58,308 nucleotides of DNA from assembly GCA_024643755.1 (NCBI GenBank), contig JAHEMG010000004.1, positions 1,599 to 59,906 of the forward strand, given 5' to 3'. Of the stretch, positions 1-58,308 are shown piece after piece. A model generated the notes under the pieces. It was not told the origin of the DNA, searched no databases, and saw only the letters and a program-made list of their open reading frames with translations. The number at the start of each line of letters is the position of its first letter. Within the stretch, counting starts at the first letter, position 1. Both the position numbers and the translations under genes were made by a program. Origin of the DNA: Flavobacteriales bacterium. GTDB taxonomy: Bacteria > Bacteroidota > Bacteroidia > NS11-12g > UBA955.

Positions 1-59
1 CGGCGCTTTTTTCTTTGTTTATTTGTTTCATAATTTACATTATGTTAAATAGAATGAAA

Positions 60-84
60 CAATAAAAGTCGGATTGCTCCGACT
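60..84 (-). terminator. Intrinsic terminator after the gyrA-TPR unit
   Basis: A perfect 7-bp stem AGTCGGA/TCCGACT with a 4-nt loop lies about 20 nt beyond the TPR stop codon. Read on the minus strand it is followed by TTTTATTG, so it suits termination of leftward transcription from gyrA and the TPR gene. Seen directly; function inferred. Confidence 0.75.
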
Positions 85-104
85 CTTACCGTTTAATTAT
101 CTAA

Positions 105-1319
105 TTACTCCATTCCTTTGATCAACGCTGCATATCTCTCTGCACCTGCTGTATCACCTATTTCTAAGCAAGCTGACTTCAAGGCTTTGCAAATATTGAT
201 TTGATCTGCTGTAGAATAATCTGCGTTATCCAAAGCACGCTCCAAATATTTCTTTGCTTCCATGAATAACATTTTCAACTCTTCGTCAACCAATTTTTTC
301 TTGGCACCAACAGCAGCACTGCGTTTGTCGTACAGTTTGCGACTCTCATATTTCATCAATCCCAAGCCCAGGTTAAAGTTGGCATCGTAGTTAAATTCAT
401 TCAACTCTACTGCTTTGCGATAATCTGCAATGGCAGCATCGTATTTTGCCTGATTCTCATTCAAGTAAGCCCTGGTGTAATACAAGCGGCTATTTGGCTC
501 GATGCCGATCTGACGATCAACGTCTGCATATAAACGCTGTTCTTGTTTGATACCTACGAAGAAATTCACCAATACCTGGAACATTGCGTCATCATTGTTT
601 GATGCTGCCAATGCGGTACGGATGCAATTCTCTGCCTTCACGGTGTCGCCTATACTCAAATAAGCTTTTGACAAACCTTCTACAACGGCTGGCACAGTGT
701 TTCCCTTATCGACCAAACCTTGCAAAATACTAATTTTGGTCGCTTTATCGCTATGCAACGATGCAACCTGCGCGTAAGTTTCTGTCAAGCTCTCTTTGGT
801 AATTTTATTATTTGCCAAGTTGCTCGACATCGCAGTATCCAGGTAACCATATACAGCGATCAACTCTGAATAATAGATACAAAGTGTGTCGTAACTTTTG
901 GTTGCGAAGAATCCAATGGCTTCATTATAACCCGCTGCAAAAGCGTTACCGGCCAAAGCAATACCATTGTCTTTCTCTTCCGCCTTCTTGGGCAATGTGC
1001 TTTCGTGAAACTTACGGATAGATACCATGGCTTCCAATCCAGCACCATTGGTTAGTCCTTGCAACAATTCATTGTTTTTGGCGCCGGCAATGCGTGCATA
1101 TACATCGCTGCGAACCAAATACATTTTGGGCAACTCTGCAGATTTGGGATTGATTTTGGCTTTGTCGATCTCTTCTTTGGCCGTAATCAAATCCTCTACA
1201 GTGTTACTCATCAGTGCATACTCTGCTGAATTGACCGCTTTGATTTGAGCAGTACTGCATTGGGCAAAACCTAAGGTTAACGCAATGCCAAGTGTAGTTT
1301 TGAATAGATTATTCATCAT
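105..1319 (-). CDS. Secreted TPR-repeat protein downstream of gyrA
   Basis: A 404-aa protein with an N-terminal signal peptide (hydrophobic stretch ending about residue 25, cleavage likely after STAQ). Tetratricopeptide-like helical repeats follow; the clearest is near residues 285-325 ([24 protein letters not shown]-type units). No catalytic motif is visible. TPR proteins are scaffolds, and the partner here is unknown. Its start overlaps the end of gyrA by 11 nt on the same strand, so the two are probably translationally coupled. Two consecutive ATG codons (1319 and 1316) can serve as start. Function beyond a periplasmic or outer-membrane associated TPR protein cannot be read from the sequence. 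Confidence 0.85.
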
Positions 1320-3882
1320 TTTGGGGTGTTTCGTTGTCGTTGTCTGTGGTTATTTCCGTTGAGTTGCCTTCAGTTGCCTCCCCACCCTCAATGAATTCTG
1401 CCGCAGACTCTTCGTCTTCGTCTTCCTCTTTGGGCGATTTAGCCAAGCCAGCGATGGAATCCGATCCTTTCAGGTTGATGAGACGAACCCCTTGCGTGGC
1501 TCTACCCATTACCCTCAATTTGTCGATCGCCAATCGAATGGTTAACCCACTCTTACAGATGATCATCAAACCATCTTCATCAGTTACCGACAGAATTCCA
1601 ACCAAGCTTCCGGTTTTTTCTGTGATTGATATTGTTTTCACACCTTTTCCGCCCCTACCCGTTATGCGGTAGTCTTCCAGATCAGTGCGCTTACCATATC
1701 CTTTTTCACTCAAAACCAAAATGGTTGCTTCACTCTTTCTTGGATTTACACAAACCATGCCAATCACTTCATCTTCCGCTGATTCAAGGGTTACGCCACG
1801 AACACCGGCTGCGGTTCTGCCCATTGGACGTACTTTTGCTTCAGGGAAACGAATCGCTTTACCCTGTTTCTTGGCGATAATCACCTCACTGTCTCCATCG
1901 GTCAAACAAGCCTGCAACAACTCATCGCCATCTCTAACGGTAATCGCGTTGATACCATTGGTTCTTGGACGACTGTATGCTTCCAAAGAGGTTTTTTTCA
2001 CAACCCCTTGTTTGGTTACCATGATGATGAAATTGTTCTCCAAATACTCCGGATCTTTCAAATTGATCACATTCAAGTAGGCCTTTACCTTGTCATCGTT
2101 CGGTATGCTGATCAAATTCTGAATCGGTCTGCCCTTAGTCGCCTTCTGTCCTTCCGGAATCTCATAAACCTTCAACCAGAAACAACGTCCTTGTTCGGTA
2201 AACAACAGCAAGTAATTGTGGGTTGACGCGATAAACAGATGCTCAACAAAGTCGGCATCCCTATGCGATACGCCACGTAATCCTTTTCCACCACGATTCT
2301 GCTCCTTGTATTCACTCAACTGTGTGCGCTTGATATAGCCCATATGCGAGATGGTAATCACCACTTCTTCATTGGGAATCAAATCTTCAATATTGAACTC
2401 ACCCGCGCTAAATTCGATGTTGGTGCGACGGACATCGCCGTATTTATCCTTGATTTCGGTGATTTCTGTCTTGATGATTTCCATGCGCAATTCCTCCGAT
2501 GCCAATACACTCTCGTAGTATTGAATTTCTTTCAGAACGGCGTTGTACTCTTCACGGATTTTATCAATTTCCAGACCCGTCAAACGCTGCAATCGCATTT
2601 CCAAAATGGCTTTTGATTGAATTTCCGACAAGCCAAATTGACTCATCAGACCCTCTTTCGCAGCATCCGGGGTACGACTTTCGCGAATCAATTTGATCAC
2701 TGCATCCAAATTATCTAGGGCGATGATCAATCCCTCCAAAATGTGGATACGCTTACGCGCTTCATCCAACAAATACTGGGTTCTACGCTGAACGATTTCA
2801 TGGCGATGATTCACGTAATGATGAATCATGTCCTTCAAATTCAACATTTCAGGTCGACCAGCCACCAATGCAATATTGTTTACAGAGAAACTACTTTGCA
2901 GGGGTGTGTATTTGTACAATTGGTTTAATATGATGTTTGGAATGGCATCGCGTTTCAAGTCGAATACGATACGCATACCTTGACGACCGCTTTCATCGCG
3001 TACTGCCGATATACCATCAATCACTTTTTCGTTGATCAAATCAACCGTTTTGATAATAATTTGCGAAGGGGTAACCTGATAAGGCACCTCTGTCACCACG
3101 ATCATTTCTTTGCCCGTGCTGGACACTTCCACTTCTGCTTTTCCGCGCATCACAACCCTACCTCTGCCCGTTTCGAAAGCGTCTTTGATGCCTTCTACCC
3201 CGTAGATTGTTCCACCCGTAGGGAAATCAGGACCTTTGATGTAATTCATCAACTCACTGATTTCAATCTCACGGTTATCAATGTAGGCGATGATACCCTC
3301 ACAAACCTCTGTCAAGTTATGCGGGGCCATATTGGTTGCCATACCTACGGCAATACCACTGGCTCCATTGACCAACAAATTGGGAATCTTAGCTGGCATC
3401 ACTGAAGGCTCTTCCAAACTTTCGTCGAAGTTGGGCCTAAAGTCTACCGTATCCTTGTCGATATCCACCATCATCTCTTCTGCAATTTTTCGCAAACGAG
3501 CTTCGGTGTAACGCATCGCCGCTGGCGGATCTCCGTCAATAGAACCAAAGTTACCCTGTCCGTCTACAAACGGATAACGCAAACTCCAATCCTGTGCCAT
3601 ACGAACCATGGTGTCGTATACGGAACTATCACCATGTGGGTGATACTTACCCAATACTTCACCTACGATACGTGCTGATTTCTTGTGGGCTCGGTTAGAC
3701 GCCAATCCCAATTCAGTCATACCATATAATACCCTTCGGTGAACGGGCTTTAAACCATCTCTAACGTCTGGTAATGCGCGGGAAACAATCACTGACATCG
3801 AATAATCGATGTAGGCTGTTTTCATTTCATCCTCAATGTTGATGGAGATAATTCTCTCTTTGTTTTCGTTTAACTCATCCAT
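1309..3882 (-). CDS. gyrA: DNA gyrase subunit A
   Basis: This 857-aa protein is the DNA-cleaving subunit of gyrase, which with GyrB introduces negative supercoils. The N-terminal breakage-reunion domain holds the catalytic tyrosine at about residue 125 ([10 protein letters not shown]). The quinolone-resistance region reads [10 protein letters not shown], with Ser and Asp at the positions of E. coli S83 and D87, so no known resistance substitution is seen. The C-terminal pinwheel domain has a GyrA-box-like QNRGGKG near residue 530, which argues for GyrA rather than ParC. The last ~45 residues form an acidic Glu/Asp/Asn/Thr tail. The downstream TPR gene overlaps its 3' end. Upstream there is only a near-match to a -7 element (TAATTTG, one base short), so the promoter is uncertain. 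Confidence 0.97.
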
Positions 3883-4016
3883 GGAAATAGTCGATTATAC
3901 AAATTACGCTGAAACACCACCAAAACCATCAAAAGGTGGCTTGATGTTGCCCACAAATTTTATACATTTTGGGGCGATAAATTGGCTGTATGAAGATGTA
4001 GTTTCAAGCCAATTAA

Positions 4017-4052
4017 AAACAAAAAGGGAAGGTTGCCCTTCCCTTTTTGTTT
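4017..4052 (-). terminator. Long perfect-stem terminator after the M16 peptidase gene
   Basis: A 16-bp perfect inverted repeat (AAACAAAAAGGGAAGG with its complement) encloses a TTGC loop, 18 nt past the M16 stop codon. The A- and T-rich outer arms make it potentially bidirectional, but it lies upstream of gyrA, so its natural role is to end leftward M16 transcription before the gyrA promoter region. Confidence 0.85.
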
Positions 4053-4070
4053 ATTCTATTCAAATTTAAA

Positions 4071-7016
4071 TTACTTGCGCAAATCCGCAGGCGGATTGTA
4101 CTGTGTTTTCTTTTTCGGCAAGCTGGTTGTACCTGCCTTCAAGTACTTGATTTTACCCGCACCTGTGGGCTCTAATACTTGCATTTTGCCCATACCCAAC
4201 GCTTCTAACTTAGGTTGAACTTCCAACAAATCACCAGCAACAACCACAACCATTTTGTCCAAATTCAACTGTTCTTTTGCCAGTGCATTTACTTGTTCTT
4301 TGGTCATGCTCTGAAGAATTCTCAATTGCTCATCAGCATAATTCACAGGCAAGTTCCTGTTGGCCATTTGAAGAATGTAACCAGCTTTTTGTCCGATCGA
4401 CTCATACTCCAACGCTTCACTTGCCACCAATGCTGATTTGGTAAAGGCAAATTCTTCGTCGGTAATGCCATTGTTTCTGTAACGAACCAACTCATCAATG
4501 ATTTCAACAATGGCACTGTCTGTTGCTCTTGCTTTTACACCCGCAGAGATGGTGTAGGTACCAGGCAAATCCTTGTATGAAGAAGAAAATCCTCCACGGA
4601 TACCATAAGTCCATGCTTTGTCTTCACGGATGTTCAAGTTCAAACGACTATTGAAGTTTCCAGCCAACGCAAAGTTCATTACGCTGTTTTGGAAAAACTT
4701 ACCTGTTGCATCGTAGGGCAATGATTTAAAGCCCACATAAATATCACTTTGATCAGCATCGGTGTACTTCACACCAAACAACTGGGGTGTTTCTACTGAC
4801 ATTGCAGGAGCTGGCTTGGGAACGGTAACGTTCTTCTTCTCCCACTTCTTCAAAAAGGCAAACTTCGCATCTACTTCGGCTGCAGTCAATGGACCAACCA
4901 CCACCATTTTCGTCAAATTGGGTGCATAGTTCGCATTGTAATACGCTTTGCAATGCTCCAAAGACACTTTGTCGTAATCATCGGCCAAAACAGACGTACC
5001 TAACGCGTTTTCGCCATTCATCAAACGCTTCCAGGCATTTGAAGCACCCACACTGCGGTTTCTCAAACTGCTGTTTGCACCTTCTTTTGCTCTAGATTTA
5101 TTTTTCTTGAATTCAGCTTCGTCCCAACGGGGCTTGAACATCATTTCTTCCAACAAAGCAACAGCCGCATCTAATTTGTCTTTCTCACAAGACAATGTGA
5201 TGCTTGTTCCAGTAGTTCCGGCACCAAACCCAATATTCACACCCAATTTCTCAAACTCCTTTTCCAATTCTGTGGGAGTATGCAGTGCAGTACCTGTTTC
5301 CATTGCACTAGCCAACAATTCAGCAGTACCTTTGGGAACAATTTTGCCATCTTCCAACAAACGTCCACCCTCAATATTTATTTGTACAATGACACGGGGA
5401 GTTTCATCGAAATAAGTCGACCAAATTTCCAAGCCATTGTCAAGAATGTTTTTGTCTACTTTGGGTGTTTTTGCAGATGTGATTGCTTTGGGTTGAGGAC
5501 GGATACTGCGATCGAAATTGTCTTTCACCGTACGCAAAGTAAGACCGCTATATTCTGCTTCCGCGATGGCACTTTTGAAACCTGCATTGGGGTTTATGCT
5601 CTGATATTTTGGCTTCTCAGCACCTTCTGCCACTTGGGCTGGGGTAATGATCACTGTAGACGAAAACTTATTTTTGATGTATCGCTCATAAACCCTCAAA
5701 ATATCTGCTTTGGTCAAATTCCTGTAGCGATTGGCATCATCCTCTAGGTTGTAACTAGCACCATTTGCATTTTTCGCATCCAAATACCAAAAAGAACTCA
5801 AATAGTTGGCCTTGGTACTTACGTCCTCCAAACCACTAGAGTAATTACTCAAAATGTTTGTTTTGGCGCGCTCCAAATCTTCATCAGAAAATCCAACAAT
5901 ACCGAATGAATCAATGGTAGATTTCAGCAATTGCTGCAACTTAGGAATGTCTGAATAAGGATAACCAACAACGGTAAATGAAAATTCACCAGCCAATTCG
6001 TGGTTAATCATGCTCAACGGGTTATTGCTCGCATCAGCTTGCAAGGCCCATTCGGCATCCACCAATTTTTTGTAAATTGTAGAGTTTCTTGTACCACCCA
6101 TCAAATATGCCAATACGTCCAAAGCCGCTTCGTCTGGGTGCTGCACAGGCACACCTACAAAAGTTGAATAAATCAAAGGGACATAGGCATTTGCATCTGG
6201 GTAAGTCATTACCTTATTCTCTTTCAAGCGCACAGGGGGAACGGCTTGTTTTTTAACTTCTGGACCTTTTTGAATCGAGCCATAGTATTTGTCGACCCAA
6301 GCAACCACCTCATTGGTGTTCACATCACCAGAAACGATAACACAAGCGTTATTGGGACCATACCAGCGCAAGAAAAAGTTCTTCAAATCATTGCTATCTG
6401 CACGATCCAAGTCGTCAACAAAACCAATGGTTGACCAGCTGTAAGGGTGTTCTTTTGGATACAATTCCTGATCTTTTACTTCCATCAAGAAACCGTAAGG
6501 AACATTGTATCGCTGATCTTTTTCATTTTTAACGGTACTACGTTGAATTTCAAACTTCTTGTTGGTAAACGCTTCCAAGAAGCAACCCATACGATCTGCT
6601 TCCATCCACAAAGCTGTTTCAGTGAAGTTGCTCGGGAACGTTTCGATATATACCGTTCTATCGCGGGTAGTATTACCATTGACATCGCCACCATAGTTTT
6701 TGATGATTTTAAAGTGTTCTTCGTCCGCTACGTGTTGAGAACCTTGGAACAACATGTGCTCAAAGAAGTGAGCAAATCCTGATTTACCGCGGGTTTCACG
6801 CGCTGAACCCACATGGTAGGTTACGTTTAAGTGAGCCACTGGATCACTGTGATCCTCACTAACAATCAGGGTAAGTCCGTTGGGATACTGATACTTTGAA
6901 TAAGGTACGACGAGCTTTCCTGGCTGAGCGTCAACCTTTTCGATGAGTGTTGCTTGGGCTTGCGCCGATGGCACCAAAGACCACAAAGCGAAACCTATCA
7001 GAAACAGTTTTTTCAT
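4071..7016 (-). CDS. M16 family zinc metallopeptidase, double-length, exported
   Basis: A 981-aa protein with a signal peptide (MKKLFLIGFALWSLVPSAQAQ). The first M16 module carries the inverted zinc motif HFFEH (His83, Glu86, His87), as in pitrilysin-type peptidases. A second M16 module begins near residue 520 (DNGLEIWSTYFDETPRV) and has no HxxEH, as expected for the inactive half that closes the chamber. The fused architecture resembles other ~950-aa Bacteroidota M16 proteins thought to degrade peptides in the periplasm; the substrate is unknown. It has its own -7-like element 6 nt before the ATG and a strong terminator, so it is probably monocistronic. Confidence 0.92.
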   Translation of the reverse strand: MKKLFLIGFALWSLVPSAQAQATLIEKVDAQPGKLVVPYSKYQYPNGLTLIVSEDHSDPVAHLNVTYHVGSARETRGKSGFAHFFEHMLFQGSQHVADEEHFKIIKNYGGDVNGNTTRDRTVYIETFPSNFTETALWMEADRMGCFLEAFTNKKFEIQRSTVKNEKDQRYNVPYGFLMEVKDQELYPKEHPYSWSTIGFVDDLDRADSNDLKNFFLRWYGPNNACVIVSGDVNTNEVVAWVDKYYGSIQKGPEVKKQAVPPVRLKENKVMTYPDANAYVPLIYSTFVGVPVQHPDEAALDVLAYLMGGTRNSTIYKKLVDAEWALQADASNNPLSMINHELAGEFSFTVVGYPYSDIPKLQQLLKSTIDSFGIVGFSDEDLERAKTNILSNYSSGLEDVSTKANYLSSFWYLDAKNANGASYNLEDDANRYRNLTKADILRVYERYIKNKFSSTVIITPAQVAEGAEKPKYQSINPNAGFKSAIAEAEYSGLTLRTVKDNFDRSIRPQPKAITSAKTPKVDKNILDNGLEIWSTYFDETPRVIVQINIEGGRLLEDGKIVPKGTAELLASAMETGTALHTPTELEKEFEKLGVNIGFGAGTTGTSITLSCEKDKLDAAVALLEEMMFKPRWDEAEFKKNKSRAKEGANSSLRNRSVGASNAWKRLMNGENALGTSVLADDYDKVSLEHCKAYYNANYAPNLTKMVVVGPLTAAEVDAKFAFLKKWEKKNVTVPKPAPAMSVETPQLFGVKYTDADQSDIYVGFKSLPYDATGKFFQNSVMNFALAGNFNSRLNLNIREDKAWTYGIRGGFSSSYKDLPGTYTISAGVKARATDSAIVEIIDELVRYRNNGITDEEFAFTKSALVASEALEYESIGQKAGYILQMANRNLPVNYADEQLRILQSMTKEQVNALAKEQLNLDKMVVVVAGDLLEVQPKLEALGMGKMQVLEPTGAGKIKYLKAGTTSLPKKKTQYNPPADLRK

Positions 7017-7022
7017 AAGTTA

Positions 7023-7030
7023 CAAATGTA
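7023..7030 (-). promoter_or_regulatory. -7 element TACATTTG for the M16 gene
   Basis: An exact match to the Bacteroidota -7 consensus TAnnTTTG lies 6 nt before the start codon. A possible TTG lies 16 nt further upstream, slightly closer than usual. Confidence 0.55.
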
Positions 7031-7126
7031 GTCATTTCAATGATTTCAATAAAATCGAATAGACCAAAATGCCAAAATAATCGGCTATCGCACGCACAGC
7101 GGACACAACAGTTAAGTCGGGTGAAA

Positions 7127-9922
7127 TCAGCGCAATTTTTCCGCCAAATAAGGCGCCGTTACGCTCTTTGTTACTGCAACCATGTCTTCAGGAACACCTT
7201 GAAACACCATTTCACCACCAGCACTGCCCGCCTCAGGTCCCAAATCGATAATCCAATCAGCACATTTTACCACATCCAAATTGTGCTCGATACAAAGAAC
7301 CGTATTGCCTTGCGCAATCAATGCATCGAACGATTTCATCAATTTCTTGATGTCGTGAAAATGCAGGCCCGTTGTGGGTTCGTCGAAAATAAACAGTGTG
7401 CCGCCTTCTTTATTCGGACTCGCCTTGCTCAAGAAAAAGGCCAACTTAACCCGTTGTGCTTCTCCTCCACTCAAGGTATTCGACCCCTGCCCTAACTTCA
7501 CATACCCCAATCCTACATCTTGCAATGGCTTGATCCGTTCTCTTACAGATTTTACATCTGCAAAAAAGTCCATCGCCTCATCCACCGTTAAATCCAATAC
7601 TTCAAAAATGTTTTTACCGTTGTATTCTACCTCAAGGACTTCCTTTTTATAGCGATGACCACCACACGCTTCACATTCAAGTTTGATGTCGGCCATGAAC
7701 TGCATTTCGATCACCGTTTCACCTTCGCCCTGACAAACGTCGCACCTTCCACCATCCACATTAAAAGAAAAATGTGAGGGTTTGAAACCATTGAATTTTG
7801 AAGTAGGTGTATTTGCGAACAAATCACGGATTTCATCAAACGCTTTCACATAGGTAACAGGATTACTGCGGCTGCTTTTGCCAATGGGGTTTTGATCCAC
7901 CATCTCTACAGCTTTCACCAAGGATACCGCGCCAGACAATTTCTTAAATTTGCCGGGTTTGGTCGTGGTGAACAATCCCAATTCCCGACTTAGCGCTGGG
8001 AAAAGCACTTGTTTGATCAACGTTGTTTTACCAGACCCAGAAACACCCGTAACCACGGTGAATGATTCCAGTGGAAACTTACAGGTCACATTTTTTAGGT
8101 TATTCGCCGTAACATCTTCTAATTCAATGTAATGGGGCGATTTTCTGCGATTCGATGGGACTTCAATCTGCTCACTTCCCAACAAATATTTCCCCGTTAG
8201 ACTATCCGAACAATGCGATATGCCCTCAAAGGGTCCTTGGTATAATAACTGTCCGCCCAATGTCCCCGCGAACGGCCCAATGTCAATGACATTTTCCGCG
8301 TTGCGCATGATGTCTTCGTCGTGTTCAACCACGATCACCGTATTGCCTTCTTTTTGTAGGGCTTTCAGCACGGTAATCAATCGCTCGGTATCCCGGGAAT
8401 GAAGTCCAATACTTGGTTCGTCCAAAATGTACATCGAACCGGTCAAATTGCTACCCAAGGACGTCGCCAAGTTAATCCTTTGACTTTCCCCGCCGCTCAA
8501 GGTGTTACTCAATCGGTTTAGTGACAAATACCCCAATCCGACATCGCTCAGAAATTGTAAACGCCCTTTGATTTCTTCGATGATGCGTTCTGCAATGGCG
8601 GTATCCGTTTGATTCATCGCAAGTTGCTTGAAATACGACAAGGCACTATCTACCTCCATCAACAGCAATTCTTGTATGCTCAGCTGCTCTGGGGCAGTGG
8701 TTGACAGTACTTTCACGTAGGCCGCTTCTTTTCTAAGACGGGTTCCAAGGCAATCTGGACAAGTTGTTTTGCCACGGTATCGCGCAGCCAAAACGCGGTA
8801 TTGAATCTTGTACGACTTATCTTCGATGTATTTGAAAAAATCCAATATACCAGGCAATGCTTTGCTGCCTTCCCACAGTAGTTTCAGCTGCGATTCATCC
8901 AAATCTCGGATGGCCCGATGGATGGGAAAATCCACTTTGTTGGCCAATCGGATAAAATCATTTCTCCACTCTCCCATGGTTTCGCCCTTCCATGGTGCTA
9001 CTGCGCCCTCAAATACGCTGAGCGATGTATCTGGAATAACCAAATCTCGATCAAGTCCAAGGACCGAGCCGAAGCCTTCACACGTTCTACATGCGCCGTG
9101 TGGGTTGTTAAAACTCAAAAAATCTTTGGTGGGGATTTCGAATTTCACGCCATCAAGTTCAAAGCGATTGTTGAAATCGACCGCCGCTTGACTTTCCATG
9201 AAATACACCGTGCAATTGCCATCACCTTCCCAAAAAGCCGTTTCGCAGGCGTCAAACAACCTGGATTGAAACTCTTCATCTTCGGGTTGAATCAACAAAC
9301 GATCAACCACTAGATAGACAGCTTGATCCAAACTCACCTGCTCATCGAGTAAGGTTTGCACTGAAAACAGTTGATTCTCACACCAAATCCGGCTAAAGCC
9401 CTTTTGAATGAGCAAATCCCAGTCAGCTGTTGAACGGGTTTTCTCTGGCTGAATAGCCATAATCAATGCCCGCTCTCCCACTTTGTGCGTTTGGCAATAT
9501 TGCAAAACATCTTCGGATGTTTCTCGCTTCACTTCCCTACCAGAAATCGGTGAAATGGTGTGACCTGCCCTGCTAAACAGTAATTTTATATAATCGTATA
9601 TCTCCGTTGAAGTTGCAACTGTACTGCGGGGATTCCGTGTATTTACTTTCTGTTCGATGGCTACTGCCGGACAAAGTCCTTGGATATCATCGACCAACGG
9701 TTTTTTCATTCTACCCAAAAATTGTCGGGCATAACTACTCAAACTCTCCACATATCTACGCTGTCCTTCCGCAAACAACGTTTCAAACACCAAGCTTGAT
9801 TTACCACTACCCGACACGCCGGTTACCACGGTAAAAGAACCATGGTCAATTTCAACGTTGATATTCTTTAAATTATGTTGCTGCGCATTTACAATGCGAA
9901 TCTTTTTTTCTAGCGTAGACAT
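7127..9922 (-). CDS. uvrA: Excinuclease ABC subunit A (UvrA)
   Basis: UvrA is the damage-recognition ATPase of nucleotide excision repair and loads UvrB onto lesions. Two ABC modules are visible: Walker A GVSGSGKSS near the N-terminus and GVSGSGKTT in the second half, with signatures LSGGESQR and LSGGEAQR. Zinc-binding cysteine pairs are present (CRTC/CPDC in the first half; CDVC/CEAC in the second). The track ORF begins at 9976, but its first 18 residues look non-coding and MSTLEKKIRI at 9922 fits UvrA N-termini, giving 931 aa. This start lies 14 nt after the DUF4249 stop, so uvrA may be co-transcribed with the upstream receptor genes. Confidence 0.95.
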   Translation of the reverse strand: MSTLEKKIRIVNAQQHNLKNINVEIDHGSFTVVTGVSGSGKSSLVFETLFAEGQRRYVESLSSYARQFLGRMKKPLVDDIQGLCPAVAIEQKVNTRNPRSTVATSTEIYDYIKLLFSRAGHTISPISGREVKRETSEDVLQYCQTHKVGERALIMAIQPEKTRSTADWDLLIQKGFSRIWCENQLFSVQTLLDEQVSLDQAVYLVVDRLLIQPEDEEFQSRLFDACETAFWEGDGNCTVYFMESQAAVDFNNRFELDGVKFEIPTKDFLSFNNPHGACRTCEGFGSVLGLDRDLVIPDTSLSVFEGAVAPWKGETMGEWRNDFIRLANKVDFPIHRAIRDLDESQLKLLWEGSKALPGILDFFKYIEDKSYKIQYRVLAARYRGKTTCPDCLGTRLRKEAAYVKVLSTTAPEQLSIQELLLMEVDSALSYFKQLAMNQTDTAIAERIIEEIKGRLQFLSDVGLGYLSLNRLSNTLSGGESQRINLATSLGSNLTGSMYILDEPSIGLHSRDTERLITVLKALQKEGNTVIVVEHDEDIMRNAENVIDIGPFAGTLGGQLLYQGPFEGISHCSDSLTGKYLLGSEQIEVPSNRRKSPHYIELEDVTANNLKNVTCKFPLESFTVVTGVSGSGKTTLIKQVLFPALSRELGLFTTTKPGKFKKLSGAVSLVKAVEMVDQNPIGKSSRSNPVTYVKAFDEIRDLFANTPTSKFNGFKPSHFSFNVDGGRCDVCQGEGETVIEMQFMADIKLECEACGGHRYKKEVLEVEYNGKNIFEVLDLTVDEAMDFFADVKSVRERIKPLQDVGLGYVKLGQGSNTLSGGEAQRVKLAFFLSKASPNKEGGTLFIFDEPTTGLHFHDIKKLMKSFDALIAQGNTVLCIEHNLDVVKCADWIIDLGPEAGSAGGEMVFQGVPEDMVAVTKSVTAPYLAEKLR

Positions 9923-9936
9923 GCCCGATTTTGAAG

Positions 9937-10797
9937 TTATTGTATTGTATCGCGCTGTATGGAAGCACCGGCACAAATGCCTCTGCCGTTGATGATGTTG
10001 CTGTAGATGGGCGTTGGATCAGAAAACAGGTTGCTCGACTTTCTGTAATTGGCCACTGATTGCAAATAGCGATAATATTCGTCGCTCAGTGATCTCACCT
10101 CTACCAAATACTTGTAGGTACTGCCTGCACTACCAAAACTGGTGATAAAATCAAATGTGCGTTTTCCGCCATTAAAGGTTCTATCGTCTAACAGGTATCC
10201 GCCCAAATCGGTTTTTACCGCATTTTGACTTAAAAACGGATCAGTGGTTGTTGGTGGCATGATCACCCATTCTTGAATAAAATCATCGAAGCGATACAAG
10301 TTGATCTCGTAGTAATTTCTTTCACTTTGGGGATCGGCGATATGACAAGTAAGTGTACCTGTAGCAAATCCGTCTGGGTCAACTCCGGTATTGTCCAACC
10401 ATGTTGATTTCGGACTATTCAACTTATTTGGGAGTGTCATTTGTCCTTTCGCCGTTGCAAAATCTGGCATACTCACTTGCACGGTATATTGTTTACCCGC
10501 AACAGGTTTGAAATTCGCCAAATATTTGCTGAGACCCAAATTATAGGTCAGCGTAAAGTCTTGACTTCCGTCATTCACAACCACCTTGGCATTTTCAATA
10601 AAATCAGGCGCTGTGGTGTCCGACATAGGTATCGTTTTGGATACCTGCACTGAAAACCAGTCGTCGCTGTTCACGAAGGAGTTCACCACCAACCTCGGGG
10701 TAAATTTGATACTACTATCGTCCAAATCTGTTTCACATGAGGCCAATGCCATGGTACACAATAAGCCACCCAACCAAAATTTCATTTTCATAACCAT
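9937..10797 (-). CDS. DUF4249-type outer-membrane lipoprotein
   Basis: A 286-aa protein with a lipoprotein signal peptide and lipobox LASC near residue 20. The body is beta-rich, beginning with FTPRLVVNSFVNSDD and continuing through FATAKGQMTLPN, which matches my recollection of Bacteroidota DUF4249 proteins. These genes usually sit beside a TonB-dependent receptor. Here the start overlaps the receptor stop in a TAATG arrangement, indicating translational coupling. It probably works with the receptor at the cell surface; the ligand is unknown. ATG codons at 10797, 10791 and 10785 are all possible starts. Confidence 0.8.
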   Translation of the reverse strand: MVMKMKFWLGGLLCTMALASCETDLDDSSIKFTPRLVVNSFVNSDDWFSVQVSKTIPMSDTTAPDFIENAKVVVNDGSQDFTLTYNLGLSKYLANFKPVAGKQYTVQVSMPDFATAKGQMTLPNKLNSPKSTWLDNTGVDPDGFATGTLTCHIADPQSERNYYEINLYRFDDFIQEWVIMPPTTTDPFLSQNAVKTDLGGYLLDDRTFNGGKRTFDFITSFGSAGSTYKYLVEVRSLSDEYYRYLQSVANYRKSSNLFSDPTPIYSNIINGRGICAGASIQRDTIQ

Positions 10798-13127
10798 TAA
10801 AATTCTAAACGATAAAAACCAGAAGGAATAAACACGAATGGCGTTGTGCCTTTCAAACTCAGCTTACCTGAGGTATCTAGCACCCAGCGGGCGTTGATGG
10901 GATTCATAAATCCGAATGCGTTGTACACTTGCAAGCCCCAAAACTCTCTGTAACCGCGGTTGAAATAAGGCTTGATTTCTTTGGTGAATCCAATGTCAAA
11001 TCGCTTATAGCTTGGCATACGATAGTTATTTTTACTGCTAAAGTCATACACCAATTTGTTATCGGTGGTGAGATACTGTCCGGTTGGAACCGTATACACG
11101 TTACCGCTCATCCACATGGCCGACATATTAATGGTTAGCCATGTTTGGGCTTGCCAAGTAAACTGCATTTTGAGTTGGTGAGGGCGATCCCAGCGATAAT
11201 CAAAAGGTTTACCGTCGTTGATAAACTCAAATGTGCGTTCGGTTTTGGAATAAGTATAACTCATCAATCCTGTACCTGAACCTGTTTTTTTGGTAATCAT
11301 CGCTTCAAAGCCTTTGGCGGTTCCTGAACCTTGTACGATACTTCTCTCCCAATAATTTTTCACAAAGGGATCTTCATCAACACCGGTTAAATCGGTTATG
11401 CCATTGAACCATTTGTAATAGGTTTCGGCGGAGAACTCTACCCCTGTAGCCAATGGAAACAAATATGCAACGGATGCTTGGGTAGTTTGTTGTGGCTTGA
11501 AGTTCCCACCGCTTGGGAACCATACATCGCGCGGTAGAACGCCATTGACGCTCGAGAGTTGATGCAATCCTTGGTTGGCCACAGAGAAACCCAACTGAAT
11601 GCGCTTCTTGCCCTCCAATAACTGACTTATAATAATCCTTGGCTCTGGCCTAACATAGGTTTTTTCGGTTGTCACAAATGTCCACAAGCGCATACCCAAG
11701 TTGATCGACAGTCCGATATTTGGATGCAAATCTAACTCGCCGTAGTTGGCCCATTCCAGGATGTTTTGAATATTGGCAACACCAAAGGTGGTGTCTCTTT
11801 TTGCAAGATTGGTTTGCTCTTCGATATGGGTTTGTCCGGGTTTCAACGTGTGAAAGCTCAAATGGCTACCATATCGCACAGTATGTTGGGGAGAATGCAC
11901 ATAGGAAAAATCGCCGTTCACGGTATAATCTGTGATGGAATTCTTCAACTCCTCTACCACTTTTGCTGCCTGTGTATTTCCCCCTTGGGTCACTGTACCG
12001 TCCAGAGAAAACAGGTTACTATATACGTATTTCGAGTATCCAGACGTGATTGACCCAAAGTGATTCGATTTAAATTCATGGGAATATCTTGCCCCTAACT
12101 GGGTATTTTGCCAAGAAGTTAGCCAATCAAAACTCAGGACCACCCTGCGATTTAGCGTATCTATTTCATCGATATTCGACGATAAACCGTATTTATCCCG
12201 GCCGTTATATACCCAAAAATTCCATTGTGAATGTTGATCAACTTTGTAATCAACTCGCGCGTTTATATCGTGGATATTACCTACCAAACCCACTTCCTCT
12301 CCCGCTCCTAGCAACCAATCCAAATAACTCCTTCTAATTCCCAATGAACCCGTTACTTTCCCACGGTGATCCAACGGACCATCCATGGTAACATTGGCCG
12401 TTAATGGGTCAACATGCATTTTGCCTGTCCAATATTTGGCTGATCCCCCATCGGTTTGAATATCAATAATTCCTCCACCGGCCCTACCACCATAGCGAGC
12501 AGGAGCAACACCGCGATAGAAATCCGCCGTTTTCATGACTTCGGCATTGTAGTTTGACAAAAAGCCCCACACGTGACCATTTCCATACAGTGGCAATCCG
12601 TTCATCAACATCAAGTTCTGATCGCCATTGCTACCGCGAACTACTAGGCCCGACAATCCTTCAATACCGCCAGTTACACCTGGTAAGTACTGCAAATATT
12701 TTACAGGATCGCTCACCGATAACACGCTCGGAGATTGTATTATGGCCTTTTTGGTGGTTGAGTAAAAGGATGGCTTGAGGTTGTACAAAGAGAGATATTC
12801 GGTCGCAGAATCCAACTCACCAAAACCCACTGGTCTGAGGAAAAAATTCTTGCTTACCGAAGCTTGAACATCAATCACCACCTTCTGGGGTTTGAATCCG
12901 GGGGCAGCGACGATGATTGTTTTATCGCCTTGTTTGGTACCAAATTGATAATATCCCTGAGCATTCGACTCAACAAAGGCATAAGATGCTGAATCTACGA
13001 TGATGGCTCCGGGAATTGTTTCTAGGGTTTTCTTGTTATACACCCATCCCGTAATCGCCGGAATTTGGCCGTACACAGCGGTTGCACAGATACTGATGAC
13101 GGCTGTTACAATTTTTGAAAAACTCAT
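10797..13127 (-). CDS. TonB-dependent outer-membrane receptor with carboxypeptidase-like N-domain
   Basis: A 776-aa protein with a signal peptide (ending near AVYGQ). An N-terminal carboxypeptidase-regulatory-like beta domain (about residues 25-90, GWVYNKKTLETIPGAII) precedes the plug (about 115-225, with LVVRGSNGDQNLMLMNGLPL) and a 22-strand-type barrel ending in a C-terminal phenylalanine. It imports an unknown substrate using TonB-ExbBD energy. The track start at 13145 is a TTG; ATG at 13127 gives a proper signal peptide and follows a -7 element by 5 nt. The coupled DUF4249 gene is its likely surface partner. Nothing nearby identifies the substrate. Confidence 0.92.
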   Translation of the reverse strand: MSFSKIVTAVISICATAVYGQIPAITGWVYNKKTLETIPGAIIVDSASYAFVESNAQGYYQFGTKQGDKTIIVAAPGFKPQKVVIDVQASVSKNFFLRPVGFGELDSATEYLSLYNLKPSFYSTTKKAIIQSPSVLSVSDPVKYLQYLPGVTGGIEGLSGLVVRGSNGDQNLMLMNGLPLYGNGHVWGFLSNYNAEVMKTADFYRGVAPARYGGRAGGGIIDIQTDGGSAKYWTGKMHVDPLTANVTMDGPLDHRGKVTGSLGIRRSYLDWLLGAGEEVGLVGNIHDINARVDYKVDQHSQWNFWVYNGRDKYGLSSNIDEIDTLNRRVVLSFDWLTSWQNTQLGARYSHEFKSNHFGSITSGYSKYVYSNLFSLDGTVTQGGNTQAAKVVEELKNSITDYTVNGDFSYVHSPQHTVRYGSHLSFHTLKPGQTHIEEQTNLAKRDTTFGVANIQNILEWANYGELDLHPNIGLSINLGMRLWTFVTTEKTYVRPEPRIIISQLLEGKKRIQLGFSVANQGLHQLSSVNGVLPRDVWFPSGGNFKPQQTTQASVAYLFPLATGVEFSAETYYKWFNGITDLTGVDEDPFVKNYWERSIVQGSGTAKGFEAMITKKTGSGTGLMSYTYSKTERTFEFINDGKPFDYRWDRPHQLKMQFTWQAQTWLTINMSAMWMSGNVYTVPTGQYLTTDNKLVYDFSSKNNYRMPSYKRFDIGFTKEIKPYFNRGYREFWGLQVYNAFGFMNPINARWVLDTSGKLSLKGTTPFVFIPSGFYRLEF

Positions 13128-13132
13128 TCTTA

Positions 13133-13140
13133 CAAAGATA
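13133..13140 (-). promoter_or_regulatory. -7 element TATCTTTG for the TonB-dependent receptor
   Basis: Exact TAnnTTTG match just beyond the folB stop codon and 5 nt before the receptor ATG at 13127. No -33 TTG is visible at normal spacing. Confidence 0.5.
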
Positions 13141-13141
13141 C

Positions 13142-13519
13142 TCAATTGCTATCGGTTTTGGGATATGATTGCTCCACTTCCACCCCGTGTGCTTGTGCTA
13201 AAACACCCCTACTTTGAATTTGCGGCTTTCGCACGCTCACCCAAATGGAAATGAGCCCATTGGGGGAATGCTGTTCAATGTGATTCAATATGTTCTCGGC
13301 AAACGTTTCCAACAGTTTCACTGGCGTTGAAGAAAGTGTCAAAATCCATTCGGTTAATTGTCCGTAATCTATGGTATTGTTCAGATCATCGGCTAAAAGC
13401 GTTGAATTCAATTTCACCTTCACACTCACAAAAAGGGTTACCTTGTTGGATTGCTCCTCATCATACCACCCAATTGGCGCATGGATTTGTAATTTGTCAA
13501 TAAAAATGGTTGTTAACAT
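13142..13519 (-). CDS. folB: Dihydroneopterin aldolase
   Basis: A 125-aa protein, the usual FolB length. FolB converts 7,8-dihydroneopterin to 6-hydroxymethyl-dihydropterin in folate synthesis. The N-terminal substrate-loop signature IHAPIGWYDEEQSNKVTLFV resembles the family pattern in which the Glu after the tyrosine is conserved, and TIDYGQLTEWI and the Glu-containing KLLETFAENIL match conserved helices. It is cytoplasmic and acts as an oligomer. It is divergent from glutaryl-CoA dehydrogenase and just upstream of the TonB-dependent receptor, to which it has no evident functional link. Confidence 0.93.
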   Translation of the reverse strand: MLTTIFIDKLQIHAPIGWYDEEQSNKVTLFVSVKVKLNSTLLADDLNNTIDYGQLTEWILTLSSTPVKLLETFAENILNHIEQHSPNGLISIWVSVRKPQIQSRGVLAQAHGVEVEQSYPKTDSN

Positions 13520-13560
13520 AAACTTGCGCTAAAAATTCCATGCAAAGAAAACAACTATGT

Positions 13561-13568
13561 TACATTTG
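13561..13568 (+). promoter_or_regulatory. -7 element TACATTTG for the gcdH operon
   Basis: Exact TAnnTTTG match 15 nt before the ATG of the acyl-CoA dehydrogenase gene, in the 64-bp divergent gap with folB. No clear -33 TTG. Confidence 0.5.
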
Positions 13569-13583
13569 TAACAGATAACTTCT

Positions 13584-14801
13584 ATGAGTTCACAAGAAAT
13601 TTCAGCATTGCTTGCAGCCAACCAAGGGAAAGATCGCTACACTGCCCCTGATTTTTATGCAATAGACGATTTACTATCCGAGGAGCAAAAACTGATTCGC
13701 TCATCGGTAAGGGAATATGTGAAGCGTGAATTAAGTCCCATCATTGAGCACTTTGCACAAAACGCAGAATTCCCCAGGCACATTGTGAAGCAATTGGGTG
13801 AAATTGGCGCTTTCGGACCACAATTACCCATAGAATACGGTTGTGGAGGGATGGATTATACCACCTACGGCATCATCATGCAGGAATTGGAGCGATGCGA
13901 TAGCGGCGTCCGTTCAACCGCATCGGTACAGGGCTCGTTGGTGATGTACCCCATTTTTAAATTTGGCAGCGAAGCGCAAAAACAGAAATACTTGCCCAAA
14001 TTGGCTTCAGGCGATTGGTTGGGATGTTTTGGACTTACTGAGCCTGATCATGGCTCTAACCCAGCCGGAATGACGACCCACTTTGAGGACAAAGGGGATC
14101 ATTACTTGTTGAACGGCGCTAAAATGTGGATCAGCAATGCCCCATTTGCCGATGTGGCCGTGGTATGGGCAAAGAATGAAGCAGGCATCGTACACGGTTT
14201 GATCGTAGAGCGTGGGATGGAAGGTTTTTCAACGCCAACCACACACAATAAATGGAGTTTACGGGCGAGTTGTACAGGAGAATTGGTGTTTGACAACGTG
14301 AAAGTCCCCAAGGAAAATCTACTCCCCGGCGTAACAGGACTAAAAGGTCCTTTAACTTGTTTGAATTCTGCGCGATATGGTATCAGTTGGGGCGCTTTGG
14401 GTGCAGCAATGGATTGCTACGATACGGCCCAACGCTATGCGAAGGAACGCATCCAATTCGGCCGTCCTATAGGAGGATTCCAACTCCAACAGAAGAAATT
14501 GGCAGAGATGCTCACAGAAATCACCAAAGCACAATTGTTGGTGTGGAGATTGGGACAGCTGATGGACAAAGGATTGGCAACGCCAGCACAAATTTCTATG
14601 GCGAAGCGGAACAACGTAGAAATCGCCCTGAATGTAGCCCGTGAAGCACGTCAAATGCTCGGCGGAATGGGTATCACGGGTGAATTCCCCATCATGCGCC
14701 ACATGATGAATTTGGAGTCGGTGGTTACTTATGAAGGTACGCACGACATACATTTGTTGATTTTGGGCATGGAGATTACTGGAGAAAACGCTTTTGTATA
14801 A
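13584..14801 (+). CDS. gcdH: Glutaryl-CoA dehydrogenase (acyl-CoA dehydrogenase family)
   Basis: A 405-aa FAD enzyme of the acyl-CoA dehydrogenase fold. Several blocks are characteristic of glutaryl-CoA dehydrogenase: GVRSTASVQGSLVMYPI, CFGLTEPDHGSNP, and the C-terminal NLESVVTYEGTHDIH, whose glutamate in YEGT is the catalytic base of this subfamily. It oxidatively decarboxylates glutaryl-CoA to crotonyl-CoA in lysine and tryptophan breakdown, passing electrons to ETF. It heads a plus-strand cluster with a phosphohexomutase 3 nt downstream; the two share no pathway, so the linkage seems positional. A short-chain acyl-CoA dehydrogenase is the alternative but fits less well. Confidence 0.9.
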   Translation: MSSQEISALLAANQGKDRYTAPDFYAIDDLLSEEQKLIRSSVREYVKRELSPIIEHFAQNAEFPRHIVKQLGEIGAFGPQLPIEYGCGGMDYTTYGIIMQELERCDSGVRSTASVQGSLVMYPIFKFGSEAQKQKYLPKLASGDWLGCFGLTEPDHGSNPAGMTTHFEDKGDHYLLNGAKMWISNAPFADVAVVWAKNEAGIVHGLIVERGMEGFSTPTTHNKWSLRASCTGELVFDNVKVPKENLLPGVTGLKGPLTCLNSARYGISWGALGAAMDCYDTAQRYAKERIQFGRPIGGFQLQQKKLAEMLTEITKAQLLVWRLGQLMDKGLATPAQISMAKRNNVEIALNVAREARQMLGGMGITGEFPIMRHMMNLESVVTYEGTHDIHLLILGMEITGENAFV

Positions 14802-14804
14802 TTG

Positions 14805-16217
14805 ATGAATAAGACTATGTATCAAATAAAATTTGGAACGGATGGATGGCGCGAAATCATTGCTGATGAGTTCACTGTCGCCAATGTGAGACGTGTGGCC
14901 GAAGCCACTGCAACCTGGTTGAACCAAAGTGATTTACCTCAGAGTTGCGTTGTTGGATATGACTGTAGATTTGGTGGGGAGATGTTTGCGAAAGAAACGG
15001 CCCGACAGCTTGCCTCTAAGGGTATCAAAGTGATTATCTCACAGGGGTTTGTTTCAACGCCAATGATTTCTTTGGCTGCCAATCAATTGCAAACTGGCGC
15101 AGGAATCATTTTGACCGCAAGTCACAATCCACCCACTTACAATGGATATAAAATCAAAGCGAATTATGGCGGTCCCGCGATTCCCTCTGAGGTAAGCAAA
15201 GTGGAACTGTTGATTGCTGATCACACGGTAGACGCTGGCAACACTTTTGAATCGTACTTATCCGATGGAATGATATCCTACGGCGACTTTGAAACCATGT
15301 ATTACAACCATTGTTTGAATAGTTTCGATATGCAGGCCTTGGATTCTGTATCATCAGGACTGGTTTACGATGCGATGTATGGCGCTGGACAATCAATCGT
15401 AAAGCGATTGTTACCCAAAGCCACGATATTACATGGCAATCACAACCCTGGCTTTGAGGGTCGTGCTCCAGAGCCCATTTTGAAAAACTTGCCTGAAATA
15501 GGTCCATTGATCGCCTCAAACAGCAATTTTTCCTGCGGATTGGCCACTGATGGTGATGCCGATCGCATCGGTTGGTTCGATGAATTAGGCAATTTTGTAG
15601 ATTCTCACCACTTGATTTTATTGCTGATTGAATACCTGACTACTTACAAAGGATATACCGGCAAAGTGGTTAAGAGCTTCTCAGTGAGCGATAAAGTTCA
15701 GAAGCTTTGCGACCTCAAGGGATTGGAGGCCATCACCACCAAAATTGGTTTCAAATATATCTGCGAATACATGGTAACTGAGGATGTATTGATTGGCGCT
15801 GAGGAAAGCGGTGGAATTGCCATCAAAGGACATATTCCAGAACGCGATGGGGTTTGGATGGGATTGGTCTTGATGGAATACATGGCAAAAACCGGAAAAT
15901 CAATTTCAGAGCTTATCAAAGACCTATATGCCAAGGTAGGTTCATTTGCCGTTGAACGATACGACCTACACTTAACCAATGAGTTGAAGGAATCAATCAT
16001 TAGCAACTGTAAATCTGGTAGTTATAAAAATTTCGGAACATATACAGTTGTTGGAATGGAGGATGTTGACGGATTTAAATTCAGATTGGAAGATGGATCT
16101 TGGGTGATGATTAGACCAAGTGGAACAGAACCAGTACTGAGGGTTTATTCAGAGTCATCTAGTTCCGCTGCTGCGTTTGCGATATTAGACGCTACAAAAG
16201 CCACCATTCTTTCTTGA
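14805..16217 (+). CDS. Alpha-D-phosphohexomutase (phosphoglucomutase/phosphomannomutase family)
   Basis: An approximately 470-aa enzyme that interconverts hexose 1- and 6-phosphates. The four family motifs are present in order: phosphoserine loop TASHNPPTYNGYK, metal-binding DGDADRIGW, sugar-binding EESGG, and phosphate-binding RPSGTEP. The track start at 14802 is a TTG; ATG at 14805 follows immediately, and ATG at 14817 (MYQIKFGTDGWRE) would best match relatives. It begins 3 nt after the gcdH stop and ends 3 nt before the next gene, so it is part of an operon. Whether glucose, mannose or glucosamine phosphate is preferred cannot be read from the motifs. Confidence 0.92.
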   Translation: MNKTMYQIKFGTDGWREIIADEFTVANVRRVAEATATWLNQSDLPQSCVVGYDCRFGGEMFAKETARQLASKGIKVIISQGFVSTPMISLAANQLQTGAGIILTASHNPPTYNGYKIKANYGGPAIPSEVSKVELLIADHTVDAGNTFESYLSDGMISYGDFETMYYNHCLNSFDMQALDSVSSGLVYDAMYGAGQSIVKRLLPKATILHGNHNPGFEGRAPEPILKNLPEIGPLIASNSNFSCGLATDGDADRIGWFDELGNFVDSHHLILLLIEYLTTYKGYTGKVVKSFSVSDKVQKLCDLKGLEAITTKIGFKYICEYMVTEDVLIGAEESGGIAIKGHIPERDGVWMGLVLMEYMAKTGKSISELIKDLYAKVGSFAVERYDLHLTNELKESIISNCKSGSYKNFGTYTVVGMEDVDGFKFRLEDGSWVMIRPSGTEPVLRVYSESSSSAAAFAILDATKATILS

Positions 16218-16220
16218 GCA

Positions 16221-17066
16221 ATGGAAGTTTCAAAACCATTACAAGTCAGTATCAAAGAGGTAATCGCCAGTAAAAACGCGAACTTATTGCGTTGGTTACC
16301 TACATTTCTAATCAAGTGGCTTGAAGGTTTTGTGCATCAAGATGAGTTGAATTATATCTTAGACAAATACAATGGTTTTGACGGACGTGAATTCGCCATC
16401 AAAGCCATTGAAGAAATGGGCAGTTCGGTTGAAACCATCAACGACCAAGCGATTCCATTGGATGGTCCTACCCTGTTTGTCGCCAACCATCCAATGGCTG
16501 GTATGGATGCATTGTGTTTGTTTGCTGAAGTCGGAAAGAAACGATCTGCCTTACACATCATCGCCAACGACGTATTGGCCCACATCCCTCAATTCAAAGG
16601 GTATTTCATCCCAGTCAACAAATTTGGTAAGTCCGCGAAGGATTCCATGATACGTGTGGATCAGGCCTATGCAGAAAAGGAAGCCATGATCGTGTTCCCA
16701 GCCGGCTTGTGCTCACGAAAAATAGATGGGAAAATCGTTGACTTGGATTGGCAAAAGAGCTTTTTGACCAAAGCCGTACAGTATGGATATAACATTGTCC
16801 CAGTTCATGTAAACGGCGCCAATTCAAATAGGTTCTATCGCATCGCCAATTGGCGAAAGTTCTTGAAGATTAAATTCAACATTGAAATGATGACCTTGGC
16901 GGATGAATTGTTCAAGAAAAAAGGACAAACGGTGCGATTGACATTTGGACAACCTATTCCGGCCAGTATATTCAACAAAAAGAATTTGTTCGCTGAAGCT
17001 CAGCAATTGAAGGACTTCGTTTATCTGCTAGAGTCTAATCCGAATGCCACATTTACCCTTCGTTGA
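16221..17066 (+). CDS. PlsC-like O-acyltransferase, probable GlsA/OlsA
   Basis: A 281-aa membrane-associated acyltransferase of the lysophospholipid acyltransferase family. The catalytic histidine block reads NHPMAGMDAL, with five rather than four residues between His and Asp; I recall the same HX5D spacing in related Bacteroidota proteins. A later block, FPAGLCSRK, corresponds to the glycerol-phosphate/acceptor motif. The next gene is an OlsB-like GNAT N-acyltransferase. In Bacteroides this neighbouring pair makes glycine lipids (GlsB adds the N-acyl, GlsA the O-acyl group), and in other bacteria ornithine lipids. The inferred job is the second acylation of an amino-acid lipid. Specificity for glycine versus ornithine is not visible. 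Confidence 0.82.
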   Translation: MEVSKPLQVSIKEVIASKNANLLRWLPTFLIKWLEGFVHQDELNYILDKYNGFDGREFAIKAIEEMGSSVETINDQAIPLDGPTLFVANHPMAGMDALCLFAEVGKKRSALHIIANDVLAHIPQFKGYFIPVNKFGKSAKDSMIRVDQAYAEKEAMIVFPAGLCSRKIDGKIVDLDWQKSFLTKAVQYGYNIVPVHVNGANSNRFYRIANWRKFLKIKFNIEMMTLADELFKKKGQTVRLTFGQPIPASIFNKKNLFAEAQQLKDFVYLLESNPNATFTLR

Positions 17067-17102
17067 GGTGAGTGTTTAAGAGTTTTTTACTATTTTTACC
17101 CC

Positions 17103-18068
17103 ATGAGTGCGCAAGCCATGAATGAAAAAGTCATTGACCCAATCGATTCATCCCTGCTCTTGGAAGAGCTAACAAAGGACATCTTCGTTCGTCCTACAAA
17201 CAATGCTTCCAATGAGATATACATTTTCAAAGGGGACGAAAAACCCAATTTGATGAAAGAAGTTGGCAGGCTGCGCGAGGTTACTTTTCGTGCTGCAGGG
17301 GGTGGAACTGGTAAGTCTATCGATGTGGATGAATTTGATGGAGGCCCCTACTCATATAGCCAGCTGATTGTTTGGGATCCTACAGAAAAAGCCATCGTTG
17401 GCGGTTATCGCATCGTATTGTGTAAAGACACTTTGGATTCAAACGGACATTTCCATTTGTCGACAACAGAAATTTTCGATTTTTCGCAAAAACTCAAGAC
17501 TGATTACTTCCCCCATACCATTGAGCTGGGTAGAAGTTTTGTTCAACCCGATTTCCAGCCAAGCGCAGGCAGTAGAAAAGGATTGTTCTCCCTTGATAAC
17601 TTATGGGATGGACTTGGCGCTCTTGTGGCTATGCATCCAGAAATGAAGTATTTCTTTGGCAAAATCACGATGTACACAGATTTTAATCGTGAAGCTAGAG
17701 ATACCATTTTGCGATTCATGCATCATTACTTTCCGGATAACGAGCACTTGGTATCGATACAATCTCCCATTAAATTGGAATATGATTGCGCAGATTTCTT
17801 GGGCAAATTAGAGGGGCTTGACTATAAGGAAGGACACAAGCTACTCAATACGCGAGTAAGGGAGTTGGGAGAAAACATCCCCCCGCTGTTCAATAATTAC
17901 ATGAATTTGAGCGCCACCATGAAAACCTTTGGCACGGCGGTCAACAACCATTTTGGCGACTCGGAAGAGACCGGAATCATGGTAACCATTGCCGATATTT
18001 TCCAACCCAAAATTGATCGGTACGTTCTGCCCTATTTGGACTATTTGAAATCTCAGCCTACAAAGTAA
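17103..18068 (+). CDS. GNAT-fold N-acyltransferase, probable GlsB/OlsB
   Basis: A 321-aa protein resembling the OlsB/hemolysin-like GNAT N-acyltransferases, with conserved segments GRLREVTFRAAGGGTGKS and VGGYRIV, and ELGRSFVQPDFQ. These enzymes transfer a 3-hydroxy fatty acyl chain to the amino group of glycine or ornithine, giving the lyso-lipid that the upstream PlsC-like protein would then O-acylate. It lies 36 nt after that gene on the same strand. A near-match to a -7 element (TATTTTTA) just before the start might allow extra transcription. The end converges on the subtilase gene, 17 nt away. Confidence 0.85.
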   Translation: MSAQAMNEKVIDPIDSSLLLEELTKDIFVRPTNNASNEIYIFKGDEKPNLMKEVGRLREVTFRAAGGGTGKSIDVDEFDGGPYSYSQLIVWDPTEKAIVGGYRIVLCKDTLDSNGHFHLSTTEIFDFSQKLKTDYFPHTIELGRSFVQPDFQPSAGSRKGLFSLDNLWDGLGALVAMHPEMKYFFGKITMYTDFNREARDTILRFMHHYFPDNEHLVSIQSPIKLEYDCADFLGKLEGLDYKEGHKLLNTRVRELGENIPPLFNNYMNLSATMKTFGTAVNNHFGDSEETGIMVTIADIFQPKIDRYVLPYLDYLKSQPTK

Positions 18069-18085
18069 ACCAAGGCCTCATCGCC

Positions 18086-20371
18086 TTATTTGACTATCGA
18101 AAAGCCCTGGCCGATCCCATTAGCTTGTGGGATTTTGCAGTGGTAAATTCCGGACGGTAACGCTGACAAGTCTATGCTGTTTGATTCTCCAGTTTTGCCT
18201 GTGGCCACAGTTTGTCCCAAAGCGTTCAATACCCAAACCATTTGCTCATTATCGGGATGCTTGTAATCTACAACAATTAAATTTCCGGCATCATCGATCC
18301 AATGCAACCAACCTTTAATAAATGCATCGCGATTTGAATTTCCAGCGTATTTGTCGATAATCTTGAGCGTTTCATACGCGTCGATTTTACCATAACCCGA
18401 ATTCCCATTGGAGTCTTGGGTTGTATATTGGTCTTTCCGAGCGGTTAATCGCCACAAATTGCGAATTTCCAGGGGTGTAAGCCATTCATTTGCTTGCAAA
18501 TACAGCGCTACAATGCCTGCCACATGGGGAGATGCCATCGACGTCCCAGAAAACATCGCCCAGTAAACATCTTGTCCGCGAAAGGATGATTTATGAACGA
18601 TTTCATTGTTCAACCAACCAGGAACTTGCCTACGATGCAGTGCGGAAGCAATCATTTGTCCGGGCGCAATCACATCCGGCTTAATTCGCCCATTGGGATA
18701 CCCGATGGTTTTGGGCATTGGACCACGGCTACTGAAACCAGCGATGTCGCCCACCGTATTCCAAGGCTGATTGAAATACTCTCCTTTGTAGTTAAACCAT
18801 TGATTTCTATTGATATAAGCCCCAGCAGTTAAGGTATGTGTTCCAGAACCACCATTTTCACCTACCGACCCCTCTGCGACACCTGCAATGTGTTTCTTTC
18901 CAAATGCTACGCCCTTATGTCCCTGATAAAAATGTCCCGACGTCCAACGATACGCTTGTCCCGAATTCCAGCCATGCACTTCCCCAGTGCTTGTGAGTCC
19001 GATCTGGATATAGGCAGACTGCGGCTTGTTGTGTTCAATGATATACAACAAATTGGGTTTATTGTTGAAGGGATAAATTTGTTCGGTGGCGATGATCCAG
19101 AGCGTGTCGGTACCAGCGATGTATGATTTTTTATAGGTGCCACAGTTAACACAATCACCGGCAATATTCCATGGCGATGCAATCAATGTCCTGCCTGTCG
19201 TGTCTACCAAGGATATCTGAACACTTAATTTATCGCCTACACCACCCCAGAGATCGGTAAGGATGTTTTCATGGGGATGATTGTTTCTGTTGTTATCTGT
19301 GGCGATGCTGTAGACGGTATCCCCTTTCGTTTCTGCATAAATGTGCATTTGATTTCTACCATCATTTCCTGCAGCGCCTACAATAATCCGACCTCCGCCG
19401 ACCATAGATTTTACTGAGCGATCAAATAATGAGGTACCATCGTGGGGACCCGTATGCATACCCCAACTCAAATTACAGACGGCCGGCATTCCGAGTTGTT
19501 CCCCCAATTTGAAAATGTAATTATAACCGTCTAGTATGGTTGGATTTGCAACAACATAGTCGCCTAGTCCGCTACCCTGCAGGGTATCATTGGCATACTT
19601 GATTCCCACAAACGCAAGTTTTGATTCGGGTGCCATTCCACGGTATTTCAAACCTGGCGAGGCAAAACCAGAACCTGCTGCAATGCCCGCTACATGTGTT
19701 CCATGTGAACCATCATCGTCAATGGCCGATAATATTGACTGTGAATCGGCATATTCTGTACCGTAGGTAAAACCCGTTGGTGATTGTCCGTTTTTTTGTT
19801 GATTCCAAAACCGCAAAACCCTATAGTCATTGCCTTGGCTATTGAAAAATGTGGGGTGGTCGGTCTGAAAACCAATATCAACCACACCAACCAATACCCC
19901 ATTCCCAGTATAATTTTGACTGAGTTGATGTTGTAACCCATTTTCAGCGAGATCCACGCGACTATGAACTCTGGCGGTATCATTGAGTGGATGAGCCCTG
20001 TTGATTGAAGCAGATACGTCTAAATAGAGCAGTCCGGGTTGTTCAATCAGCGATGACCAATCATTGGCATTGAAACGAATGTGAAGCAATTTCGCGTTGG
20101 GCAATTGAGCATCGGCAATTTCCGATAAAATTTCAACTTGATTGGGCATGGAGAAAGATTCATCAACCAACAATTGGGCATGGTATTTACCATCAAATTG
20201 AGGAACGAGTACTTGCCTTAATGCTGAATTTTGGAACAGTTGCGATGAGGGACTCAATATTTGACTTTTCGCTGTAGGATTCGCAGTATTGGTCATCAAT
20301 TGTCCAACAGCACCCGTTGAAACCAAACAAAAAGCGATCAACAGAAAAGGCAACTTGTATATTTTTCCCAT
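18086..20371 (-). CDS. Secreted S8 subtilisin-like serine protease with T9SS sorting domain
   Basis: A 761-aa exported protease. After the signal peptide (ending near GAVGQ) and a propeptide of about 120 residues, the catalytic triad is visible: Asp in GVVDIGFQTDH, His in DGSHGTHVAG, and Ser in FSGTSMASPHVAG. The final ~75 residues (VWVLNALGQTVATGK ... LPSGIYHCKI) match a type A C-terminal domain for the type IX secretion system, so it is probably anchored on or released from the cell surface. The track start at 20380 is a TTG; ATG at 20371 is preferred and follows a -7 element by 6 nt. Confidence 0.93.
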   Translation of the reverse strand: MGKIYKLPFLLIAFCLVSTGAVGQLMTNTANPTAKSQILSPSSQLFQNSALRQVLVPQFDGKYHAQLLVDESFSMPNQVEILSEIADAQLPNAKLLHIRFNANDWSSLIEQPGLLYLDVSASINRAHPLNDTARVHSRVDLAENGLQHQLSQNYTGNGVLVGVVDIGFQTDHPTFFNSQGNDYRVLRFWNQQKNGQSPTGFTYGTEYADSQSILSAIDDDGSHGTHVAGIAAGSGFASPGLKYRGMAPESKLAFVGIKYANDTLQGSGLGDYVVANPTILDGYNYIFKLGEQLGMPAVCNLSWGMHTGPHDGTSLFDRSVKSMVGGGRIIVGAAGNDGRNQMHIYAETKGDTVYSIATDNNRNNHPHENILTDLWGGVGDKLSVQISLVDTTGRTLIASPWNIAGDCVNCGTYKKSYIAGTDTLWIIATEQIYPFNNKPNLLYIIEHNKPQSAYIQIGLTSTGEVHGWNSGQAYRWTSGHFYQGHKGVAFGKKHIAGVAEGSVGENGGSGTHTLTAGAYINRNQWFNYKGEYFNQPWNTVGDIAGFSSRGPMPKTIGYPNGRIKPDVIAPGQMIASALHRRQVPGWLNNEIVHKSSFRGQDVYWAMFSGTSMASPHVAGIVALYLQANEWLTPLEIRNLWRLTARKDQYTTQDSNGNSGYGKIDAYETLKIIDKYAGNSNRDAFIKGWLHWIDDAGNLIVVDYKHPDNEQMVWVLNALGQTVATGKTGESNSIDLSALPSGIYHCKIPQANGIGQGFSIVK

Positions 20372-20377
20372 ACAAAA

Positions 20378-20385
20378 CAAAGGTA
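20378..20385 (-). promoter_or_regulatory. -7 element TACCTTTG for the subtilase gene
   Basis: Exact TAnnTTTG match 6 nt before the ATG at 20371, within a 41-bp divergent promoter region shared with tcdA. Confidence 0.5.
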
Positions 20386-20399
20386 CTTGAGTTTGATAT

Positions 20400-20407
20400 T
20401 AAATTTG
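20400..20407 (+). promoter_or_regulatory. -7 element TAAATTTG for tcdA
   Basis: Exact TAnnTTTG match 5 nt before the chosen ATG of tcdA, only 14 nt from the opposing -7 element of the subtilase gene. No -33 TTG at usual spacing. Confidence 0.5.
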
Positions 20408-20412
20408 CAGGT

Positions 20413-21129
20413 ATGGACTTATCCTGGTTAGAAAGAACCGAATTGTTGATTGGCAAAGAATCGGTGGAACGATTGTCTTCGCGCAATGTGTTGATTGTGG
20501 GACTTGGTGGTGTTGGAAGCTTCGCAGCAGAGTTTGTGGCGAGGGCAGGCATTGGCAATTTAACAATCATTGATGGGGATGTTGTAGATAAAACCAATAA
20601 AAACAGGCAATTGCCCGCTTTAACAAGCACCGTAGGTTTAAAGAAGGCTGATCTTATGGCAGCGAGAATACGCGATATCAATCCCGATGTCAACTTACGG
20701 GTGATTGATTCATTTCAGCGACCTGAGCACACACAAGAATTGGTTCGTCATGAGAAATTCGATTATGTGATGGATTGCATCGACTCGGTAACGCCCAAGG
20801 TTTATTTGATCAGAAGTTGTGTTGAAAACGGCCAACGTTTGATTTCTTCTATGGGTGCTGGCGGCAAATTGGATGCGTCTTTGGTAGATGTGACAGATAT
20901 TGGAAAAACCTATAATTGTCCGTTCGCCAAAAACGTTCGTAAAAGATTACACAAGAATGGCATTTATTCAGGTTTCAAAGCAGTGTTCAACAAGGGTGAA
21001 CTTTGCAGGGACTCGGTACGACTAACGGATGGCAGTAATTTTAAAAAGTCGTTTTACGGAACGATTTCCTACATGCCTGCCCTATTTGGATTGAGAATGG
21101 CGGCTGAAGTCATAGAAGATTTGCGGTAA
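20413..21129 (+). CDS. tcdA: tRNA threonylcarbamoyladenosine dehydratase
   Basis: A 238-aa E1-like (ThiF/MoeB fold) enzyme that uses ATP to cyclise t6A37 of ANN-decoding tRNAs to ct6A. The nucleotide-binding loop GLGGVGSFAAEFVARAGIG and the block DGDVVDKTNKNRQLPAL are typical of TcdA, as is the C-terminal region KNVRKRLHKNGI. The ORF track begins at 20317, but its first 32 residues run back through the subtilase promoter and 5' end; MDLSWLERTELLIG at 20413 is the natural start. Confidence 0.93.
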   Translation: MDLSWLERTELLIGKESVERLSSRNVLIVGLGGVGSFAAEFVARAGIGNLTIIDGDVVDKTNKNRQLPALTSTVGLKKADLMAARIRDINPDVNLRVIDSFQRPEHTQELVRHEKFDYVMDCIDSVTPKVYLIRSCVENGQRLISSMGAGGKLDASLVDVTDIGKTYNCPFAKNVRKRLHKNGIYSGFKAVFNKGELCRDSVRLTDGSNFKKSFYGTISYMPALFGLRMAAEVIEDLR

Positions 21130-21132
21130 GGT

Positions 21133-21163
21133 TTTGGCAGATTGGTCCGGTTAATTATATTTG
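21133..21163 (+). promoter_or_regulatory. Consensus Bacteroidota promoter for the small lipoprotein gene
   Basis: TTTG (21133-21136), a 19-nt spacer, then TATATTTG (21156-21163): a full match to the TTTG-N19-TAnnTTTG promoter consensus. The start codon is 9 nt downstream, so the 5' leader would be only a few bases long. This is the best promoter in the window. Confidence 0.8.
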
Positions 21164-21172
21164 GGGAACATT

Positions 21173-21634
21173 ATGAAAAAAATCATCTTTAGTATTTCGG
21201 CTGTGGCGATGTTGTTCGCAGCTTCTTGTGATTCAAATGGCACAAACGGCGGCGCCATCGACATCAGTGGCAAAACCAAGCAGGAAGTTTTCATGTTGCA
21301 TGCATGGGACTTGAGTTCTTGGAATGATAGTTCAAGCCAGGACAACTACGATAACATTGAAGCTTGTATGAAAGACGATTTCTACACGTTTATTTCTACA
21401 TCACAAGTTGAAATCAACCGTTCAAGTTTAAAATGTGATCCAGCAGATGCTACTACAGAGAAATTCGCATGGAATATGGCTAGCGCTGATGCTTCTCAAG
21501 TAACTGTATTCGGTTATACTTGGGATATTTCTTCTTTAACTGGCGAGCAGATTGTATTGCGTCGCAAATACTTGTACAACTTCGGTGGTACTACCGAGTA
21601 CATTTACTCAAAAGTTGTTTTGAAGAAACACTAA
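21173..21634 (+). CDS. Small lipocalin-like lipoprotein
   Basis: A 153-aa protein with a lipoprotein signal (MKKIIFSISAVAMLFAASC). The mature part resembles small Bacteroidota lipocalin-like proteins: an early W (HAWDLSSW), an acidic-Cys segment (IEACMKDDFYTF), a second cysteine (SSLKCDPAD) that could form a disulfide, then beta strands (VTVFGYTWDISSLTGEQIVLRRKY). Ligand and role are unknown. The preceding track ATG at 21161 lies inside the -7 element and is rejected. Its stop overlaps that of the convergent TPR lipoprotein gene by 4 nt. Confidence 0.75.
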   Translation: MKKIIFSISAVAMLFAASCDSNGTNGGAIDISGKTKQEVFMLHAWDLSSWNDSSSQDNYDNIEACMKDDFYTFISTSQVEINRSSLKCDPADATTEKFAWNMASADASQVTVFGYTWDISSLTGEQIVLRRKYLYNFGGTTEYIYSKVVLKKH

Positions 21635-22638
21635 GAACCCAACAGTTTCAGACCCTCTTTGGCCAACGTGCAATTGGGGTTGATAGAAAGAGCGGCTTTG
21701 TATTCTTGCATAGCCGCTTTTTTGTTGCCCATTTTTTCATAGGAATACCCTTTCAGAGCCAGGGCATTTTCAAAAGATGGATTGAGATCCAAGGTCTTAT
21801 CACACCAATCAATACAAGCTTCGTGATTATCGAACAAAGATTGTATCACCGCCAAGTTATAATGAGCGTATACATGATTGGGATTCACTTTAATTACTCG
21901 TTCGTAATGGTCTTTGGCATCCGCGAATTTTGACTGCTTTTGCAAGATTAAACCCATGGTATACAAGGCCTCGTCGCTAAATTCATTCATTTTAACCGCC
22001 TTGGTAGCCCAAGCCAATAATTGTGGATCGTTGCGATAGTTCAGCATCATCACTTTCTGCATCACTGCATCGAAATTCTCAGGATTGATGGTAAGCGCTT
22101 TATCAATAATGGCTTCTGCTTTTACCGTGTCTTTCTGTTCTTTGTAAGCGATTGACAGCATTACATAGGCTGGATCTGCAAATTCTGGTTGGTCAAGCAA
22201 ATCCTTATATAATTTAATGGCTTCGGGATATTGTTGTCGCGCCAAATGATATTTTGCCAACAGTGATTTCGCTGCATGGTAATCGGGTTTCAGCGACAAG
22301 GCATCAGTAAGGTGCATTTTGACCTTCTCGGAGTTGGTGGAATCCATGGAAATCCATGTTTCCGCACAGCGAAAATGATAGAGTGGCTGCTTGGGATTTA
22401 ACGTAATGGCGAATTCAAAATCACCCACTGCATCGGAATATTTTTTCTCGTAATAGAAGGTGTTGGCCCGTTTATAGTATAGCTCAGCTTCTTCGGGTGA
22501 TTTATTGATTTTAGCAGAAATAGCACGAATATCCTCTGAGTAGTTGGTATCGTTTTCGCTGATGAAACGGCTGGTATCCCGTTCGTTGTTGCAAGAAAAA
22601 GCAAGGGATAGAATGATTGAGAAAACAATCTTCTTCAT
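21631..22638 (-). CDS. TPR-repeat lipoprotein
   Basis: A 335-aa protein with a lipoprotein signal (MKKIVFSIILSLAFSC). Almost the whole mature part consists of tetratricopeptide repeats, for example ELYYKRANTFYYEKKYSDAV, ALYTMGLILQKQSKFADAKD and HVYAHYNLAVIQSLFD. Such proteins act as membrane-anchored interaction platforms; the partner is unknown. The track ORF extends to 22737, but those first 33 residues are a translation of the tRNA-Leu gene, so 22638 is the start. The gene lies 3 nt below the tRNA 3' end and is probably read from the same transcript after tRNA processing. Confidence 0.88.
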   Translation of the reverse strand: MKKIVFSIILSLAFSCNNERDTSRFISENDTNYSEDIRAISAKINKSPEEAELYYKRANTFYYEKKYSDAVGDFEFAITLNPKQPLYHFRCAETWISMDSTNSEKVKMHLTDALSLKPDYHAAKSLLAKYHLARQQYPEAIKLYKDLLDQPEFADPAYVMLSIAYKEQKDTVKAEAIIDKALTINPENFDAVMQKVMMLNYRNDPQLLAWATKAVKMNEFSDEALYTMGLILQKQSKFADAKDHYERVIKVNPNHVYAHYNLAVIQSLFDNHEACIDWCDKTLDLNPSFENALALKGYSYEKMGNKKAAMQEYKAALSINPNCTLAKEGLKLLGS

Positions 22639-22641
22639 TTG

Positions 22642-22727
22642 TGCTCGGGACGGGAATCGAACCCGTACTTTCATTACTGAAAACAGGATTTTAAGTCCTG
22701 CGCGTCTACCTATTCCGCCACCCGAGC
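22642..22727 (-). tRNA. tRNA-Leu (anticodon UAA)
   Basis: An 86-nt gene with complete cloverleaf elements. The acceptor stem is GCTCGGG/CCCGAGC with discriminator A, and the anticodon stem CAGGA/TCCTG encloses the loop CTTAAAA, giving anticodon TAA. A class II long variable arm follows, and the T-arm is CGGGTTCGATTCCCG. The anticodon complement is at 22691-22693. CCA is not encoded. The gene reads TTA codons and directly precedes a TPR lipoprotein gene on the same strand. Confidence 0.97.
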
Positions 22728-22758
22728 GAGGATGCAAAAGTACGAAATTCTCTTTGAA

Positions 22759-23985
22759 TTATTTCGCAATCGTTAGAATCGTGTTTGCAATGATGTCTGC
22801 TGCGGTTTCAATTTGCTCACGGTCAATGGTTAACGGTGGTGCAAATCGAATTGTATGGGTATGGGTTTGCTTGGCTAGGAGTCCATTTTGTTTCAATGCC
22901 AAACACACATCATAGGCGGTTTTTCCGTCGCCAAACGGACGAATGTCAATCGCATTCAACAATCCTTTCCCCCGAACGGTGGATACCAATGGCGAGTTGA
23001 TTGACCGCAAACGTTCCCGGAATAACTGTCCCATCGCCTCCGCATTTGCTGGCAAATCTTCATCTACCAACACGTTCAATGCCGCCATCGCTACGGCGCA
23101 AGCCAACGGATTACCGCCGAAAGTGGATCCATGCTGACCGGGGTGCAAGACATTCATGACTTCATGGTTGGCCAAAACCGCGCTCACCGGAAACACACCG
23201 CCGCCTAACGCTTTGCCAAGAATCACGATATCTGGTTTCACGCCGGCATGGTCAGTGCACAACATTTTGCCTGTTCTACCCAATCCTGTTTGAACTTCAT
23301 CGGCAATCCACAATACATTGTATTTGCTGCAAAGTGCCCTTACACCGGACAAATAATCATCATCGGGGACAATCACACCGGCTTCGCCCTGAATTGGCTC
23401 AACCATAAATGCAGCAACATGACCTTGCTGAAAAGCTTTATCAAGGGCTTCCAAGTCGTTGTAGGGAACAATTTCAAATCCTGGTACAAACGGGCCAAAA
23501 TCACCATAACTATCGGGATCTTGAGAAGTAGAAATCGCTGCGATAGTTCTACCCCAGAAATTGCCTGAGGCAAATACAATTTTGGCTTGATTTTGGGGAA
23601 TCCCTTTGATGGTGTAGCCCCATTTCCTGGCTAATTTAATGGCGGTCTCCCCTCCTTCTACACCTGTATTCATTGGCAAAACACGATCATACCCCAACAA
23701 AGAGGTAATATATTGCTCAAATGGACCTAACTGATCGTTGTGAAATGCACGACTGGTGAGGGTAATTCGATTACTCTGGGCATGCAAAGCCGCGATGATT
23801 TTGGGGTGACAATGTCCTTGATTCACCGCAGAATACGCCGATAAAAAGTCGAAATAGCGATTCCCTTCAACATCCCACACATACACGCCTTCCCCTTTCG
23901 TTAATACCACTGGCAATGGGTGATAGTTGTGTGCGCCGAACTGATTTTCTAAGTCAATGTAATGTTGGGAATTTGCAGTACTCAT
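22759..23985 (-). CDS. rocD: Ornithine--oxo-acid aminotransferase
   Basis: A 408-aa class III PLP-dependent aminotransferase that converts ornithine and 2-oxoglutarate to glutamate-5-semialdehyde and glutamate. The N-terminal block ([20 protein letters not shown]) is characteristic of ornithine aminotransferases. [34 protein letters not shown] and the PLP lysine in [15 protein letters not shown] are all visible. The track ORF starts at 24108; its first 41 residues are antisense to the next gene and [12 protein letters not shown] at 23985 is the start, 4 nt after a -7 element. The next gene upstream is divergent. Confidence 0.95.
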
Positions 23986-23989
23986 GATA

Positions 23990-23997
23990 CAAAGGTA
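23990..23997 (-). promoter_or_regulatory. -7 element TACCTTTG for rocD
   Basis: Exact TAnnTTTG match 4 nt before the rocD ATG, implying an almost leaderless transcript. No -33 TTG at usual spacing. Confidence 0.5.
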
Positions 23998-24031
23998 ATG
24001 TCTGTAAGTTGTTTGAAATACTGCAGCATCT

Positions 24032-27000
24032 ATGTATCTTCGGAACATGTGGGTAATCCATAGGTTAATATCGCTTTCGGCATGGCAAAAAGTCCATAGG
24101 TTTGGCATATCAACCTGGCTGTTTTTAGTTGGCTATCTCATTGCAGCACCAACAATTGCACAGACAAAACAGTGGCATTTTGATCGAATCAATCTCGAAT
24201 TGGTTGATCTCGATCCTTTGGCGACAGCATCATCAACACCTGCAATTGTTGACTCGACTTTTAAAATCACCATTGAAATCTTGTCGGAGTTTGAACGAAC
24301 CTTGGGATACAAACTTACAGAGCAGTTACACTTGAGATTGTTTTTATCGCGGGCAGAATACCAATCAAATTTGCAACAACATGCGGTATGGTTGGAGCGA
24401 TATCAGTCTGATTACAGCAACCGAACTAGTAATTACTACCCGGTTTTACTTACAGAGGAAATCGCTGAAATCAACATTCAATTGCGGTACCTAGTTGCCC
24501 ATTTCACTTTGAATGAATTTTTGAATGGAAGCAGTATCCGACAGAAAATGACTCAATCGGGATACCAACAGTTTCCAAGTTGGATGTTTCAAGGCCTTTG
24601 TGCTTTTTGGGCAGGTGGCTGGAATATTCAGGCCAATGACGAATTTAACTATCATTACCACAAAGGCGCATTTACATCACCCAATTCAATCGATCCACTT
24701 GGAGCCCAAGTGTACGGAAGAAGAATTTGGTATGTTTGGCAAGAGCTTTATGGTCAGACCGCCTATTCAAATTTTTGGTTTATTCTAAAATACACGGGAA
24801 ATCCATCTGCTGCAGTCGAGTTTCTTACGGGCATGAAATTCAACGATTGGTATCGCTCAGAAAACCTCCATTTGGTCGACCGCAGACCTGAAACAACAAA
24901 TTCAGATATTTCTATTCAATCATCAAACGGCAATGCACCGTTATTGAGTATACATCCACTGGGCAGACAAGGGCATTATCTATTTCAATTGTATATTCCC
25001 GATGAAGAGCATTGGGTCATTGAAAGTCCATCACCACGTCACAGAAAAGAAAACCTATTCAACTATAGAAACACCCATGCAAAGTTGATCGCGGATGCTG
25101 TGTTTTACATGGTAACAGTCTTACCGAGAGCAAATCCAGAGGCGCCCGTTTCATTGAAACAAACATCCGTATTACAAGAAACCATCTGGCAAATCGATAC
25201 CCATGGCATTATAACCGGCAAAACAAACTGCCCCTCACCCATTAATTCTGCCCCTCACTTTCTTCGAAAGTCACAAATTTTTGTCGCTGCGAAATCAGAA
25301 AAAGTAAATTCCTCCTTAATATTTTCGCTCATCAAATGTCCGCTGTCTGATCGTCAATCCACGCTTGAATTGAGCAGAACGAATAACGGAACACGAACTA
25401 CCGTTTGGACAGACACGATCAATTCAAATGAATTTGTTCGTGGGTTAATCATTGAAAGCAACAATCAAATTAGCTTTATACAATCATCAAACTATCAATG
25501 GTTTATACATTTTACAAAAATTGAAGACACCACCATTTTTCGTTGGAAAATTCCCATTGACGGTCATTTCGTGAATCAGTATTTAACCAAAAATAAGATT
25601 GGAGAATCCGAGATTCTGGAACATCGTTACAGCCACAACAAGGCGTTGATTCGAAAAATGGATATCGGCACTGCTTCAGCCAATGAAATTCAGGCCATGA
25701 AGTGGAAACAGGAACAGCAAGATTCGAGCAAGATGGTCACCTCTCCTTTAAAGCCGTTATTGTTGGAAGAAAAACTGGAACACGCCGACACTTGGACTTA
25801 CTTGTCGCCATTTCCAGTTAACATAAAATCGCCGAACGACAATCGATCCAATACAATCGCATTTCAATCCGCATCGGTGAAGATTGCCTCGACCAAAGCG
25901 ACAGCTACGCTTGAGCAAGGCGGTCTGTGCTTGAGCAATGAAGAACCCATGGCTTTTCGGGCACCCAGCGTCGTAAATCCAAACAGTTGGTACAATCATC
26001 CATTGACACCGGAAATTCGTTTTTATTTGAAGAACCCCCGATGGGGCAACACTGTAAAATTGGGCCTACTATCGAATTTGCCCATGAACAGAATCGCCAT
26101 TCGCTTGGAACAAACATGGAATTTGGGCAAGTGGACGATTCAACAACAGTATTTCCATCGCAGCCGAGACTATTATGAACGCGAATCGGTGTTGTTTCAA
26201 AATGTAGGCGATCAAATTCAAATGAGCCTGGGCAAGAATTACGGAAAAGCCATCGCCCTAACAATTTCGGGACAATACCAGCGTGATATTTTATTTCAGA
26301 AAATCAACCGTCCGTTTTCCGTTCTGAAGCAAGACAACACACTTGCCTCCAAATCCTTGTTTTTTAAAGCCAATTACAACCATGAAGGATACAATCCCCG
26401 TCGGGCAAACCGATACCAAGCCACCGTTTCTGGCATGTTGGGCATAAGTCATTATGCAATCAAGGGTTTTAAGGGATCTGGCTATCAATTGCAGTGGTCG
26501 GGAGGCATCGTAAAACCCATCGCGTCTTGGATTGAACTTGAAACCCGTGGATATTTGAATTTGAGCGGTGGCAATGTCAGGACGCAGTTTTGGGTTGGTG
26601 GATCTCAGGGTTGGATTGAACCCAAACCATGGTTGGTTAACCAGAAAACAGAAATTGAAAAGTATAACTTGTATGCTTACCGACAAGTGGGCGGATATGT
26701 TCGAGGATTTTTGACCGGTGAAAGGATTGGGCATTCTTCAGCCGTTTTGAATATGTCGGTCAGCGTTAGTCCTTATGCCAAATTCCACCAAAACCTGATC
26801 AAATCAAACATCTTACAGTCGTTGAAAATTTATGGATTTTTCGATCTTGGCAGTGCTTACATCGGTTCAAGTCCGAAAGCCCCCGAAAACCCTTTCAACT
26901 TGGCTACATTTTCTACGCCAAATTATCGTTTGAATATATTTGCGGATCGCAATCCATGGATCGCGGGTAGTGGTTTTGGCGTGAGCAGTTACGTCCTTAG

Positions 27001-27091
27001 AATGCCAATTCGCTATGAAGTGGCTTGGGGCCTAAAGGAAGGGAAATTTCTTAGTCCAATCCAACATGTTTGTATGTCTTGGAATTTTTAA
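24032..27091 (+). CDS. Large outer-membrane protein: degenerate peptidase-MA-like domain, propeller-like middle, C-terminal barrel
   Basis: A 1019-aa exported protein of unknown function. After the signal segment ([17 protein letters not shown]) there is a region of about 250 residues whose layout matches peptidase-MA-like domains. Where a zinc peptidase would have HExxH it reads AHFTLNEF, and where an xEGLAEY-type block is expected it reads QGLCAFW, so it looks catalytically dead. The middle (about 300-620) is beta-rich, possibly a TolB-like propeller. The last ~330 residues resemble a D15/BamA-type barrel and end in Phe (MSWNF). ATG at 24047 is an alternative start, 3 nt after TATCTTCG. It lies 68 nt upstream of mreB on the same strand. 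Confidence 0.7.
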
Positions 27092-27159
27092 GGATTTAAC
27101 GAAAAAAACGTGACCAAATTGATGTGTTTTGTGTTTATTTTGCAACACACAATAAACCC

Positions 27160-28185
27160 ATGAGTTTTTTTAGTTTTCTGACCCAAGAACTTGCAATTGA
27201 CCTCGGTACGGCCAATACGTTGATCATTCACAAAGACAAAGTAGTTGTTGACGAGCCGAGCATTATTGCGATAGAGCGCAATACTGGCAACGTGATTGCC
27301 ATCGGCAAGGATGCCATGCAAATGTTTGGAAAAGAAAATGAGGGTATTAAGACCATCCGCCCGTTGAAAGATGGTGTGATTGCCGATTTCCAAGCTGCTG
27401 AGCATATGATTCGGGGCATGATCAAAATGATGAACCAGAAACAGCGTTGGATTTCTCCACAGTTGAAAATGGTCATTTGTATTCCGAGTGGTATCACTGA
27501 AGTTGAAAAACGTGCGGTGAAAGACTCTGCAGAGCGCAGTGGTGCGAAAGAAGTTTATTTGATACACGAGCCAATGGCCGCTGCGGTGGGTATTGGCATT
27601 GACGTTACCCAGCCACAAGGAAACATGATTGTTGACATTGGAGGGGGTACAACAGAGATCGCTATCATCGCATTGGGTGGTATTGTTTGTGACGAAAGCA
27701 TCCGCGTTGCTGGAGATGAATTCAATTTGGATATTTTGGAATACATGCGTCGCGAACACAACTTGTTGATTGGCGAGCGCACTGCAGAAAAAATCAAAAT
27801 TCATATTGGCTCTGCATTGCAAGAATTGGATACGCCGCCCGAGGATTACGCCGTATTCGGTCGCGATTTGATGACAGGTATTCCCAAGCAAATCATAGTA
27901 AGTTACAGCGAAATTGCGCGTGCTTTGGACAAGAGCATCATGAAAGTTGAAGAAGCTGTACTTCGCGCACTCGAACAATCACCACCAGAATTGAGCGCAG
28001 ATATTTTGGCCAATGGAATTTGGTTGACTGGCGGCGGTGCATTGTTGCGTGGACTTGACAAGCGAATTTCAGCGAAAACCAAACTGCGTGTGCACATTGC
28101 AGAAGATCCATTGCGTGCGGTCGTTAGAGGCACAGGCACGGCATTGAAAAATATCGGACGATTCAAATTCTTGATGACAGCATAA
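27160..28185 (+). CDS. mreB: Rod shape-determining actin homologue MreB
   Basis: A 341-aa protein that polymerises on the inner membrane and guides lateral cell-wall synthesis. Actin-fold motifs are clear: phosphate 1 block LAIDLGTANTLI, connecting block EPMAAAVGIGID, phosphate 2 block MIVDIGGGTTEIAII, and adenosine block GIWLTGGGALLRGLD. The ORF track starts at 27124, but MSFFSFLTQELAIDLG at 27160 fits the family. A 7-nt near-match to a -7 element (TATTTTG) ends 17 nt before this start. It leads the elongation cluster mreB-mreC-mreD-mrdA-rodA. Confidence 0.97.
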   Translation: MSFFSFLTQELAIDLGTANTLIIHKDKVVVDEPSIIAIERNTGNVIAIGKDAMQMFGKENEGIKTIRPLKDGVIADFQAAEHMIRGMIKMMNQKQRWISPQLKMVICIPSGITEVEKRAVKDSAERSGAKEVYLIHEPMAAAVGIGIDVTQPQGNMIVDIGGGTTEIAIIALGGIVCDESIRVAGDEFNLDILEYMRREHNLLIGERTAEKIKIHIGSALQELDTPPEDYAVFGRDLMTGIPKQIIVSYSEIARALDKSIMKVEEAVLRALEQSPPELSADILANGIWLTGGGALLRGLDKRISAKTKLRVHIAEDPLRAVVRGTGTALKNIGRFKFLMTA

Positions 28186-28196
28186 ATCGGTAAGCT

Positions 28197-29069
28197 ATGT
28201 TGGTCATATTCCGTTGGATACGGAATCAAGCACATCCTCTTTTGTTTGTCCTGCTCCTATTCAGCGCAGTCACACAAATTGTTCGATATCATTTTTACCA
28301 ACACAGCATTTATTTCGGTCAGGCACTTGGTGCGCACCGACAGTTAGACGCTTGGAAGTCAGATATCAAATCATACTTCAACCTGAAGAACGTTAACCAA
28401 CAACTGATTGCAGAGAACACATTGTTAAAGCAGCAGTTGAATTGGAATTTAACATTCAACTCTCCCAAGAGGGATAGCGCCTACAGGGACACCAACACCG
28501 GTAATTTTGTCAAGTACGAATACATCCAAGCGCGTGTCATTCGCAATAGCGTACAAGAACAAAACAACTTTATCATCTTGGATCGAGGTTTCAAGGACGG
28601 GATAAAGCGACACATGTCTGTGGTTTCGCCAATGGGCATCGTTGGTGTGGTGGTTGAGTCGGCTGAACATTACTCATTGGTTATGTCGGTCCTTAACTCC
28701 AAATTCGAAATCACCCCCTATTTCTACGACCTGAAAACAAGCCAAGGGGTAATATCCTGGAATGGCGAAGACCCCACCCTGGTTGATTTGGAAGAAGTCA
28801 ATCGCTTCGTGAAAGTAAAAAATGGCATGAAGCTTTTCACATCCAATTACTCCTTACTCTTCCCAGCCGGCATCCCGATTGGAACAATTGTATCGAGCAA
28901 CTCAAATTTGAAGTCGAATTTTCATCGCATCAAAGTGAAACTCGCCACTGATTTCGGACAATTAGACGTTGTTTCGGTAGTAAAGAATACGCATCAAAAG
29001 GAATTAGACGTCCTCAACCAAGCAATTCCTTCAAGTAACACAGAAGAAAACAATGATCGAAATCGCTAG
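28197..29069 (+). CDS. mreC: Rod shape-determining protein MreC
   Basis: A 290-aa bitopic protein. A short cytoplasmic N-terminus is followed by one transmembrane helix (about residues 13-30), a coiled coil (about 50-80, KNVNQQLIAENTLLKQQL) and the periplasmic beta-barrel domain (SVVSPMGIVGVVVESAEHYSLVMSVL). MreC connects MreB with PBP2-RodA. It starts 11 nt after mreB, and its 3' end overlaps mreD by 17 nt, so the genes are co-transcribed and probably translationally coupled. Confidence 0.95.
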   Translation: MLVIFRWIRNQAHPLLFVLLLFSAVTQIVRYHFYQHSIYFGQALGAHRQLDAWKSDIKSYFNLKNVNQQLIAENTLLKQQLNWNLTFNSPKRDSAYRDTNTGNFVKYEYIQARVIRNSVQEQNNFIILDRGFKDGIKRHMSVVSPMGIVGVVVESAEHYSLVMSVLNSKFEITPYFYDLKTSQGVISWNGEDPTLVDLEEVNRFVKVKNGMKLFTSNYSLLFPAGIPIGTIVSSNSNLKSNFHRIKVKLATDFGQLDVVSVVKNTHQKELDVLNQAIPSSNTEENNDRNR

Positions 29070-29562
29070 ATATATTGTATCCGGATTGCTTTTGGCATTG
29101 GTGCAGACGTTCATCCTGCAGGAAGTTAATATTGCCTGGTGGATTAAGCCGATGCCCTATATCCTTTTGTTTTTAAATTTGCCTATTTCGGCGAACAAAT
29201 TTGGGGTGTTGATTGGTGCTTTTTTCTTTGGAATGACCATTGACGCATTCGCTGGTAGCTTAGGCATGCATACGGCTGCTTGTGTGACGTTGGTGTACGT
29301 AAAACACCACATCGACGCCTACTTTTTAGACGAAAACAGCATGCAATTACAGGGGCTGAGCTCCATGCACGAAGATTATAAAGGATGGCAATGGTATTAC
29401 ACGTATGTGTTTAGCTTGACGTTTATTCACCATTTGGTCTTCTTTATTTTTGATTATTTCCGTTGGTCGGCCCTACTCACCATGGTTTGGATCAGTTTCA
29501 CCAGCGCATTGGCCAGTGTCATTTTGATTCAGATTTTTAGGGCTCTTACGGGTAAACGTTAA
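29053..29562 (+). CDS. mreD: Rod shape-determining protein MreD
   Basis: A 169-aa integral membrane protein with about five hydrophobic segments, as in the MreD family, although sequence conservation is low. Identification rests mainly on length, topology and position: it overlaps mreC by 17 nt and ends 4 nt before mrdA. MreD is an inner-membrane member of the elongasome, proposed to bind MreC. Confidence 0.9.
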   Translation: MIEIARYIVSGLLLALVQTFILQEVNIAWWIKPMPYILLFLNLPISANKFGVLIGAFFFGMTIDAFAGSLGMHTAACVTLVYVKHHIDAYFLDENSMQLQGLSSMHEDYKGWQWYYTYVFSLTFIHHLVFFIFDYFRWSALLTMVWISFTSALASVILIQIFRALTGKR

Positions 29563-29566
29563 TCAC

Positions 29567-31408
29567 ATGGACAAGAACAAGTCGAAACAGCTCGTCTTTT
29601 TGGGATTGATATTCTTCATTTTTGTTGTGTATACGCTTCGACTTGCCAGTTTGCAATTGGGCGATGTTCCCTATAAAAAGATGGCGATTAACAATGCGCT
29701 GAACAAAATCACTTTGTATCCATCACGCAGCAATGTGTTTGATCGCAAAGGAAAATTGATGGTATATAGCACCCAAATGTATGACCTGTCGGTTTTTCCT
29801 TTTGAAATCACCAAGTTGGATACGGGACTATTGTGCTCCATCTTGGAACTTGATATTCAGACAGTTAGAGGACTTATTGCCGATGCGAGGGTGAGGGCTA
29901 AAAAGCGACAGAAAAACAACTCATTCAATAACTCGGCACTTTTTTATGCCAACCTATCGAACAAGCAATTCACCCTGCTAAGAGAGAACATTTATAGACT
30001 TGATGGTTTTTTCATTGAATCGCGGACTGACCGTCAGTTTGCCACCGCTACACTCTCGCATGCATTGGGGTATTTGGGTGAGGCCGATGAAGAATTGATT
30101 GCCGCAGACAACTATTACCAGCCCGGAGATTTGGTGGGAATTACGGGCCTAGAGCGATTCTACGAAAAGCAAATTCGCGGAATCAAAGGTGTCAAAACCG
30201 TTTGGCAAGATCGCACCTACACTGAGCGAGGGGTAGTAAAAGACACCCAATTCAACTATCCAGCCACCGCAGGTCCCGATGTTATCAGCAGTTTGGATTT
30301 TGTATTACAGGAATACGGACGCTCATTGTTAAATGGGAAAAAAGGTAGTATTGTAGCCATCGAACCATCCACCGGTGAGGTCTTGGCCTTTATCAACAAT
30401 CCTGATTACGACCCAAACACAATGGTAGGTAGAGATCGGGCCAATACGTTTAAAACCTTATTGAGAGACCCTCAAAAACCTTTGTATAATCGCGCAGTTA
30501 AAGGGGTTTACCCTCCTGGATCAACGTTCAAAACTGTGATGGCTTTGATTGCGATGCAAGAAGGCGTTTTAACTCCTGAAACCACCCACGGTTGTGGCGG
30601 GGGCTATCGCTTGGGTAGTATCCGTGTGGGTTGTCACCCGCATGGTGGTCCGCTCGACCTCAGGGGATCCATTCGAATTTCGTGCAACAGTTATTATTGC
30701 CAAGTTTTTCGAGACATTATCGACAATCCCAAATACGGCGATGTAAAATTGGGGTATGCAGCATTGGAAAAACACTTGCGTTCATTTGGTTTGGGAAGTC
30801 CGCTCGATATTGACTTATTGGGTGAATCACGCGGTAATATCCCCTCTGTTTCTCAGCTCGATAGACGTCACGGCGACAGATGGAAAAGTAGCACCATCAT
30901 TTCTTTGAGTATCGGACAAGGTGAAATTTTACTAACCCCTTTACAAATGTGCAACACTGCTGCCATCATTGCGAACCGTGGCTGGTACTATTCTCCCCAC
31001 TTGGTGAAACGCATTGAAGGATTCAAGGATACGGCATGGGACAGGAAGTATAAGATTAAGAAATTCACCTCAGTGTCACCCCAATATTTTCAATATGTGA
31101 TTGATGGGATGTCGGAAGTTACAAAACCCGGCGGAACGGCGAATGGTACGGGCATTGAGGGAATCGAAATTTGCGCAAAAACCGGTACGGCACAGAACCC
31201 TCACGGTAAGGATCACTCTATTTATATTGCTTTCGCTCCAAAGGACAATCCCAAAATTGCGATTGCCGTGTTGGTAGAAAACGGAGGTTATGGGGCAACC
31301 TGGGCTGCACCAATCGCCAACTTAATGATTGAAAAGTATTTGCAAGGAAAGCCCGAATCCTCCAAACCCGAAATGGAAGAGCGAATTAAAACAAGCGTGA
31401 TTCAATAA
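29567..31408 (+). CDS. mrdA: Penicillin-binding protein 2, elongation transpeptidase
   Basis: A 613-aa class B PBP that crosslinks peptidoglycan during rod elongation. One N-terminal transmembrane helix (about 8-27) leads into the pedestal domain and then the transpeptidase domain with its three motifs: SxxK in PPGSTFKTV, SxN in ISCNSYYC, and KTG in CAKTGTAQNP. The stop codon overlaps the start of rodA (TAATG), coupling the transpeptidase to its glycosyltransferase partner. Confidence 0.96.
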   Translation: MDKNKSKQLVFLGLIFFIFVVYTLRLASLQLGDVPYKKMAINNALNKITLYPSRSNVFDRKGKLMVYSTQMYDLSVFPFEITKLDTGLLCSILELDIQTVRGLIADARVRAKKRQKNNSFNNSALFYANLSNKQFTLLRENIYRLDGFFIESRTDRQFATATLSHALGYLGEADEELIAADNYYQPGDLVGITGLERFYEKQIRGIKGVKTVWQDRTYTERGVVKDTQFNYPATAGPDVISSLDFVLQEYGRSLLNGKKGSIVAIEPSTGEVLAFINNPDYDPNTMVGRDRANTFKTLLRDPQKPLYNRAVKGVYPPGSTFKTVMALIAMQEGVLTPETTHGCGGGYRLGSIRVGCHPHGGPLDLRGSIRISCNSYYCQVFRDIIDNPKYGDVKLGYAALEKHLRSFGLGSPLDIDLLGESRGNIPSVSQLDRRHGDRWKSSTIISLSIGQGEILLTPLQMCNTAAIIANRGWYYSPHLVKRIEGFKDTAWDRKYKIKKFTSVSPQYFQYVIDGMSEVTKPGGTANGTGIEGIEICAKTGTAQNPHGKDHSIYIAFAPKDNPKIAIAVLVENGGYGATWAAPIANLMIEKYLQGKPESSKPEMEERIKTSVIQ

Positions 31409-32679
31409 TGCGATACCGTCCACTTGCCAGCAACAACCAGGAAAAAATCGACAGTTTGGCGATTTTCTTATACGTTGTTTTGCTGTTGATTGGATTTGTT
31501 AGCATAGCTAGCGCCACGTCTGACGTAAATCAGGCATTTTACGATTTATCGGATGTTGCCATCAAGCAATTGGTGTTTATTGTTGGTGCGATATTGATCA
31601 TATTCACCATTGTTTTCTCCAATGTAGTGGTGATCGATTACTTTGCGTACGGCTTTTATGCGGTTGCCATCACTCTGAATATTTTGGTTTTATTTCTTGG
31701 TCGCGAGATATCTGGTGCGAAGTCTTGGTTTGGATTTGGCGGGTTTGGTATTCAACCAAGTGAATTCGCGAAGGTGGCCACTGCCATTGCTCTGTCCAAG
31801 TTTTTAGGAACCTATGGCGTTCGGTTTCAAGGTTGGAAGAATATCGCCACGGCGTTGGGTATCTTTCTGTTGCCAATGGCCATTATTTTGATTCAAAACG
31901 ATACAGGTAGTGCCCTGGTTTTTTTATCGTTTTTCTTGGTACTGTACCGCGAAGGACTGCCAGGATATATCCTAATGTCGGCCGTTTGGTTGGGCATTCT
32001 GGCCATTTTTAGAATTATCAGCGAGGCTACTGGCGTATCGAGTTTTTATGGGTACGGCTTCCTGTTGGGTATTGGGTCTATTGTCGTGTTTTTTGTGCGA
32101 AAAGACCGTGGAATCGCCATATTAGTCACCACCATTGCTGTAGTATCTTCATTGTTTTACACCATCGTGGGTACATTTTATCTGAAAATCTTGCAGCAAT
32201 ATCAGCGTGATCGCATAGAATTGGTGTTGGGATTGAAAGAAGATGACCGGGGATTGGGATTCAATTTGAAGCAATCTAAGATTGCGATTGGTGCGGGAGA
32301 GCTTTGGGGACGTGGCTATTTAAAAGGAACACAAACGAAAATGGGATTTGTGCCGGAGCAACACACCGATTTCATCTTTGATGCCATAGGAGAAGAATGG
32401 GGATTTGTTGGCAGCACCTTGTTTTTACTCATATTTTGTGGCTTGTTGGTAAGACTGGTCATCATAGCGGAACGTCAATCAACGGTATTTGGTCGGGTAC
32501 TCGGTTATTCTTTGGCTTCTGTTTTGTTTTTTCACATGTCGATCAATATCGGGATGACAATGGGATTGGTTCCTACAATTGGTATCCCCCTGCCCTTCAT
32601 TTCTGCTGGTGGTAGTAGTTTATGGGCATTTACCTTGTTTCTTTTTACGTTTCTAAGGGTAGATCAGGTACGGAAATAA
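31408..32679 (+). CDS. rodA: SEDS glycosyltransferase RodA
   Basis: A 423-aa polytopic membrane protein of the SEDS family that polymerises lipid II into glycan strands with PBP2. Typical segments are FGGFGIQPSEFAKVATAIALSK, QNDTGSALVF (with the conserved Asp of this region), and near the C-terminus MGLVPTIGIPLPFISAGGSS. The start overlaps the mrdA stop by one base. It is the last clear member of the elongation cluster; a VCBS lipoprotein gene follows after 25 nt. Confidence 0.96.
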   Translation: MRYRPLASNNQEKIDSLAIFLYVVLLLIGFVSIASATSDVNQAFYDLSDVAIKQLVFIVGAILIIFTIVFSNVVVIDYFAYGFYAVAITLNILVLFLGREISGAKSWFGFGGFGIQPSEFAKVATAIALSKFLGTYGVRFQGWKNIATALGIFLLPMAIILIQNDTGSALVFLSFFLVLYREGLPGYILMSAVWLGILAIFRIISEATGVSSFYGYGFLLGIGSIVVFFVRKDRGIAILVTTIAVVSSLFYTIVGTFYLKILQQYQRDRIELVLGLKEDDRGLGFNLKQSKIAIGAGELWGRGYLKGTQTKMGFVPEQHTDFIFDAIGEEWGFVGSTLFLLIFCGLLVRLVIIAERQSTVFGRVLGYSLASVLFFHMSINIGMTMGLVPTIGIPLPFISAGGSSLWAFTLFLFTFLRVDQVRK

Positions 32680-32704
32680 ACGCGTTTTCCGTATTATTGT
32701 ACTG

Positions 32705-35700
32705 ATGAACAACGTGCGTTTCAAACAGTTGTATGTGCGCAGTTTTACTGCTGTACTGTTGGCTTCAAGTTTATTTTCTTGTGGTGATTCCAATGACGAA
32801 AATGTAGATGTGCTATTTGAAAAAATAGAATCAGATGTCACTGGCATTGATTTCGTGAATACTGTACCCGAAAATGACACATTGAATCAATTCACCTATC
32901 ACTATCTATACAACGGTTCGGGTGTAGCCATTGGCGACATCAACAACGATGGAAAAAACGATTTGTATTTTTCAGGCAATGAAAAGTCGTCTCGTCTTTA
33001 TCTGAATAAGGGTGATTTCAAATTTGAAGATATCACCGAAAAAAGTGGTACGGGAACCAAACAATGGATCAGTGGTGTTACGATGGTCGATGTAAACAAC
33101 GACGGGTGGCTAGATATTTATGCATGTTCTTCAGGACCCAAACAGCTCAAACAATCCAAACGGAACTTATTGTTTATCAATCAAAAGGACGGCAAATTTA
33201 AAGAATCGGCCAAGGAATGGGGCGTAGATGATGGCGGTAACGCTACCTGTGCAACCTTTTTTGATTACGACAACGATGGCGATTTGGACTTCTATCTAGG
33301 CAATCATGCAGATCAGTTTTTCTCTAATATAAACACCCGTTTCACGCCCACCTTGAACATGGATGAGTTTAACCAGCAGCACTTTTTCCGCAATGATGGC
33401 AATAAATTCACCGATGTTTCAGAAAAAGCGGGCGTAGTTAAAATGGGTTATTGTTTGAGCGCTGCAGCAGCGGACTACAACAATGATGGACTTACCGACT
33501 TATACGTTTGCAATGATTACCATGTACCTGACTGCTACTATATCAACAATGGCGATGGCACATTCACCGATCAGTTTGATGTAGCTTTCAAGCACTCAAG
33601 TACAAACTCCATGGGCAGCGATGTTGCGGATGTCAACAACGACGGATTCTCGGACCTGATTACAGTGGACATGCTCTCTGAAAGTCCTCGTAGATATATG
33701 TCGTTGATGGGACCAAAAGACTATGACTATACCATGGTGGGAATCAAAAATGGATACAAAAACCAATACATGAAGAACAACCTTCAAATGAATTTGGGCA
33801 ATGGTCATTTTGCTGATTTGTCCTATTTGTACGGCGTTGCTAAGTCGGATTGGAGTTGGAGCCCCTTACTATCGGATTTTAACGATGATGGATTCACCGA
33901 CATGTTTGTTTCCAATGGTTATTATCGCGATGTAACAAACTTAGATTTTATCCTATATCAAAGCATCGTAGAGCAGCAACAAAAACGTGGGTTGACGCAT
34001 GAAGAATTACTGAAGAAATTGCCCTATGAGAAAATCCAGAATTTCTTTTTTCAAAACAACCAAGGACAGGGTTTCGTCAACAGGGCTAGCGAAGTTGGTT
34101 TAGATGATTTAACCTTGAGTACGGGATCTGCCACCGGTGATTTGGATGGTGACGGCCGCTTAGACTTGGTCGTATGCAACCAGGGAGAGGTGCCTTTGGT
34201 TTACAAAAACATCCACACACAGAACCACTTTTTGAATGTGAAAGCTGAGGGCAGTGATCGCACCAACAAGTTTGGCATTGGCTGTCAATTATTTGTATCT
34301 GATTCTTCGGGCAAATACAGAAAATTCGAAATACAACCTTCTAGGGGCTATCAGAGTTCCTCAGAGGCCATCGCACATATCGGACTTGGTGAAAATGAAT
34401 CATTGTCAGAATTGGTTGTGGTTTGGCCCAACGGAAAAGCCCAAATCCTCAAAGACGTGTCATGTGACCAAACCTTGGTTGTAAAGAGTGCTGATGCTAA
34501 CACAACCTGGGATAGAAATCTCGTTCGCACAGGCGATATTCCATTCTTTACTGAAAATGAAAGTGAATGGGGTTTGAATTTTAATCACGTAGAACAAGAG
34601 AATCCCGACTTCAAACGCGAACCGTTGTTGCCACATCGTTACACCACCCTAGGGCCTGGAATGTCGGCCGGTGACGTAAACGGCGATGGTTTACAAGATT
34701 TATTTGTAGGTAATGCACGTGAAAGCAAAGGTTCTACCCTATTCTTACTGCAAAAAGATGGTAAGTATAGCGTTGCTGGATCTCAGCCATGGCAATCATT
34801 GGATGCTGACGTGATGGGTTCTTTGCTGTTCGACTGTGATGGTGATCGCGACTTGGATTTGTACGTGGCTGTGGGTGGATCTGAGTTTGAATGGCCCTCG
34901 AATAAGTACCAGCACCAACTTTATTTGAACGATGGAAAAGGTAATTTCAGTGTTGCAAAAGACCGTTTGCCCAATGTCGTTAGCAGTAGTAGTTCAGTTT
35001 CATCTTCAGATTACGATAGTGATGGTGATTTAGACCTATTTGTTGCTGGTCGATTGATGCCAGGCAATTGGCCCACCCTTGAAGTTCGCAGTTACTTGTT
35101 GCAAAACAATGGCGGTAAGTTCAGGGATGTCACAGCAGCCTTGGCGCCAGACTTAGAAAATGCGGGCATGATTTGTTCGGCCATATTCAGCGATTACAAT
35201 GGCGATGGGAAGCCTGACTTATTGCTCGCGGGAGAATGGATGCCGCTGATTTTCATGGAAAATACTGGGGGCAAATTCGTTAACAAAACGGGTGAAGTTG
35301 GCGATGCTTCGCTATCGGGTTGGATGAATAGCATTACCCCAACCGATATCGACAACGATGGCGATTTGGATTATATCGTTGGGAACAAAGGAAACAACAG
35401 CTTTATACAAGCCAAAGTTGGCAGTCCAACCAAAGTATTTTGGGCAGATTTTGATGGCAATGGCCGACAGGATATCGCCATGAGTTATCACTATGGTGGG
35501 AGCGATTATCCTTTGTTCACGATGGACGAAATGGGTAAGGCCTACCCTTTCTTTATCAATAAAAAATTCACCACATACAATGACTTTGCGGGTAAAACCA
35601 TGGAAGAGATCTTTGGCGCAGAGGTGTTGAAACAAAATAGTTTAACGGCCAATTACTTCTCAAACTTCGTCGCCATCAACAACGGTGGTAAATTTAGTTT

Positions 35701-36220
35701 TGTTGAGTTGCCGATGTGGGCGCAAGCAGGTCCTATGTTTGGTACTACCGTTTTGGATATTGATGGGAACGGTTTCGATGACATTCTTTGCACCGGCAAT
35801 AACTACAACACCCGCGTACCGCATGGTCGTGATGATGCCCAACCTAGCTTCGTATTGTTCAACAATGGAGGCAGTTTCACTTATCAATCAGGTTCACGTA
35901 ATGGATTGTATAACCAAGACGATGGAAAATCATTGATTTTATGTCCCGGAGCCAATGGACAAGTCAGAGCGATCATGGCTAACAACAATGGAAAACTCAG
36001 GGGTTACACTTTGTTAAACGGTAAAAACCAACCCCAAAACATCTCTTTTGTTACAGCCCCACCAATGGCAAGTTATGCCAAGGTAACTGTAAATGGATCT
36101 CTAAAAATGGTTGGTCTTAACGGCGGCACTGGTTACTTGACGGGCAATGTACCTGGTGTTTGGAAAACGAAAGGCGTCGACAAAATCGAGTTCTTTGATG
36201 TTACCGGACGCAGGTTGTAA
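32705..36220 (+). CDS. Double beta-propeller VCBS/FG-GAP lipoprotein with ASPIC/UnbV domain
   Basis: A 1171-aa lipoprotein (signal ending LLASSLFSC). I count 14 calcium-loop repeats of the type DxNxDGxxDLxx. Seven (DINNDGKNDLYF to DLDGDGRLDLVV) precede an ASPIC/UnbV-like domain of about 100 residues (SRGYQSSSEAIAHIGLG), and seven (DVNGDGLQDLFV to DIDGNGFDDILC) follow it. This implies two seven-bladed propellers joined by the UnbV domain. Such CRTAC1-like proteins are abundant in Bacteroidota; the role is unknown, with adhesion or glycan binding possible. A 7/8 near-match to a -7 element (TATTATTG) is 5 nt before the ATG, so it may have its own promoter or be read from rodA. Confidence 0.88.
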   Translation: MNNVRFKQLYVRSFTAVLLASSLFSCGDSNDENVDVLFEKIESDVTGIDFVNTVPENDTLNQFTYHYLYNGSGVAIGDINNDGKNDLYFSGNEKSSRLYLNKGDFKFEDITEKSGTGTKQWISGVTMVDVNNDGWLDIYACSSGPKQLKQSKRNLLFINQKDGKFKESAKEWGVDDGGNATCATFFDYDNDGDLDFYLGNHADQFFSNINTRFTPTLNMDEFNQQHFFRNDGNKFTDVSEKAGVVKMGYCLSAAAADYNNDGLTDLYVCNDYHVPDCYYINNGDGTFTDQFDVAFKHSSTNSMGSDVADVNNDGFSDLITVDMLSESPRRYMSLMGPKDYDYTMVGIKNGYKNQYMKNNLQMNLGNGHFADLSYLYGVAKSDWSWSPLLSDFNDDGFTDMFVSNGYYRDVTNLDFILYQSIVEQQQKRGLTHEELLKKLPYEKIQNFFFQNNQGQGFVNRASEVGLDDLTLSTGSATGDLDGDGRLDLVVCNQGEVPLVYKNIHTQNHFLNVKAEGSDRTNKFGIGCQLFVSDSSGKYRKFEIQPSRGYQSSSEAIAHIGLGENESLSELVVVWPNGKAQILKDVSCDQTLVVKSADANTTWDRNLVRTGDIPFFTENESEWGLNFNHVEQENPDFKREPLLPHRYTTLGPGMSAGDVNGDGLQDLFVGNARESKGSTLFLLQKDGKYSVAGSQPWQSLDADVMGSLLFDCDGDRDLDLYVAVGGSEFEWPSNKYQHQLYLNDGKGNFSVAKDRLPNVVSSSSSVSSSDYDSDGDLDLFVAGRLMPGNWPTLEVRSYLLQNNGGKFRDVTAALAPDLENAGMICSAIFSDYNGDGKPDLLLAGEWMPLIFMENTGGKFVNKTGEVGDASLSGWMNSITPTDIDNDGDLDYIVGNKGNNSFIQAKVGSPTKVFWADFDGNGRQDIAMSYHYGGSDYPLFTMDEMGKAYPFFINKKFTTYNDFAGKTMEEIFGAEVLKQNSLTANYFSNFVAINNGGKFSFVELPMWAQAGPMFGTTVLDIDGNGFDDILCTGNNYNTRVPHGRDDAQPSFVLFNNGGSFTYQSGSRNGLYNQDDGKSLILCPGANGQVRAIMANNNGKLRGYTLLNGKNQPQNISFVTAPPMASYAKVTVNGSLKMVGLNGGTGYLTGNVPGVWKTKGVDKIEFFDVTGRRL

Positions 36221-36237
36221 TAACTTTCAAGGTATAG

Positions 36238-36268
36238 TTGTATTTTAATATGTAAAACACTATTTTTG
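36238..36268 (+). promoter_or_regulatory. Promoter of the 51-codon basic gene
   Basis: TTG (36238-36240), a 20-nt spacer, and TATTTTTG (36261-36268), matching the Bacteroidota -33/-7 pattern. It lies just after the VCBS gene and 18 nt before the small ORF. Confidence 0.7.
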
Positions 36269-36286
36269 CAACCTAATTGTAAGAAC

Positions 36287-36442
36287 ATGGCTGTTACTAA
36301 ACTCAAAAGAAAAGAAGCAAAAAACAGAAGCAGAATGACCAAGCGCGTTGATAACATCAAACGTTTGAAGTTGGTTACCACTATCGCTTCTCCATACAAA
36401 GGCATATCTGGAATCGTCTTGGAAGACCAAGAAAACCAATAA
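36287..36442 (+). CDS. Small highly basic protein (51 aa), unknown function
   Basis: Absent from the ORF track because of its size. The ORF runs ATG to TAA and encodes 51 residues beginning MAVTKLKRKEAKNRSRMTKR and ending GIVLEDQENQ. I count 13 Lys/Arg, 12 of them in the first 28 residues, against 5 acidic residues, so the N-terminal half could bind RNA or a ribosome. The C-terminal half contains TIASPYKGISGIVLED. It has a consensus promoter immediately upstream and a strong terminator 21 nt downstream, so it forms its own transcription unit and is very probably a real gene. I recognise no named family, and ribosome association is only an inference from composition. Confidence 0.8.
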   Translation: MAVTKLKRKEAKNRSRMTKRVDNIKRLKLVTTIASPYKGISGIVLEDQENQ

Positions 36443-36463
36443 ATGTCATTGTTTTAGATATTG

Positions 36464-36492
36464 AAGGCACGCATATTTGCGTGCCTTTTTTT
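36464..36492 (+). terminator. Intrinsic terminator after the small basic gene
   Basis: A 9-bp perfect stem AAGGCACGC/GCGTGCCTT with an ATATTT loop runs directly into a T tract. It ends plus-strand transcription 21 nt after the 51-codon gene and before the haloperoxidase gene. Confidence 0.88.
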
Positions 36493-36507
36493 ATTAAATT
36501 CACAGCA

Positions 36508-37842
36508 ATGAACGCAACTATGCTCAAACGCACACTACTGTTTTCAATCATCGGCCTCAGTTTATTTCAAAACGCTTGTCAAAAAGCCACTGAAACTGAG
36601 AACAAGATCATTCAAAACGACATTCTCTCGATTTGCAATATGGCCATTCAAAACGCCATTGTTGTTGACCACGTAGCCGCACCTGTAGGATCGCGCAGAT
36701 ATGTGTATGCATCAATCGCCGCCTATGAATCATTGGTGCCCTTTCATTCAAATTATCAAAGTGTCGCCCCCATGATGAATGGATTAAAAGCCACACCATT
36801 GCCTGATACCACACAGAAATATTGTTTGGATTTGGTTGCCATGGCTGCGCATACCTATGTGAGTCAGAAATTGGTCTACAAAGAAGACAGCATCGCAAAT
36901 TTCAGGAAGCGACAACTAGAATTTTACCAAGACAAAATGTCGAATAGCATGTTCGAAGCCTCGATCAGTTATGGCGATAGCGTGGGTTCACACATTGTAA
37001 AATGGTCAAAATCTGACTCATTTGCTTATTTCCGTGGACGCGAATTTTTCTTAACCAAAAACAACCCTGGTTCATGGGAGCAAACACCCCCAGATTTCAT
37101 GGAAGCCATCGAACCAAATTGGGGCAGAATCCGTCCGGTTTTGGTAAAATCAGTCAGAGAATTTCAATTTGATGCGCCGGAGCCATACAGTACAAACAAA
37201 CAATCGCGTTTTTATGCCATCGCCAAACAGGTATACGACACAGTAAATTCAAAAGACACGAACCAACTTAAGACTGCTTGGTATTGGGATGACAATCCAA
37301 ATGCATCCGTGCATTATGGTCATGCTACAATCAATGTGCTGAAGGTATCTCCTGCGGGACATTGGTTATCGATGTTTTCAACGGTGGCTCGACAAAAGAA
37401 CTATTCATTGATGGAAACGGCTGATGGTATGGTTCGATTATCTTCTGCCATATTTGATGCCTTTATTACTTGTTGGCACGTAAAGTATAAAACAGATTAT
37501 TTAAGACCGATCACTGCGATCCATGACTTGATCGATTCTAGCTGGAACTCTCCCATTCAAACACCCGCTTTTCCTGAGTATCCTTCAGGTCACAGTGTGG
37601 TATCAAGTGCCGCAGCTACCGTGTTAACGGCAACCTTTGGAGAATATGAGTTTACTGATAGTGCCGAATTCAAATTTGGTTTGGGTGTGAGAAAATTCAA
37701 GAATTTCAGGGAGGCTAGCAACCAAGCTTGCATGTCGCGCTTATACGGCGGCATTCACTTTATTGATGCGATAGAGAAAGGTAAGAAGTTGGGCAACGAG
37801 GTTGGAAATTACCACGTTACCCATCTTAAAACAAAACGATAA
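36508..37842 (+). CDS. PAP2/vanadium haloperoxidase-like lipoprotein
   Basis: An approximately 444-aa exported lipoprotein (signal ending LFQNAC). The C-terminal half carries the vanadate/phosphate-binding motifs shared by vanadium haloperoxidases and PAP2 phosphatases: KYKTDYLRP (Lys and Arg), YPSGHSVV (Ser-Gly-His) and SRLYGGIH (Arg and His). The overall length and N-terminal helical region fit vanadium-dependent haloperoxidase-like proteins rather than small PAP2 lipid phosphatases, but the activity cannot be decided from motifs. The track start at 36481 is a GTG inside the terminator; ATG at 36508 or 36520 is right. It has no obvious promoter; some read-through of the terminator, or an unrecognised promoter, is needed. 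Confidence 0.85.
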   Translation: MNATMLKRTLLFSIIGLSLFQNACQKATETENKIIQNDILSICNMAIQNAIVVDHVAAPVGSRRYVYASIAAYESLVPFHSNYQSVAPMMNGLKATPLPDTTQKYCLDLVAMAAHTYVSQKLVYKEDSIANFRKRQLEFYQDKMSNSMFEASISYGDSVGSHIVKWSKSDSFAYFRGREFFLTKNNPGSWEQTPPDFMEAIEPNWGRIRPVLVKSVREFQFDAPEPYSTNKQSRFYAIAKQVYDTVNSKDTNQLKTAWYWDDNPNASVHYGHATINVLKVSPAGHWLSMFSTVARQKNYSLMETADGMVRLSSAIFDAFITCWHVKYKTDYLRPITAIHDLIDSSWNSPIQTPAFPEYPSGHSVVSSAAATVLTATFGEYEFTDSAEFKFGLGVRKFKNFREASNQACMSRLYGGIHFIDAIEKGKKLGNEVGNYHVTHLKTKR

Positions 37843-37847
37843 ACTGC

Positions 37848-40469
37848 TTATTGCAATTGCGACAGACGCTTTTCGATAATCAGTAACTTATCAGAAGCGT
37901 CTGCCAATTTTTTACGCTCTACTTCTACCACCTCTGGCTTTGCATTCTGCACAAAGCGCTCATTTTCAAGCTTCTTACGTACAGATGAGATAAATCCATC
38001 GTAATACGCTTTCTCTTTCTCAAGTTCTTCACGCTCTTTATCAACATCAATGGCGATGTTGAGTTCCACCCAAATTTCATTTGTCCCAACGATGATTGGC
38101 ATCCCATTTTGGGGCTTGGTTGACAGGTCTGTATGAATCACCACATTGGCCAATTTCTCTACAAAATCCAACAATCCCAATATGGCTTGAGCTGTTTCTG
38201 GTACCCAAATATTCAATGCTTCTTTTGGCGACAAGCCACGGGTATTGCGTGTATTTCGGATTTCTGTTACCAGTTGCAATGCCTCAGAGGAAATCAATGC
38301 ATTTTTAGATGTATTATTGGCTGTTGGATACGGTGATAATACCAAGGTTTCTGCATTGCCATTGTACATCAACTGAACAATCTCCTCGGTGATAAATGGC
38401 ATGTATGGGTGCAATAACGACATCAATTGATGCAATATGTCTTGCGCCTCCTTTTGGGTAGCACTTGCAATGGCTTCTCCGTATGGAGGTTTGATCGCTT
38501 CTAGGTATACCGCACAGAAATCATCCCAAATCAGTTTGTAGGTAGCCATCAAAGCGTCCGACAATCTAAACTCTGCGAACAAATGCTCTATTTCATGAAG
38601 CGCAGCATTGAGTTGCGATTCCATAAACATTTTTGCTTGGTTGGCCGCTTTGGTAGGTGCTTGGTCGTGCGTTGCCCACCCTTGAATCAACCTGAAGGCA
38701 TTCCAAATTTTGTTACAGAAATTCCGTCCTTGTTCGATTTGCGTTTCATCAAAGAGAATATCATTGCCGGCAGGTGAACAAAGCAACAGGCCCATCCGCA
38801 CTGAATCTGCTCCAAATTTCTCAATAAGCTCAAGTGCATCGGGACTATTACCCAATGACTTACTCATTTTCCGTCTGAGTTTATCGCGAATCAAACCGGT
38901 AAAGTATACGTTCTTGAAAGGCATTTTACCTTCAAATTCGTAACCCGCCATGATCATACGCGCCACCCAGAAAAACAAAATATCCGGACCGGTTACAAGG
39001 TCGTTGGTAGGATAATAGTAATTGAGTTCGGTTTTGTCGGCCTGCTCTCCTATTCCATCAAAAACAGAAATTGGCCACAACCAAGAACTAAACCAAGTAT
39101 CCAATACATCTGGATCTTGATTGATATCAGCCGTTGTTACAGTGATAGACTTTTTCGCAAATTCAACCACCGCTTCTTCAGCCGTTTTTGCCACTACCCA
39201 TTCACCATTGGTTGCATACCAAGCCGGGATACGATGACCCCACCACAACTGACGAGAAATGTTCCAATCTTTCACATTTTCCATCCAATGGCGATAGGTG
39301 TTTTTCAATTTAGCAGGATAGAAATTAATTTCATCGTTCATTACAGATGAAAGCACTTCTGGATTCTTTTTCATAAAATCCTGCATATTCATGAACCACT
39401 GGGTGCTAATTCTTGGCTCAACTACGGCATCGGTTCGCTCGCTGTATCCAACGTTGTGAATGTAATTTTCTTGTTTTGACAACAAATTGGCTTCCTTCAA
39501 GGCCTTCACCCATTGTTTACGTGCTACAAATCTGTCTTGACCCACGAACAATTCGCCTGCTTCAGAGATTGTACCATCGGCATTCAATGTATCAATCACG
39601 GGCAAATTATACTTTAACCCAATGTTGTAGTCATTGATGTCGTGTGCGGGGGTTACTTTCAAAACACCTGTACCAAACTCAATATCAATATAGTCATCTG
39701 CAATGATTGTCACTTCCCTATTTATCAAGGGAACCATTACTTTTTTGCCAATCAAATTTTGGTATCGTTCATCATTGGGATTCACACATACGGCCACATC
39801 TCCGGCAATGGTTTCGGGTCGCGCAGTAGCCACCATCAATTCACCATCGAAGTCTACCCCTTTATAAATTACATAAAAGAGTTGATCTGGCGTTTCTTTA
39901 AAAATCACTTCCTCGTCGCTCAACGTTGTTTGTCCCGCCGGATCCCAGTTCACCATTTTGGTGCCCCGATAAATCAATCCCTTTTTGAACAAATCAACAA
40001 AAACATCAACCACCGCTTCATACAAACTGGGCTCCATGGTAAACCTGGTACGATCCCAATCGCAACTTGCACCCAGCTTTTGCAATTGCTGCAAAATGAT
40101 TCCCCCATATTTTTCTTTCCACTCAAAGGCATGACCAAGGAATTCTTCCCTTGTAAGACTGGATTTGGGGATGCCCTTTTCAGCCAACAATTTCACAACC
40201 TTTGCTTCTGTAGCGATACTGGCATGATCTGTACCAGGGACCCAACAAGCATTGAATCCTTGCTTACGCGCTTTGCGTATCAATACATCTTGAATGGTAT
40301 TGTTCAACATATGTCCCATATGCAAAACACCCGTAACGTTTGGCGGCGGGATTACGATGGTATAAGCAGGACGTTCATCGGGAACTGAACGGAAGTACTT
40401 TTGGCTCAACCAGTGTTGGTACCATTTATTCTCAATATCGGAGGGGTTGTATTTGGCGTAAATTTCCAT
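37848..40469 (-). CDS. valS: Valyl-tRNA synthetase
   Basis: An 873-aa class I aminoacyl-tRNA synthetase charging tRNA-Val. The nucleotide-binding motifs are HMGH (residues 50-53 in PPPNVTGVLHMGHM) and KMSKS (in LRRKMSKSLGNSPD). The editing domain lies between them, for example with VATARPETIAGDVAV. The extreme C-terminus (about 805-873) is the Lys/Glu-rich coiled-coil arm typical of ValRS. Start at 40469 is supported by a -7 element 5 nt upstream. It converges with the haloperoxidase gene with a 5-nt gap. Confidence 0.97.
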   Translation of the reverse strand: MEIYAKYNPSDIENKWYQHWLSQKYFRSVPDERPAYTIVIPPPNVTGVLHMGHMLNNTIQDVLIRKARKQGFNACWVPGTDHASIATEAKVVKLLAEKGIPKSSLTREEFLGHAFEWKEKYGGIILQQLQKLGASCDWDRTRFTMEPSLYEAVVDVFVDLFKKGLIYRGTKMVNWDPAGQTTLSDEEVIFKETPDQLFYVIYKGVDFDGELMVATARPETIAGDVAVCVNPNDERYQNLIGKKVMVPLINREVTIIADDYIDIEFGTGVLKVTPAHDINDYNIGLKYNLPVIDTLNADGTISEAGELFVGQDRFVARKQWVKALKEANLLSKQENYIHNVGYSERTDAVVEPRISTQWFMNMQDFMKKNPEVLSSVMNDEINFYPAKLKNTYRHWMENVKDWNISRQLWWGHRIPAWYATNGEWVVAKTAEEAVVEFAKKSITVTTADINQDPDVLDTWFSSWLWPISVFDGIGEQADKTELNYYYPTNDLVTGPDILFFWVARMIMAGYEFEGKMPFKNVYFTGLIRDKLRRKMSKSLGNSPDALELIEKFGADSVRMGLLLCSPAGNDILFDETQIEQGRNFCNKIWNAFRLIQGWATHDQAPTKAANQAKMFMESQLNAALHEIEHLFAEFRLSDALMATYKLIWDDFCAVYLEAIKPPYGEAIASATQKEAQDILHQLMSLLHPYMPFITEEIVQLMYNGNAETLVLSPYPTANNTSKNALISSEALQLVTEIRNTRNTRGLSPKEALNIWVPETAQAILGLLDFVEKLANVVIHTDLSTKPQNGMPIIVGTNEIWVELNIAIDVDKEREELEKEKAYYDGFISSVRKKLENERFVQNAKPEVVEVERKKLADASDKLLIIEKRLSQLQ

Positions 40470-40474
40470 TGTTG

Positions 40475-40482
40475 CAAAATTA
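40475..40482 (-). promoter_or_regulatory. -7 element TAATTTTG for valS
   Basis: Exact TAnnTTTG match 5 nt before the valS ATG, downstream of the terminator that ends the ACIII operon. Confidence 0.5.
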
Positions 40483-40515
40483 CGATTTTCGTTTTGTGTT
40501 TTGGGTTGATATCAA

Positions 40516-40548
40516 ATAAAAAGGCCACTCCAAAGAGTGGCCTTTTTT
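40516..40548 (-). terminator. Intrinsic terminator of the ACIII operon
   Basis: A 13-bp perfect stem AAAAAGGCCACTC/GAGTGGCCTTTTT with a 4-nt loop, 17 nt after the actF stop. Read on the minus strand it ends in a T tract. It separates actF from valS. Confidence 0.9.
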
Positions 40549-40564
40549 ATGAATTTGTTTGTGA

Positions 40565-41953
40565 TTAAACTCCTACATCGTGGTGGGCCGACTCTTCCAA
40601 ATATGGATGATTGACTGCCACCAATCCTCTTTTGGTCAAAGCGGTAAACACCCAATAGGTAAAGATACCAGCGAACAACAAGAAGAATCCCAATTCCATG
40701 AATCCAAATTGCATTCCTGAACCAAACACACCAGGGAATACCATCAACCATACATCATGATAGTGACCCAAAATCATGATTGAACCAATGATTGCCAATA
40801 CGTAGCGGTTTCTCTTTGCTGAACGCATCAACAATCCCAAGAAAGGAATACAGAAACACATGGCAAAGTTCAACAAGAAATTGAATTTGTAGTTTTCAAA
40901 GCGAATCTGGTAATAAGCCATTTCTTCTGGAATCTGTGCATACCAAATCAACAAGTACTGAGACAACCACAAGTAAGCCCAGAATACGGTGAAGGCAAAC
41001 ATGAATTTACCCAAATCGTGCATATGTTCATTGGTAACGAATCCCAAATAACCTTCTTTCTTGATATAAGCCACGAAGAAAGCCATGATGGTAATCATAG
41101 TAACCCAATGAGTCACAAAATTGTAGAATCCAAAAATGGTAGAGTACCAATGTGCGTCAACCGACATGATCAACAACCAAGCGATCACAGAAATGGTAAA
41201 ACCAAAAATCACTGCGAACGCTGCACTGAAACGAACTGATTTTCTAAAGAAAGTCACATCGCCTTTTGTTGCATTGTCTTCGGCAGCTGACAAAGAACGC
41301 AATTTGCGCATCAATACGTACCAAATCACAACCAGTACACTTGGAAACACAAACAACATGGTTGAGTTCAAGAAACCTGACTTACCCACCAAAATTGGAT
41401 CGTAACCAGCATCGCTCGGCTTCAAGCCCAAATGTTCGTAATGTGCCCAATGGTAGATATCGTTTTTGCCCATAAACAAGGCGATTAACAATACCACAAA
41501 AGGTACAGGAATGAAAGTCATGATGGCTTCAGGAATGCGCTTGATACCAACCGACCAACCTGCGTTGGCAATGTATTGAATGGCATACCACATTAAGGCT
41601 ACCAAAGAAATCATTAAGAAGAAGTACCCTACAATCATCAAGTTAGCCCAAATACGAGTATTTACTGGCTTATCCAATGGATGGAATTCCATACGTGGAC
41701 CGAATGCCTCATTCGGAACATTTCCATGCTCTTCATGAGCAGCTGCAGCTGCATGTCCCTCACCATGATGCGCTCCTTCATGAGCAGCTACTTCAGTTTT
41801 TGCGCTATGTGACTCTTCGTGACCGCCCAAATTAGCAATACCAAGACCTGCAAAAATCAATCCCAAAACCATCAAGATCATTGAGAATCGCTTCGCCTTC
41901 GGAGAGAATACAAACTGCTCCTGTTTAACTTCAATATGATGTCCGTGTCCCAT
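40565..41953 (-). CDS. actF: Alternative complex III subunit ActF (NrfD-like quinol-binding membrane protein)
   Basis: A 462-aa polytopic membrane protein with about ten hydrophobic helices, related to NrfD/PsrC and to ActC. ACIII oxidises menaquinol and passes electrons to a cytochrome c domain or oxidase. The first helix (about 24-43) is followed by a loop with eight histidines (residues 45-76, GGHEESHSAKTEVAAHEG and onward), and the N-terminus MGHGHH has three more; this could bind metal. It begins 10 nt after actE on the same strand and is the last gene before a strong terminator. In several Bacteroidota cytochrome oxidase genes follow, but not here. Confidence 0.93.
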   Translation of the reverse strand: MGHGHHIEVKQEQFVFSPKAKRFSMILMVLGLIFAGLGIANLGGHEESHSAKTEVAAHEGAHHGEGHAAAAAHEEHGNVPNEAFGPRMEFHPLDKPVNTRIWANLMIVGYFFLMISLVALMWYAIQYIANAGWSVGIKRIPEAIMTFIPVPFVVLLIALFMGKNDIYHWAHYEHLGLKPSDAGYDPILVGKSGFLNSTMLFVFPSVLVVIWYVLMRKLRSLSAAEDNATKGDVTFFRKSVRFSAAFAVIFGFTISVIAWLLIMSVDAHWYSTIFGFYNFVTHWVTMITIMAFFVAYIKKEGYLGFVTNEHMHDLGKFMFAFTVFWAYLWLSQYLLIWYAQIPEEMAYYQIRFENYKFNFLLNFAMCFCIPFLGLLMRSAKRNRYVLAIIGSIMILGHYHDVWLMVFPGVFGSGMQFGFMELGFFLLFAGIFTYWVFTALTKRGLVAVNHPYLEESAHHDVGV

Positions 41954-41963
41954 TGTAATTTAC

Positions 41964-42587
41964 TTATTTAGTGGTGGCTGTAGAATCCGCAGCTGCAGTT
42001 TCTACTGACGCTACTGACTGGTTGCTCAAGAATTTAACATACTTAATCACTTTCCAACGATCTTTTGGTGACAACACAGAGGCATGACTACCCATGTTGT
42101 TCTTACCGTAGGTCAAAGTGTGATAGATTTTGCCTTCGGGCAAGGTTTTGATGTACTCATCGGTATACGCTTTCCAAGCTGGCTTCAACGTAGATACTTT
42201 TTTGAATACTTCACCATCATTGGCACCGTTTGCACCATGGCAAGGAGTACAGTAGATATTGTACAAATATTTACCACGTCCATCTTCCAATGTAGCTTCA
42301 GCGGGCGCTACCAAAGCAGCAGATGCTTCATAACCTTCTCCTGAATTTTCCAAATTGTATTTGTAATCCAATTTGCCGTAAGCTACGGTACCAGCAACCG
42401 GTTCGCGCATGTTCATACCATAAGGATTGATGGTATTGCTATCACCTTGGTTATAGGCCTCATACCCTTTTGAATAATACATATCAGGTGCATATTCCCA
42501 ACCAGGGTTATTTCCACGACTTACACAACCGCTCATTAAAGCAGTAGCGGCAATCGATCCGAACAAGATATAAATTTTGTTGTTCAT
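41964..42587 (-). CDS. actE: Alternative complex III subunit ActE (monohaem cytochrome c lipoprotein)
   Basis: A 207-aa lipoprotein (signal with LMSGC). One haem-binding motif, YCTPCHGANG, is present, with a likely Met ligand in YGKNNMGSHASVL. The family's upstream segment REPVAGTVAYG is also recognisable. It is the monohaem electron carrier of ACIII on the periplasmic face. The track ORF starts at 42653 inside actD; MNNKIYILFGS at 42587, 13 nt after the actD stop, is the start. Confidence 0.93.
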   Translation of the reverse strand: MNNKIYILFGSIAATALMSGCVSRGNNPGWEYAPDMYYSKGYEAYNQGDSNTINPYGMNMREPVAGTVAYGKLDYKYNLENSGEGYEASAALVAPAEATLEDGRGKYLYNIYCTPCHGANGANDGEVFKKVSTLKPAWKAYTDEYIKTLPEGKIYHTLTYGKNNMGSHASVLSPKDRWKVIKYVKFLSNQSVASVETAAADSTATTK

Positions 42588-42600
42588 TGTTATTCTACAA

Positions 42601-43167
42601 TTAAAGTACGGTTTGAACGCCGTTGTGAAACTCGCGCAATTCAACAGCACCATGATTTTTCATCATGTTGAAGACTGCTTTTTCATCCATTCCATCAGTG
42701 GTTTCAATGACCATTACCATGCGGTCATCGGTTTGACGGATATCCAACAATTCATTTTTAATGCCATGAACCAAACGGTTTCTCCAGAAGAAGAAGAACG
42801 ACATACCAAATGCAGTACACAATACAGTACCTTCAAACATCACTGGCGCCCAGCTAGGTGTGAAACGTACAGGCTTGTTACCAATGTTCATGGGCCAATC
42901 GTGTACGTACATGTACCAAATCATGGTAGTCATTAATGTCAAGCCAGTTACTGCGCAGAAAAATGCGATACGAGCCAATTTGCTTCGACGTGCACCAATA
43001 ATACGATCCAAACCGTGAACTGGGTATGGCGTGTAAACATCGTGAATGTGAACACCAGCATGTGCAATTTCTGATGCACCGGCCATCAATTGGTCTTCAT
43101 CTTCCCATACTCCGATCAACATCTTGTTGCGGTCGCGTAGGCTAAGTTTTTTATCTAAAATTCCCAT
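42601..43167 (-). CDS. actD: Alternative complex III subunit ActD (DUF3341)
   Basis: A 188-aa protein with two transmembrane helices (about 66-86 and 105-125) and a soluble N-terminal domain containing VHIHDVYTPYPVHGLD, a hallmark of DUF3341/ActD. No cofactor motif is visible; ActD is a structural membrane subunit. It lies between actC and actE with gaps of about 24 and 13 nt in one operon. Confidence 0.93.
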   Translation of the reverse strand: MGILDKKLSLRDRNKMLIGVWEDEDQLMAGASEIAHAGVHIHDVYTPYPVHGLDRIIGARRSKLARIAFFCAVTGLTLMTTMIWYMYVHDWPMNIGNKPVRFTPSWAPVMFEGTVLCTAFGMSFFFFWRNRLVHGIKNELLDIRQTDDRMVMVIETTDGMDEKAVFNMMKNHGAVELREFHNGVQTVL

Positions 43168-43191
43168 TATGGTAATCTTTAAAGGTTGTTA

Positions 43192-44541
43192 TTATTCGCG
43201 GTTGCGAAGGATTGATTTAACTTCTGCCATGTTGATTACAGGCAAGAATTTGGCAAACAAGAAGAAGCAAGTGAAGAAGATACCGAAAGTTCCCAAGAAC
43301 AATCCAATCTCTGTCAACGAACCTGAGTACATTACCCAACTTGATGGCAAGTAGTCTCTGTGCAATGAGGTTACAATGATTACAAAACGTTCAAACCACA
43401 TACCTACGTTTACAACAATACTCATGATAAAGATAAACCAAGGTGTAGTACGAGCCCAACGGAACCAGAACACCTGAGGTGCAATCAAGTTACAAGTCAT
43501 CATACTCCAGTATGCCCACCAGTAAGGACCGAACATACGGTTTGTGAACGCATACTGCTCATAAATATTACCTGAATACCAAGCGATAAAGAACTCCGTC
43601 AAGTAAGCAATACCTACAATGGTACCCGTTACCATGATGATCTTTGTCATCGCATCTAAATGTCCGATAGTAATGTAGTTCTCATAGTTCATCACTTTAC
43701 GCGCTACAACCAACAAAGTAGCCACCATACCGAAACCAGAGAAAATCGCACCGGCAACGAAGTAAGGAGGAAAAATGGTTGTGTGCCATCCAGGAATCAC
43801 TGAGGTCGCGAAATCCGTAGATACGATTGTGTGAACTGACAATACCAACGGTGTACTCAAACCTGCCAAAATCAATGAAATCAATTCATAACGAGCCCAA
43901 GTGCGGGTAGAACCTGTCCAACCCATTGATAAGAAACCATACATGGTCTTACCCAATTTCGACTTCACTTTGTCGCGGATGGTTGCAATATCAGGAATCA
44001 AACCAATGTACCAGAACAACAACGATACGCTGAAGTAGGTAGAGATCGCAAATACGTCCCACAACAAAGGCGAGTTAAAGTTAACCCACAAAGAACCAAA
44101 TCCGTTTGGCAAAGGCAAAGCCCAGTAACCAACCCAAACCCGACCCATGTGAAACACAGGGAACATCGCCGCACAAATAACCGCGAAAATGGTCATCGCC
44201 TCAGCAGAACGGTTGATACTCATACGCCACTTCTGACGGAATAACAACAATACAGCAGAGATCAAAGTACCCGCGTGACCGATACCTACCCAAAATACGA
44301 AGTTGGTGATATCCCAACCCCACATCACTGATTTGTTGATGTTCCAAACACCAATACCGGTGAACAATGTGTACAACAAGCTCACCCCAAAAATTCCCAA
44401 GAAAATCAAGGACAATGTAAAGCCCACCTTCCATGCGGTAGAGGGATTGTTCAAAATAGGTCTTGCAATGTCTCGCGTAACGTCAGAAGCCGTTTTATCG
44501 CCAGTTACAAGTCTGTCTCTAATGATTGAATCGTGTATCAT
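43192..44541 (-). CDS. actC: Alternative complex III subunit ActC (NrfD/PsrC-like)
   Basis: A 449-aa integral membrane protein with about ten helices. It resembles polysulfide reductase Nrf[27 protein letters not shown] and [16 protein letters not shown] are characteristic. ActC, together with ActF, forms the membrane core and carries the menaquinol site beneath the iron-sulfur subunit ActB. The gene starts 20 nt after actB. Confidence 0.95.
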
Positions 44542-44561
44542 TCGAATATTTTTTGGGTGAA

Positions 44562-47500
44562 TTAAATTGAATCGTTGTTACGAATTTTGGTCATGTACTT
44601 CACTGATGATTGTACGTTAATTTCCTCAAGCACAGTGAAACCACGCTCATTCTTGTATAATTTGCTCACTTCGCTTTCTGGGTTGTGCAAATCTCCAAAT
44701 ACGATGGCGTTGCTTGGACATGCTCTCTGACAAGCAGTCAAAACTTGCACTTCGTTGGGTGATTTGCCCTCGCGCTTCGCCTTCAACTTACCTTCTTGAA
44801 TTCGCTGAACACAGAAAGAACATTTTTCCATAACACCGCGAGTACGAACAGTTACATCAGGATTGATCACCATTTTACCCAATGGATTGTTGAAATGGAA
44901 GTCAAACTTGTCGTTGTCGTTGAAACGGAACCAGTTGAAACGACGTACCTTATATGGACAGTTGTTTCCGCAATACTTGGTACCGATACAACGGTTGTAT
45001 GTCATTTGGTTCAAACCTTCTGTGCTGTGGGTAGTTGCCAATACTGGACATACCGTTTCACAAGGTGCATTAGAACAATGCTGACACATCATTGGCTGAT
45101 GCAATACATTCACATTCTGCCAATGGTCGAAGTTGCCTTTTTCATCAGCCGCCTCAATTTCAGTGTCTTTGGTCAAAACACCTTCAGTTGAATTGAAAGA
45201 ATAGTAACGATCGATGCGAATCCAGTGCATTTCACGACGCAAACGAATTTCGTCGCGACCTACAACAGGAACGTTGTTTTCAATTGAGCAACTTACGATA
45301 CAGCTACCACAACCTGTACATGCATTCAAGTCGATGGCCATCGCCCAAAGGTGGTTAGGAGCACCATCCTTGCGATATTCCGGCTTTTCCCAAATGGTAT
45401 AAATGTGGGTGGCTGGTTTATCGTTGCCTGCATTAGGACTCTTTTGCCAAGCAGCGAAAGTAGATTCTCTTACGATATCACGACCTTCAATGCTGTGGTG
45501 AGTCTGTGTTTGTGCCAAACTGTAGTTGTCATCGCCTTTGGTGATTTCAACATTTTTAGCAACAAAACTGCGGTTACCGGTATTGTTTACAAAAGCGTAT
45601 CCGTTTACACCAATGGTGTCGAATCCTTTTTCAACACTTCCGGCAACTTTACCGGCATGTGTTCTACCATATCCCAAAGCCAAAGCCACTGTTTCATTGG
45701 CTTGTCCTGGCTGGATTAATGCTGGAACGTTGTTGTAAGTCACATCGCCTACTTTCACGTTTACAGTATCCCCTTCTGAGATATCCAATTTTACAGCCAT
45801 CGCTTTTGGCAAGGCTACATAGTTATCCCAACAAACTTTGCTTACTGGATCAGGCATTTCTTGCAACCAAGGATTGTTTGCAAAAGCACCGTCTCTTACT
45901 CCCACACCTTGATAAAGTACCATGTCAACACCGGTAGCTTTAGCATGTGAAGAAACATAGGATGCCAAAGCTTCTACATTCCCTGCATAAGAGGCCACAC
46001 CTTCTGTTGAACCAGCGGTGTAGATACCTTTTTCCAACGCAGCATTGAAAGCATCGTCAGAACCTAAGGTTGCAGACCAGTTGGCACGAATGAAGTTGTA
46101 GTAAGGAGATGCTTGTAATTTTTGAGAGAAAATACCTTTGGATGCGAATGGATCTTTAGCAGGAGCCACCAATGCATTTGCCCAAGTCAACAAGCTCACT
46201 TGAGCCTGACGGGTATTGAATACATTCGAAATGGTAGGCTGAGTGAATTGGTAAACACCTCTTCTTGGCTCAGCGTCGTTCCAACTTTCCAAATAGTGAT
46301 TATCAGGACATACATACTGACACAAGCTAGCCGTTTCATCTTTGCTCGATGCAAATGATACCGACAAACTTGCTTTCTTGATAGCTTCTGTCCACTCCTT
46401 AGCATTGTGGTTGTACACTGGGTTGGTGTTGTAGAAAATCACACCAGCAATAGCACCAGATTTCAAACCGGCCAATACTTCGGCAGTTTTCTTATCAGAA
46501 CCTTGGTATTGGTTGCTGTGGTTTACCATATCGATGGTAGATCCATAGTTACCCAACATCATGTTAATTCCGTTTACAATCTGTTGCACTTCCATTTCGT
46601 TGCTCGCAGAAATAACCAATGAAGTTCCTTTTGCTTTAACCAACGCATCGGCAGTTTTCTTCACAGAGTTACCAGCCAACTCACCTTGCTGAGGCACAGG
46701 AATCTGTTTTGCACCCATAGCGATGGCGATGTAGTTATACAAAGTTGCCACATACAATGCCTCTTGGGAAGCACGCATTGGGAAACGGAAATCAGCATTG
46801 GTACCGGTCATGCTCATTGCACTTTCGAACTGAATGTGCTTCGACATACCACCAGCAACGGCGGGCTGACGGTTGATGGTATATCCTTTAGAGAATTCTA
46901 CAGGAGAAATCCAAGTTCCCAAGAAATCAGCGCCGAAACTTACGATGACCTTAGCAGCACCAAAGTTGTAAGTAGGCAAAGCACGCTTACCGAAATCAGC
47001 CGCATTGGCATCCAAGATACCGCTGTATGATACTGCATCGTAAGCTACATGTTCTGTATTGGGGAATGCTGCTTTGAATGATTCAATCGCCTTCAATGTA
47101 GAAGGAGAATGGGTTGAACCAGACAAAATGGCGATTTTACCATTGGCAGCAGTGATTTTCTTCAACTGATTGGTGATATCCGCATCAATGGCTGTCCAAT
47201 CGGTTTGCTCTGCATTGTTCGCCAAAGGATTCGCCAAACGCTCATTATCGTAAAGAGAAAGGATCGACGCCTGTCCAACAGCACAAGTACCACCTTGTGA
47301 AATTGGTGAATCAGCAGATCCATCCACTTTAATCGGACGGCCTTCACGCACCTTTACTTCAATTCCACAAGCGGCAGAACATGCGCCACAAGTTGAACGA
47401 TAGTAGTTGGCTACGCCTGGGGTTACATCCTCGGGTTTAACTAAATATGGAACAGCATGGCGAATGGGGGTCTTGGTACAAGCAGCCAAAGCCACTGCAG

Positions 47501-47681
47501 TTACACTGAAACCGAAATACTTTAAAAAGTCTCTTCGGTTGGCTTGCAACTCAACACCGTCTTCGTTGAACACTTCATCCAAAGGGAGATCATCGTGAAA
47601 CTCGTTTTTCTGAGCAGCTAGGAACTGTGGGTTCCTGTTCAACTCTTCTTCGCCCTTCCAGTATTTGATATTATTTGACAT
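44562..47681 (-). CDS. actB: Alternative complex III subunit ActB (iron-sulfur/molybdopterin-oxidoreductase-like)
   Basis: A 1039-aa protein with a Tat-type signal around residues 48-70 ([21 protein letters not shown]). The first ~740 residues resemble the catalytic subunit of molybdopterin oxidoreductases, which in studied ACIII lacks molybdenum. Here a CGACSAAC plus a later GGTC cysteine pattern is retained near residues 94-130. The C-terminal ferredoxin-like part has four cysteine clusters: [35 protein letters not shown], and CSFC/CQRAC. It relays electrons from quinol to the haems of ActA and ActE. Confidence 0.95.
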
Positions 47682-47705
47682 AATGATGCTTCTTAAAAAT
47701 TGAAA

Positions 47706-49031
47706 TTAATAGTGACACTTAGAACATTCCAAACCACCATTCATGGCAGGAGTCAATTTAACCTTGCCATCAGCAGAGAAATACTTGCTCTTGCTTTTGT
47801 TTGATGCGATATCCTTCGCTGCTTTCTCGTGCAAAGCCTTGTAGTAGTTGTTGTTTGCAACATCCACCTGCGCATTGCGGTGACAGTCGATACACCAACC
47901 CATCTGCAATGAGCTGTGCTGCTGAACTACTTCCATCTTTTCGATGGCACCGTGACAGGTTTGACAAGTCTGCTTACCTACTTTCACGTGCTGTGAGTGG
48001 TTAAAATAAGCATGGTCTGGCAAGTTGTGGATTCTAACCCAACGAATAGGACGTGGATTCTTACCGTATTCTTCACCTGGCTTAGCTTCTGGATTGTAAT
48101 CCAATGCCGCGTAGATTTTCTTGATCTCTGGAGAAATCTCACCGTTGTATTTATCGGTCAATTGTACTCCCTTGTGACAATTCATACAAGTGTTCAACGC
48201 TGGAATAGATGCTTGCTTACTCTCCTCTACGGTTGAGTGGCAATATTTACAATCCAACTTCAAATCACCCGCGTGCAATTTGTGTGAGAAGGCGATGGGC
48301 TGCTTAGGCGCATATCCTTTTTGTACACCTACTTCGGTGATAGAATATCCAAAACCATAGTAGGCACCTAATCCACCCAAAATAACCGTGGTAAATACAG
48401 AAAGAACCACTGGGTTTTTCTTACCCCATTTGCCAGGAAGTACCTTTTCAAAGAAACCCTTCTTGGGAGCATTCATGGCAGCCAATTCTTCAGGATTCTT
48501 TTCAGCGGCAACACGCTTCAATGTGTTTTTAACACGTGCCAACACCAACAATACCGCACTGAAAATAGCCACCAAAATCAACAAGATGTATAGCGCAGTG
48601 CTATCATCCTTGGGTTGATCCGCTGTAGCTACCGCAACTGTTGCCTTCTTGGGCTCTGGTGCTGTTTTGATGTACTCAACGATGTCCAACACATTCGCAG
48701 GTGTCAAGTTCTCGAAGATGTTCATCGCGGCTCCACCGTACTCAGTGTACAATGCAATCGCATCAGGGTCCTTGGTTACCTTACGGAACTTTTCGTTGTT
48801 ACGTACCCATTGAACCAACCATTCTTCGGAACGACGGGTGTGAACGCCCCTCAGCGCAGGTCCTACAACCTTCTTGTCTAAAGCGTGACAACTTCCACAG
48901 TTGTTGGCTTCATACAGTTTCTTACCGTTTTCCGCATTGGGTTTGTCTTGAGCGTAAGAGGATACCGAAACAGCCATGAGGGCTGAAAGCATCCAAACTT
49001 TCATATTTCTAGCAATCATGTTTGGGAACAT
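47706..49031 (-). CDS. actA: Alternative complex III subunit ActA (multihaem cytochrome c)
   Basis: An approximately 441-aa exported cytochrome with six CxxCH motifs. One is in an N-terminal monohaem class I-like domain (CGSCH, with a possible Met ligand in AAMNIFENLTP). Five are in the C-terminal cytochrome c7/c3-like domain (CKYCH, CMNCH, CQTCH, CIDCH, CSKCH). A transmembrane helix near 150-165 (ALYILLILVAIFSAVLLVLA) separates them. The pentahaem part is the standard ActA; the extra domain would be a built-in electron carrier. Three in-frame ATGs (49031, 49019, 49004) are possible starts; MKVWMLSALMAVSV at 49004 gives the neatest signal peptide. Confidence 0.92.
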   Translation of the reverse strand: MFPNMIARNMKVWMLSALMAVSVSSYAQDKPNAENGKKLYEANNCGSCHALDKKVVGPALRGVHTRRSEEWLVQWVRNNEKFRKVTKDPDAIALYTEYGGAAMNIFENLTPANVLDIVEYIKTAPEPKKATVAVATADQPKDDSTALYILLILVAIFSAVLLVLARVKNTLKRVAAEKNPEELAAMNAPKKGFFEKVLPGKWGKKNPVVLSVFTTVILGGLGAYYGFGYSITEVGVQKGYAPKQPIAFSHKLHAGDLKLDCKYCHSTVEESKQASIPALNTCMNCHKGVQLTDKYNGEISPEIKKIYAALDYNPEAKPGEEYGKNPRPIRWVRIHNLPDHAYFNHSQHVKVGKQTCQTCHGAIEKMEVVQQHSSLQMGWCIDCHRNAQVDVANNNYYKALHEKAAKDIASNKSKSKYFSADGKVKLTPAMNGGLECSKCHY

Positions 49032-49048
49032 TGTCTTTTTTCGCGATG

Positions 49049-49056
49049 CAAATATA
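49049..49056 (-). promoter_or_regulatory. -7 element TATATTTG for the ACIII operon
   Basis: Exact TAnnTTTG match 17 nt before the first possible ActA ATG. The rest of the ~240-bp gap up to 49270 is AT-rich; I see no other gene and no convincing terminator for the lytic transglycosylase gene in it. Confidence 0.55.
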
Positions 49057-49270
49057 GATTATGGGCTCTCCCTTAAAAAATAAATTGTTAACAGAGTTTT
49101 CAATTTAAAATCAATCTAAACTAAATCTATAGAGACTTGAAATTCTGCCAATTAGAAAACCAAAATCAAGTTCGAATTGGGGATTTCCACATTGAAAATA
49201 GCCGATTGTACACCCCAACAAACACAAATCAAGACACACAAATGGGCTTTCTGAAGATTGCTGACAAAAA

Positions 49271-50200
49271 TCAGTCTGCGCGCAACCAATCCAAGTAGTT
49301 GATATAGCTCGCCAATGCCAACTGAGAGTAGTTTTGAGAGGAATTTCCGAAAGCCCCAGCTTGGGTTTTCCATAATTTCATGATCAACTCCTCCCCGCTT
49401 TTAACCTCACCCACCGCTGCCACTGCCTTACGCACGTTGCCAGCACCCGCATTGTACACGTGCATCACCAACAATTGAAACCACAATTGATCCAAATAGG
49501 GCTCCAATCCCACAGAAACCGCCATTCTTTGCGCATTGGGAATACAATAATCGCGCATCAACTTAGCTGCCGCCATGCTACTCAAAGCGAAATCATGTCG
49601 ATCATCCCTGGCACTGGTAATCACCAATCCATATTTCTTGGCCACAAACGGCATCAATTGATAATGACCTACCGCCCCACTTATGGATCTTGCCCTGGGG
49701 TTGTTTGGCGACTCAATCAACAGAATAAACTGCGCGTAAATGGGATTAACCCCTATTTCATTGAAAACCATTTTGGCATCATCCACCAACGGTCCAACCT
49801 TTTTAAAATCAAAAAACTCACGTTTTCCACGAACAAACTTGACCAGCTCACAGGTTTCATAACCAAAAGAATCTCGGTAACATTGTGCAGTTACTTCGAG
49901 TTTTGCATAATCCACCAATGAATCCAATCGCTTTGCGGAAATCACATCCATCATGTTTCGACTATCCTTGTGCACAACAATGCAAGAATCCTTTGTAAGC
50001 AAAATCACCTTTTGCCAGAATTGTATGGGTGGCTGCTTGCGAAAAAAATCAAGCTGCTCACTGGGCACGATGATACAATGAAATGAATCCTTGTCACCAC
50101 CTGCAGGTATTTTGGTCGCGTTCTGACATGAGGCCACCGACGTCATGCTAATAACCAATGCGAACAACAGTCCGCCAATATTGAATCTCACGTTTTCCAT
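49271..50200 (-). CDS. Lytic transglycosylase (SLT fold) lipoprotein
   Basis: A 309-aa lipoprotein (signal ending SVASC). The soluble lytic transglycosylase domain (about 165-290) shows the catalytic Glu in FILLIESPNN, the GAVGHYQLMPF block and the MHVYNAGAGNV block, all standard for the family. It cleaves peptidoglycan glycan strands in the periplasm. It follows the TPR gene by 13 nt on the same strand, with an AAAGGAGG sequence between them 7 nt before the ATG, a rare Shine-Dalgarno in this window. Confidence 0.9.
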   Translation of the reverse strand: MENVRFNIGGLLFALVISMTSVASCQNATKIPAGGDKDSFHCIIVPSEQLDFFRKQPPIQFWQKVILLTKDSCIVVHKDSRNMMDVISAKRLDSLVDYAKLEVTAQCYRDSFGYETCELVKFVRGKREFFDFKKVGPLVDDAKMVFNEIGVNPIYAQFILLIESPNNPRARSISGAVGHYQLMPFVAKKYGLVITSARDDRHDFALSSMAAAKLMRDYCIPNAQRMAVSVGLEPYLDQLWFQLLVMHVYNAGAGNVRKAVAAVGEVKSGEELIMKLWKTQAGAFGNSSQNYSQLALASYINYLDWLRAD

Positions 50201-50207
50201 CTACTCC

Positions 50208-50215
50208 CCTCCTTT
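50208..50215 (-). promoter_or_regulatory. Shine-Dalgarno AAAGGAGG before the lytic transglycosylase gene
   Basis: A perfect anti-SD complement, overlapping the TPR gene stop codon and 7 nt before the transglycosylase ATG. Most genes in this window have no such site. Confidence 0.55.
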
Positions 50216-51254
50216 ATTTTTGTGTGCAATGCGCATCCAACCATTTCTTGGCCGCCTTTTCTCCCAACTGATAACTTCTCTCCCAATCTACACAAGCAAG
50301 GCCCATCTTTCCTTGGTTATATCGCGCAATACCCCTACCCAAATAAGCATATGCAGGAGCACTGTTCTTGGCTTTGATCGACTTGCTCAACCACTCATCC
50401 GCCTCTACCCACTGTTCCTTCTGCAATAGACAATGTCCGTAGTCGGCCAACAAATCAGCGTCAGTAGGACTCGTTTTCAAAAGTTCCGCATACACAATCA
50501 TGGCTTCATCAATGCGATTCAGAAAAAAGAAGGCGTCTCCTTGGTATTTTTTTAGGTTGACGTTGGTGGGGTTCTTTTCTAACTCCGATGCGATGAGCGG
50601 CAAACATTGGCTGTATTGTTCTGACTGAAACAATGCAGTAATATATTGCTGCTTCACCCATTTACTGTCTGTATCCTTCGCATAAATTTCACCCACCATT
50701 TTGGCGTAAACCACCATCTGTTTTGAACGCTCGAAATGCTGTAGCTGCTGTTGTCCGTATTCTATAAAAAGTGCATCGCCAATTTTTGTGTACAACCAGT
50801 TCAAATCCGCTTTGAAGGTTTCATATTCAGATAACAACAGTGACAAATCCATGCGTTGGATATGCGCAAAAGTATCTTCAGGGGTCTCGCCCAAGTAACG
50901 GTTGATATCGCTAAAGGCAAATTGAAAATTCTCCGTTTCGCGGTAGGCGATATAGCGATACAAATACGTTTGAGTTCTATTGGGGTTTAATAAAATGGCT
51001 TTGTTGAAATCAACCACTGCAGATCCAAAATCACGCATGTGAACCCGCACCACACCACGCGTGAGCCAGGCGATATCTTCCTGAGGCCTCATATCTACCG
51101 CTTGATCCAAACTCACAATCGCAGTTTCATAATCGCCTTTTTCGTCGGACCGCATCCCAAACGACATCAACTGATCGAAGGAATATTGGGCCTGGCTATG
51201 GGCGATACACAGAAAAATGAAACAGAAAGTGATTAAGCGTTTGAGCATGGTCAT
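50214..51254 (-). CDS. Exported TPR-repeat protein
   Basis: A 346-aa protein with a signal peptide (LITFCFIFLCIAHSQAQ). Repeated TPR units cover most of it, for example EDIAWLTRGVVRVHMRDFGSA, AMIVYAELLKTSPTDADLLADYGH and AYAYLGRGIARYNQGKMGLACVDW. The last unit ends in a Cys and aromatic-rich Sel1-like turn. It is probably periplasmic; the partner is unknown. It is co-directional with the lytic transglycosylase gene 13 nt downstream, suggesting a shared cell-wall role, but this is only positional evidence. ATG at 51248 is an alternative start. Confidence 0.85.
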   Translation of the reverse strand: MTMLKRLITFCFIFLCIAHSQAQYSFDQLMSFGMRSDEKGDYETAIVSLDQAVDMRPQEDIAWLTRGVVRVHMRDFGSAVVDFNKAILLNPNRTQTYLYRYIAYRETENFQFAFSDINRYLGETPEDTFAHIQRMDLSLLLSEYETFKADLNWLYTKIGDALFIEYGQQQLQHFERSKQMVVYAKMVGEIYAKDTDSKWVKQQYITALFQSEQYSQCLPLIASELEKNPTNVNLKKYQGDAFFFLNRIDEAMIVYAELLKTSPTDADLLADYGHCLLQKEQWVEADEWLSKSIKAKNSAPAYAYLGRGIARYNQGKMGLACVDWERSYQLGEKAAKKWLDAHCTQK

Positions 51255-51346
51255 TCAATAGACAAAAATCCGACCAAAGTCTTCGAAGAAAAAATGGGGA
51301 TATCTACAATCTCTGAATTGTCTAATGAGAAGGACTCATTTCTAAT

Positions 51347-51354
51347 TACTTTTG
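51347..51354 (+). promoter_or_regulatory. -7 element TACTTTTG for the transporter gene
   Basis: Exact TAnnTTTG match 8 nt before ATG 51363. It lies inside the longer track ORF, which is evidence for the shorter start. Confidence 0.55.
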
Positions 51355-51362
51355 CGCATCAC

Positions 51363-52139
51363 ATGACAGCCAGCGTATCACAAAAGAAAAAGGAGCATTT
51401 ATTTTTGGTTCTAGGGATGTTTTTCCTCACCAATGCCATCGTGGCCGAGTTTATCGGTGCCAAAATCTTTTCTCTCGAAAAAACACTGGGGATAGCACCT
51501 GTTGGGATGCAACTATTTGGTGGCACGTTCAATTTCGACATGACGGCCGGGGTGATTTTATGGCCCATCGTTTTCGTTCTCACTGATTTGATCAACGAAT
51601 ATTTTGGCAAAAAAGGGGTTCAGAAATTGTCATGGATTGCCTCTGGATTATTGATTTATGCATTTGTGGCGGTTCGATTGGCCATGTCTTTGAAAGGGGC
51701 CGATTTTTGGATTGGCAGCGGCGCAAACCAAGGATTGCCCAACATGTCGGATTCCTACAACGCCGTATTCGGACAAGGCCTTATGATTATTTTGGGTTCT
51801 TTGGTGGCGTTTTTGGTGGGACAGATCGTTGATGCCACCATCTTCAGCAAACTCAAGGAAAAAACAGGGGATCGATACATTTGGCTGCGCGCAACAGGCA
51901 GCACGGTTGTGAGTCAGTTCATCGATAGCTACGTAGTGTTGGTCATTGCCTTTTATTTGGGTGGCAAATACGATTTGTTGTGGGTGTTGCAGGTTGGCAC
52001 ACTCAACTACATCTATAAAATTGGCATGGCGATTTTATTGCTACCCGTTTTGTATGGGGTACATCGCGTTATTGACAACTATTTGGGCGTTACGCAAATG
52101 CCAGCATCAGGCCAGACAGAATCATCACAATTCCAGTAA
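51363..52139 (+). CDS. Queuosine precursor transporter (VUT/YhhQ family)
   Basis: A 258-aa membrane protein with about six to seven helices of the YhhQ/VUT family, which imports queuosine precursors such as preQ0 or preQ1. Family blocks include NAIVAEFIGAKIF, LWPIVFVLTDLINEYFGKKGVQK, and the C-terminal LRATGSTVVSQFIDSYVVLVIAFYL. The track start at 51294 adds 23 residues unlike the family; MTASVSQKKKEH at 51363 fits and follows a -7 element. The last ~16 codons overlap the convergent membrane-protein gene, giving an unusual Gln/Ser-rich tail (QMPASGQTESSQFQ). Confidence 0.9.
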   Translation: MTASVSQKKKEHLFLVLGMFFLTNAIVAEFIGAKIFSLEKTLGIAPVGMQLFGGTFNFDMTAGVILWPIVFVLTDLINEYFGKKGVQKLSWIASGLLIYAFVAVRLAMSLKGADFWIGSGANQGLPNMSDSYNAVFGQGLMIILGSLVAFLVGQIVDATIFSKLKEKTGDRYIWLRATGSTVVSQFIDSYVVLVIAFYLGGKYDLLWVLQVGTLNYIYKIGMAILLLPVLYGVHRVIDNYLGVTQMPASGQTESSQFQ

Positions 52140-52722
52140 TTACGCCAGCATTGTGTTCTAGGCGATGCGAATTCCATCGCTCGAGGCCGTGAAAGCCAAT
52201 CCAAACTCCACCCATCATGCTCAACCAGGTGGTGAGTGAATAAACCACAACCAACGTGAGAATAACACCCCAACCAAAAGGTGCGAGGGTGAAAAAATAC
52301 GATTCTATTTCCATGCAGGGCGATAGAAATAAGGATATCAACACAATACCAAAAGCCCATTTGCCTTCTTTGTTGGCGGTTTTGTTTGGAAAGTGAAAAT
52401 GGTGATGGCGATGATGGCGGTAGAGGAACCACAACCCCAACAGGACCATGATGGTACCACCCACAGATTCAAAGTGCCAATGGGCAGCAGGGAATTCAAG
52501 TTGGTTAGAATTGGACATACCCCATAGGGTCAATTGGGCCAATATCAAACCAATGAGCACGGTGCCAGCGGCATGGGCGATGGCGGCTAGGCCGGTATAG
52601 CGAAGTGTTTGCGACTTACTCCAACCCATTTTCTTGGCCAATGCCAAAAAAGGCAACCAATGTCCAGGAATGAATCCATGAAGCACACTGATTACAAAGG
52701 CTGCGATGAGTTGTTCTATCAT
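52090..52722 (-). CDS. Membrane protein related to nickel/cobalt transporters (NiCoT/RcnA-like)
   Basis: A 210-aa protein with about six transmembrane helices. The first helix contains HGFIPGHW, placed like the H-x4-DH motif of NiCoT/RcnA transporters but with Pro-Gly instead of the Asp. A cytoplasmic or periplasmic loop at about residues 100-112 is histidine-rich (RHHRHHHFHF). A second block, SLFLSPCMEIESYFFTLAP, resembles the helix with conserved Ser-Pro-Cys in related uncharacterised proteins. Metal handling is likely but neither metal nor direction is known. The 3' end overlaps the transporter gene tail-to-tail by 50 nt. Confidence 0.7.
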   Translation of the reverse strand: MIEQLIAAFVISVLHGFIPGHWLPFLALAKKMGWSKSQTLRYTGLAAIAHAAGTVLIGLILAQLTLWGMSNSNQLEFPAAHWHFESVGGTIMVLLGLWFLYRHHRHHHFHFPNKTANKEGKWAFGIVLISLFLSPCMEIESYFFTLAPFGWGVILTLVVVYSLTTWLSMMGGVWIGFHGLERWNSHRLEHNAGVITGIVMILSGLMLAFA

Positions 52723-52727
52723 TGTTA

Positions 52728-52735
52728 CAAAGATA
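52728..52735 (-). promoter_or_regulatory. -7 element TATCTTTG for the NiCoT-like gene
   Basis: Exact TAnnTTTG match 5 nt before the ATG. The rpsA terminator occupies the stretch where a -33 element would lie, so rpsA termination and this promoter overlap. Confidence 0.5.
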
Positions 52736-52741
52736 ACGGCT

Positions 52742-52777
52742 TAAAAAAGAAAAGCCCCGCCGAAGCGAGGCTTTTCT
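52742..52777 (-). terminator. Intrinsic terminator of rpsA
   Basis: On the minus strand, AGAAAAGCC/GGCTTTTCT arms plus a U-G wobble and CGC/GCG pairs close on a TTCG tetraloop, followed by TTTTT. This is a textbook terminator about 15 nt after the rpsA stop codon. Confidence 0.92.
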
Positions 52778-52792
52778 GAATTCTCTTATGAA

Positions 52793-54928
52793 TTAGAGCG
52801 ATTTGGCTTCTTCGATCCATTTGCCCCACTGGTCGGCAGAGATTTTAGCATCTTCTGCAGTCATAGCGGCAATTTTCTCGTCGTTCAAACCTTTCAAATC
52901 TTCGATGCTGTTAACACCCAAAGCGATCATACGCTTTTCCATTGCTGGACCAACACCTGAAAGTGACTTCAAGGTTGCAGATGTAGTAGCAGCAGCGACA
53001 GTTTCAGCAGCAGCGGCAGCTTCAGCTTCAACCTTTTTGGCTTCTGCTTTGTCAGCTTTTGCTTTTGCATCTACTTTTTCAGCTTTCTCAAATTGAGCAC
53101 GCAAGGCAGTCAAAGCATCCAATTCACCAAACGTTGACTTCTCAGAAGTCTGGTTGATTTTCTTCACCACTTTGGTAGCGTTCTTACGCGCTTTGTCCTT
53201 GGCGTTGTTATCAGAATCTTTGCTTGCTCTTTCAGCACCTTTCCAAATGTTGGTGTGAGAAACGATGATGCGCTTGGCATCTTTTGAGAACTCGATAACT
53301 TCGAATTCCAATGTTTCGTCATCCGCCATTGTGGTGTTGTCGGCTTTCTTAATGTGGCGTGAAGGCGCGAACGCTTCAACACCGTACTGCATTTGAATGG
53401 TTGCACCTTTGTCGTTCACAGACATTACAGTACCCTCATGGATTGAACCAATTGAGAAGATGGTCTCAAATGTTTCCCATGGGTTTTCTTCCAACTGCTT
53501 ATGACCCAAACTCAAACGACGGTTTTCTTTGTCCACTTCCAAAACCACTACTTCCAACTTATCACCTTTCTTGGTGAATTCGCTAGGATGCTTGATTTTC
53601 TTGTTCCAGCTCAAGTCAGAAACGTGAACCAAACCATCAATTCCTTCTTCCAATTCCAAGAACAATCCATAAGACGTCAAGTTCTTCACAATACCTGTGT
53701 GCTTGCTGCCCAATGCATATTTGTTCTCGATTTCGATCCAAGGATCTTGGGTCAATTGCTTGATACCCAAAGACATTTTGTGCTCAGAACGATCCAATGA
53801 AAGCACCAACGCTTCTACATCGTCGCCCACTTTCAAGTATTCTGAAGGGTTGCGCAAGTGTGAACTCCAGCTCATTTCACTTACGTGAACCAAACCTTCA
53901 ACACCTGGCTTGATTTCGATGAATGCACCGTAATCAGCAACAGAAACAACCTTACCGCTTACTTTGGTACCTTCCAAAATATCTGCAGTCAAGTTATCCC
54001 ATGGGTGAGAAGTCAATTGCTTCAAGCCCAAAGAAATACGCTTCTTAGTATCATCGTAATCCAAGATTACAACCTGGATGCGATCATCCAACTTCAACAC
54101 CTCTTCAGGGTGGTTGATACGACCCCATGAAATATCAGTGATGTGCAACAAACCATCGATACCGCCCAAATCAACGAACACACCGAAAGAAGTCATGTTT
54201 TTCACAACACCTTCCAATACCTGTCCTTTTTCCAATTTAGACAAAATCACAGACTTCTGTGCTTCGATATCGTCTTCAATCAACGCTTTGTGTGATACAA
54301 CCACGTTCTTGTAGATTTCATTGATTTTAACAATTTTGAAATCCATGTTCTTACCTACGTACTGATCGTAGTCACGAACGGGCTTGGTATCAATTTGAGA
54401 TCCTGGCAAGAACGTATCAAAACTAAACACGTCAACCACCAATCCACCTTTGGTTCTTGAACGCACATAACCGGTAACGATTGCATCGTTGTTGTGTGCT
54501 TCAACAATTTTCTCCCAAGCAGTTTCTTGCAAAGCTTTCTTTCTGCTCAAGATCAATTGACCCATTTTGTCTTCAGCGATGTCTACGAATACTTCAACTT
54601 CATCGCCCAAAGCCAAGTTTGGCACATCACGGAATTCTGTACGTGGCACAAGACCATCACTCTTGAAACCGATGTTTACAACAACATCTTTTTCGTTCAT
54701 ACCTACTACGGTACCCTTAACAACTTGTTTTTCAACAACAGGTTGGAAAGTAGAGTTGTAAGCATCTTCAAGACGCTTGCGCTCGTCGTTAGAATAAGAC
54801 TCGAAGCCAGCTTCATCAGCGCCCCAGTCAAAATCGTCATGTGCTGCTGCTGCAGCTGTTTTGGTGTTTTTTGCCTTAGAAACTTCTACGGTTTCTTCAA
54901 TGGCTTGTTCGTTTTTTTCGTTTGTCAA
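52793..54928 (-). CDS. rpsA: Ribosomal protein S1 with C-terminal helix-hairpin-helix-like extension
   Basis: A 711-aa S1 protein. Six S1 RNA-binding repeats are visible, beginning at VVKGTVVGMNEKD, AIVTGYVRSRTKG, VLEGVVKNMTSFG, KVSGKVVSVADYG, HTGIVKNLTSYG and HEGTVMSVNDKG. After an Ala/Lys/Glu-rich linker (about 590-650) the last ~60 residues (LSGVGPAMEKRMIALGVNSI) look like a helix-hairpin-helix module. The N-terminal ~75 residues are acidic. No ATG occurs between the promoter and the first S1 domain; a TTG at 54928 with a perfect AAAGGAGG 9 nt upstream is the evident start, not the track ATG at 55057. Confidence 0.95.
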   Translation of the reverse strand: MTNEKNEQAIEETVEVSKAKNTKTAAAAAHDDFDWGADEAGFESYSNDERKRLEDAYNSTFQPVVEKQVVKGTVVGMNEKDVVVNIGFKSDGLVPRTEFRDVPNLALGDEVEVFVDIAEDKMGQLILSRKKALQETAWEKIVEAHNNDAIVTGYVRSRTKGGLVVDVFSFDTFLPGSQIDTKPVRDYDQYVGKNMDFKIVKINEIYKNVVVSHKALIEDDIEAQKSVILSKLEKGQVLEGVVKNMTSFGVFVDLGGIDGLLHITDISWGRINHPEEVLKLDDRIQVVILDYDDTKKRISLGLKQLTSHPWDNLTADILEGTKVSGKVVSVADYGAFIEIKPGVEGLVHVSEMSWSSHLRNPSEYLKVGDDVEALVLSLDRSEHKMSLGIKQLTQDPWIEIENKYALGSKHTGIVKNLTSYGLFLELEEGIDGLVHVSDLSWNKKIKHPSEFTKKGDKLEVVVLEVDKENRRLSLGHKQLEENPWETFETIFSIGSIHEGTVMSVNDKGATIQMQYGVEAFAPSRHIKKADNTTMADDETLEFEVIEFSKDAKRIIVSHTNIWKGAERASKDSDNNAKDKARKNATKVVKKINQTSEKSTFGELDALTALRAQFEKAEKVDAKAKADKAEAKKVEAEAAAAAETVAAATTSATLKSLSGVGPAMEKRMIALGVNSIEDLKGLNDEKIAAMTAEDAKISADQWGKWIEEAKSL

Positions 54929-54937
54929 GAAATAGTT

Positions 54938-54945
54938 CCTCCTTT
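54938..54945 (-). promoter_or_regulatory. Perfect Shine-Dalgarno AAAGGAGG of rpsA
   Basis: An 8-nt complement to the 16S rRNA tail, 9 nt before the TTG start. Other gene starts in the window almost all lack such a site. It defines the rpsA start and suggests special translational control. Confidence 0.85.
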
Positions 54946-54955
54946 GATCGAGCGG

Positions 54956-54963
54956 CAAAATTA
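54956..54963 (-). promoter_or_regulatory. -7 element TAATTTTG for rpsA
   Basis: Exact TAnnTTTG match 27 nt before the TTG start and 10 nt before the Shine-Dalgarno, leaving a leader of roughly 20-25 nt that contains little besides the ribosome-binding site. Confidence 0.55.
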
Positions 54964-55079
54964 ATGAAATAATGTTGATTATTCCGATAAAATGGCATAT
55001 TTTGTAATATTCGCAAATACTAATTGCATTCCTACCCCATTTTTTCACAATTCGCAAACATTCAATTCGAAAATTCTTG

Positions 55080-55087
55080 TAGGTTTG
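55080..55087 (+). promoter_or_regulatory. -7 element TAGGTTTG for the glycosyltransferase-TPR gene
   Basis: Exact TAnnTTTG match 9 nt before ATG 55097. It lies inside the longer track ORF and therefore supports the downstream start. Confidence 0.5.
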
Positions 55088-55096
55088 CCAATAGGT

Positions 55097-57913
55097 ATGG
55101 CAAAATCAGTTTCAAACGCGCATCAAACAGCTTCACCGGCAACGCCGAGCGCAGCAACCCTTCTCTCATTTGAAGCATTCCAACAATCGTTTTCAACCCT
55201 TGTGGCCCATCGCACTGAGGCACAATCACCTGCCCCTTGGTATCTAATATACACAGGCAATCAATCGCCCAAACCCTCCGAATACCAATCCCATGAGTCT
55301 TTCGTGGCCAACAGCTCACCAGGCGCTTATGTCGTTGGGAAACCCAAACCCGCCAAAAGTGCTATCCAAGAAGCCCTAACTGGAATTAACGAATCAGACA
55401 TACAATGTAAGTGGATTCTTCTCAACACAAGCGCCATTGCCAAACTCCAGAGCGACAAAGCCCAGTTCAATACCCTATTTGAATTGGCCTACTCCTTGGA
55501 AAAAAGCAACCTTCCTACCCAACTGGCCGAACTCAACACAAATAGCACGCCTACTTCACTGAGCGCATTGCTGAAAATCCGCTGGACCGCCGCCATCAAC
55601 TACTACATCAAAGCAAACAAAAACATTCATCGATGGGCATTCATGCTGCTATCTGTTTTTGCCGTGATTTTCATGACCCAAATGAGCAAAACCGCTTCCA
55701 TCTCTGGCGATGAATTCACCCAATATACTTACTCTAAACTCATTGCAAACTACTACCTCGATCCGGTGGGCATGGCCATCCCCATAGATACCAACGAACT
55801 CAAAGGTCAGCGTATGCCAACACTCGCCAAAGCACTGCCTGAAATGGGCTCTGACTTGGCAACGATCAAAGACCCAGATCGTATCATGCACGTGTATGGT
55901 TCTAGCTTCGATACCTTCACCACAATCCTCGGCCATTGGATGGGTACCGAAGACCCCATGGGATTCAGGCACTGGTGGAATGCAATTTTTGGATTCTTGG
56001 CGATTTTTTACACCGCACTTGTGGTCAAATTCCTCACCAAAGGCAGTTGGCTTTACGCTTGGGTATCACTCATTGTGATGCTCTTTATGCCTCGCTTCTT
56101 CGGCGAAGCCATGAATAACCCCAAAGACGTACCCTTTGCCCTCGGTTACATCATGAGCTTGTATTATGCCCTTAAATTATTCAAAAGCGGTAGCAAACCC
56201 GCTTGGAACAACATCGTTGGATTGGTATTCGGCACAGCATTGGGCATAAGTGTCAGAATTGGTGGATTGCTTAGCGTTGCGATTTTCATCATGTACGCCG
56301 GCTTGAAATACATTGAGAAAATTGGACTACCCGCATTTTTGTCATTCAAATGGAAAGGATTTTCTTCTACAGCGATTTTCTTGGTTGCGGTGGGATTAGC
56401 CGCCTACATTTTGGGTATTGTTGTTTGGCCATACGGTTGGACAGACCCCATCAACAACCCATTAGAATCGTTGAAAGAGTTTACGAATTACTCGGTTTCC
56501 TTGCGACAGTTGTTTGAAGGCAAATTGTATGATTCAGATCTTTTGCCACTGTATTACCTGAGGAAATACTTGATCATCACCACCCCATTGGCTGTGATGT
56601 TTGGCATCGGTTTATTTGCGATTTTGTTGTACCCCAACCGCAAACAATTCAACAATGAAATCTTCTTGATTCTCTTCGCTGCCATTTTCCCTGTGGTGTA
56701 CATTTACATTCAAAAATCTCAAGTTTATGGCGGAATCCGTCAGATCCTGTTCACACTGCCTTGCTTTGTGGGCATCGCATTTGTTGGCTACCATTGGCTT
56801 GATGCCTACCTATCAAAAATCAATGCAAAACTCAAAGGAGCGATTCTGGGTTTGGTTTTGTTGGGCACCGCCTTACCCGCAAAATTCGTATTGGCCAATC
56901 ATCCCGTGAGCTATTCTTACTTTAACGAACTTCAAGGTGGCACCAAAGCAGCTTATGGAGAATACGAAATGGACTATTACTTGGCCAGTTTGCGTCCCGC
57001 CACCGAATGGTTCCTGAAAAACGTTGCAGAAAAGAATCCCAACAAGCAATACGAAGTCCTGTCGTACGGTATGGATCACGTAAAATACTATTGTCGCAAC
57101 CAAAAGAATGTTCACGTTGGCTACACGCGCTTCGATGACCGCAGTGCTAAAAAATGGGATTACTGCATTTTCTACAATGCCTATTTTGATAAATCCCGAC
57201 TCAATTCGGGAGAATTCCCTCCCAAAGGCACCGTGTATCAACAAATGGTGGATGGCGTACCCGCTGGCATTGTCATCGAACGTCCGATATCATCGCCCGA
57301 TGGCAGTTTGGATGATTACGAAGGCATCAAAGCCATTGAAAAAGATACCGCCTTTGCTCGTGGCATTGACTTGTTGAAGCGCTATGCCCAGACCGACCCA
57401 AATCGCTCGGAAATACATTTTTACTTGTCTACTGCCTATGCCAATTTGGGACAGCTTGACGATGCCATTCGTTCTGCAGAAACCGCAAGAAAATACTATC
57501 CAGAGCACTCTAGAAGTTGCTTCGCCCTGCACCAATATTACGTTTCCAAAAAGGAATACGACAAAGCCATTCAGGTTATGTCGGAATTCATCGTATCACG
57601 TCCTCGCGATGGCGAAGGCTATGTAATGAAAGCCCAGGCGCAATTGATGAAGGGCGATGCTGTATCAGGGTTAAACACACTCCAAGAAGCGGTTGCGGTG
57701 AATCCGATGGACTATCGCGTCTACGGTTTGGGGGCTCAGGCCTATCAAATGCGAAAAGATGTAACAAATTACAACCTTTGGGTGCAGGCAGCACAAATTG
57801 GCACAGCGAAAACGCAGATTGATTTCCAGATGGGCGTTGAAGCGATCATGACGATTTTCGAATCCATCACAGGAACTCCGTTAGACACGAAGAAATACGG
57901 ACTAGAGAATTAA
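55097..57913 (+). CDS. Polytopic membrane protein, ArnT/PMT-like glycosyltransferase fold with C-terminal TPR
   Basis: A ~938-aa protein in three parts. An N-terminal soluble segment (about 1-170) has no motif I recognise. A membrane part follows with about 10-12 helices; its first periplasmic loop holds SISGDEFTQYTY, where an acidic pair follows the first helix as in GT-C (ArnT/PMT) glycosyltransferases, and a later FFGEAMNNPKDVP. The C-terminal ~170 residues are tetratricopeptide repeats (EIHFYLSTAYANLGQLDDAI, GEGYVMKAQAQLMKGDAVSG). It may transfer a sugar from a polyprenyl-phosphate donor; the acceptor is unknown. The track start at 54992 is rejected in favour of MAKSVSNAHQ. The stop shares TTAA with the convergent acyltransferase gene. 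Confidence 0.72.
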   Translation: MAKSVSNAHQTASPATPSAATLLSFEAFQQSFSTLVAHRTEAQSPAPWYLIYTGNQSPKPSEYQSHESFVANSSPGAYVVGKPKPAKSAIQEALTGINESDIQCKWILLNTSAIAKLQSDKAQFNTLFELAYSLEKSNLPTQLAELNTNSTPTSLSALLKIRWTAAINYYIKANKNIHRWAFMLLSVFAVIFMTQMSKTASISGDEFTQYTYSKLIANYYLDPVGMAIPIDTNELKGQRMPTLAKALPEMGSDLATIKDPDRIMHVYGSSFDTFTTILGHWMGTEDPMGFRHWWNAIFGFLAIFYTALVVKFLTKGSWLYAWVSLIVMLFMPRFFGEAMNNPKDVPFALGYIMSLYYALKLFKSGSKPAWNNIVGLVFGTALGISVRIGGLLSVAIFIMYAGLKYIEKIGLPAFLSFKWKGFSSTAIFLVAVGLAAYILGIVVWPYGWTDPINNPLESLKEFTNYSVSLRQLFEGKLYDSDLLPLYYLRKYLIITTPLAVMFGIGLFAILLYPNRKQFNNEIFLILFAAIFPVVYIYIQKSQVYGGIRQILFTLPCFVGIAFVGYHWLDAYLSKINAKLKGAILGLVLLGTALPAKFVLANHPVSYSYFNELQGGTKAAYGEYEMDYYLASLRPATEWFLKNVAEKNPNKQYEVLSYGMDHVKYYCRNQKNVHVGYTRFDDRSAKKWDYCIFYNAYFDKSRLNSGEFPPKGTVYQQMVDGVPAGIVIERPISSPDGSLDDYEGIKAIEKDTAFARGIDLLKRYAQTDPNRSEIHFYLSTAYANLGQLDDAIRSAETARKYYPEHSRSCFALHQYYVSKKEYDKAIQVMSEFIVSRPRDGEGYVMKAQAQLMKGDAVSGLNTLQEAVAVNPMDYRVYGLGAQAYQMRKDVTNYNLWVQAAQIGTAKTQIDFQMGVEAIMTIFESITGTPLDTKKYGLEN

Positions 57914-58308
57914 GCGGGGCGCTTATGCTTCCAGCGGCGATGACTCCACAACCAAATGTGGGGTTGTTGCTGAATTTCTCGCTCGGTATGCTCGGCAATT
58001 AAGCGGGTAATTTCTCCATCGGGCATACTTGAGGGATCCAAACACAAGGGTACCGTTTTGGCTTCGTAATAGCCGCGCTTTACTTTGGTGCTAGACAAAT
58101 AGTACAATGGCATATTGAGTTTCTTGGCGATCTTTTCCGGCCCCATCATAAACGGGGTATCTTGATGCAAGAAATTTGTCCAATAGGCCCCTTTGCCTGA
58201 ACTCGGATTTTGATCCCCAATAAATGCATTCACTGTTACCACAGCTTTGTTGGCGTCTAACACCCTGAGCGTTTGTTCCATTGGAATTGGATTTGCGCCA
58301 AATTTGCT
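57910..58308 (-). CDS. LpxL/HtrB-type lipid A acyltransferase (partial, 5' end beyond window)
   Basis: The last 132 codons of a lysophospholipid/lauroyl acyltransferase. The reading frame stays open from the track ATG at 58281 to the window edge (GANPIP before it), so the true start lies outside. Recognisable blocks are VNAFIGDQNP, FLHQDTPFMMGPEKIAKKLN and the terminal WLWSHRRWKHKRP, typical of the LpxL/M family that adds secondary acyl chains to lipid A precursors at the inner membrane. It overlaps the stop codon of the upstream convergent gene by 4 nt. Confidence 0.9.
   Translation of the reverse strand, partial: SKFGANPIPMEQTLRVLDANKAVVTVNAFIGDQNPSSGKGAYWTNFLHQDTPFMMGPEKIAKKLNMPLYYLSSTKVKRGYYEAKTVPLCLDPSSMPDGEITRLIAEHTEREIQQQPHIWLWSHRRWKHKRPA

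Follow-up and report, generated by a model that had tools for sequence, protein, structure and literature searches.

A single-copy 51-codon gene of several Bacteroidia orders may encode an undescribed lineage-specific ribosomal protein

The closest described counterparts of the protein reported here are very small proteins of the ribosome. The protein bL38 (DUF4295; PF14128), which belongs to the large subunit of F. johnsoniae (PDB: 7JIL), is a basic, lineage-specific protein of about 50 residues encoded by a single-copy gene. The protein bS22 (AURKAIP1/COX24-like; PDB: 7JIL, 8FMW) is very small, rich in Lys and Arg, and easily left unannotated. The mycobacterial ribosome contains bL37, a much smaller helical ribosomal protein of restricted distribution, and two Borrelia ribosomal proteins were unannotated until cryo-EM was combined with mass spectrometry (PMC10618245). 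Bacteroidota ribosome chains for both bL38 and bS22 are held in the PDB. The window analyzed here, a stretch of 58,308 nucleotides from a Flavobacteriales bacterium, encodes a 51-residue protein, MAVTKLKRKEAKNRSRMTKRVDNIKRLKLVTTIASPYKGISGIVLEDQENQ, which shares these general properties with bL38, bS22 and bL37. It is nevertheless unrelated in sequence to bL38, and bS22 differs in having only 30 residues and in being basic throughout. In addition, bL38 and bS22 are each encoded by a separate single gene in 16/16 genomes tested, including that of the window. The protein bL37 comes from another phylum, and the family described below matches no PDB chain sequence.

The first-pass annotation had recognized no named family in this protein, and none emerged from Pfam, NCBIfam or the PDB. 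Neither Pfam nor NCBIfam contained a match to the window protein at E values up to 10, and a comparison of 50 family members with NCBIfam gave no meaningful match. Sequence and fold searches of the PDB, with the protein or with the profiles, returned nothing credible, and a match to L24 (E value 1.1) was treated as due to chance. No description of the family was found in the literature searched, which was largely that outside subscription journals. The similarity in size and charge might suggest a divergent form of a known small ribosomal protein (bS22/AURKAIP1-like, bL38/DUF4295, or THX) which the existing models have missed. The window protein, however, has no match to PF14128, and the true bL38 gene is located elsewhere in this genome (G000:C98:40757-40900). 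The only match in the genome to the F. johnsoniae bS22 is likewise at another locus (G000:C150:62510-62596). A THX-type 30S protein was rejected since there was no NCBIfam match at E values up to 10 in a library that presumably includes the THX model. With separate copies of both known genes in 16 genomes, including this one, a divergent known protein is very unlikely.

The features of the locus are collected in Table 1. The Bacteroidetes -33/-7 promoter consensus is TTTG/TANNTTTG, in which the -7 element has the form TAHHTTTG (PMC6847099). The first-pass annotation had described a compact monocistronic 51-codon gene with its own promoter, TTG-N20-TATTTTTG, and a terminator, and all of these elements are present in the sequence. 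The spacing between -7 element and start site given in PMC6847099 predicts that transcription begins at about 36273, which leaves a leader of about 14 nt. The start codon at 36287 is preceded by A at both -3 and -6, and PMC6847099 ties this feature, together with a short leader, to efficient initiation in F. johnsoniae. A longer TTG start at 36266, which appears in the ORF list, is unlikely in view of the predicted start site and the lack of conservation of the upstream residues. The terminator was correctly placed by the first-pass annotation as an intrinsic one downstream of the ORF, but its stem is slightly longer than the 9 bp claimed. The region folds with -19.4 kcal/mol (z = -5.9), and 0/200 shuffled sequences were equally stable. 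No Rfam match was found at the locus, and a regulatory RNA was dropped from consideration. An antisense ORF of 90 residues, 36133-36405 (-), overlaps the small gene and is probably an accident of sequence. The gene that follows (36508-37842) encodes a predicted lipoprotein of the PAP2/vanadium-haloperoxidase-like type; as its listed GTG start at 36481 lies inside the terminator, the ATG at 36508 or that at 36523 is likelier. Elsewhere in the window, a tRNA-Leu(taa) at 22641-22727 (-) lies within a listed TTG-started minus-strand ORF (21631-22737), and the start of this ORF was thus probably called too far upstream.

Table 1. Features of the small gene and its product, in positions of the window
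Feature	Position	Strand	Basis
-33 promoter element (TTG)	36238..36240	+	sequence; separated from the -7 element by 20 nt
-7 promoter element TATTTTTG, consistent with TAHHTTTG	36261..36268	+	sequence; kept in 30/31 family loci
51-residue coding sequence	36287..36442	+	ATG at 36287, stop ends at 36442; frame and start conservation, dN far below dS, single copy
Basic helix, codons 5-29, best-conserved region of the family, with LKRK core	36299..36373	+	AlphaFold; conserved alignment columns
C-terminal motif of the window's order, codons 35-47, SPYKGISGIVLED, replaced in other clades	36389..36427	+	alignments
Intrinsic terminator hairpin, 11 pairs, loop of 4, then T tract	36463..36488	+	sequence; folding

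Comparison with related genomes indicates that this is a genuine gene under strong purifying selection. Homologues with a preserved frame, on whose existence the first-pass annotation had staked its claim, were decisively found. The same ATG opens the conserved stretch in the homologues extracted, while the residues encoded before it vary. The substitution check which had been proposed gave a dN far below dS: over 47 codons the nearest relatives differ from the window gene by 5-9 synonymous and 0-4 nonsynonymous changes (dS 0.18-0.38; dN 0-0.04). For the whole family the pooled pN/pS is 0.31, a value obtained with synonymous sites that are largely saturated. Across the window's family, 30/31 distinct loci carry the promoter pair, compared with about 1.4 expected from shuffled sequences. 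In these 30 loci the -7 element, found within 60 nt, is always 15-20 nt away from the ATG, and all 30 have a TTG 18-23 nt upstream of that element. Terminator-like hairpins follow the gene in 15 of the 31 loci under a strict perfect-stem test, for which 0.1 would be expected. The hairpins occupy the same place in the relatives and differ in sequence between species, which indicates that structure rather than sequence is kept. In the window's family the gene is monocistronic. The shortness of the ORF and the overlapping antisense ORF would also be compatible with a chance ORF, a conserved non-coding stretch or a regulatory leader ORF. The low dN, the constancy of frame and start across orders in spite of changing neighbours, and the possession of its own promoter and terminator nevertheless make such an origin exceedingly improbable.

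The distribution of the family was followed with profiles of increasing breadth, built for the window's order (A1), more broadly (A2), and wider still (A4 and A7). In the window's order the gene is present as a single copy in 53/58 related genomes, and in 41/43 of those of good quality. The A1 profile reached relatives in the Cytophagales, including Marinoscillum and Flectobacillus, by way of the N-terminal half. Using A2, exactly one copy was found in 142/146 genomes (77/79 genera) of the Cytophagales-like order and in 101/101 genomes of the Sphingobacteriaceae-like order; these clade names, and likewise "Flavobacteriaceae-like", are inferred assignments. The small gene has been kept in 9/10 members of family f69, whose genomes measure 0.7-1.8 Mb. 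The A4 and A7 profiles added families f80, f85, f91, f93, f102, f112 and f118, with one copy each. Among 396 genomes sampled across the class Bacteroidia, 89 match. The most divergent members were assigned by profile from 40-50 residues of biased composition; that they start at a consistent position, give single hits and, in f80, f102 and f112, have conserved neighbours argues that they are real members. In Flavobacteriaceae-like family f6 and in other families, the broad profile (E values up to 10) detected only sub-threshold pieces, mostly within longer frames. No comparable small basic ORF was found behind the arginine decarboxylase gene in 28 genomes of Flavobacteriaceae-like groups. The family thus seems truly absent from these groups, though an unrecognizably diverged form might exist elsewhere. 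There were no plasmid matches to the family. Near-universality, a single copy, and retention in small genomes, which is the pattern looked for in a ribosomal protein, are all found here. The small protein is the founding member of a previously unnamed family which occurs in nearly all genomes of at least three order-level groups.

Members of the family mostly have 40-60 residues and a highly basic N-terminus, which usually begins with M[AG]VT-x-LKRK. Residues M1, R8 and K9 are invariant across alignments A1, A2, A3 and A7. In the window protein there are 13 K/R compared with 5 D/E overall, and the translated product confirms the count of 12 Lys/Arg in the first 28 residues given by the first-pass annotation. 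AlphaFold predicts a helix at residues 5-29 both in this protein and in a member from the Cytophagales, with a pLDDT of about 90 over residues 1-20 of the former. The C-terminal half is of low confidence and extended in the window protein, and forms a short second helix in the Cytophagales member. The ASPYKGISGI sequence, previously noted as part of a distinct C-terminal half, is indeed present there, and this half proves to be clade-specific. The version in the window's order is SPYKxESGIILED, to which the forms in f80 and f102 are close, while that of the Cytophagales is PVIKNVDVEAIKxxF, that of the Sphingobacteriaceae is ELGSRSAxxxxQxxKNNAVLA, and that of f112 is xxLGSYxN. Some members are extended by a long tail of Lys/Ala/Pro/Glu or by a helix-hairpin-helix domain. 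In a second family of the window's order (L033, L037, L038, L039, and L040) the latter is C-terminal and follows a Lys/Ala/Pro/Glu linker. These members resemble the helix-hairpin-helix proteins (HHH_5; PF14520) in this domain, which is absent from the window protein. The tail is also similar to the NCBIfam models of L21 and S2 fusions. A ribosomal protein sharing it was not found in the same genomes; a predicted membrane protein carries it instead (L165-L170), and the tail was consequently dropped as evidence for a ribosomal role.

The genes adjoining the small gene differ between clades. In the window's family one neighbour encodes an FG-GAP/UnbV protein and the other a PAP2-like lipoprotein; valS lies on the opposite strand, about 1.4 kb downstream. 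In the Cytophagales-like order 33/87 loci have hisS upstream and divergent, in 31 of them within 300 bp. Examples of the divergent arrangement are L131, L125, L065 and L238, and the two genes may share a control region. In the Sphingobacteriaceae-like order 21/22 loci have a gene for a SpoU-type rRNA methylase immediately upstream and in the same orientation. In f80, f102 and f112 an arginine decarboxylase-like gene is directly upstream in many loci. This arrangement (L276, L278, L279, L282, L283, L290-L294, L329, and L330) was not seen in the window's order. In the remaining clades the neighbours are unrelated to translation. No link to ribosomal-protein operons was found, and the families that led the survey of neighbours included no transcription genes. 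Because the neighbours differ between clades, an argument from operon structure was dropped; the hisS and SpoU methylase genes of two clades support, short of proof, a role in translation.

Taken together, we consider it somewhat more than an even chance that the small protein is a lineage-specific ribosomal protein, i.e., a stable component of the ribosome. This explanation is based on its small size, basic helix, single gene copy and own promoter, on a near-universal occurrence that extends to small genomes, and on the lack of enzymatic features. It is favoured by the strong purifying selection, by the Bacteroidetes-type promoter with its short leader and A at -3/-6, by the lack of plasmid matches, and by the neighbours in two clades; the missing link to ribosomal-protein operons and the unrelated neighbours elsewhere count against it. 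No solved ribosome chain matches the family, but this is weak counter-evidence because F. johnsoniae, the source of 7JIL, belongs to a group in which the gene was not found. A search for ribosome structures or proteomes from the carrier orders likewise yielded none. The first-pass annotation had likened the protein to a small ribosome- or RNA-associated one, which agrees with the composition, predicted fold, universality, copy number, small-genome retention and two-clade neighbours, and is not helped by the fusions or by the other neighbours. The same composition and predicted fold, and the same hisS and rRNA methylase neighbours, would also suit an RNA-binding translation factor that is free or binds transiently, such as an aid to rRNA assembly, a binder of tRNA or mRNA, or a hibernation factor, which is not a stoichiometric component. 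The variable C-terminus, which in some members carries a long charged tail or a helix-hairpin-helix domain, points in this direction as well. However, a near-universal distribution that extends to small genomes is more typical of structural ribosomal proteins than of accessory factors, and a protein of 40-60 residues without a folded core suggests one that is ordered only on a scaffold. Such a factor is on balance unlikely, at roughly one chance in a handful. A small protein associated with the nucleoid or with RNA polymerase appears more doubtful again: a basic helix and fused helix-hairpin-helix domains suit DNA too, and near-universality suits a polymerase accessory, but there is always one copy, no DNA-binding fold is predicted, and the neighbour survey offers no transcription genes among its leading families.

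For the ribosomal protein proposed here, we infer RNA binding, location on the ribosome, stoichiometry and level of expression. A strong promoter of its own and a short leader would ensure a high level of production. The Lys/Arg-rich N-terminal helix would lie in or alongside an rRNA groove. The C-terminal half, which varies between clades, might contact a neighbouring ribosomal protein or rRNA helix. One such protein would be present per ribosome as a structural stabilizer or assembly aid, in the manner of bL38, bS22 and bL37. The fuller proposal, of an undescribed ribosomal protein in several Bacteroidia orders, absent in Flavobacteriaceae-like groups, with one conserved rRNA-binding helix and C-terminal tails exchanged between clades, is to us an evenly balanced one.

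A near-universal single-copy gene for which there is neither a Pfam nor an NCBIfam model represents a gap in annotation, and probably also in the parts list of the ribosome. With a profile built from the family alignments, thousands of genomes would have the gene named at once. If the protein is ribosomal, then the composition of the ribosome varies inside one bacterial class, and F. johnsoniae is not representative of all of its relatives. The family would also offer a case for studying how lineages gain a ribosomal protein and remodel its tail.
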